A stretch of DNA of 45,995 nt, taken from NCBI GenBank assembly GCA_903959815.1, contig CAJBYM010000084.1, forward strand, positions 1-45,995. Reading direction: 5' to 3'. This DNA is from Candidatus Omnitrophota bacterium (lineage in GTDB: Bacteria; Omnitrophota; Gorgyraeia; Zapsychrales; Fredricksoniimonadaceae). This document shows, piece after piece, positions 1 through 45,995 of the stretch. Each line of letters begins with the position of its first letter. Position 1 is the stretch's first letter. The position numbers and the translations under genes are program-made. The notes under the pieces are model-generated. The model had not been told where the DNA came from, did no database searches, and saw nothing but the letters and a program-made list of their open reading frames with translations.

Positions 1-327
1 AAATTTCAACAGACGCCGTTTGAAGCGATCAAGCTGATCAATGATTCCGGCGGGGTCGCGGTCATGGCACATCCTATTTTGACCCAGCGCGATGAGCTTA
101 TTCCTGAACTGGTTAAGGCGGGTTTGGGCGGTCTGGAGGCGTATTATCCCAATTGTTTGATGGCGAGTGTTAACTCTTATTTGGATATGGTTAAGAAATA
201 TGATCTTGTTGCAACAGGCGGATCTGATGCGCATGGTGCTTCGAAGACCAATACCCACATTGGAAAATCCTATGTTCCTTATCATTGGGTGGAACGATTG
301 AAAGAACGTGCGAAAAAAAGAATATGA
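1..327 (+). CDS. PHP-domain phosphoesterase, C-terminal part (5' truncated by window edge)
   Basis: Frame 1 is open from base 1; KFQQTPFEAIKLINDSGGVAVMAHP...GLEAYYP...ATGGSDAHG matches the PHP/TrpH-like C-terminal motifs (AHP, GSDxHG). Confidence 0.85.
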   Translation, partial: KFQQTPFEAIKLINDSGGVAVMAHPILTQRDELIPELVKAGLGGLEAYYPNCLMASVNSYLDMVKKYDLVATGGSDAHGASKTNTHIGKSYVPYHWVERLKERAKKRI

Positions 328-1406
328 CCTCTGATCAGAAATTTATGCAACGTGCGATCACTTTGGCGAAGCGGGCAACAGGTCATACCTCACCCAATCC
401 GCTGGTGGGCTGTGTGATCGTTAAGGATAAAAAGATCATTGCCCAGGGATGGCACAAGACCTGCGGCGGAGATCATGCCGAGGTGGATGCACTTAAGAAA
501 GCTGGTGTCAAAGCCAGGGGATCAACGATGTATGTGACCCTTGAGCCATGTGCTCATTGGGGGCGTACGCCGCCATGTGTGGATGCGGTTTTAGCCGCGG
601 GCATTAAAAAAGTCGTTGTGGCGATGCGAGACCCCAACCCTTTGACCAATGGGAAGTCGATCAGTAAGATGCGCGCACAGGGGCTTAAGGTTGTCACGGG
701 TGTATGTGGGGCTGATGCGCAGGCCATGAACCTTGCGTTCATTAAATATATTTCCAAAAAGATGCCTTATGTGACAGCCAAGATCGCGCAAACCATGGAT
801 GGCAAGGCGGGTGTTCGTGGTCGTTGTGTGCCATGGATCACGGCTCCGGCGACAAGGGCATGGGCTAAATTAAGACGCAATGAATTTGATGCGATCATGG
901 TTGGCGCCAATACCGTTCTTACAGACGATCCTCAGCTTAATGCACCGGATAAGGCGATCGTGAAGGTGGTGGTTGATGCGCGTTTAAGAACACCTTTGAA
1001 GGCAAAGCTTTTCAAGAATACGCAAGGTGTGAATATTATTCTGGTAACGACGGCTCTGGCATCGTGCGCGAAGATCAAGGCTTTTAAAAAGATGGGTGTG
1101 GGTGTGATGGTCTGCAAGGCCAGAGCCGGGCATGTCGATCTTAAAGCCATGTTGAAAGAGCTTGCAAAAAACGGACTTATCCGTATCTTAATAGAGGGTG
1201 GGCCGACACTTCTCGACGCTGCATGGAGAGGCGGATGTGTTGATCGCATGCATATTTATGTTGCCCCCAAGGTCATGGGCGGGGTCAAACCGGCTAATAT
1301 GATCGCAGGATTTGATATAGAAGCTTTGGCGGATACAAAAAGATTTAAGATCGTTCAAGTGGATCGTATTGGACAGGATCTTTTTATAGAGTGTGATGTG
1401 ATTTAG
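324..1406 (+). CDS. ribD: Bifunctional diaminohydroxyphosphoribosylaminopyrimidine deaminase / 5-amino-6-(5-phosphoribosylamino)uracil reductase
   Basis: ATGA overlap with the preceding gene; HAEVDAL and TLEPCAHWGRTPPC deaminase motifs; C-terminal reductase domain with LIEGGPTLLDAAW. Confidence 0.95.
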   Translation: MTSDQKFMQRAITLAKRATGHTSPNPLVGCVIVKDKKIIAQGWHKTCGGDHAEVDALKKAGVKARGSTMYVTLEPCAHWGRTPPCVDAVLAAGIKKVVVAMRDPNPLTNGKSISKMRAQGLKVVTGVCGADAQAMNLAFIKYISKKMPYVTAKIAQTMDGKAGVRGRCVPWITAPATRAWAKLRRNEFDAIMVGANTVLTDDPQLNAPDKAIVKVVVDARLRTPLKAKLFKNTQGVNIILVTTALASCAKIKAFKKMGVGVMVCKARAGHVDLKAMLKELAKNGLIRILIEGGPTLLDAAWRGGCVDRMHIYVAPKVMGGVKPANMIAGFDIEALADTKRFKIVQVDRIGQDLFIECDVI

Positions 1407-1425
1407 TGTTCATTTAATAGTTGGC

Positions 1426-1552
1426 ATTGCCGCATTACAGCCCTGCGGCATATCTTGTCGCTCAGACAGCAGAGACCGTCTTGTTTTCATAAGGAATGTA
1501 AGCCGGTCTCTGAACTCGCGCCTGCGATATGCCGCAGGGCTGTAGCGGCAAT
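1426..1552. repeat. 127-bp nested inverted repeat between ribD and ribE
   Basis: attgccgc (1426-1433) pairs with gcggcaat (1545-1552); acagccctgcggcatatc (1437-1454) pairs perfectly with gatatgccgcagggctgt (1526-1543); cagagaccg (1470-1478) pairs with cggtctctg (1504-1512). Confidence 0.9.
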
Positions 1553-1575
1553 AGTATTCATATAATGGAGATGAT

Positions 1576-2160
1576 ATGTTCACAGGTATTGTAGAAGCGA
1601 TGGCGAAAATCAAGGGCATGCAAAAGCGTGAGAATCTTTATACGCTTGCGATTGAGAAGCCGAAAGCTTTTAATGATATTAAGATCGGTGATAGCATTTC
1701 CAATGATGGTGTTTGCCTTACGGTAACCGCGAATAAGGCGGGATGTCTGTATTTTGACCTGATGAAAGAGACATTGGATGCCACGACCCTTAAGCATGTG
1801 AGGCCGGGCCATAAGGTCAATCTTGAGCGTGCCATGAAGGCGGATGCACGCATGGGCGGACATTTTGTAACAGGCCATGTGGACGCTGTGGCTCGTATTA
1901 TGAAGGTGGTCGTGCTCCCGAATTATGTTGAGTATCAAATTGCCATTCCAAAATCTATCAGGAAGTTCATTGCGGCCAAAGGTTCGGTCGCGATCGACGG
2001 CATTAGCCTGACCGTGGGTGCCGTTAAAAAGGACTGGTTCGCTGTTTATTTTATTCCGCACACGCTTGCCGTTACTACGATCGGCACCAAGAAGGCAGGG
2101 GATGAAGTGAATATTGAGGCGGATCTGTTGGCCCGTTATATTTTAAATGCGAAAGGATAA
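1576..2160 (+). CDS. ribE: Riboflavin synthase alpha chain
   Basis: MFTGIVEAMAKI start, duplicated lumazine-binding domains, NDGVCLTV and IDGISLTV motifs; GGAG SD at 1565-1568. Confidence 0.95.
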   Translation: MFTGIVEAMAKIKGMQKRENLYTLAIEKPKAFNDIKIGDSISNDGVCLTVTANKAGCLYFDLMKETLDATTLKHVRPGHKVNLERAMKADARMGGHFVTGHVDAVARIMKVVVLPNYVEYQIAIPKSIRKFIAAKGSVAIDGISLTVGAVKKDWFAVYFIPHTLAVTTIGTKKAGDEVNIEADLLARYILNAKG

Positions 2161-2163
2161 AAC

Positions 2164-2598
2164 ATGGAATTGAGCATTCAGGAAATTCAAAAGGTCATCC
2201 CGCATCGCTTCCCGTTTCTTATGATCGATCGCGTGATCGAACTGGTCCCCAATGAAAAACTTGTGGCCATCAAGAACGTGTCGGTCAATGAAGCCCAGTT
2301 CCAGGGGCATTTCCCCGACGAGAAAGTGATGCCGGGCGTGCTCATGCTCGAGGCCATGGCCCAGGCCGGATGTATTTATTTCTACTACTCGAAGAATATG
2401 CAGGGCAAGAACTTGATCTATTATTTGGCTAAAACAACAGCCAAATTCCACAGGGTTGTTGTGCCGGGTGATCAACTGCGCATTGAAGTCAAGACGGTCA
2501 AGTTGTTGGCCAAGGTGGGTTTTCTGGAGTGTAAGGCGTTTGTGGGGGATGAGATCGCGGTCGAAGCGGAGATCGGGTTTGGCATCAAAGAAGTTTGA
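2164..2598 (+). CDS. fabZ: 3-hydroxyacyl-[ACP] dehydratase FabZ
   Basis: [39 protein letters not shown] signature. Confidence 0.95.
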
Positions 2599-2623
2599 CG
2601 TCTTAAAGCTTCAATGTTAGAAT
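2595..2623 (+). promoter_or_regulatory. Sigma70-type promoter for the tRNA-Pro transcript, overlapping the fabZ stop
   Basis: TTGACG (2595-2600), 17-bp spacer, TAGAAT (2618-2623). Confidence 0.6.
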
Positions 2624-2677
2624 GGCAAATTCTTAAGCCCCTTTCCGAAGGGGGTTGTAAAATAAATTTTCATATAG

Positions 2678-2751
2678 CGGGGGGTAGCGCAGCTGGCTAG
2701 CGCGCAACGTTCGGGACGTTGAGGTCGGGGGTTCAAAACCCCCCCTCCCGA
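2678..2751 (+). tRNA. tRNA-Pro, anticodon CGG (no encoded CCA)
   Basis: Acceptor CGGGGGG/CCTCCCG, TA at positions 8-9, anticodon arm CAACG-TTCGGGA-CGTTG, T arm GGGGG-TTCAAAA-CCCCC, discriminator A. Confidence 0.9.
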
Positions 2752-2794
2752 TTTTTTCTTGTTTTGTTCTGGCGCCTCCTGTCCATGAGGTCTT

Positions 2795-5608
<2,814 letters not shown>

Positions 5609-5612
<4 letters not shown>

Positions 5613-6499
5613 AAGCTCTGATCGCGGAATTCCTGAATTATCTTTCCGTTGAGCGCGGGCTTGCGAAGAATACACTTATGGCGTATGAGCGGGATCTTCA
5701 GGCGTATGTCATGTACCTTGAAAAGACGGTTGGTCTGAAAGATCCAAAGGGGATCAAGCATCCACATATCAGTGCGTATATGCTGGTTCAGAAGAAAGCC
5801 AAAATGGCCGCAACATCCATTTGCAGGAGTCTGGCCGCGATCCGCATGTTCCATCGTTTTCTCGTGCGTGAATCTTTTGCGACAGAGGATCCGACGGGTT
5901 TGGTCGATACGCCCAAACTGTGGCAGCGCATTCCGGATGTTTTAAGTCAGGTCGAAGTTGTCGCGATGATCAACGCGGCCTCAGGCAAGGACGCACAGAG
6001 TATCAGGGATCGTGCCATGCTTGAACTTTTTTATGCTTCGGGGTTGCGCGTTTCTGAATTGGTGGCGCTTCGCCTTGAAGATGTGAATTTGGAGACGGGG
6101 ATCGTCCTTTGCATGGGTAAGGGTAGCAAGGAGCGCCTGATTCCTGTCGGAGGAAAAGCGCGTGAGGCGATGGAGATCTATCTGACGAAAGCCAGGGCCA
6201 AGCTTCTTAAGGGGCGGGCAGACGGCGTGATCTTTATCAGCCGTCTCGGCAAGAAGTTGTCGCGGCAAAGTGCCTGGAAGACCATTAAATTTTACGCGCG
6301 TAAAGCTGGGGTTAAAAAAAATATCAAGCCTCACAGTATGCGTCACACGTTTGCCACACATCTTCTGGAGCATGGTGCAGATCTTCGCAGTGTTCAGGAA
6401 ATGTTGGGGCATTCGGATATTTCAACCACACAGATCTATACGCATGTGGATAAAGAGCGGTTACGTCGTGTGCATAAAGAATTTCATCCCAGGGGATAG
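5609..6499 (+). CDS. Site-specific tyrosine recombinase, XerC/XerD type
   Basis: N-terminal SAM-like domain; catalytic ASGLRVSELVAL, PHSMRHTFATHLLEHGADLRSVQEMLGH, TQIYTHV. Confidence 0.93.
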
Positions 6500-6505
6500 G
6501 GTCAG

Positions 6506-7402
6506 ATGAAACGTGTTAAGTTTTCATTGTTTTCAAAGGATGTCCAAAATCTTTTAAAGGCTGTTGGTGCGCAGGCTGATCTTGCGGACATGCGTGCGTA
6601 CCTTGTCGGTGGTGCGGTGCGGGATATTTTTCTTCAACAGCCTAGCCTGGATATTGATATTGTTATCGAGGGTGACGGGTTCGCTTTTGCCCGTAAGTTA
6701 GCCACAAAATTTAAAGCTGAAGCTGTTTTTCATGAAAGGTTCAGGACGGCGGCGCTTACCCTCAAGGACGGGATGGTCCTAGATGTGGTGACCGCGCGAC
6801 GCGAGACGTATACCCAGCCGGGGGCTTTGCCTGATATTATACCTGCGACGATGAAGGAAGATCTTTTGCGCCGGGATTTTACGGTTAATGCATTAGCGGC
6901 AGGGTTGAATACGGATAATTTTGGTGTTTTACGTGATGATGTCGGAGGCTTGGATGATCTGGGATCCAAGTTGATCCGTGTCATGCATGAGCAGAGCTTC
7001 ACAGATGATCCGGGCCGTATTTTGCGCGCGGCGCGGTATGCCGTGCGGTTTGGTTTTCAGTTTGAGGCTTTGACGCAGGATCTTCTGGATCAGGCTGTGG
7101 CGCAGGATGTTTTTAAAACATTAACACCGGCGCGTTATTTTGTTGAATTGCGTCGCATTCTTGATGAGAAGGATCCGGCGCCGATCCTGGATCTTCTGTC
7201 GGCATGGGGTGCGATGCGTTATGTGACCTATGAATCCGCTGATCGGACCAGGCTTGTGGCCACAGGTCCGGATGCGGGTTGGGAGATACGTTTTGCTGCG
7301 CTTCTCAAAGGAACATCTGCCCTGCAGGCAGACCAGCTGGGTATGATTTTTAATTTAACCCGATCTGCACGACAAAAAATTGCTCAGGCTTTGCAAGCAT
7401 GA
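6506..7402 (+). CDS. tRNA nucleotidyltransferase / poly(A) polymerase family protein (short form)
   Basis: YLVGGAVRDIFLQQPSLDIDIVIEGDG, RRDFTVNALA, DDPGRILRAARYAVRFGF. Only 298 aa. Confidence 0.88.
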   Translation: MKRVKFSLFSKDVQNLLKAVGAQADLADMRAYLVGGAVRDIFLQQPSLDIDIVIEGDGFAFARKLATKFKAEAVFHERFRTAALTLKDGMVLDVVTARRETYTQPGALPDIIPATMKEDLLRRDFTVNALAAGLNTDNFGVLRDDVGGLDDLGSKLIRVMHEQSFTDDPGRILRAARYAVRFGFQFEALTQDLLDQAVAQDVFKTLTPARYFVELRRILDEKDPAPILDLLSAWGAMRYVTYESADRTRLVATGPDAGWEIRFAALLKGTSALQADQLGMIFNLTRSARQKIAQALQA

Positions 7403-7418
7403 TGAGTTCTGTTATGCT
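7391..7418 (+). promoter_or_regulatory. Possible promoter for rbfA
   Basis: TTGCAA (7391-7396), 16-bp spacer, TATGCT (7413-7418), overlapping the 3' end of the upstream gene. Confidence 0.35.
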
Positions 7419-7445
7419 TGTGGGGTTAATCAAAGGATATTGACC

Positions 7446-7850
7446 ATGGACCGGATGGATAAGATCAATCAGCTTTTCAAGCGCGAGGTCAGCAGCATGA
7501 TCCTCTTGGGAGAGATCAGGGATCCGCGCATTAAATTTGTGACCATTACATTTGCCGACGTGAGCAAGGATCTTAGCTGGGCACATATCGGTTTTAGTAT
7601 CCTTTCGGAGGATCCTCGTGAATTGCAGGATGTCCAGGCGGGTCTTAAGTCCGCGAGCGGCATGGTGCGGCGTTTGATGGGGGAGCGTGTCAGTTTGCGT
7701 CACATCCCGCAGATCAAGTTTGTTTATGATGATACGATCGCCAAGAGTGTTTATATGACCAAGACATTTGAACAGCTTCAGCGTGAACGCATCGAGCGCG
7801 GCGTAGAGCCTGTGCCTGAGGTGGTTAAACAAGAGGGTGAGGATGCTTAA
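7446..7850 (+). CDS. rbfA: Ribosome-binding factor A
   Basis: MDRMDKINQLFKREVSSMILLGEIRDPRIKFVTITFADVSKDLSWAHIGFS; followed by nrnA-truB-ribF. Confidence 0.92.
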   Translation: MDRMDKINQLFKREVSSMILLGEIRDPRIKFVTITFADVSKDLSWAHIGFSILSEDPRELQDVQAGLKSASGMVRRLMGERVSLRHIPQIKFVYDDTIAKSVYMTKTFEQLQRERIERGVEPVPEVVKQEGEDA

Positions 7851-7853
7851 GTG

Positions 7854-8816
7854 ATGCAACGTTCGATCCTCCGCACGATCAAGGCGCATACAAGATTTAT
7901 TGTGACCATGCATGTCAATCCCGATCCTGATGCGCTGGGCTCTGCCTTGGCCATGACGATCTTTTTACGTTCCCTTGGCAAAGAAGTCTCGCTTGTTAAT
8001 GATAGTGCTTATCCGTCGTGGCTTAGGTTCATGCCGCAGAGCAAGTTGTGCCGGGCATTTTCTGCGTCCCTTGTTAAGGCATTAAAACCTGAAGTCCTGA
8101 TCGTGCTCGATTGCGGTGATATTCGCCGGATTGGACAAGTGGCTCAATGGGCGGGCCGTGGAGTCAAGATCATCAATATTGATCATCATGTGACCAATAC
8201 GCGATTCGGTGATCAGAATCTTATTGATATCAAATCCTCCTCTACATCCGAGATCTTGTACGGGTTTCTTAAGACGGCACGTTGTCGATTGACCCGTGAT
8301 ATGGCGGTTGCGCTATATCTCGGTATTCTGACGGATACGGGGTCATTTGGTTTTGATTCGACCAGTGCCCATACCCATGAGGTGATCGCAGAGCTTTTGA
8401 AGTTTGACCTGCCTGTTGGAGAGCTCTACCGCCAGGTTTATGAAACAATGCCCAAGAATGACCTGAAGCCTTTCTTGTCGCTGATGAATACGCTGACCCT
8501 TCATCATGACGAGAAAATCGCTTGTTTGACAATTACGCAGAGTCAGGCCAAGAAGTTTTCGGATGATTTTGATCTTAAGGATAAGGTCTTTGGATTTTTG
8601 CGTGCGGTCAAAGGGATTGAGGTCATTATGATCCTGGCTGAACAGCAGAAGAAAAAGACGCGTTTAAATTTTCGCAGCCGCGGCAAAGTGGATGTTGCAC
8701 GTTTTGCGTCCCAATTCAACGGTGGCGGGCACAGGAATGCGAGCGGCGGGTTTTTGGATATGCCGCTTAAGCGTGCCAGGGCCTGTGTGCTAAAAGAGAT
8801 CGTGAAGGCTTTATGA
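7854..8816 (+). CDS. nrnA: DHH/DHHA1 phosphoesterase (bifunctional oligoribonuclease / pAp phosphatase NrnA-like)
   Basis: HVNPDPDALGSALAM, LIVLDCGD, IDHHVTN, GILTDTGSF, C-terminal FNGGGHRNASG. Confidence 0.92.
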   Translation: MQRSILRTIKAHTRFIVTMHVNPDPDALGSALAMTIFLRSLGKEVSLVNDSAYPSWLRFMPQSKLCRAFSASLVKALKPEVLIVLDCGDIRRIGQVAQWAGRGVKIINIDHHVTNTRFGDQNLIDIKSSSTSEILYGFLKTARCRLTRDMAVALYLGILTDTGSFGFDSTSAHTHEVIAELLKFDLPVGELYRQVYETMPKNDLKPFLSLMNTLTLHHDEKIACLTITQSQAKKFSDDFDLKDKVFGFLRAVKGIEVIMILAEQQKKKTRLNFRSRGKVDVARFASQFNGGGHRNASGGFLDMPLKRARACVLKEIVKAL

Positions 8817-9484
8817 CCGACGGTATCATTGTTGTGGATAAGCCTTCGGGGATGACATCGCATGATGTGGTGGCGATCATCCGTCGAAAGATCAGGCAAA
8901 AACGCGTTGGTCATGCCGGTACACTGGATCCTTTGGCGACAGGTGTTCTGGTGATCCTCGTTGGAAAGTCAACGTGCTTATTTGATAAGTTCGTGGGTTT
9001 TGATAAAGCTTATGGGGCCACATTAAAGCTCGGTGTGAAAACGCGCAGTGCGGATATTCAAGGCGAGGTTCTTTTGGAACGGCCTTTTGATGCTATTACA
9101 CAGGCGATGGTTTTGGCATCGTTTAAAAAGTTTACGGGATTGATCGAGCAGGTCCCTCCTATGGTTTCGGCGGTGAAGCATAAAGGTGAGCGTCTTTATA
9201 AGCTCGCGCGTCAGGGGATTACGGTTGAGCGCCCCTCTCGTCAGGTCAGGGTGGACAAGCTTGATCTCCTTGAATTTGCGCCGCCTTTGGTCAAACTTTA
9301 CCTGGCATGTTCTAAGGGCACGTATGTTCGTCAGGTTGCGGAAGATGTGGGTGAGGATCTGGGATGTGGTGCTTGCATCACCGAGATCCGCCGTACGCAA
9401 GTCGGTCCTTTTACCATCAATGAAGCTATAAAACTCGACGATGTCAATGAAACGCATATTCATCCGTGGCACCCTCCCGCATAA
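8813..9484 (+). CDS. truB: tRNA pseudouridine(55) synthase
   Basis: GIIVVDKPSGMTSHDVV, RVGHAGTLDPLATGVLVILVG, KGTYVRQVAEDVG. Confidence 0.95.
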   Translation: MTDGIIVVDKPSGMTSHDVVAIIRRKIRQKRVGHAGTLDPLATGVLVILVGKSTCLFDKFVGFDKAYGATLKLGVKTRSADIQGEVLLERPFDAITQAMVLASFKKFTGLIEQVPPMVSAVKHKGERLYKLARQGITVERPSRQVRVDKLDLLEFAPPLVKLYLACSKGTYVRQVAEDVGEDLGCGACITEIRRTQVGPFTINEAIKLDDVNETHIHPWHPPA

Positions 9485-10382
9485 GCTTGCCGGTTCTGTG
9501 GCGGCCATCGGTGTCTTTGATGGCGTTCATCGCGGGCATCAGAAAGTTATTCGTCGTGCTGTAGCCGAGGCGCGCCGCCTGGGCGTTGTTTCAGTTGTCG
9601 TGACGTTTGATCCCCATCCTGTGGACGTCCTTCATCCTCAAAGATTCTTGCCTTATATTATGACGCTTGAGCATCGCCTTGATCTCATTGAAGCCTTGGG
9701 GGTGGATCTGTGTATCGTTGTAAAATTTGACAAAGTTTTTTCTTCACAGCCGCCAGGGCTTTTTGTTCGTGATTTTCTGGTTGGTCAATTGAATGTTAAG
9801 AAGGTGATCATTGGCCGTGATTTTCATTTTGGCCGAAGGCGTAAAGGATCCACTGCGTTGTTAAAGTCCATTGGCCAAGAGGTCGGTTTTTCTGTTGAGC
9901 AGATGAATATAATAAAGAATACTAATAAAAATATAAAATCTACTTATATAAAGAAATTAATCTCCGACGGAGATCTTTCTTGCCTGAAGCAGTTTTTGTC
10001 CCGCCCTTATTCATTTTTGGGTGAAGTGGAAAAGGGTGATGCGCGCGGCCGCAAGTTGGGATACCGCACTGCAAACTTTAAAAAAGAAAACGTTGTTATT
10101 CTTCCTTCTGGAATTTACTTTGTGCGCGCTCATGGGGACAAAAAGGCGCATAATGGGTTGTGTTATATCGGCCGTAGGCCAACGTTTAAGCACGCGGATG
10201 CACAGGTTGTTCAGGAGTTGCATTTACTGGATTATCACGGCAATCTTTATGGCCAGAAGATCTGTGTTGAATTTCTTAAGAAGTTGCGCGATGACAGAAA
10301 ATTCTCCGACGGTAACGAACTTGTTTCTCAAATTGAATCTGATGTTAGGAAAGCCCGCGCATTCTTTGCGCGCCTGCGATAA
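9441..10382 (+). CDS. ribF: Bifunctional riboflavin kinase / FAD synthetase
   Basis: AAIGVFDGVHRGHQKVI, VIIGRDFHFGRRRKG, RPYSFLGEVEKGDARGRKLGYRTANF. Confidence 0.94.
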   Translation: MSMKRIFIRGTLPHKLAGSVAAIGVFDGVHRGHQKVIRRAVAEARRLGVVSVVVTFDPHPVDVLHPQRFLPYIMTLEHRLDLIEALGVDLCIVVKFDKVFSSQPPGLFVRDFLVGQLNVKKVIIGRDFHFGRRRKGSTALLKSIGQEVGFSVEQMNIIKNTNKNIKSTYIKKLISDGDLSCLKQFLSRPYSFLGEVEKGDARGRKLGYRTANFKKENVVILPSGIYFVRAHGDKKAHNGLCYIGRRPTFKHADAQVVQELHLLDYHGNLYGQKICVEFLKKLRDDRKFSDGNELVSQIESDVRKARAFFARLR

Positions 10383-10639
10383 TTCTTCATAAAACCCACC
10401 TATATTTTTCTCATTTTAAAAGTCTTCATTCGCCATGCTTTGATGCATGTTTTGAGGCTCGTTTTTGCCTCTGGTGGAGTGGTTTTTTAAAGGATATTTT
10501 TTAAGTTAAAGCCTTTAAATTGATGGTCACTGGCCCTAGAGTGCTCATTTTCCGGCATTTAATTCTACCCTATTTGACGACGACAAAACACCCATTTTAT
10601 GGCCTTTAAAAAGAAATAAGAAAAGAGGTGGTTATTTTA

Positions 10640-10668
10640 TTGACAGGCTGGGGGCGCATCACTATACT
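10640..10668 (+). promoter_or_regulatory. Strong sigma70-type promoter of the dcw cluster
   Basis: TTGACA (10640-10645), 17-bp spacer, TATACT (10663-10668). Confidence 0.85.
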
Positions 10669-10679
10669 TGTGAATGTCG

Positions 10680-10709
10680 GTGGAGGAAAGTGGTGGAAAG
10701 TGGTTTAAG
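10680..10709 (+). promoter_or_regulatory. MraZ-box-like operator: three 10-bp-period direct repeats
   Basis: gtggaggaaa / gtggtggaaa / gtggtttaag start at 10680, 10690 and 10700, between the promoter and the mraZ ATG. Confidence 0.8.
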
Positions 10710-10739
10710 TTCCAAAAGCCGATCAAATGAGGTAAGGAT

Positions 10740-11177
10740 ATGTTTTACGGCGAATATACCCACAATCTGGATGCCAAAGGAAGGTTGATCCTTCCTGCAC
10801 GATTTCGTGAGGTGGCAGACCATAACAGCATTTCCAGGTTCTTCGTCACACGCGGTCTTGAGGCCTGTGTGTTCATGTTCGCTGAGGCGGAGTGGAAGCA
10901 GTATGAACAGAAATTCCGTGATGTGCCTTTTACCAAGCAGGATTCGCGCACATTCAATCGTATGTTTTTTGCCGGAGCTGTGGATGTGACGCCGGATAAA
11001 CAGGGGCGTTTCATTATTCCGCAGTACCTTAAAGATTTTGCCGGGATCAAGGAGAAAAGCGTGATCATCGGTGTTTCGAACCGTATCGAAATTTGGGATC
11101 ATGAACGCTGGCAGGAATATTTTTCCAAGTCGAGCAAGTTGTTTGAACAAACGGCGGAAAATATCCTGAGCTTATAG
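10740..11177 (+). CDS. mraZ: Transcriptional regulator MraZ
   Basis: MFYGEYTHNLDAKGRLILPARFRE and DKQGRFIIPQYLKDFAGI, two SpoVT-AbrB-like repeats. Confidence 0.95.
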   Translation: MFYGEYTHNLDAKGRLILPARFREVADHNSISRFFVTRGLEACVFMFAEAEWKQYEQKFRDVPFTKQDSRTFNRMFFAGAVDVTPDKQGRFIIPQYLKDFAGIKEKSVIIGVSNRIEIWDHERWQEYFSKSSKLFEQTAENILSL

Positions 11178-11209
11178 TCTTGAACAACCCCATTTTCAGG
11201 AGGTGAACC

Positions 11210-11497
11210 ATGATCACCTACGCTAATCAAAAACTTGTTTTTAAACACATGATCGAGCTGCCTCATTGCGAGTGCGTTTTTTGTTCCACGCAGGAAGAGC
11301 AGACGGGCCGGACCCATCTGTTTTTGGTGTTCAAGGAACGCCAGAAGGTCTATATGCGTAACGGCATCAAGGGCAACTGGGAAGAGGTCACTAATCCTGA
11401 AGAGCACAATGTGGTGTGGGATGGATTTGAGAACGCGATCACGGAACGCAAGATCCCGAGCTTTGTCGCATCGTCGACTGATCTGGCGAGCTTGTGA
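11210..11497 (+). CDS. Small conserved-looking hypothetical protein between mraZ and rsmH
   Basis: 95-aa ORF with strong SD (aggaggtgaacc ATG), containing CECVFC; sits in the operon. Confidence 0.7.
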   Translation: MITYANQKLVFKHMIELPHCECVFCSTQEEQTGRTHLFLVFKERQKVYMRNGIKGNWEEVTNPEEHNVVWDGFENAITERKIPSFVASSTDLASL

Positions 11498-11519
11498 GCG
11501 TGTTGGAATATTTTGTTCT

Positions 11520-12428
11520 ATGACAAACGAGCGAAGTGAGTTTCAGCATATTTCGGTCATGTCCCAAGAGGTGCAGGGGGCCCTGGATCTTAAAGAGGGT
11601 GCTGTTGTTGTGGATGGCACGCTGGGGTTGGGCGGGCATGCCGTGATGATGGCGGCCAAGATCGGGATCAAGGGGCATCTCATCGGTATAGATCAGGATG
11701 CCTGTGCGATCGATCTGGCGCGGATCCGCCTTAAAGATTTTAAGGGACGGCTTGATGTCGTTAAAAGCAATTTTAGCCGGCTGGATCAAGTTTTAAAGGA
11801 TCTGGGTGTAGACGAGGTGGATGCTGTTTTGCTGGATCTTGGGGTTTCAAGCCTTCAGCTCGATGATCCGGTGCGTGGTTTCAGTTTTCGTGCTGACGGT
11901 CCTTTGGATATGCGGATGGATGCCGATGCGGCAACGACGGCAGAAGAATTGGTGAACGAACTTCCTGAAAAAGATTTAGCAGATCTGATCTTTCATTACG
12001 GAGAGGAACGGTTCTCTCGGCGGATTGCCCAGCGGATTGTTCAGTTGCGCGCAGGGCAGCGGATACGGACCACCGGTGAGCTGGCGGATATTGTCCTGAG
12101 ATCTTTGCCGCGTGGGTATCAGCGCGATAAATTGCATCCCGCGACCCGCACGTTCCAGGCCTTGCGCATTGCCGTTAACCGTGAGCTTGAGGTGCTGGAA
12201 GAAACATTGGATCGGGCATTTAAACATTTGAAGATCGGTGGTCGTATCGCCGTCATTGCATTTCATTCATTGGAAGACAGGATCGTTAAGGACAAGTTCA
12301 GGACGCTTGCACGTGAGGGATGTGCGGCTTTGTTGACAAAGAAACCATTAAGACCGACAGAGGCTGAGGCCGCGGATAATCCGCGTTCCCGCAGCGCGCG
12401 GTTCAGGGTACTTGAAAGGATAGGATAG
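11520..12428 (+). CDS. rsmH: 16S rRNA (cytosine(1402)-N(4))-methyltransferase
   Basis: HISVMSQEV, VDGTLGLGGHA, LLDLGVSSLQLD, RGFSFRADGPLDMRM, HSLEDRIVK. Confidence 0.95.
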   Translation: MTNERSEFQHISVMSQEVQGALDLKEGAVVVDGTLGLGGHAVMMAAKIGIKGHLIGIDQDACAIDLARIRLKDFKGRLDVVKSNFSRLDQVLKDLGVDEVDAVLLDLGVSSLQLDDPVRGFSFRADGPLDMRMDADAATTAEELVNELPEKDLADLIFHYGEERFSRRIAQRIVQLRAGQRIRTTGELADIVLRSLPRGYQRDKLHPATRTFQALRIAVNRELEVLEETLDRAFKHLKIGGRIAVIAFHSLEDRIVKDKFRTLAREGCAALLTKKPLRPTEAEAADNPRSRSARFRVLERIG

Positions 12429-12429
12429 G

Positions 12430-12777
12430 ATGGCGAATTTTATTAAAGGCATGGCTGTTGTCACCATTATGGCTTTGCTTTATATTCATTTGCAGATGAA
12501 CATTTATGCATTGGCTTATCAGGGAAAGAAAAGGGAGGTCCGGATCGAGAAACTGGCAGAACATAATGCGATCGTTAAAAATGATATTTTACGTCTAAAA
12601 TCCTCGAATAATATTGGCCGTGAACTTTTAGGTAAAGAAAATCAGTATCAATTCGCCAGCCGCAGCAATGTGGTTGAGGTTGAATCCAAGGGGGCGGTTG
12701 AGACGCTTGCATCCCGGTTTCAGGAAGGCCAGGGCTTCTTTGGCAAGGTCATGACACTGGCATTTTCGAACCGCTAG
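12430..12777 (+). CDS. FtsL-like division protein (TM helix plus coiled coil)
   Basis: 115 aa, single N-terminal TM, heptad-rich region, located between rsmH and ftsI. Confidence 0.6.
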   Translation: MANFIKGMAVVTIMALLYIHLQMNIYALAYQGKKREVRIEKLAEHNAIVKNDILRLKSSNNIGRELLGKENQYQFASRSNVVEVESKGAVETLASRFQEGQGFFGKVMTLAFSNR

Positions 12778-12887
12778 AGGCTCTGACGGTTTATATAAAG
12801 ATTTTCTTCTTTTTACTGTTTATCCTTTCAAAATTATTTACAATTAGTATAAAGTTAATAAAAACCTCTTAAAAAAGTCCCGCGGCC

Positions 12888-14570
12888 TTGCATTTTCAAA
12901 AACACCCCACACGTGTTGCTCTCATATTTTTTATCTTCCTTTTCTGTATTACGCTGTTTTTCATCAAACTTTCTCTCATTCAGGTTTTTCGTGTTGATTA
13001 TCTCGCTGAAAAAGCTGACAAACAGCATAATCATATTGTTGAACTTCAGCCATTGCGAGGCGGGATCTATGATCGCAACATGCGTTCTTTGGCCATCAAT
13101 GTGGCGGCCTATTCTGTTTTCGCGAACCCCCGGAGCATGACAGAGGATCAGAAGTCTGCGGCGGCCAATGCGGTGGCCCAGGCGCTCGGTGGAAGTTCCG
13201 AGGTGTATGCTAAAAAGATGGAGAAAGAAAAGTATTTTGTCTGGCTGGCCCGTAAGATCCCGTCTGACAGGTATGAAGCGCTTAAGGCTCAGAAGGTTCA
13301 GGGTATCGGATTTGTTAAAGAGAGTAAGAGGTTTCATCCCAATGGCGACCTTGCGGCACATCTGATGGGGTTTTCGAATATTGATAATATCGGCTTACAG
13401 GGTGTTGAGCTCGAATACGATAAATATTTACGCGGCAGCAAGGGAATGGCCCAGTTCTTACGTGATGCCAAAATGCGTGATCTCATGATCGAGAAAGACT
13501 TTGTGGCGCCCAAGGATGGCAACAATGTTGTTTTGACGATCGATGAGACCATTCAGTTTATTGCCGAGAGGGCCCTACAAAAGGCATTTGAAAAACATAA
13601 TGCGGCCAGTGCTTCCATTATCGTGTTGGACCCTAAAACAGGGGAGGTCCTGGCTTTTGCCAATCGTCCGACCTTTGATCCGGATAAGCCGGAGGCATTT
13701 CCTATGGAGAACCGCACAAATCGGGCGGTGGCATTCGTTTATGAACCGGGGTCTGTATTTAAGATTGTTACCGCAGCGGCCGGGCTTGAGACGAAAGTTT
13801 TTAAGGAAGACGATATCATTTTTTGTGAGAATGGCAATTACAGGGTTGCTAACCATATTCTCCATGATCATGATCCTTTGGGTTCGCTCAGTTATCGTCA
13901 GGTGGTGATCCATTCAAGCAATATCGGCATCACGAAGATCGCGCAGAAGATCGGGGCTGACAAGGTCTATGAATATGCCCGCAAATTCCGTTTTGGTGTT
14001 AAGACCGGGATCGGCATGATCGGGGAAGTTAATGGCTGGCTTAAGCCGCCGCCACAGTGGTCTAAAACATCCATTGGTGCCATTCCCATCGGTCAGGAAG
14101 TCACGGTGACGTCGATCCAACTTGTTGCCGCGATCGCGGCGATCGCTAATGATGGCAAGTATATGAAGCCGTATTATGTGAAAGCGATCAAGGATCCGAA
14201 TGGTGGGATGGTCCATGAATTTCAACCCAAGGAAGAAGTGCAAGTTATTCATGCTGATATTGCACGCCGCATGAAAAGCATTTTACAGGGTGTTGTGGAT
14301 GAGGGGACGGCGACGTCTGCAAAAATGAAAGATATTACGGCGGCGGGTAAGACGGGAACGGCTCAGAAGGTCATTAACGGCACGTATTCGCACAGCAAGT
14401 TCGTGGCATCGTTCATTGGTTTTGCACCCGTCGATGATCCAAAGTTGGCCATCGTTGTGACCGTTGATACGCCGCATCCTAATTATTATGGCGGGATCGT
14501 TGCTGCACCTGTGTTTAAGGAAGTGGTTCAGGATTCGCTCCGATATCTGGCCACGAAAGGACGGCGCTGA
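12888..14570 (+). CDS. ftsI: Peptidoglycan D,D-transpeptidase FtsI/PBP (TTG start)
   Basis: N-terminal TM, RGGIYDRN, EPGSVFK (SxxK), SSN, KTGTAQK motifs. Confidence 0.93.
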   Translation: MHFQKHPTRVALIFFIFLFCITLFFIKLSLIQVFRVDYLAEKADKQHNHIVELQPLRGGIYDRNMRSLAINVAAYSVFANPRSMTEDQKSAAANAVAQALGGSSEVYAKKMEKEKYFVWLARKIPSDRYEALKAQKVQGIGFVKESKRFHPNGDLAAHLMGFSNIDNIGLQGVELEYDKYLRGSKGMAQFLRDAKMRDLMIEKDFVAPKDGNNVVLTIDETIQFIAERALQKAFEKHNAASASIIVLDPKTGEVLAFANRPTFDPDKPEAFPMENRTNRAVAFVYEPGSVFKIVTAAAGLETKVFKEDDIIFCENGNYRVANHILHDHDPLGSLSYRQVVIHSSNIGITKIAQKIGADKVYEYARKFRFGVKTGIGMIGEVNGWLKPPPQWSKTSIGAIPIGQEVTVTSIQLVAAIAAIANDGKYMKPYYVKAIKDPNGGMVHEFQPKEEVQVIHADIARRMKSILQGVVDEGTATSAKMKDITAAGKTGTAQKVINGTYSHSKFVASFIGFAPVDDPKLAIVVTVDTPHPNYYGGIVAAPVFKEVVQDSLRYLATKGRR

Positions 14571-16024
14571 TGCGGTTGAAAGATCTTTGGGAGGTGAAAG
14601 AACCTTTTATAGATATCGAGATTCCTGCTTTATGGGATGATTCCAGGCGGGTGACCCCGGGCAGTCTTTTTGCGGCGCTTCCGCCCGTTTCTAAAGTGAC
14701 AAAGGATGGGAAGGTTTTTATCGATGATGCTCTGGCGAAGGGTGCAGCGGTCGTTATTTTGGATCAAGGAGCTTTGACAGATCTTCCGCTTAAGTATCCT
14801 CAGGTGTGTTTTGTTCCTGTGGCTGATCCACGCGCAGCTTTTCGGAAAGTAGTCGGACGGTTTTATGGTCAGTTCTCAAAGAAGGTCAGGGTCTTAGGTG
14901 TTACGGGGACCAATGGCAAGACCACGATCACCTATTTTCTGGAATCGATCATCAAGGCGGCGGGAAAAAGAAGCGGGGTTGTCGGAACGGTCAATTATCG
15001 CGTGGGTGAGAAGATCCTTCCGTCTAAAAATACGACGCCGGGTTTTCTGGACAATCAGATCTTTTTGGCAAATCTTGCAGCTGATGTCGTGGATTATGCG
15101 GTGATGGAAGTTTCATCGCATGCCTTGGTGCAGAGGCGCGTAGACCTGATCAATTTTTGCGGAGCGATCTTTACGAATTTGACAGGAGATCATCTTGATG
15201 AGCACGGGGATATGGAGAATTATTTTAAGGCCAAGGCTTTGCTTTTCACGGCGTTGTCACCGAATGCATGGGCTGTTGTGAATGTGGATGACCTTTATGG
15301 TCAGCGGCTGAAAGCCATGACACGTGCGAGGGTGATCACGTATGCAATCAATGCTCCGGCCGATGTCACAGCGCATATTCAAGATTTTAATCTGGAAGGC
15401 ACACGTTTTAAAATCAGATTCTTTGGTCAGGAAATAGAGCTGCAGACACATTTTATTGGCCGGCACAATCTTTATAATATCCTTGCGGCTTTTGCGGCTG
15501 GCTTGGGCGAGGGGATCGATCCTGATGTTATCCGTCAGGGGATCGCGTCATTGGTCTTGGTGCCGGGCCGTTTGGAGCGCGTTGAATGCGGGAAGGATTT
15601 TTGTGTTTTTATTGATTATGCACATACAGATGATGGTCTGAAGAATGTTCTGGGTTGTTTGAAGGCGGTGCCGCACAATAAGCTCATTGTGGTTTTTGGC
15701 TGTGGGGGTGATCGTGACAGCACCAAGCGTCCCCGTATGGGCAGGGTCGCTTGTGAATTTGCTGATCATGCGGTTATTACGTCGGATAATCCGCGACGTG
15801 AAGATCCTTTGGCCATTATTGCCGAGATCGTGCCGGGATTTACGCATAAGAATTACGAGATCGAACCTGATCGTGAAAAAGCGATCGAGCGGGCGTTATC
15901 TCTGGCGGGAAAAGGTGATATTGTGCTTTTGGCAGGCAAGGGGCATGAAACGTATCAAGTCCTTAAGGACAGAACGATTGATTGTGTGGAACGGGATATT
16001 GTCATGAGGATATTAAAAAGATAA
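14570..16024 (+). CDS. murE: UDP-MurNAc-tripeptide synthetase MurE
   Basis: GVTGTNGKTTITYF, TSDNPRREDP (DNPR motif typical of meso-DAP ligases), KGHETYQ. Confidence 0.95.
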   Translation: MRLKDLWEVKEPFIDIEIPALWDDSRRVTPGSLFAALPPVSKVTKDGKVFIDDALAKGAAVVILDQGALTDLPLKYPQVCFVPVADPRAAFRKVVGRFYGQFSKKVRVLGVTGTNGKTTITYFLESIIKAAGKRSGVVGTVNYRVGEKILPSKNTTPGFLDNQIFLANLAADVVDYAVMEVSSHALVQRRVDLINFCGAIFTNLTGDHLDEHGDMENYFKAKALLFTALSPNAWAVVNVDDLYGQRLKAMTRARVITYAINAPADVTAHIQDFNLEGTRFKIRFFGQEIELQTHFIGRHNLYNILAAFAAGLGEGIDPDVIRQGIASLVLVPGRLERVECGKDFCVFIDYAHTDDGLKNVLGCLKAVPHNKLIVVFGCGGDRDSTKRPRMGRVACEFADHAVITSDNPRREDPLAIIAEIVPGFTHKNYEIEPDREKAIERALSLAGKGDIVLLAGKGHETYQVLKDRTIDCVERDIVMRILKR

Positions 16025-17394
16025 TGTTTACCATCCATGAAATCTTAGAAGCTACCGGTGGAACATTGATCGCGGGTAAGTCGACTCAGCGTTTATCAGG
16101 AGTATCGACTGATACGCGTTTGGTTAAACGTAATCAGATTTTTGTGGCGCTCAAGGGGGATAATTTTGACGGGCATCATTTTCTGGCTCAGGCGATTGAG
16201 AAGGGGGCGCGTGCTGTTGTTGTCAGCTCTGTAAAAGCGTTGGTTCCTGCTGGAGCAGCAGTTGTTCTTGTTGAGGATACGGTCAGGGCCCTTGGCCGGA
16301 TCGCGCGTTATCACCGTCAGCGTTTTAACATTCCTGTTATCGCTATCACGGGTAGTGCGGGCAAGACATCGACCAAAGAATTGATTGCCGCGGTCATGGC
16401 GAAGAAATGCCGGGTGCTTTTTAATAAGGGGACAGAGAATAACCATATCGGCGTTCCTATGACGCTATTGAAATTAAACCGCCGGCATCAGGCCGCGGTC
16501 ATTGAGATGGGTACCAATCATCCCGGGGAGATCGCCTGGCTTGCAGAGAATACATTGCCGACAGTTGCTGTATTCACGAATGTGGGCGCTTCACATCTCG
16601 AAGGTCTGGGGACACCGCAGGGTGTTTATAAAGAGAAACTTGCTCTGTTGAAATTCTTATCCCGCGATGGTCATGTGATCGTTAATGCGGACGATCCTTT
16701 CTGGGCCCGGCTTTTGAAGAAGCGCTTATCTCAGAAAGTAGTTTCTTACGGGATCAAGGCCAGGGCAGATGTACAGGCTATTGCTGTGACAGCGGATGCG
16801 CGGGGATTTCATTTTAAGATGAAGGATGGCCGTTTGTTCATTGTGAAAAGCCCGTCATGGGGTGCGGTGCAAAATGCGCTTGCAGCCATTGCATGCGGCA
16901 GGATCTTTGCTGTGCCTGAAGCCAGGATCCAGGCGGCGCTTAAAAGTGCTAAACCGGCTAAAGGGCGTCAGTCTCTGGCTGTTGTGCGGGGTGTAACACT
17001 GATCGATGATACTTATAATGCGAATCCGGTGTCTTATCAGAATGCGTTACGAACCTTGGCGATGTTGCAGGGTCATGCCCGTGCGGTTCTTGTGGCGGCA
17101 GACATGTTGGAATTGGGCGAACATTCCGTAGATCTCCATCGTCAAATTGGACAGGCAGCGGCAGGCATTAAGCTGGACGCTCTTTTTACATGTGGTAAGA
17201 ACGCACGGCTGATCGGTGAGGCGGCGCAAGGCAAAAGGTCAACGCTTGATGTCCGGCATTTTTCAGATCAAACCGCTTTGACCCTGGCGCTGAAACGGTA
17301 TCTTCGCCGAGGTGATCTGTTCTTATGCAAAGGATCTCGCGGGATGCGCATGGAGAAAGTCGTTGAAGATATTGTGGTATTCTTGAAAGGATAA
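16024..17394 (+). CDS. murF: UDP-MurNAc-tripeptide:D-Ala-D-Ala ligase MurF
   Basis: AITGSAGKTSTKELIA, NKGTENNHIGVPMTLL, VIEMGTNHPGEI, DDTYNANP. Confidence 0.95.
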   Translation: MFTIHEILEATGGTLIAGKSTQRLSGVSTDTRLVKRNQIFVALKGDNFDGHHFLAQAIEKGARAVVVSSVKALVPAGAAVVLVEDTVRALGRIARYHRQRFNIPVIAITGSAGKTSTKELIAAVMAKKCRVLFNKGTENNHIGVPMTLLKLNRRHQAAVIEMGTNHPGEIAWLAENTLPTVAVFTNVGASHLEGLGTPQGVYKEKLALLKFLSRDGHVIVNADDPFWARLLKKRLSQKVVSYGIKARADVQAIAVTADARGFHFKMKDGRLFIVKSPSWGAVQNALAAIACGRIFAVPEARIQAALKSAKPAKGRQSLAVVRGVTLIDDTYNANPVSYQNALRTLAMLQGHARAVLVAADMLELGEHSVDLHRQIGQAAAGIKLDALFTCGKNARLIGEAAQGKRSTLDVRHFSDQTALTLALKRYLRRGDLFLCKGSRGMRMEKVVEDIVVFLKG

Positions 17395-17398
17395 AACG

Positions 17399-18487
17399 AT
17401 GTTTTATTATTTATCGCAGTTGCGTTATGAATTTTTTCCGTTAAATATTTTTAAGTACATCACTTTTCGTGCGAGCATGGCCGCGGTGACAACATTCCTG
17501 ATCTGTATTATTTTCGGGCCATGGTTTATCCGCAAACTGCGGGAATGGAATCTGGGAGAGAAACCTGTGCTCGGGGCCAGGCAAGATATGCTCGGGGAGT
17601 CTTTGGTGGCTAAGACCGGAACACCGACCATGGGAGGCATCCTCATCATTGGGAGCATTCTCTTGTCGGTCTTTTTATGGGCAGACCTTCGTAATCCGTA
17701 CATCCTCTTGACCATGTTCACCATGGTGTGGCTTGCCGTGCTCGGGTTCTTTGATGATTATTTAAAGCTGAGAGGCATTTGCAAGAATGGGTTGCCCGCT
17801 CGCACCAAAATGATCTGGCAGGTTTTGCTAGCAGGGATCGTGAGCTTTTATCTTTATACACAGCTTCATATTGCCACAACACTCGATGTTCCGTTTTTAA
17901 AGAATCTGGCTATTGACATGGGTGTCTTTTATATGCTTTTTGTAATGGCGATCGTGGTCGGCACATCCAATGCCGTGAATTTGACGGACGGACTTGATGG
18001 CCTGGCCATTGGCTGTACGTTGATGGTGGCAACGACGCTCGGCGTGCTTTGTTATATTACGGGCAATATTAACATGAGTTCTTATTTGTTCATCCCGTAT
18101 ATTCCTGAGACAGGCGAATTGACCATTTATTGTGCTGCGATGGTCGGTGCGAGCCTGGGATTCTTGTGGTTCAATGCCCATCCTGCGGATATTTTTATGG
18201 GGGATGTTGGAGCTCTTTCCCTGGGCGGGACGATCGGGATCATCGCTGTCTTTATTAAGAAAGAACTTTTGCTGGTTATTCTAGGAGGGGTCTTTGTATG
18301 GGAAGCCCTGTCCGTCATTATTCAGGTTGCGTCTTATAAATTGCGACAAAAACGCATATTCTTATGTTCACCGTATCATCATCATTTGCAGAAATTAAAT
18401 TGGAAAGAATCAAAGATCGTGATCCGTTTTTGGATCGTGGCGATCGTTTTGGCGTTATTGACGCTGACGACATTAAAGATACGTTGA
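17399..18487 (+). CDS. mraY: Phospho-MurNAc-pentapeptide translocase
   Basis: TPTMGGILI, FFDDYLKL, NAVNLTDGLDGLA, HHHLQK. Confidence 0.96.
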   Translation: MFYYLSQLRYEFFPLNIFKYITFRASMAAVTTFLICIIFGPWFIRKLREWNLGEKPVLGARQDMLGESLVAKTGTPTMGGILIIGSILLSVFLWADLRNPYILLTMFTMVWLAVLGFFDDYLKLRGICKNGLPARTKMIWQVLLAGIVSFYLYTQLHIATTLDVPFLKNLAIDMGVFYMLFVMAIVVGTSNAVNLTDGLDGLAIGCTLMVATTLGVLCYITGNINMSSYLFIPYIPETGELTIYCAAMVGASLGFLWFNAHPADIFMGDVGALSLGGTIGIIAVFIKKELLLVILGGVFVWEALSVIIQVASYKLRQKRIFLCSPYHHHLQKLNWKESKIVIRFWIVAIVLALLTLTTLKIR

Positions 18488-18493
18488 GGAGAT

Positions 18494-19753
18494 ATGGATT
18501 TAAAAGGTAAGAAGGTAACTATTATCGGTGCGGCACGCAGCGGGATAGCCGCGGCTAATCTGGCTTATGGTCAGGGTGCGGTGGTGAAGATCACGGATGC
18601 CAAACCTTTGGCAGATATTGATAAAGCATTGGCCGGTCTTGCGGACAGATCCAAAGCCATTGTCGAGGCCGGGGCGCATACGCGTAAGTTTGTGCAGGAT
18701 TCTGATATTGTAGTGGCAAGTCCTGGTGTCAGGAAAGATGCAGAGCCCTTGCAGTGGGCGCGTGAAAAAGGGATACCGGTCATGGGAGAGATCGAATTTG
18801 CTTGGTGCTTTTGTACCAAGCCGGTCATTGCCGTGACAGGTTCGAATGGAAAGACGACGACGGTCAATCTTATTGCAGAGGTCCTTAAAGCGGGTGGTAA
18901 TACGGTATGCTTGTGCGGCAATGTGGGAACACCGTTTGCCCAGCATGTGTTGACGCCGGGCATTGATTATTTTGTTGTTGAGATCAGTTCCTTTCAGCTG
19001 GAGCTTTGTGTAACTTTCCGTCCCTATATCGCGGTGTTGACCAATTTCAGTCAGAATCATCTGGATCGTCATCCAGATATGCAGGATTATTTTGAGGCGA
19101 AGAAACGCGTGTTCATGAATCAGACGGCATCGGATTTTTCGATCCTGAATGCCGCTGATCCGTGGTCGCAAAAGATAGAAGCAGGAGTGTCTTCCCAGGT
19201 GGTGTTCTTTAACAAGGCAGGGGAGGCGCGCAATCCCAATCATCTTGCGGTCCTTGAAGTGGCACGTATCGTCGGCATTTCTGATGATATGGCATGTAAG
19301 GTGTTTGAAGCCTTTCCCGGTGTTGAGCATCGTATGGAGCTAGTGCGAATTTTAAAAGGCGTGGAATATGTCAATGATTCTAAGGCCACAACAGCAGAGT
19401 CTGGGCTTTGGGCCCTGACCCGCATGGCGGCGCCGATTATCATGATCTGCGGTGGGCATGATAAGGGTGAGATTGATTTTTCTGCGCTGAAGGACCTGGT
19501 GAAGGCAAAAATCAAGAAGATGATCGTCCTGACGCGCGAGGATGTGGTGCGCAAGAAACTGCATGATGCTTTTGAAGGTGTTGTTCCCATCGAGGACTAT
19601 ACGGATATGGGGGAGGCACTGCGTGCAGCGCAAACTCAGGCCGTGTCCGGGGACAAGGTACTCCTTAGTCCGATGTTCGCCAGTTTTGATATGTTCAAGA
19701 ATTTCGAAGAACGGGGAAAAGTATTTAAGCAGATGGTCAATGATCTAAGGTGA
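18494..19753 (+). CDS. murD: UDP-MurNAc-L-alanine:D-glutamate ligase
   Basis: AVTGSNGKTTTVNLI, VEISSFQLE, FPGVEHRMELV, VNDSKATT, ICGGHDKG. Confidence 0.95.
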   Translation: MDLKGKKVTIIGAARSGIAAANLAYGQGAVVKITDAKPLADIDKALAGLADRSKAIVEAGAHTRKFVQDSDIVVASPGVRKDAEPLQWAREKGIPVMGEIEFAWCFCTKPVIAVTGSNGKTTTVNLIAEVLKAGGNTVCLCGNVGTPFAQHVLTPGIDYFVVEISSFQLELCVTFRPYIAVLTNFSQNHLDRHPDMQDYFEAKKRVFMNQTASDFSILNAADPWSQKIEAGVSSQVVFFNKAGEARNPNHLAVLEVARIVGISDDMACKVFEAFPGVEHRMELVRILKGVEYVNDSKATTAESGLWALTRMAAPIIMICGGHDKGEIDFSALKDLVKAKIKKMIVLTREDVVRKKLHDAFEGVVPIEDYTDMGEALRAAQTQAVSGDKVLLSPMFASFDMFKNFEERGKVFKQMVNDLR

Positions 19754-19756
19754 TGT

Positions 19757-20851
19757 ATGCGTGACATCCGGTTTACATTTTTTGCCTCTTACATCATGCT
19801 CCTGTGTTTGGGCGTGGTCATGATCTATAGTTCAAGCGGTGTCTATGCGCTGGAGACCATGAACAATAGCGCATATTTTCTGATCCGTCATTTGATGTTT
19901 CTTGTTATCGGCGGGGTTATGATGTGGTTTGTCATGATCATGGATTACAGGGATATTCAAAAATATGCCAAGCCTATTCTTGTGGCCGCGCTGGTCATGC
20001 TGGTGCTTGTTCTTGTCCCACATATCGGAAAGGTTTCTTCGGGTGCGCGTCGTTGGTTCAGCGCGGGGCCGATCAATTTTCAGCCGTCAGAATATGCGAA
20101 GGTGGCCATGATCGTTTATCTCGCGGATTTTTTCTCCCGCAAGCGTTCATCGATTCGTTCGTTCTCCCGCGGCTTTATGCCCGTGGCCTTGATCATGGGG
20201 CTGATGTGTGTCCTCATTATCAAACAGCCAGACCTGGGCAATACGGTCCTTGTTACGGTTATTACCATGTCCATGTATTTTGTGGCGGGAGGAAGAAAGA
20301 GCCTTTTTGCGGCTATTGCGGCGCTGGCTGTACCTATTTTGACGGTTCTTATTGTTACGGTGCCTTATCGTATGCGCCGTATGGTGTCGTTCATTAATCC
20401 ATGGGATGATGCCCAGGGGGCAGGGTTTCAGTTGTCCCAGTCGCAGATCGCTTTAGGTGCAGGAGGATTTTGGGGTGTGGGTTTGGGTAAGAGCGAACAA
20501 AAACTTTTTTATCTTCCAGCGGCGCATACGGATTTTATATTTTCCATCATTGGTGAAGAACTCGGCTTTCTGGGGGCTTTGGCGGTCGTGGCTCTTTTTG
20601 GTGTTTTTATCTGGCAGGGAACGCGGATCATCCGCCATGCTACGGATTCGTTCGGATATCTTTTATCTGTGGGGATCATGGTGATGCTCAGTATTCAGGT
20701 GGTGGTGAACATCGGCGTCAGCATTGGTGCTTTGCCGACGAAAGGGTTGCCTCTGCCATTTATCAGTTATGGTGGATCGGCTCTTATTTTTAATATGATG
20801 GCGGTCGGGCTTTTGCTAAATGTTTCGCGCACACAGGATATCGGCGGTTAG
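19757..20851 (+). CDS. ftsW: SEDS glycosyltransferase FtsW
   Basis: Multi-TM; IYSSSGVYA, QPSEYAKVAMIVYLADF, FSIIGEELGF, GLPLPFISYGGSALI. Confidence 0.93.
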   Translation: MRDIRFTFFASYIMLLCLGVVMIYSSSGVYALETMNNSAYFLIRHLMFLVIGGVMMWFVMIMDYRDIQKYAKPILVAALVMLVLVLVPHIGKVSSGARRWFSAGPINFQPSEYAKVAMIVYLADFFSRKRSSIRSFSRGFMPVALIMGLMCVLIIKQPDLGNTVLVTVITMSMYFVAGGRKSLFAAIAALAVPILTVLIVTVPYRMRRMVSFINPWDDAQGAGFQLSQSQIALGAGGFWGVGLGKSEQKLFYLPAAHTDFIFSIIGEELGFLGALAVVALFGVFIWQGTRIIRHATDSFGYLLSVGIMVMLSIQVVVNIGVSIGALPTKGLPLPFISYGGSALIFNMMAVGLLLNVSRTQDIGG

Positions 20852-20852
20852 T

Positions 20853-21947
20853 ATGACAAAGATTCTGATCGCGACAGGAGGTACCGGAGGGCATGTCTAT
20901 CCGGCGGTCGTAACCGCACAGGAGTTACGTCGGCGTGGGTGTCAGGTTGTGTTCATCGGGACTTTTGGAGCGGCCGAAGAGAAGATCAAAGATGCGGGAT
21001 TTGACCGGGTAGCTATTGTTTCAGAAGGATTTGTTTCCCGGGGCATTCTTCAAAAGATAGCTGCGGTGGGGGCCATGGTCATGGCGTTCGGTCGGTGTGT
21101 TCAATGTATGCGCAGCCTTCGACCGGATATTGTTCTGGGTTTTGGAGGGTATAGTTCTTTTCCAACGGTCTTGGCTGCGTTCTGTTGTGGCGTGCCGGCC
21201 ATTGTTCATGAACAGAATGCATTGCCGGGACAGGCGAACAAGCTTTTGGGGATGTTGGTTCGACGTGCTGCTGTCGGGTTTAAAGACGCCGCAGGCTTTT
21301 TTCCTAAAGGCAAGGCTGTTTGGACAGGAAATCCATTAAGGCCGTTTGATATGTTGATGTCACGCGAACAGGCGCATGTTGAGCTTGGCCTTGATGTTTT
21401 AAAATGTACGGTCTTGATATTTGGAGGAAGTCAGGGGAGCCGGGCGATCAATGCGCATGTGGTTGAGGTGTTCTCTGACATCCCTCAGGGGGTCGACGTT
21501 CAGGTCATTCATATCACAGGAAAGAAAGATTTTGAGCAGGTCAAGGATCGTTACCGCATGTTGGGGGTGAGTGCATTGGTCCGTGAATATATGGAGCGCA
21601 TCGCTGTGGCTTACGCTGCTGCGGATTTGGTCATTGGCCGCTCCGGCGCAGGTACGGTCACGGAACTTGGGCTTTTGGGAGTGGCGGCGGTTCTTATTCC
21701 GTATCCAGGTGCCAGGGATCATCAGAAATATAACGCGCGTGTTTTGGAGCGTTTGGGGACAGCCTCAATAATTGAGGAAAAGTGCTTGCGACAGGATATC
21801 CTTCGCGATAAGATTTTTTCGCAGCTTAGGCGAGATCCTTCCGGTATTTTGCGTGCAAAGAACCGTGATATATTAAAAAATGATTTCATCGTCGACGGGG
21901 CTGAACGTTTGTGCGATGAGGTCTTAAAGTTGGCTCATGCCTGTTAA
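20853..21947 (+). CDS. murG: Undecaprenyldiphospho-muramoylpentapeptide beta-N-acetylglucosaminyltransferase
   Basis: IATGGTGGHVYPA, GFGGYSSFPTVLAA, HEQNALPGQANKLL, GGSQGSRAIN, GRSGAGTVTEL. Confidence 0.96.
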   Translation: MTKILIATGGTGGHVYPAVVTAQELRRRGCQVVFIGTFGAAEEKIKDAGFDRVAIVSEGFVSRGILQKIAAVGAMVMAFGRCVQCMRSLRPDIVLGFGGYSSFPTVLAAFCCGVPAIVHEQNALPGQANKLLGMLVRRAAVGFKDAAGFFPKGKAVWTGNPLRPFDMLMSREQAHVELGLDVLKCTVLIFGGSQGSRAINAHVVEVFSDIPQGVDVQVIHITGKKDFEQVKDRYRMLGVSALVREYMERIAVAYAAADLVIGRSGAGTVTELGLLGVAAVLIPYPGARDHQKYNARVLERLGTASIIEEKCLRQDILRDKIFSQLRRDPSGILRAKNRDILKNDFIVDGAERLCDEVLKLAHAC

Positions 21948-22758
21948 AAATTGTGGGATCAAGAGTTTTTTGGGAGCGGGGCTTGTTATAGCCATAACTC
22001 TCTGTGGGGTGTTGGCCGCACGGGTTGTTGTGGCCGCATCATCCCCCTGGCAGGAAGAGAAGAGTGAGCATTTCATCATTGCGTATCAACATGTTCCTGA
22101 GAGTTTTGTGAAGGATGTGATTGAGGCGGCTGAAGACCATTACCGTCAGACCATGACCACCTTGGGATTTACACGCTACACCGGATGGACATGGAAAAAC
22201 CGTGTGAAAATCGTGATCCATGATTCACAGTCGGCGTATGTGAAAGCGTCCCATTATGCTTGGTCGGCCGGACAGGTTAGTCCGGACACCAAAGAGATCG
22301 TTACGTTTCCATCAGAAAGTGGTTTCTTTGATTCGCTTTTACCGCATGAATTGGGGCATATCATTTTTCGTGAAGGCGTTGGATTTCATGACAATATCCC
22401 CTTATGGCTGGAGGAGGGGGTTGCGATGTATCAGGAGCGTGCCCGTCGGCTAGGGGCTGATGCTGATGTGCGCGATCTGATCGCGCAAGGTTACTTTATT
22501 CCGCTCGAAGATCTTGATCGGATCACTCTTCGTTCTGGAACAAGCCGTGCCACAGTACAGATATTTTATACAGAGGCGGCAAGTCTGGTTGGTTTCTTGA
22601 TCAATAAGTATGAAGTCTATCGTTTTGTCAGGCTTTGCCGTGAGCTCAAAGAGGGGCAACGCTTTGATGTGGCGCTGAATAAAGCGTATATGGAATTTCC
22701 GAATCTTTCGGCATTGGAACGGTCATGGAGGAGATATTTGGATGAAACTCGCGAGTAA
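21937..22758 (+). CDS. Secreted/membrane-anchored HExxH metallopeptidase (peptidase MA-like)
   Basis: N-terminal signal/TM; LLPHELGHIIFREG (HExxH) followed by PLWLEEGVAMYQE (third-ligand Glu context). Confidence 0.8.
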   Translation: MPVKNCGIKSFLGAGLVIAITLCGVLAARVVVAASSPWQEEKSEHFIIAYQHVPESFVKDVIEAAEDHYRQTMTTLGFTRYTGWTWKNRVKIVIHDSQSAYVKASHYAWSAGQVSPDTKEIVTFPSESGFFDSLLPHELGHIIFREGVGFHDNIPLWLEEGVAMYQERARRLGADADVRDLIAQGYFIPLEDLDRITLRSGTSRATVQIFYTEAASLVGFLINKYEVYRFVRLCRELKEGQRFDVALNKAYMEFPNLSALERSWRRYLDETRE

Positions 22759-25099
22759 GAAAAAGACAACGATCAGTCGCTATCATTTCATAGGTGTCGG
22801 CGGTATGGGGATGGGGAACCTTGCCCTTTTGATGCTGGCAAAAGGTTTTCAGGTCAGCGGCTCTGATCAAAAAGAGAGTGAGCTCACCCGTCAGTTGCGT
22901 GAAAAGGGCGCCACGATCTTCATCGGCCATGATATTTGTCATGTCGAGGGTGCAGATTGTGTTATTTATTCCTCTGCGATCAAGGCGGACAATCCTGAAA
23001 TGTTTCAGGCGTTCAGCCTTCATATCCCAGTGTTGCGGCGGGCGGAATTGTTGGCGCAGCTTTTGAATAAAGAAGTTGGCATTACCGTTGCAGGTGCGCA
23101 TGGAAAGACTACAACGTCGTCGATGGCATCTTATCTTTTGATCAAGGCAGGGTTAAAGCCGACCACGGCGGTCGGAGGCATTGTCAATCAGGGAGATTAC
23201 AACGCCAATCTTGGCATCGGGCGTCATATGGTGGCAGAAGTTGATGAAAGCGATGGGTCGTTCCTTTATTTTGCGCCGCATTTTTCGATCATTACGAATA
23301 TTGATGCCGAGCACCTTGATTTTTATCATACGTTTGAGAAAGTCCAGGAGGCCTATGTTAAGTTCGTGGATCGTACCGTGCCCAACGGGATCTTGATCAC
23401 TTGCGGCGATGACAAGATCCTCAGCGGCATTGTCGAAAAGAGTGGCCGACGCTTTACGACCTATGGATTCGGGCAGGGTAATGACTGGGTTGCCACGAAC
23501 ATTCAGTTGGATTCTTTTGGCTCTTCTTATGATTGTTATCACCAGGGGCAGCGCGTGGGGCATTTTTCTCTTATGGTGCCCGGGAAACATAATGTGCAAA
23601 ATTCATTGGCGGTTGTGGCGCTAGGCCATGAGCTGAAGATCGATTTGGCGGTGATCCAGGATACGCTTAAGACCTTTCAGGGTGTGAAGCGGCGTTTTGA
23701 ACGGAAAGGGGAGTGTGGGGGCGTGCTTGTGGTCGATGATTATGGGCATCATCCGACGGAGATCGCCGCTACGCTGCAGACAGCTAAGACTTTGGACCGC
23801 AAGCGTCTTCTTGTTGTTTTTCAGCCGCATCGGTATTCTCGTACTAAATTCTTGATGAATGAATTCTCCGGATGTTTCAATCTGGCGGATCATCTGGTTC
23901 TTATGGATATTTATCCCGCGAGTGAGAAGCCCATTGAAGGCGTAACAACGGAAGTTTTGATCGAAAGAATCCGTGAAAAACGTCCGCAGGAAATAATGCA
24001 TTTGAAAAAAGAACAGATCGTTGAACATTTGATGGGGGTTGTTAAACCGGGTGATCTTGTGCTCACGTTGGGGGCCGGAGATATAACCCAGATCTCGGAT
24101 GATCTGGCGCGTCGTCTGGTGCAGCGCGCGACATTGGGACAGGGACGTGGTGTTATTGGCGTTATTATGGGCGGATGCTCATCCGAGCGGGAAGTTTCTT
24201 TAAGATCTGGTAATGCGATCGTTCAGGCGCTGACAGTTGCTGGTTGTTCGGTGAAAGCGCTTGATCTGCAAAGTGAAGATCATGATACGGTTAAGTCGTG
24301 GCTTAGAGGCGAAAAGATCGACATGGCGTTCATTGCACTTCATGGTCGTTTTGGTGAGGATGGGGGGATCCAGGCGATCCTGGAAGAACTCAATCTTCCG
24401 TATAATGGTTGTGGCCCGTCGTCAAGTTACGCGGCTTTCAATAAATGCGTGTCGCAGAAGACTTTTGAGGAGCATAAAGTACAGACTCCTTCGACCATCA
24501 TGGTCAGCGGGCTTGAAGGGTTTGATGCTCAGCAGGCTGTGGCGCGTCTGGGCGGTTTTCCTGTGGTGGTTAAACCTGCGTGTGAGGGATCGAGTATCGG
24601 CGTGAGCCTTGCCGCAGATCAGGATTCTTTTTTAGCAGCTCTTTCTAAAGCTTACGAATACGGTAAGGATATTGTGATCCAGCGCTACATTAAAGGCCGT
24701 GAACTTACAGTCGGCATTTTGGGCGCTCAAGGTTTGCCTGTTGTCGAGATCAGGGCTGCTCAGACAGCGTTCTTTGATTTCCAGGCTAAATATAAGAGCA
24801 ATACAACGGAATATATTGTTCCGGCTCCGTTGTCGCTTGAAACCAGCGTGCGTGTTCAGGCGGAGGCGCTCAAGGCCTATAAGGCGCTGGGGTGTGAAGG
24901 GTTTGGTCGTGTCGATATCCTTTTAGGGGAAGATGATGAACCCTACGTGCTCGAGATCAATACGATCCCGGGGTTTACGGCGACGAGTTTACTTCCTAAA
25001 GCGGCCCGCGCAGCGGGGATAGATTTTACACAGCTTTGTTTAACGTTAGTTGATATGGCGTATGGTAAAAAGAAAGCAGAGTCCCTCCCTAAATCCTGA
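22742..25099 (+). CDS. murC-ddl: MurC-Ddl fusion: UDP-MurNAc:L-alanine ligase fused to D-alanine:D-alanine ligase
   Basis: N-half: GVGGMGMGNLALL, AGAHGKTTTSSM, HHPTEI. C-half from about codon 470: GVIMGGCSSEREVSLRSG, VVKPACEGSSIGV, EINTIPGFTATSLLPKAA. Confidence 0.95.
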   Translation: MKLASKKKTTISRYHFIGVGGMGMGNLALLMLAKGFQVSGSDQKESELTRQLREKGATIFIGHDICHVEGADCVIYSSAIKADNPEMFQAFSLHIPVLRRAELLAQLLNKEVGITVAGAHGKTTTSSMASYLLIKAGLKPTTAVGGIVNQGDYNANLGIGRHMVAEVDESDGSFLYFAPHFSIITNIDAEHLDFYHTFEKVQEAYVKFVDRTVPNGILITCGDDKILSGIVEKSGRRFTTYGFGQGNDWVATNIQLDSFGSSYDCYHQGQRVGHFSLMVPGKHNVQNSLAVVALGHELKIDLAVIQDTLKTFQGVKRRFERKGECGGVLVVDDYGHHPTEIAATLQTAKTLDRKRLLVVFQPHRYSRTKFLMNEFSGCFNLADHLVLMDIYPASEKPIEGVTTEVLIERIREKRPQEIMHLKKEQIVEHLMGVVKPGDLVLTLGAGDITQISDDLARRLVQRATLGQGRGVIGVIMGGCSSEREVSLRSGNAIVQALTVAGCSVKALDLQSEDHDTVKSWLRGEKIDMAFIALHGRFGEDGGIQAILEELNLPYNGCGPSSSYAAFNKCVSQKTFEEHKVQTPSTIMVSGLEGFDAQQAVARLGGFPVVVKPACEGSSIGVSLAADQDSFLAALSKAYEYGKDIVIQRYIKGRELTVGILGAQGLPVVEIRAAQTAFFDFQAKYKSNTTEYIVPAPLSLETSVRVQAEALKAYKALGCEGFGRVDILLGEDDEPYVLEINTIPGFTATSLLPKAARAAGIDFTQLCLTLVDMAYGKKKAESLPKS

Positions 25100-25844
25100 T
25101 ATTGTGCGGACTGTCGGGCTGGTTTGCATTTTTGTTCTGGGCATCGCTCTGGCCGTGATGGCTGCAGTTTCTTTCTTTCGGAGCGTGTGTGCATCATCTC
25201 TTTTTACGGTGCGCACGATCACCATTGCGGAGCATATTCAGCCATTAGATTTGCCGGAACTGGCGAAGCTTAAGAACCAGAATCTCTTTTCTGTGGACTT
25301 GACCAAGGTGGAAGCCAGGATCCATGGCAGATATCCTCAGCTGGCTGATCTGCGTGTTTTGCGCCGGTTCCCGGATCAGATCTTCGTGACAGCAACCCGG
25401 CGAGATCCTTTTGCAAAAGTTTCTTTAGATGGCCGTTTGTGTGTGATCGATCGTGCTGGTTTTATGATCGGAGCGCCGATCGAAGGTCAGGAGTCCTTGA
25501 CGTTGATCAAAGGTTTAAAACGTCAGAAAGTATCAGCGGGTGATCCGATCCAGGATGATCGGGCCAAGCTTGCCGTGATGATCATCACACTTTTTCATCA
25601 GGATAAACGACTTTCTTCTGTTGGCCTTCAGAGCGTGGACGTGGATGATCTGACCCGGATCATTTGTGATCTTGGTATCGAGAAGGCCGCGTTTGAAGTG
25701 GTCATCGATAAGGATAATATAAGGACGCGCATCAAGACACTTTCCGATGTGTTGTCCCGCGGCGGGTTGGATCTTCAGCAGATCAAATACATGGACCTTC
25801 GTTTTGGTGAGCCCATCCTTGGGCAGAAAAAGGTAAAGAAATGA
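25062..25844 (+). CDS. ftsQ: Cell division protein FtsQ/DivIB-like (POTRA)
   Basis: Single N-terminal TM, FTVRTITIAEH...NLFSVDLTKVEARI...RRFPDQIFVTATRRDPFA; lies between ddl and ftsA. Confidence 0.85.
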   Translation: MVKRKQSPSLNPDIVRTVGLVCIFVLGIALAVMAAVSFFRSVCASSLFTVRTITIAEHIQPLDLPELAKLKNQNLFSVDLTKVEARIHGRYPQLADLRVLRRFPDQIFVTATRRDPFAKVSLDGRLCVIDRAGFMIGAPIEGQESLTLIKGLKRQKVSAGDPIQDDRAKLAVMIITLFHQDKRLSSVGLQSVDVDDLTRIICDLGIEKAAFEVVIDKDNIRTRIKTLSDVLSRGGLDLQQIKYMDLRFGEPILGQKKVKK

Positions 25845-27109
25845 AAGGCATTCCCAGATCTATTGGTCAATTCTTTGGTGGACAGTATTATTGTGGGTTG
25901 GACATTGGCTCTTTTAAAGTGAAAGCGAGCTTGAACCGTGTTGTTGATGCGCAAACGCTTGAGCTTCTGGCGGTCAATGAAGCCGATACCCGAGGGCTTG
26001 CGGCGGCGTCCATTAATGATATCAGTGATTTTTCATCTTGTATCAGTGCTGCTATGGATGGCGTTTTGAGGAAAACCAGGATCAAGGTCCGTGATGTGCA
26101 TGTGGGCCTCGGTGGGGAATTCATTGATACCCGCCTGAGCCGTGCGCTCATTCCATTGGTTGAACGCGGTAATAAGATCGTGACGGCGCGTGATCTTCAT
26201 CATGCCCGTCAACAAGCCCGAATGCTTGGTGTGCGTCTGGATGAAGAAGTTGTTTGTGATATGGTCCAGCAATTTAAAGTGGATGATGTCAATATTGCGC
26301 TGAACCCTATCGGACTTTACGGGCGAAAACTTGAGGTTGAAACATTGCTCGTGCTGGCGAATATTACGCGTTTGCGTAATTTGACCAAAGCCGTACAGCA
26401 GGCCGGATTTGAGGTCAACGATGTTCATTTTAATGCATGGGCTGCTACGGAGCTTATGCTTGACCGGCGTCATCGGAATGATGGGTGTGTTTTCGTCGAC
26501 CTTGGTGCGCGCACGAGCTTGGTGCTTGTGTTTAAAGAAGGGCTTTTGAAAGGTTTTCGCAAGGTTGAGGTTGGCGGAGATCTTATGACACAGCACATTG
26601 CGGCCAGTCTTAACATTCCTTTTCAGCTTGCGGAAGATATCAAGAAATCCTATGGCCGTGTATTAGACGGGAAGTCCGATCTTACTCAGGATGTTGGTTT
26701 AAGTTCCGAGGAGATTTTGATCAAGAAGGATGCTGGATTTGTTCCCGTGAAGCGGGATGCTTTGAGCCATGCGATCGAGCCGGATATCCGTTTGATCTCC
26801 GATCAGATCCGTCAGGTGGTAGCGTTATCAGGATATGAGGGTCAGTTGAAGTCAGGGATCGTTGTTGTGGGTGGTGGTTCTTTGCTGGCAGGTTTGATGG
26901 AACGTATGGAGAATGATGCGCACATGCCGGTCTCACTCGGACGGAATATACCGGGTCTTAATAGCGCTGCGGTTTACTGCATTTCAACCAGTCTTGCTGA
27001 GATGGGGTATAAGAATACGTTGCGGTATAAATTGGATTCACAAAAGCCCAAAGACTGGTGGGACGGATTCAAGGCCAAAGCAGAAGAGCTGAGCAACGAA
27101 TATTTCTGA
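25841..27109 (+). CDS. ftsA: Cell division protein FtsA
   Basis: CGLDIGSFKVKA, HVGLGG, CVFVDLGARTSLVLVF, VVVGGGSLLAGLMERM; C-terminal DWWDGFKAKAEELSNEYF may be an amphipathic tail. Confidence 0.9.
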   Translation: MKGIPRSIGQFFGGQYYCGLDIGSFKVKASLNRVVDAQTLELLAVNEADTRGLAAASINDISDFSSCISAAMDGVLRKTRIKVRDVHVGLGGEFIDTRLSRALIPLVERGNKIVTARDLHHARQQARMLGVRLDEEVVCDMVQQFKVDDVNIALNPIGLYGRKLEVETLLVLANITRLRNLTKAVQQAGFEVNDVHFNAWAATELMLDRRHRNDGCVFVDLGARTSLVLVFKEGLLKGFRKVEVGGDLMTQHIAASLNIPFQLAEDIKKSYGRVLDGKSDLTQDVGLSSEEILIKKDAGFVPVKRDALSHAIEPDIRLISDQIRQVVALSGYEGQLKSGIVVVGGGSLLAGLMERMENDAHMPVSLGRNIPGLNSAAVYCISTSLAEMGYKNTLRYKLDSQKPKDWWDGFKAKAEELSNEYF

Positions 27110-27141
27110 GCTAAATGTGGTGTTATCTGTTTTAAAATTTC

Positions 27142-27501
27142 TTATTCTTCGTCGCGGTTGTCGTTGCGGCGACGGCTCATGGTGTAATCAAGATTTTTAA
27201 GGATGCCGCGCATCCGGAGCATATTACTGAAAAGATAGAGCATCAGAAATGAATTGAAGATCAACAACAGTACAATGAGCATCATAAATCCTGCCTGTGA
27301 GAGGAGGATCTGTTCCATGATGTTCTCTTTGTGAACTTGTGAGCTGATCGCGAAGATGTCCATCATGTTGTTGATGAAGAAGAAAAAGATCACGGCGAGA
27401 ACGAGTTCAAAGAACAGAATGGAGAAGTTCTTTGAGAACCATTGGTTCGAGCGGTTGTCCCATTGACGCAGTTTGTTGCCAAGTTCGTTGAATAATAGCA
27501 T
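27142..27501 (-). CDS. Small membrane protein of unknown function (two predicted TM helices)
   Basis: 119 aa; SD GGAGG upstream on the minus strand (ggaggaacacaccATG); two hydrophobic stretches and a charged C-terminus. Confidence 0.75.
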   Translation of the reverse strand: MLLFNELGNKLRQWDNRSNQWFSKNFSILFFELVLAVIFFFFINNMMDIFAISSQVHKENIMEQILLSQAGFMMLIVLLLIFNSFLMLYLFSNMLRMRGILKNLDYTMSRRRNDNRDEE

Positions 27502-27575
27502 GGTGTGTTCCTCCAGTTCTTTATTTTAGAGCTAAGCCTTTGAGTTGCAAGTCTTATTCCGGAAAGGATATTCGT

Positions 27576-27935
27576 GTGGCTAAAAAGATCCTGATTGTTG
27601 ATGATGACCGTTTGAGTATCACCTTGATCCGGTTTGCTCTCAAGGAGCAGATGTATGATGTGGCCACAGCAGAAGACGGGCTTCAGGCACTGGATGCGGT
27701 TAAGACATTCAAACCTGATCTTATTGTCCTGGATGTGCAGATGCCCAAGATGTCGGGATTTGAGTTCATGTATGAGCTTAAGAACATTCCGGGCGGGAGT
27801 GCGATCCCGATCATCATGCTGACCGCCAATGATAATATGCAGGATATATTCTTTGCCGAAGGGGTGAAGGGATATTTTGTTAAGCCCATTGATCCATCCA
27901 AGCTCGAAGCCAAGATCCGTTCTTGCCTCGGTTAA
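27576..27935 (+). CDS. Single-domain response regulator (CheY-like receiver), GTG start
   Basis: KKILIVDDDRLS, DLIVLDVQMPKMSGFEF, PIIMLTAND, GYFVKPIDPSKL; SD ggaaagga. Confidence 0.93.
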   Translation: MAKKILIVDDDRLSITLIRFALKEQMYDVATAEDGLQALDAVKTFKPDLIVLDVQMPKMSGFEFMYELKNIPGGSAIPIIMLTANDNMQDIFFAEGVKGYFVKPIDPSKLEAKIRSCLG

Positions 27936-27937
27936 TC

Positions 27938-28942
27938 ATGAAACTTACAGACTTTGATTATGATCTGCCTGAAGAGCTGATCGCCCAATATCCTTCTCAA
28001 AAGCGCGACGAGGCACGGCTTCTTGTCATCGATCGTCGTTATAAGCGGATTTCGCATGATGTTTTTCGTAATGTAGGGACTTACCTGCCTTCTTCCAGTC
28101 TTGTTGTGGTCAATGATAGTAAAGTGATCCAGGCCAGGCTCCTCGGTCAAAAGTTGCGCTCCGGGGGGCAGGTCGAGGTTTTTCTTTTGAGGCATCTTGA
28201 GGGTCGACGGTTTGAGGCCATGCTCCGACCTTTAAAAAAGATCAAGGAAGGGGAAATCTTATTATTCCCCGGAGATGTTCGTGCAAAACTTGTGGATCGT
28301 CAGGCGCACATTGTCGAGTTTGACAGGGATGATGTTCTTAAAGTCCTTGAAAAGGTCGGGCACATTCCGTTACCTCCTTACATCAAGCGCCCGGATGAAG
28401 ATTCTGATCGTATCAATTATCAGACAGTTTATGCCAAGCATCCGGGGTCTGTGGCGGCGCCGACGGCGGGCTTGCATTTTACAAAACCGTTGATGGCGTC
28501 TTTAAAGAAGGCCGGGCATTCTTTTGCAGAAGTTACGCTGCATGTGAATTACGGAACGTTTAAACCTGTCGAAGAACAGGATATTACGCAACACCCCATG
28601 CATTCTGAATATTATGAAATCCCTGCGGCGGCTCAAAAGAAACTAGCTGGCGCTAAAGTTTTGGGACAGAAGCTGGTCGCTATTGGAACGACAAGCTGTC
28701 GCACGCTTGAGGCCTTTGCAAGGACGGGGAAGAGCGAGGATGACACCAATCTTTTTCTTTATCCCGGAGCGGACTTTAAGATGACCGATGTTCTGGTCAC
28801 GAACTTTCATTTGCCGCGCAGTACGCTGCTCATGCTGGTCAGCGCTTTTGGTGGGCTTGATCTCATTCGCCGTGCTTATCAGGAAGCGATCGCAGAAAAA
28901 TACCGATTTTACAGTTATGGCGACGCAATGATTGTCCTTTAG
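27938..28942 (+). CDS. queA: S-adenosylmethionine:tRNA ribosyltransferase-isomerase
   Basis: MKLTDFDYDLPEELIAQYP, PTAGLHFTK, HVNYGTFKPV, TNFHLPRSTLLMLVSAF. Confidence 0.96.
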   Translation: MKLTDFDYDLPEELIAQYPSQKRDEARLLVIDRRYKRISHDVFRNVGTYLPSSSLVVVNDSKVIQARLLGQKLRSGGQVEVFLLRHLEGRRFEAMLRPLKKIKEGEILLFPGDVRAKLVDRQAHIVEFDRDDVLKVLEKVGHIPLPPYIKRPDEDSDRINYQTVYAKHPGSVAAPTAGLHFTKPLMASLKKAGHSFAEVTLHVNYGTFKPVEEQDITQHPMHSEYYEIPAAAQKKLAGAKVLGQKLVAIGTTSCRTLEAFARTGKSEDDTNLFLYPGADFKMTDVLVTNFHLPRSTLLMLVSAFGGLDLIRRAYQEAIAEKYRFYSYGDAMIVL

Positions 28943-28960
28943 TTATAAATCTGACATAAT
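28932..28960 (+). promoter_or_regulatory. Promoter for the HAD phosphatase gene, predicted leaderless
   Basis: TTGTCC (28932-28937), 17-bp spacer, CATAAT (28955-28960); the ATG is only 7 nt beyond the -10. Confidence 0.5.
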
Positions 28961-28966
28961 CCTTAT

Positions 28967-29613
28967 ATGAAAAATAATATTCTTATTTCTGATTTTGACG
29001 GAACCATGACCCGGTTTGATTTTTATGACCTGGTCTGCCGCGCGTTTCCTGATATTGCAGGTGATTTTTGGCATCAGTATGAACGCGGGGAGATCACGCA
29101 TTTTGAAGCATTGCGTTCGATTTTCGCGGGCATCCGTTCCTCGGAAGCCAAGCTTCTTTCTATCATTGAAGCCATGCAGATCGATCCCGATCTGCCTCAG
29201 GCTGTTGCCGAGCTCCGGGGTCATGGCTGGGATGTTGTGGTTGCTTCTGCCGGATGTGACTGGTATATTAAGCGCCTTCTTGCCGCTCAGAAGGTTAATA
29301 TTATGGTACATGCTAATCCGGGTGATTTTTTTGCGGATCAGGGTCTTTTGATGCGATTGCCCCCCGCATCGCCTCTTTTTTCAGCGGAGCTGGGTGTTAA
29401 TAAAGTGGCGGTGGTTCGAGAAGCATTAAAGAATTCATCGTGTGTTGCTTTTGCAGGTGACGGGCGTCCGGATCTTGCTCCGGCGTTATTGGTCCCTGCT
29501 CATCGTCGGTTCGCCAAAAGCTGGCTTGCCAAGAAACTTCAGGAGATCGGTGAGGAGTTTAAACCGTTCGATGATTGGCATGAGGTTTCCAGGATGCTTA
29601 TTGAACAGGAAGG

Positions 29614-29623
<10 letters not shown>
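28967..29623 (+). CDS. HAD-superfamily (IB, MtnX/SerB-like) phosphatase
   Basis: ILISDFDGTMTRFDFYD (DxDGT), VVVASAGCDWYI, VAFAGDGRPDLAPA. Confidence 0.85.
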
Positions 29624-33062
<3,439 letters not shown>

Positions 33063-33063
<1 letters not shown>

Positions 33064-36000
33064 TGTCGCTTTCAGACCTTTCTATTCGTCGTTATGTCTT
33101 TGCCTGGATGGTGATGATCGGGCTTATGTTCTTCGGATTCATCAGTTTTAATCGCATGGGTGTCAGCCAGCTTCCTAATATTGATTTTCCGACGATCAAT
33201 GTGAGCCTTGCCTGGGAAGGCGCTGCTCCCGAGGTCATGGAAACGGATGTGGTCAATGAGGTTGAACAGGCCCTGATGACGGTGCAGGGGGTCAAGGAAA
33301 TATCCTCTACAGTCCGTCAGGGAACGGCTTCTGTGACGGTTGAGCTTGAATTGGGGTATGATCTTGATGTGGCGGTCCAGGAGATCCAGTCTAAGATCAA
33401 CGAGGCCCAGCGCAAACTTCCCAAAAATATCGATCCGCCGATCATTCGCAAATCCAATCCCAGCGACAGCCCTATTATGTTCATGGGGTTTACGAGCGAT
33501 CGTCCCAAGCGACAGTTGATGGAATATGTTGAACAGCATTTGCGCGACCGTTTTACTACCATCGATGGTGTCGGCGAGGTTTTGCTTGGTGGGTATGTAG
33601 ATCCGAACCTTAGGTTGTGGATCGACATCAAGAAACTTAACGCATATGAACTGACCATTCAGGATGTGACGCAGGCCATTGCCAAGGGCCATGCGGAGGT
33701 GCCGGCCGGCCGTATTGAGACGGCGCAGACAGAGCAGAGCATCCGGGTCATGGGCGAGGCGAAGACAACCGAAGACTTTGGCAATATCCTTATCACGGAG
33801 CGTGGCGGGAAGCCTATTTATGTTCCCATTTATTTGAAGGATGTGGCCCGGATCGAAGACGGGCTCGATGATATCCGTCGTATTTCACGTGTTAACGGAA
33901 AACAAGCTGTTGGCCTTGGGATCAAAAAGCAAAGCGGTTCCAATGAAGTTGCGGTGGCGCATCTGGTCAAGGCCCGGTTGGAGTTGGTGAAAAAGGAATT
34001 GCCGCCAGATATTCAGGGGCAGGTTGTTTTTGACCGCACTAAGTTCATTGAGGATTCTATCCGTGAGCTGACGTTCACGCTGTTCTTGTCGGCTATTGTG
34101 ACGTCTTTGGTGTGCTGGCTCTTTCTGGGGGGATGGAGCGCAACGCTCAACATCCTTTTGGCCATTCCTACATCCATTCTGGGTACGTTCATTGTTATCA
34201 ATTTACTCGGATTTACCTTAAATACGTTCACGGTTCTCGGGCTTTCCCTTGCGGTGGGTATTGTTGTTGATGATGCGATCATGGTGCTTGAGAATATTGT
34301 GCGTTTTCGAGAACATGGAGAAGACAAAGTCGTGGCGGCGAGTAAAGGTGCGAACCAGATCTCAGGGGCCGCGTTCGCGACGACCATGGCCATGACTGCC
34401 ATTTTCATCCCCGTTATTTTTATTTCCGGGATTATGGGGAAATTCTTTTATGAGTTCGGGGTGACCATCGCGGTGGCCGTCTGGTTGTCGCTCTTGGAAG
34501 CTTTGATGCTGACCCCCATGCGTTGTTCCCAGTTCCTTCAGGTCGGGAGGTTTACAAAATTCGGGCAGGCGATCGACGTTGGATTCAAGAGATTGGCCGC
34601 GGCCTATGCCTCGACATTACGGCTCGCTTTGCGGTTCTCGTGGTTTGTTGTGATCGCGTCATTTATTGTTTTTGCAGGATCTTTGAAGATCATGGGGCTT
34701 TTGAAGAAAGAATTTGTTCCGCCTCAGGATCAGAGCATGTTCATGATTTCTTTGCAGACGCCGCCTGGTTCATCCTTGACGTTCACCGATGAGCGTGTAC
34801 GGGAGGCGGAAAAATTTATGCAGTCGCGGCAGGAGATCTTGCGTTATTTTGTGGCTGTCGGCGGGATGTCCGGAGGAGATGTTACGGGTGCGAATATGTT
34901 CGTCACACTCAAGGATCCTAAAGATAGGGCTGTGGATAAGAAAGGGCATCATCCCTCCCAGGGAGATCTGATGAATATTTTTCGTCAGGAGTTGAATCAG
35001 GTCAAGGGGCTTAAGGCCAGGATCCAGGATATGTCGCTCAGCGGTTTTTCATCCCAGCGCGGGTTCCCTATTGAGTTCAGTGTGCGCGGTCCGGATTGGG
35101 ATAAGCTTGTTGAGTATGAGTCCGTTCTTGAGGAGCGCATGGAGAAGAGCGGGTTTATGATCGATGTGGACAGTGATTATAAGCCGGGCGCGAAAGAGAT
35201 CCGCGTTGTTCCGGACAGAAAGAAAGCAGATGAGCGCGGGGTCAGCATGGATACGATCGGACAGGCCGTGAACCTTCTTATCGGTGGATCAGCTGTGGCC
35301 AAATATTCAAGTGGGGCAAGCCGTTATGACGTAAGGATCCGTTTGACGGAAGATCAGCGCATGAAGATGGAGGATATTGACCAGATCTGGATCATGAATA
35401 ATCGTGGGGAACGGGTGCTTTTGAAGGATGTGGTGACGATCGCGCAGCAGACGACCGCTCAGAGCATCACGCGTAAAGGACGTGAACGCGCCATTTCCAT
35501 GTTCGCTAATGTGGCGCCGGGCAAGGCCCAGTCTGATGCCATTGTTGCGGCTGAGAAGATCGCCAAAGAGACCTTGCCTGAAGGTTACCGGGCGGTTCTG
35601 GGTGGCAGTGCCCAAACATTCAAGGATTCTTCTGCCGGCATAGGCATTGTGTTTATCCTCGGGATCATTGTAGCGTATATGGTGCTGGGTTCGCAGTATA
35701 ACAGTTTTTTGCATCCGTTCATCGTTCTGTTGGCGCTGCCGTTCAGTATTTCCGGTGCTCTTATGGCGCTTTTGATCGGAGGGCAATCGGTTAATCTTTA
35801 CAGTATGATCGGGCTTATTTTGCTCATGGGTATTGTAAAAAAGAATTCTATCATGCTGGTTGATTTCACAAATCAGGTCCGTGCAGAGGGTAAGAAGGTC
35901 ACCGAAGCGCTTGAGACCGCGTGTCCTATCCGTTTAAGGCCGATCCTGATGACATCTTTGGCGACCATTGCGGCGGCTATCCCGCCGGCTTTGGCCATCG

Positions 36001-36128
36001 GGCCTGGGGCTGAGGTGCGTATTCCGATGTCGGTTACGGTCATCGGAGGGGTTCTTGTCTCAACATTTTTCACGCTTTTTGTTGTGCCGTGTGTTTATCA
36101 ATTGACGGTTAAAGACCGAAAGATCTAA
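33063..36128 (+). CDS. RND efflux pump permease (AcrB/HAE-1-like)
   Basis: 1021 aa; GVSQLPNIDFPTINVSLAWEGAAPEVMETDVVNEVEQ, VGIVVDDAIMVLENIVR, GQSVNLYSMIGLILLMGIVKKNSIMLVDF. Confidence 0.95.
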
Positions 36129-37373
36129 ATGTTCCGCTCGATCAGACATCATAATTTTCGCCTTTTCTTTTGGGGCCAGGCCATTTCTCTCGTCGGCACA
36201 TGGATGCAGATCATGGCGGTCAGCTGGCTTGCGTACCGTTTGACAAGTTCGCCGTTCATGTTGGGGTGTGTGGCGTTCGCGTCCCAGATCCCGAGCCTTT
36301 TTCTCGCGCCTCTCGCCGGAGTCGTTGCAGACCGTTATGATCGTCGCAAGCTTCTTGTGTTAGCTCAGGCTTTGTGTATGGTGCAGGCGACAGTTCTGAC
36401 GGTGCTGGTTTTGACACACACGGTTACCATTATTCATATCATTTTTCTGAGCTTGTTCCTGGGTATTGTCACAGCATTTGAGATGACCATTCGCCAGTCA
36501 TTTCTCATTGAACTTGTGGATGATAAGAAGGACCTTTCGAATGCGATTGCGCTCAATTCCTTGATGTTCAATGGTTCTCGTCTTGTGGGCCCCACCATGG
36601 CGGGTATTTTTATTGTATCGTTCGGTGAGGGGATCTGTTTCTTGATCAATGCCTGTTCTTATGCGGCGGTCATTGTGGCTTTGGGATTTATTTCGATCAA
36701 GTCTGAAAAAGCAGAACGGACGTCGGTGATGGACGTGCGGCGCGAGTTCCTGGAGGGGTTGCGTTATTCTCTGGGGTTTTTACCCATCCGCCTTTTGCTT
36801 GTCATTGTTGCTCTTTTTAGTGTTGTCGGGGCAGCTCTTAATACACTATTGCCTGTTTTTGTGAAAGAGGTTTTTCATGGAGGACCCAGGATGTTCGGGT
36901 CCCTTTTGACGATCTCGGGCATGGGCGCTGTTGTTGGAACGGTTTATTTGGCTCAAAAGAAAACGATCGCTGGTTTTGTCGAGAAGATCGCGCTGGCTGC
37001 GGCTGTGATGGGATTGGGGTTGGCGGCGTTTGCGGCAACCCAGATATATTGGGTTGCATCGTTGTCTGCTTTTATGATAGGGTTGACCATGATGATAGGG
37101 ATCGGCGGCGGGAATATGGTTTTGCAAACGCTTGTGCATGATGATAAGCGAGGGCGCGTCATGAGCCTTTACGCGGTTGCGCTCATGGGTACGGCCCCTT
37201 TTGGAAGTTTGGGTGCCGGAGCGTTTGCGGCGAGATTCGGTGCTGATGCGGCACTGGTTGTGGCCAGCGTCTTTTGTTTTATCGGTGCTTATCTTTTTGC
37301 ACGTAAACTTGAACGTTTCCATCTTAAAGTTGCAGATATTTATATCGAAAAAGGCATCGTTGGTGAGGTGTAA
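36129..37373 (+). CDS. MFS transporter (enterobactin-exporter/MFS_3-like)
   Basis: FRLFFWGQAISLVGTWMQ, PLAGVVADRYDRRKLL, 10-12 hydrophobic segments. Confidence 0.88.
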   Translation: MFRSIRHHNFRLFFWGQAISLVGTWMQIMAVSWLAYRLTSSPFMLGCVAFASQIPSLFLAPLAGVVADRYDRRKLLVLAQALCMVQATVLTVLVLTHTVTIIHIIFLSLFLGIVTAFEMTIRQSFLIELVDDKKDLSNAIALNSLMFNGSRLVGPTMAGIFIVSFGEGICFLINACSYAAVIVALGFISIKSEKAERTSVMDVRREFLEGLRYSLGFLPIRLLLVIVALFSVVGAALNTLLPVFVKEVFHGGPRMFGSLLTISGMGAVVGTVYLAQKKTIAGFVEKIALAAAVMGLGLAAFAATQIYWVASLSAFMIGLTMMIGIGGGNMVLQTLVHDDKRGRVMSLYAVALMGTAPFGSLGAGAFAARFGADAALVVASVFCFIGAYLFARKLERFHLKVADIYIEKGIVGEV

Positions 37374-37377
37374 AGAT

Positions 37378-38055
37378 ATGTTGCGATTTGATATCATTAC
37401 GATATTTCCTGGAGTTTTTTCATCTGTGCTGGATGAGTCCATCATGAAGCGGGCCCAGGAGAAGAAAAAGGTCGTTTTTAAGGTTCATGATCTGCGTCAC
37501 TATACGAAGGATCCTCATCGTAAGGTGGATGATCGGCCCTTTGGCGGCGGGCCTGGTATGGTTATGACACCACAGCCTTTGGTGGGCGCGGTTAAGAAGA
37601 TCAAGGGGCGCCGCAAGGTTAAAGTTATTTATATGTGCCCGGGCGGGACGCGTTTGACGCAGAAGAAGGCCAAAGAACTGGCGCAGGAAAAGAATATTAT
37701 TCTTATCTGCGGACATTATGAAGGCATTGATGAGCGTGTCCGTGAGATGGTCGTTGACGAGAGCCTTTCGATCGGCGATTATGTTCTGACAGGAGGGGAG
37801 CTCCCGGCCATGGTTGTCGTTGATACCGTGACCCGCCTTATCCCGGGTGTTTTGGGAAAAGAGGATTCTTTGCTGGATGAATCATTTGAGCAGGACCTCC
37901 TGGAATATCCCCAGTACACACGCCCTGCAGATTTTTGTGGAAATAAAGTACCTGCTGTGTTATTATCCGGCAATCATTTGGCCGTAAAAAAGTGGCGAAT
38001 GGCCCAAGCGCATGCGCGCACAATAAAATTTCGCCCTGATTTATTAAAAAAGTAG
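37378..38055 (+). CDS. trmD: tRNA (guanine(37)-N1)-methyltransferase
   Basis: MLRFDIITIFPGVF, RPFGGGPGMVM, GHYEGIDERV, SIGDYVLTGGELPAMVVVD. Confidence 0.96.
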   Translation: MLRFDIITIFPGVFSSVLDESIMKRAQEKKKVVFKVHDLRHYTKDPHRKVDDRPFGGGPGMVMTPQPLVGAVKKIKGRRKVKVIYMCPGGTRLTQKKAKELAQEKNIILICGHYEGIDERVREMVVDESLSIGDYVLTGGELPAMVVVDTVTRLIPGVLGKEDSLLDESFEQDLLEYPQYTRPADFCGNKVPAVLLSGNHLAVKKWRMAQAHARTIKFRPDLLKK

Positions 38056-38073
38056 ACGTAGGAGAGAGAAAAC

Positions 38074-38478
38074 ATGGCAGGTCGTTTAGCTAAATTAAAT
38101 CTCATTGAATTAAAACAGATCCGTAAGGATATCCCGGATTTCAACGTCGGTGATACCATCAAAATGAAGATCAAGGTTCAGGAGGCGGATAAGATCCGAT
38201 TGCATTCCTGGGAAGGTATCGTGATCGCCAAAGTCGGTACGCGCAACAAGGCTACATTTACGGTTCGCAAAATGACCTTTGGTGAGGGTGTTGAGAAGAT
38301 GTTTCCTTTGCATTCGCCGGTTATCGCCAGTCTTAAGGTCGTTAGCCGTGGTAGTGTTAAACGCGCGAAGTTGTTTTATCTGCGCGATAAGAGTGGCAAA
38401 GGTGCCCGTGTGGATACCAATGCGGTTTCTGAAGCAGATCAGGCGGCGCAGATGGCCCAGATGGCTCCTGCGGAATAA
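38074..38478 (+). CDS. rplS: 50S ribosomal protein L19
   Basis: DFNVGDTIKMKIKV, EGIVIAK, FPLHSPVI, RAKLFYLRDKSGKGAR; SD taggagagag. Confidence 0.95.
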   Translation: MAGRLAKLNLIELKQIRKDIPDFNVGDTIKMKIKVQEADKIRLHSWEGIVIAKVGTRNKATFTVRKMTFGEGVEKMFPLHSPVIASLKVVSRGSVKRAKLFYLRDKSGKGARVDTNAVSEADQAAQMAQMAPAE

Positions 38479-39132
38479 GTGCCTCGCGCTTATTGTGGAC
38501 ACAATGAATTGATCGAGTTTGATAAAGCGAAAGCCATTGGCTTTCGCTTTCTTTTTGGGGTGGATGAGGCTGGGCGAGGACCTTTGGCCGGTCCTGTCGT
38601 CGCGGCTGCTGTTCTGATCAAAGATGAAAATTTTACCTGTCGTGTGGGTGATTCCAAGGTTTTGTCCGAAGTTCAGCGTGAGAAAGCGTTCAAGGAGATC
38701 CATGACCATGCTGTGGTGGGCGTGGGTATCATGAGCGAAGCGATAATTGATCAGGTGAATATTTTATGTGCCGCACATTTGGCCATGACCGCGGCTGTAA
38801 AAGATTTGTCCACCCGTTGCGCTAACTTCGCAGGTTCAACCTACGAAGTTCCTCCAGGGGCCATCAAGGTTCTCGTTGATGGCAATATTTATCGTGGTGA
38901 TATCCCGTATAAAATTGAATGTGTCGTCAAGGGTGATGCCAAGAGTCTGGCGATCGCGTGCGCGAGCATCGTGGCCAAGGTCACGCGCGATCGCATTATG
39001 GGTGATTACGATCAAGTTTATCCTCAGTATGGATTTAAAAGCCACAAAGGTTATCCCACCGAAGCACATCGTGACGCGATCCGTGCGCACGGGCTTTCTC
39101 CCATTCATCGAAAAACGTTCAGATCTCTTTGA
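38479..39132 (+). CDS. rnhB: Ribonuclease HII (GTG start)
   Basis: [61 protein letters not shown]. Confidence 0.94.
38524..38556 (+). terminator. Intrinsic-terminator-like hairpin inside the 5' coding part of rnhB
   Basis: aaagcgaaagcc-att-ggctttcgcttt (perfect 12-bp stem, 3-nt loop) followed by CTTTTT. Confidence 0.6.
38824..38850. repeat. 27-bp near-perfect palindrome in rnhB, codon-aligned
   Basis: aacttcgcaggtt-c-aacctacgaagtt; 13-nt arms with one mismatch. Confidence 0.75.
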
Positions 39133-39154
39133 TTGTCCCAAAATCAAATATATA

Positions 39155-39183
39155 TTGACGAATTTACAACAATAACTTATATT
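39155..39183 (+). promoter_or_regulatory. Promoter upstream of yraN
   Basis: TTGACG (39155-39160), 17-bp spacer, TATATT (39178-39183). Confidence 0.6.
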
Positions 39184-39247
39184 GTCCACATTCCTTGAGT
39201 GTATCTTTTTTTGAGATTATAAAACGCACCCTTGAACGGATGCTCCT

Positions 39248-39607
39248 ATGCGTTCTCATAAGTTGGGCAAAGATGGCGAAGCGTTCGCGGCTGAATTTCT
39301 CACAGCACGTGGCTATGAGATCCTCAAGATCAATTACCGCACCAAGGTTGGAGAGGTCGATATTGTCGCCCGCGAAGGGGGAGTGATCTGTTTCATCGAG
39401 GTTAAGACCCGGCAAGAGGATGGTTGGGACGCGTTCGAAGCTGTGCATGTGCGCAAACAATATAAGATCCGGCGCATTGCGCAGCAATATTTGATCGATG
39501 AATTTCGAACGGAGGATCTTTTTGCGAGATTTGATGTTTTGGGGATTCGCTGTATTCGTGATAGCAGCTTTGAGGCCGATCTTCTTAAAGATGCATTTGG
39601 CATTTAG
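39248..39607 (+). CDS. yraN: YraN/UPF0102 family nuclease-like protein
   Basis: GKDGEAFAAEFLTARGYEILKINYRTKVGEVDIVAREGGVICFIEVKTR. Confidence 0.93.
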   Translation: MRSHKLGKDGEAFAAEFLTARGYEILKINYRTKVGEVDIVAREGGVICFIEVKTRQEDGWDAFEAVHVRKQYKIRRIAQQYLIDEFRTEDLFARFDVLGIRCIRDSSFEADLLKDAFGI

Positions 39608-39612
39608 ACATC

Positions 39613-39640
39613 TTGACATTTTGGTATCTTGTGTTATATT
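39613..39640 (+). promoter_or_regulatory. Promoter of the toxin-antitoxin pair
   Basis: TTGACA (39613-39618), 16-bp spacer, TATATT (39635-39640). Confidence 0.6.
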
Positions 39641-39660
39641 CATAGCATAAGGAGGCTGCT

Positions 39661-39903
39661 ATGAAAGCATATACGTTAAGAATGGATGATGAGTTGTGGA
39701 CGGCTCTTAAAGAATTGGGAATAAAGGAGCATAAAAGCATGCGTGATATTTTATTGGATGTTATAGCGGAAAGACTCGATCGCGGGGCGTCCCGGACCAG
39801 ATCGCTCAAAGAGCGTCAATCCTGGGAAAGGGCTTCCCGGTTAGCGCGGTGTATCCCTTTGAAGAATGTTGTGGCTACGTTACGGGAGGATCGTGATCGA
39901 TGA
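39661..39903 (+). CDS. VapB-like antitoxin (ribbon-helix-helix-like)
   Basis: MKAYTLRMDDELWTALKELGIKEHKSMRDILLDVIAERL; SD aaggagg; 4-bp overlap with the PIN gene. Confidence 0.75.
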   Translation: MKAYTLRMDDELWTALKELGIKEHKSMRDILLDVIAERLDRGASRTRSLKERQSWERASRLARCIPLKNVVATLREDRDR

Positions 39904-40301
39904 TGATCTTTGATTCGAGTGCTATTTTTGCGGCTATCAGCCAGGGGCAATCCGAAAAGATGTTTGGGCAGGGGACGTCAACGCTGGCATCCTTTGAGCT
40001 GGGGAATATCATTTGGAAAGAAGGCGTTCTGGCCAGGAGGTTCTCTGTTGAGGATGGGCAAGAGCTCTGTGAGCTTTGCCAGAAGATCCTTGAAAGGATG
40101 CACGTGGCCCATCCCGCGATGGAGGATGTCTATGCTCTAGCGGCGCGTTTAAAGATCACGTTTTATGATGCCGCTTACCTGGCGCTTGCGATTGAAGCGA
40201 AGGGGCCTTTTATTACGCTGGATCAACGTTTGGCAGATAGTTCACGGCATATGGTTGATGTTCTATCTTTTGATGAAGCCATTATCCGTTTAAATAATTA
40301 A
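39900..40301 (+). CDS. VapC-like PIN-domain toxin
   Basis: MIFDSSAIFAAI, ASFELGNIIWKE, KITFYDAAYLALA, FITLDQRLA: PIN acidic residues D-E-D-D. Confidence 0.87.
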   Translation: MMIFDSSAIFAAISQGQSEKMFGQGTSTLASFELGNIIWKEGVLARRFSVEDGQELCELCQKILERMHVAHPAMEDVYALAARLKITFYDAAYLALAIEAKGPFITLDQRLADSSRHMVDVLSFDEAIIRLNN

Positions 40302-40310
40302 ATCTTATTA

Positions 40311-40339
40311 TTGCAAAACAAAACCAGTTAAGTTATTAT
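40311..40339 (+). promoter_or_regulatory. Promoter upstream of the fchA-like gene
   Basis: TTGCAA (40311-40316), 17-bp spacer, TATTAT (40334-40339). Confidence 0.5.
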
Positions 40340-40418
40340 ATCAACGCAGTAGGGAGCCTACTCCCAGTATTCTTTTCAAAACATCTAAACCTATCTTTCT
40401 TCCAAAAATTTATTCTGC

Positions 40419-40907
40419 ATGATCTCTTATAACAACGATCCTTTGGCCCAATACCTGGAAAAACTCTCTATGCGTGAGCCTGTTCCGGGGGGTGGTTCTG
40501 CCGCGGCAGTAAGCGGTGCCATGGGAGCGGCCCTGATCGGCATGTCCGCTCGTTATTCATTGGGTAAGGGCAAGTCTTCTGAGGTCGAAAAGAAGATCGG
40601 CGATATTATTGTTACGGCAGATGCGGCCCGACTTCAATTGGTTGAATTCGCGGGTAAGGATGCGCAGGCTTATCTTGATGTGGTTAGCACCCGCAAGGCC
40701 GGTGATAAATTGGTTCATGAGAAGGCCAAGATCGAAGCTGCCCGGGTCCCGCAGGACATTATTGACCTGTGTCAGGTGTGTTTACAGTTGACTCCTTATC
40801 TCCATCAGGAAGGCAATCCGCATCTTATGAGTGATGTGAAAGCTGCCGAGACATTTCTTAAGGCCGGCATTCAAGCTGGCCGTTATATGCAAGAGGCCAA
40901 TGCATGA
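40419..40907 (+). CDS. Cyclodeaminase/cyclohydrolase (FchA-like, FTCD cyclodeaminase domain)
   Basis: EPVPGGGSAAAVSGAMGAALIGMSARYS, FAGKDAQAYLDVV, NPHLMSDVKAA. Confidence 0.87.
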   Translation: MISYNNDPLAQYLEKLSMREPVPGGGSAAAVSGAMGAALIGMSARYSLGKGKSSEVEKKIGDIIVTADAARLQLVEFAGKDAQAYLDVVSTRKAGDKLVHEKAKIEAARVPQDIIDLCQVCLQLTPYLHQEGNPHLMSDVKAAETFLKAGIQAGRYMQEANA

Positions 40908-41770
40908 GCGCGACCATTCTGGACGGAAAAGCGTTATCTCAGAAACTTATTGCTGAACTTAAATTCGAAGTTGATCGTTTGCTTAAAGAAACAGGCAAAA
41001 CGCCTCGCTTTGTTAATATTGTGGTTGGTCAGGATGCAAGTGCGGCGTCGTACGGAAAGTCGCAGAAGCGCGCAGCTGAGGCGATCGGCATTGATTATCA
41101 GTTCGCGTACTTACCGCAGAATACGACTCAAAAAGAGTTGCTTGATCAAGTTAAATTCCTCAATGAAAATCCTGAAGTTCATGGTGTGATGATCCATAAG
41201 CCTTTGCCTGCCGGGCTTGATTTCCAGAAAGCCGTGAACATGATCACGGCGGACAAGGACCTTGAGGGTATGGGTGTGGCTAATTTGGGCAAACTCATGC
41301 TGGGTAAAACGAGGATCATTCCGTGCACACCTGCTTCAGCGATGGCACTTTTGGCATCCAGCGGGGTGGATCTTAGCGGTAAGGATGCCGTGATCGTTGG
41401 CCGCAGTGAAATTGTGGGTAAGCCCATGATGCTCTTGCTTCTTGAAAAGAACGCTACTGTCACGGTGTGTCATAGCGGCACAAGTCGTGTGGGACGCCTT
41501 GAGGATCATATCAAACGGGCTGAAGTTCTGGTTGTTGCCATGGGCAAGCCGGGCTTTATTAAAGGAGAGTGGATCCGTGCGGGGGCGATTGTCATTGATG
41601 TAGGGATCAATGAGGTGGATGGCAAGATCACGGGCGATGTCGAATTTAATGCAGCTTGTGTTCGTGCCGGTTTCTTGACCCCGGTTCCCGGTGGTGTTGG
41701 TCCTGTCACAGCGGTCATGCTCATGAAGAATGGTATCGAAACCTTCAAACATCAGCTCGGAAAATCATGA
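40904..41770 (+). CDS. folD: Bifunctional methylenetetrahydrofolate dehydrogenase / methenyltetrahydrofolate cyclohydrolase
   Basis: YGKSQKRAAEAIGI, GVMIHKPLP, KDLEGMGVANLGKL, IPCTPASAM, VIVGRSEIVGKPM, VIDVGIN, TPVPGGVGPVTAVML. Confidence 0.95.
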   Translation: MSATILDGKALSQKLIAELKFEVDRLLKETGKTPRFVNIVVGQDASAASYGKSQKRAAEAIGIDYQFAYLPQNTTQKELLDQVKFLNENPEVHGVMIHKPLPAGLDFQKAVNMITADKDLEGMGVANLGKLMLGKTRIIPCTPASAMALLASSGVDLSGKDAVIVGRSEIVGKPMMLLLLEKNATVTVCHSGTSRVGRLEDHIKRAEVLVVAMGKPGFIKGEWIRAGAIVIDVGINEVDGKITGDVEFNAACVRAGFLTPVPGGVGPVTAVMLMKNGIETFKHQLGKS

Positions 41771-42786
41771 AAAATGTTGTGATCATAGGTCAATCGCCGG
41801 CCGCTTATGCGGCGGTGAAGTCATTGCTTGAGCGCGACCCATCCGTAGGGATAACACTCATCAGTTGTGACGGACAGCTTCCGTATGACCGGACACTTTT
41901 AAGCGGCCTCATTGACCGGTCCGTTAAAGAAAGTGATATTTTTTGCGCAACCGAAGATTTTTTTAAGTCCGCGCAAGTTCAGGTTATTTTGGGCAAGGAG
42001 ATCTCGCGGATAAATTTTAATCGCAAACGTATTTTTATGGCTGAAAAAACCCAGGTAGATTTTGAAGGTTTGATCATTACCGATGGGGCAGAGCCGCGTT
42101 GGCCGGCGTTCAAGGGTGTTCGACGTCAGGGTGTTTTTCATTTGGCGCGCCTTGAGTCCGTTAAGAATTTGGTGCGTTATTTGACCTTTACGGAAACGGT
42201 CCTAGTCGAGCCTTTAGGATTCTCAGGCATTAAGGCTGCTTTGGCTTTGAAAGCTGTTGGCAAGGATGTCATTGTGGCTGTGCGGGATGAGGTCCTGCTT
42301 TCTAAAATCCTTTGTGTTGATCGGGCTAAAGTTCTGGCACGGGCGCTGGAAAAACGGGGTGTTCGTCTGATCTTGGGTGGCATTGATGATATTATCGGCG
42401 AGACAGAGGTGAAAGCCGTGCGTTTGAAATCCGGAAAAGTTGTGGCATGCGATATGGTGGTTATAGAGGATGTAACAGCCGATTTACGGTTTTTGAATGA
42501 TACCGAGCTTGCCGCTGTTGATCGCATCCTTGTCAGCGGGCCTTTTCGGACCCATATGCCGGGTGTCCATGCCCTTGATGTGGTGTGTCGGGATGAAGGC
42601 CTTAAATTTACAGGGGCATATGCCCTGAATACGGATATAGGCGTGCTCCAATCATCTGTAGCTGTGGCCGGCTTGTGGGGCGATGACCAGACGCTTACAG
42701 AAGTTGATCTTTTACCGCGTGATATTCTGGAAACGTTCTTTCATCCGGAAGAACTTGCACCCGTTGTCTCTGAGGTCACGTCTTAA
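41767..42786 (+). CDS. FAD/NAD(P)-dependent oxidoreductase-like protein with degenerate nucleotide-binding motifs
   Basis: Fold-level resemblance to NirB/rubredoxin-reductase-type flavoproteins: VVIIGQSPAAYAAVKSLL, QLPYDRTLLS, FEGLIITDGAEPRWP, GVFHLARLESVKNL. Confidence 0.7.
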   Translation: MKNVVIIGQSPAAYAAVKSLLERDPSVGITLISCDGQLPYDRTLLSGLIDRSVKESDIFCATEDFFKSAQVQVILGKEISRINFNRKRIFMAEKTQVDFEGLIITDGAEPRWPAFKGVRRQGVFHLARLESVKNLVRYLTFTETVLVEPLGFSGIKAALALKAVGKDVIVAVRDEVLLSKILCVDRAKVLARALEKRGVRLILGGIDDIIGETEVKAVRLKSGKVVACDMVVIEDVTADLRFLNDTELAAVDRILVSGPFRTHMPGVHALDVVCRDEGLKFTGAYALNTDIGVLQSSVAVAGLWGDDQTLTEVDLLPRDILETFFHPEELAPVVSEVTS

Positions 42787-43679
42787 TGTTCAAGGTTTTT
42801 CTCTGCATTTTTATTTTCTTGCCATCCTTGGCCCTGGCGTCGCAGTCTTTAGACCGCCAGGTCGCGCATGAATATCAGGCTAAGGGGTATGAAGCTCAGA
42901 TGCGGGGTGATCTGGCTCAGGCATTGTTCCTTTATGAGCGTGCTGAAGTTCTTATACCCGACGATGCGGCTCTGTTGAATGATATCGGACTTGTAGCTGA
43001 GGCCTTGGGCAAGATCGATGAAGCTGAAGAGCATTATCTCAAGGCACTTGCGGCAGATTTTAAGTGTTTGCCCGCGTACAGCAATCTCGGGTACCTTTAT
43101 GAAAACAAGCAGAACTTTGAACTTGCGGGTCAGTATTTTGAGAAACGCGTTAAGTTCGGGAATGTGCATGATCCGCGTACGCTTCAGGCACAGGCAGATT
43201 TAGATCGCATTACAAAGTTTTCACGCACATTGATCAAAAAGAAAAAAGCTGTTGATAAGGAGTCTTTGGAAAATGCGATGATCCTGCGTGCCAAGGAGAA
43301 GGTGGTCCCGAGCTTGCGCGAGAGTGTTGTTAATGCCGAGGTTGATTATCAGCGGGGAATGGATCTTTTTCAAGCCCGTCGGTATGACGCGGCGCGCAAA
43401 TCATTTGAAATGTGTCTAGAGGTATCGCGGGGGCATAAAGCTGCGATGCACATGCTCCAACGGACCAAGGCCATGCAAAAGATCCGTCCCGTTTTAAAAG
43501 ATGTACGTTCAAGTGCCGACCAGGATCATGTTATTGCGATGACGGAATATGACAAGGGCTTAAGGCTTTTGCATGATGGTTACCGTGATGAAGCGTTGAA
43601 GGCGTTTGACCGGGCCCTTTTGTTTGTGCCCAGTGACCCGGATGTCAAGGCAGCACGGCAGAAAGCGTTGGAGAAATAG
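42786..43679 (+). CDS. Secreted tetratricopeptide-repeat protein
   Basis: Signal peptide (LPSLALASQ); several TPRs (QALFLYERAEVLIPDDAALLNDIG, DEAEEHYLKALAADFKCLPAYSNLG, DEALKAFDRALLFVPSDPDV). Confidence 0.82.
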   Translation: MFKVFLCIFIFLPSLALASQSLDRQVAHEYQAKGYEAQMRGDLAQALFLYERAEVLIPDDAALLNDIGLVAEALGKIDEAEEHYLKALAADFKCLPAYSNLGYLYENKQNFELAGQYFEKRVKFGNVHDPRTLQAQADLDRITKFSRTLIKKKKAVDKESLENAMILRAKEKVVPSLRESVVNAEVDYQRGMDLFQARRYDAARKSFEMCLEVSRGHKAAMHMLQRTKAMQKIRPVLKDVRSSADQDHVIAMTEYDKGLRLLHDGYRDEALKAFDRALLFVPSDPDVKAARQKALEK

Positions 43680-43680
43680 G

Positions 43681-45995
43681 ATGGCTGAGAGGATCCTGCT
43701 CATTGATGGACACGCCCTGTGTTACCGTGCATTTTATGCGGTGCAGGAATTGCGCAATTCGCGGGGTGTGCCAACCAATGCGGTTTTCGGGTTTGTGAAT
43801 ATTTTGCGAAAAGTCCTTAAGACGTATGAGCCTGATTATACGGCAGCATGTTTTGATACCGGCAAAGAAACGTTCCGTCGGGCCAAATTTGCGGATTATA
43901 AGATCCAGCGTCCTCCGATGCCCGAGGGGCTTTCTGAGCAGATCGCGGTCATTAAAGATGTTCTCAGGGCTTATGGTATCCCGGTCTTTGAAAAAGAAGG
44001 CTATGAAGCGGATGACGTGATCGCAACATTCGTTGAACGTTTTGCATCATCGACGCATGAGGTCATCATTGCGTCTGATGATAAGGACATGCAGCAACTT
44101 ATTACCGGATCTGTGCGCGTTTATAATAGTCGCAAGGATGCGCTACTGGGGCCCGAGGATACGCATGCACGTTTTGGTGTGGGGCCTGAAAGGGTCGTGG
44201 ATTATCTGGCCCTCGCAGGGGATGCCAGCGATAACATTCCGGGTATTGCAGGTGTGGGGGATGTTACGGCGCAAAAGCTTTTGAAAGAATTTGGTTCTCT
44301 TGATGAGATCTTGGCGCATACGGCTGATATTAAGGGAAAATTGAAAGATAAGGTTGAACAGGGGCGGGCGTCGGCTCTTTTAAGCCGTGAACTGGCCACT
44401 CTGGACAGGAATGTTCCCTTGACGTGTTCTTTGGATGATATCCGCAGCGGTCAAATGGATCGCAAAAAGCTGGTGACGCTTTTTACGGATCTGGAATTTC
44501 GCAGGTTGGCGGATGAGTTTTCCGTTGAAAAAGAAGTTCAACCACAGCGCTCAGGTGTGGTGTCATCTTTTAAAGATGGCGGCAATGATGTGGCTCAATG
44601 TGCAGGTGTGATGCTTTTGACCGGGGTTGCGGCCGTATTTCCTGTGATGGGTGAGGATGAGCAGGGGCGTCATGTGGCCGAGAGGTTCCTTGTTTCGAGC
44701 GGCGGCGTTCTGTTTACATTTACGCCCTCAGAGCTCGCGGGTTTGAATGATGTCTGGATGACAGCAGGTGTTCATCTTTGTGTCTATGATGCCAAGCCTT
44801 TCTTGAAAGCATTGGGCCTTTTGGGGATCACACCGCAGGCACAGGTGTTTGATGCGATGCTTGCGGGTTATCTTTTAAAATCAGGCCAATCATCTTTTGC
44901 GATACCGGCTTTGGCTTTAGTGTATCTGGACATTTCGATCCCTGACGGAGATCTCGTGCTTGAGCATCAGACGGCGGCGCTGGAGAAATTATATGCGCCC
45001 CTTAAGGCTGATCTGATCGATAAGAAACTTATGGATCTTTTCAAGGATATTGAAATGCCGCTGTGTGCGGTGCTTGCGGATATGGAACGTGAAGGTGTTG
45101 GTTTGGATACGCAAAAGATCGACGAACTTGCAGCGGAATGTGATCGCCGTATCAAAGCCATGACCGATGATCTTTATGCCTTGGCTGGCGGGGCATTCAA
45201 TTTGAATTCTCCCAAACAGCTGGGCGTTGTTCTTTTTGAGAAGTTGGCGTTGCCTGTTCTTAAAAAAACCAAGACCGGTCCGTCGACGGATGAGGAAGTC
45301 CTTAGCAGGCTCGCGCCCATGCATGCGCTCCCTAAGCTGATCCTCGAATACCGGCAGTTGGCTAAACTTAAGTCCACGTATCTGGATGCTTTGCCGCGGC
45401 TCATGGACATGGACGGGCGTATTCATTGTTCGTTCAATCAGGCGGGAGCGGAAACAGGACGTCTGAGCGCAGATCATCCTAATTTGCAGAACATACCTGT
45501 GCGTACGGATATTGGCCGTGAGATCCGCAAGGCTTTTATTCCGTCGACCAGAGGGCACGTGCTTGTTTCAGCAGATTATTCCCAGATCGAGCTTCGTTTC
45601 TTGGCTCATCTGGCCGGTGATCCGAAGCTTATGGAAGCGTTTAATAAGGGTGAGGATATCCATACATTTACGGCAGCTCTTATTTTTGAGGTGTCCCAGG
45701 AGCATGTGACGACAGAGATGCGTTACAGGGCCAAGCGTATCAATTTCGGGATCATTTACGGGATGAGTGCATTCGGCCTGGCCAAAGATCTTGCCGTGCC
45801 GCAGCGCGAGGCCCAGGATTTTATTGACCGGTATTTTTTACGCTATCCCGGGATTCAGGCGTTCATGCAAAAATGTGAAGCAGAGGCAAGGGAGCATGGT
45901 TTTGTGGCCACGATGTTCGGCCGTCGTCGTTACATTCCTGAGATCAACAGCCGTAATCCGATGATGCGACAGTTCGCGGAGCGTCAGGCTGTCAA
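43681..45995 (+). CDS. polA: DNA polymerase I (3' truncated by window edge)
   Basis: Frame open from ATG 43681 to the window end: ERILLIDGHALCYRAFYAV (5'-3' exonuclease), SADYSQIELRFLAHLAGD, RYRAKRINFGIIYGMSAFGLA, FMQKC (polymerase A). Confidence 0.95.
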   Translation, partial: MAERILLIDGHALCYRAFYAVQELRNSRGVPTNAVFGFVNILRKVLKTYEPDYTAACFDTGKETFRRAKFADYKIQRPPMPEGLSEQIAVIKDVLRAYGIPVFEKEGYEADDVIATFVERFASSTHEVIIASDDKDMQQLITGSVRVYNSRKDALLGPEDTHARFGVGPERVVDYLALAGDASDNIPGIAGVGDVTAQKLLKEFGSLDEILAHTADIKGKLKDKVEQGRASALLSRELATLDRNVPLTCSLDDIRSGQMDRKKLVTLFTDLEFRRLADEFSVEKEVQPQRSGVVSSFKDGGNDVAQCAGVMLLTGVAAVFPVMGEDEQGRHVAERFLVSSGGVLFTFTPSELAGLNDVWMTAGVHLCVYDAKPFLKALGLLGITPQAQVFDAMLAGYLLKSGQSSFAIPALALVYLDISIPDGDLVLEHQTAALEKLYAPLKADLIDKKLMDLFKDIEMPLCAVLADMEREGVGLDTQKIDELAAECDRRIKAMTDDLYALAGGAFNLNSPKQLGVVLFEKLALPVLKKTKTGPSTDEEVLSRLAPMHALPKLILEYRQLAKLKSTYLDALPRLMDMDGRIHCSFNQAGAETGRLSADHPNLQNIPVRTDIGREIRKAFIPSTRGHVLVSADYSQIELRFLAHLAGDPKLMEAFNKGEDIHTFTAALIFEVSQEHVTTEMRYRAKRINFGIIYGMSAFGLAKDLAVPQREAQDFIDRYFLRYPGIQAFMQKCEAEAREHGFVATMFGRRRYIPEINSRNPMMRQFAERQAV

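Follow-up and report, generated by a model that had tools for sequence, protein, structure and literature searches.

A gene for a predicted periplasmic, gluzincin-type metallopeptidase lies between murG and murC in the dcw cluster of an Omnitrophota bacterium, overlapping both neighbours, and the same gene order is found throughout much of one class of this uncultured bacterial phylum. Tentatively, with a rough probability of 0.45, its product can be read from sequence and modelled fold as a soluble periplasmic zinc endopeptidase that would trim, activate or clear envelope proteins and would be co-translated with MurG and MurC. The dcw cluster is among the most conserved of bacterial operons, and it is unusual for a non-standard member to persist across much of a class.

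The peptidase gene overlaps murG and murC-ddl

The window, the whole stretch of 45,995 nucleotides analysed in this study, belongs to an assembly of 1.8 Mb in 139 contigs. It carries a dcw cluster (12888-27109, + strand) with the order ftsI, murE, murF, mraY, murD, ftsW, murG, peptidase, murC-ddl, ftsQ and ftsA, and no ftsZ; the genes from ftsI to ftsW were called by reading translations, and murG, murC-ddl, FtsQ and FtsA by Pfam. The peptidase ORF (21937-22758, +) starts with ATG, encodes 273 amino acids and is the sole carrier of an HExxH motif among the 63 stop-to-stop frames of at least 150 amino acids in the whole window. It shares 11 bp (21937-21947, +) with the upstream murG (20820-21947, +; Pfam Glyco_tran_28_C, 1.7e-34, and Glyco_transf_28, 1.5e-30) and 17 bp (22742-22758, +) with the downstream murC-ddl fusion (22742-25099, +; Pfam Mur_ligase domains and Dala_Dala_lig_C, 4.1e-51), and these coordinates confirm the ORF and the overlaps given in the first-pass annotation. 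Family members embedded in the dcw cluster typically overlap both neighbours: the median spacing to murG is -4 bp over 156 loci and that to murC -8 bp over 140, counts that include some genomic sites retrieved twice. A chance or mis-called ORF is ruled out by the Pfam match, the conservation and the overlap in many genomes. The murC and ddl genes, fused in the window, are separate frames in some relatives (L298, L300 and L301).

Active site, predicted fold and predicted export

The protein matches PF13485 (Peptidase_MA_2) with an E-value of 2.2e-11 and 44.4 bits, above the curated gathering cut-off of 32.4, and a paralogue from the gsp operon of the same genome scores 54.1 bits. In an alignment of 183 homologues from all three clades of the family, H137, E138, H141, E160 and Y211 are invariant (183/183); HExxH was demanded at selection, yet not one homologue was discarded for want of it. 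H137, E138 and H141 form the predicted zinc-binding and catalytic motif HELGH (22345-22359, +). E160 (codon 22414-22416), the candidate third zinc ligand, lies in EEGVAMY (22411-22431, +), and the HExxH-x18-E spacing read from the sequence is that of M1 peptidases. Y211 (22567-22569, +) is a candidate transition-state tyrosine, placed by a weak alignment to the M1 motif YSKGAS (E=0.4) whose register is suggestive. A PDB sequence search with the single protein returned no significant match, and the family profile gave weak matches to M1 aminopeptidases (E 0.2-1), in register, with E160 on WLnEGFA and Y211 on the tyrosine of YSKGAS. The top Foldseek matches of the AlphaFold model (pLDDT 91.9, pTM 0.84) are the peptidase domains of collagenases H, G and T (best E=1.9e-7, TM 0.60), followed by M1 aminopeptidases, placing the predicted fold among the gluzincins. 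The peptidase-MA/gluzincin-like layout first proposed from HELGH and EEGVAMY is thus borne out by the PF13485 match, Foldseek and the M1-register alignment, with its catalytic residues conserved among homologues. Together, profile and model support the assignment of the protein to the gluzincin-type metallopeptidases of PF13485.

Residues 1-35 (21937-22041, +) form a heuristically predicted signal peptide with a putative cleavage site, and residues 11-27 are helical in the AlphaFold model. By the same simple heuristic, all 67 family members examined have an N-terminal hydrophobic core with an AxA-like site after it, and none of these 67 N-termini has a lipobox. The segment that had been noted as a signal or transmembrane stretch therefore resembles a cleavable signal peptide of type I, and export is predicted. 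The GAMEN exopeptidase motif is absent from the translated peptidase, and an endopeptidase mode is suggested because this anchor and the extra M1 domains are missing. The protein most likely cleaves periplasmic proteins as a zinc endopeptidase, a description in which we infer the export, the zinc, the activity, the endo-mode and the protein substrate alike.

Recurrence of the murG-peptidase-murC order

Homologues were found in 50 of the 55 genomes of a genus-to-order sample that includes the genome of the window. Nearly all loci in this sample have the order ftsW-murG-peptidase-murC-ddl or gspF-peptidase-gspG-gspI-gspJ, the exceptions being L053 and L071 with neither dcw nor gsp neighbours. 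Class- and phylum-wide searches with neighbour annotation extended the murG-peptidase-murC order to 71 genomes, every one from the class of the window's organism and together spanning 46 genera in 17 families. In addition, a motif scan of GTDB r220, with one genome per species, retrieved 80 loci, of which 74 are flanked by both murG and murC and two by only one of them; these loci overlap partly with the 71 searched genomes, and the scan patterns favoured the dcw clade. A one-genome oddity or binning error is ruled out by these genomes and public loci, partly from the same organisms, and the proposal that the arrangement would recur is upheld well beyond a single genome. The Omnitrophota-type order also occurs in two public records titled 'Planctomycetales bacterium' (SBBO01000020.1, L221) and 'Sulfurimonas sp.' (MIBZ01000037.1, L236), which are probably mislabelled or mixed assemblies. 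A literature search of open papers found no earlier account of the murG-peptidase-murC order or of the other operon placements, which are new here as far as those papers show, the PF13485 family and the fold being already known.

Insertion, inheritance and loss of the dcw copy

In trees of 198 proteins (FastTree) and 85 representatives (IQ-TREE), the main dcw copies fall into a single, moderately supported clade (SH-aLRT 88). The copies from a third context form a separate clade (SH-aLRT 99), and those from the gsp operon mostly group apart. Among 94 dcw loci, the median pairwise identity is 44% for the peptidase, 36% for MurG and 48% for MurC, and peptidase distances correlate with those of MurG (r=0.77) and MurC (r=0.64; Mantel 0/999). 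The trees, identities and distance correlations therefore indicate one main insertion followed by vertical inheritance with the operon and some losses. Several divergent copies near murG or murC (L099, L101, L128, L131 and L132) fall outside the dcw clade and may be separate insertions.

Within the sample, the dcw copy is confined to one class rather than present phylum-wide. In 30 control genomes of the class with a weak match or none, no peptidase lies at the murG-murC junction of any locus that yielded both genes, and a few of the close relatives (L295-L298, L300 and L301) likewise have an empty site with murG abutting murC. Five genomes (G006, G036, G048, G052 and G053) also lack a strong murC match, and their dcw copy was counted as missing data, not as absent. 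Because murG abuts murC elsewhere in the phylum, the peptidase gene is regarded as a lineage-specific insertion that was sometimes lost, and because it is missing from relatives with such a junction, the dcw copy is dispensable in evolution.

Sister copies in other envelope operons

The genome of the window carries a second copy (L002; G000:C3:9013-9813) between gspF and gspG, with 35% identity to the first. The surrounding operon (L336 625-15294, G000:C3) has the order gspE-gspF-peptidase-gspG-I-J-K-PilM/N-PilO-TPR, is of the type II secretion/pilus type and lies directly downstream of the genes for the alpha, delta, gamma and beta subunits of an F-type ATPase. The gspF-peptidase-gspG order was found in 46 genomes from 20 families, some of them outside the class, and an empty gspF-gspG site in relatives without the gsp copy (L305-L311). 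A role of the gsp copy as a substitute for the prepilin peptidase (PilD/GspO) is ruled out, since a Peptidase_A24 protein is present in the same genome.

The third clade has 19 loci. Those with long enough flanks are preceded by the genes for a large secreted repeat protein and a membrane protein of ~240 amino acids, and a response-regulator/GGDEF protein and F-type ATPase genes follow on the other side, these neighbours being identified by reading the translations of a few loci. A partial protein resembling the ~240-amino-acid membrane protein precedes the gsp/F-type ATPase region in the genome of the window, which suggests that the gsp and third contexts belong to a single, larger gene region. 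The theme common to the three contexts is the handling of envelope proteins, not division as such.

Genomes with an empty dcw site often retain the gsp copy, and vice versa. Strict redundancy of the two copies is nevertheless unsupported, since G016 and G023 (MAGs 80-87% complete) carry neither and the numbers are small. In L137, L139, L140 and L142, two peptidase copies lie close together. In L179 and L180, the peptidase domain lies within much longer open frames of 868 and 793 amino acids, respectively, which suggests multidomain relatives outside the class.

Absence of FtsZ

FtsZ was not found in the genome of the window, in 54 of the 55 order-sample genomes or, with the tubulin/FtsZ GTPase model PF00091, in any of 145 phylum-sample genomes. 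TIGR00065 matched 2 of 384 genomes: G054, which passes the cut-off with a short contig that is probably contamination, and G253, with a weak 51-bit match. In the complete genome of Ca. Velamenicoccus archaeovorus, whose dcw peptidase is at locus L257, ftsQ-ftsA is followed by a YggS-like gene and not by ftsZ. Despite this absence, the window retains FtsA (25841-27109), FtsQ, FtsW, FtsI and the mur genes. The finding is hard to square with published lists in which Omnitrophota keep the dcw genes: PMC12283558 counts them among the phyla with conserved dcw genes. PMC5147048 left the FtsZ question open. The loss of FtsZ is uninformative on the dcw peptidase, as it extends across the phylum to genomes that have the dcw copy and to genomes that lack it.

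Possible function of the dcw-embedded peptidase

In the reading we prefer, a gluzincin-type peptidase gene would have been inserted, mainly once, between murG and murC in an ancestor within one Omnitrophota class, and the peptidase would be translated together with MurG and MurC, so that its dose would follow cell-wall synthesis. The enzyme, predicted to be soluble and periplasmic, would cleave proteins rather than peptidoglycan, and may trim, activate or clear envelope proteins, acting on their periplasmic domains where the wall is growing. Members of the two sister clades would do a corresponding job for the type II secretion/pilus-type machine and for the large secreted repeat protein. MurG and MurC are cytoplasmic, however, and it is not obvious how a soluble periplasmic enzyme would make contact with them, so that the link could be one of expression only.

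Alternatively, the gene could be an operon passenger, with the dcw cluster serving as a mere constitutive expression site for a general housekeeping or nutritional (predation-type) protease. Such a role would agree with the dispensability of the dcw copy, with paralogues in unrelated envelope operons and with the predatory or host-dependent life of at least some Omnitrophota (PMC12583861, PMC10066038), but long retention at one junction, overlaps on both sides and conservation above that of MurG make it unlikely. Another candidate role is that of a peptidoglycan endopeptidase or remodeller, the dcw copy opening the wall so that it can grow and the gsp copy letting the secretion apparatus through. 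In its favour, two of the three fixed settings involve either the growing wall or a machine that has to cross it. The nearest folds found by Foldseek, however, are those of protein and peptide peptidases, and the third context features a large secreted repeat protein. The known zinc wall hydrolases have other folds (M15/M23/MepA), and on these grounds a wall enzyme seems unlikely. A catalytically dead scaffold or binding protein retaining only the peptidase fold is highly improbable, given the invariance of all five catalytic residues across the three clades.

The first-pass annotation had proposed the processing of division or envelope proteins, or regulation linked to the cell wall, as possible roles. 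A protease that regulates FtsZ-less division by cutting FtsI, FtsQ, FtsL or FtsW in its periplasmic domain would account for a gene that has a fixed place in the dcw operon and shares its inheritance with murG and murC, in a phylum whose division must be unusual because no FtsZ is detectable. We nevertheless consider it quite unlikely: FtsZ is absent whether or not the dcw copy is present, secretion operons are an equally fixed location for the family, and some lineages have lost the dcw copy. Fixation in the gspF-gspG operon and beside the secreted repeat protein weakens a specific link to division or to wall-linked regulation, and a core division function does not fit close relatives in which murG abuts murC; a general role as an envelope protease is favoured because of these sister clades and absences. 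A broader proposal, which we consider quite unlikely, is that several Omnitrophota envelope machines recruited an exported gluzincin family in parallel, the dcw member being a processing protease coupled to wall synthesis that helps FtsZ-less division.

The presence of one protease family in three envelope operons offers a concrete route to the envelope proteins that depend on proteolysis. The phylum consists mostly of ultra-small bacteria, some of them predatory, with a full set of wall-synthesis genes and, on present evidence, no FtsZ.

Comparison with known systems

In its standard mur and fts genes and its murC-ddl fusion, as in Chlamydia, the cluster resembles the dcw clusters of the PVC superphylum described in PMC12283558 and in passages of PMC5147048. 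Only standard genes are covered by these surveys, as far as those passages go: the words 'peptidase' and 'protease' do not occur in the text of PMC12283558, and the Omnitrophica passages of PMC5147048 mention neither.

The M9 collagenases (ColH/ColG/ColT) are the best structural matches of the predicted model (TM 0.60/0.46, E=1.9e-7) and, as secreted zinc endopeptidases, resemble the predicted-secreted Omnitrophota peptidase. Identity to them is only 14-18%, however, and the 273-residue protein has no M9 Pfam match and is too short for the activator domain, which it lacks. With the M1 aminopeptidases (LTA4H, APN, ERAP), it shares HExxH-x18-E, a tyrosine in the YSKGAS register (weak) and fold matches, but at 273 residues it is too small to hold the N-terminal saddle domain or the C-terminal domain, both of which it lacks, and the sequence similarity is weak (E 0.2-1).

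Closer to hand, the gsp paralogue of the same genome, 35% identical, has the same motifs, a signal-peptide-like N-terminus and a tight operon position, but belongs to a separate clade and occupies the gspF/gspG site instead of murG/murC. The literature search found no described PF13485 member inside a dcw cluster. The Omnitrophota proteins resemble Peptidase_MA_2 in passing the curated cut-off, in HExxH and the third glutamate and in their similar length, and differ in forming clades tied to particular operons.
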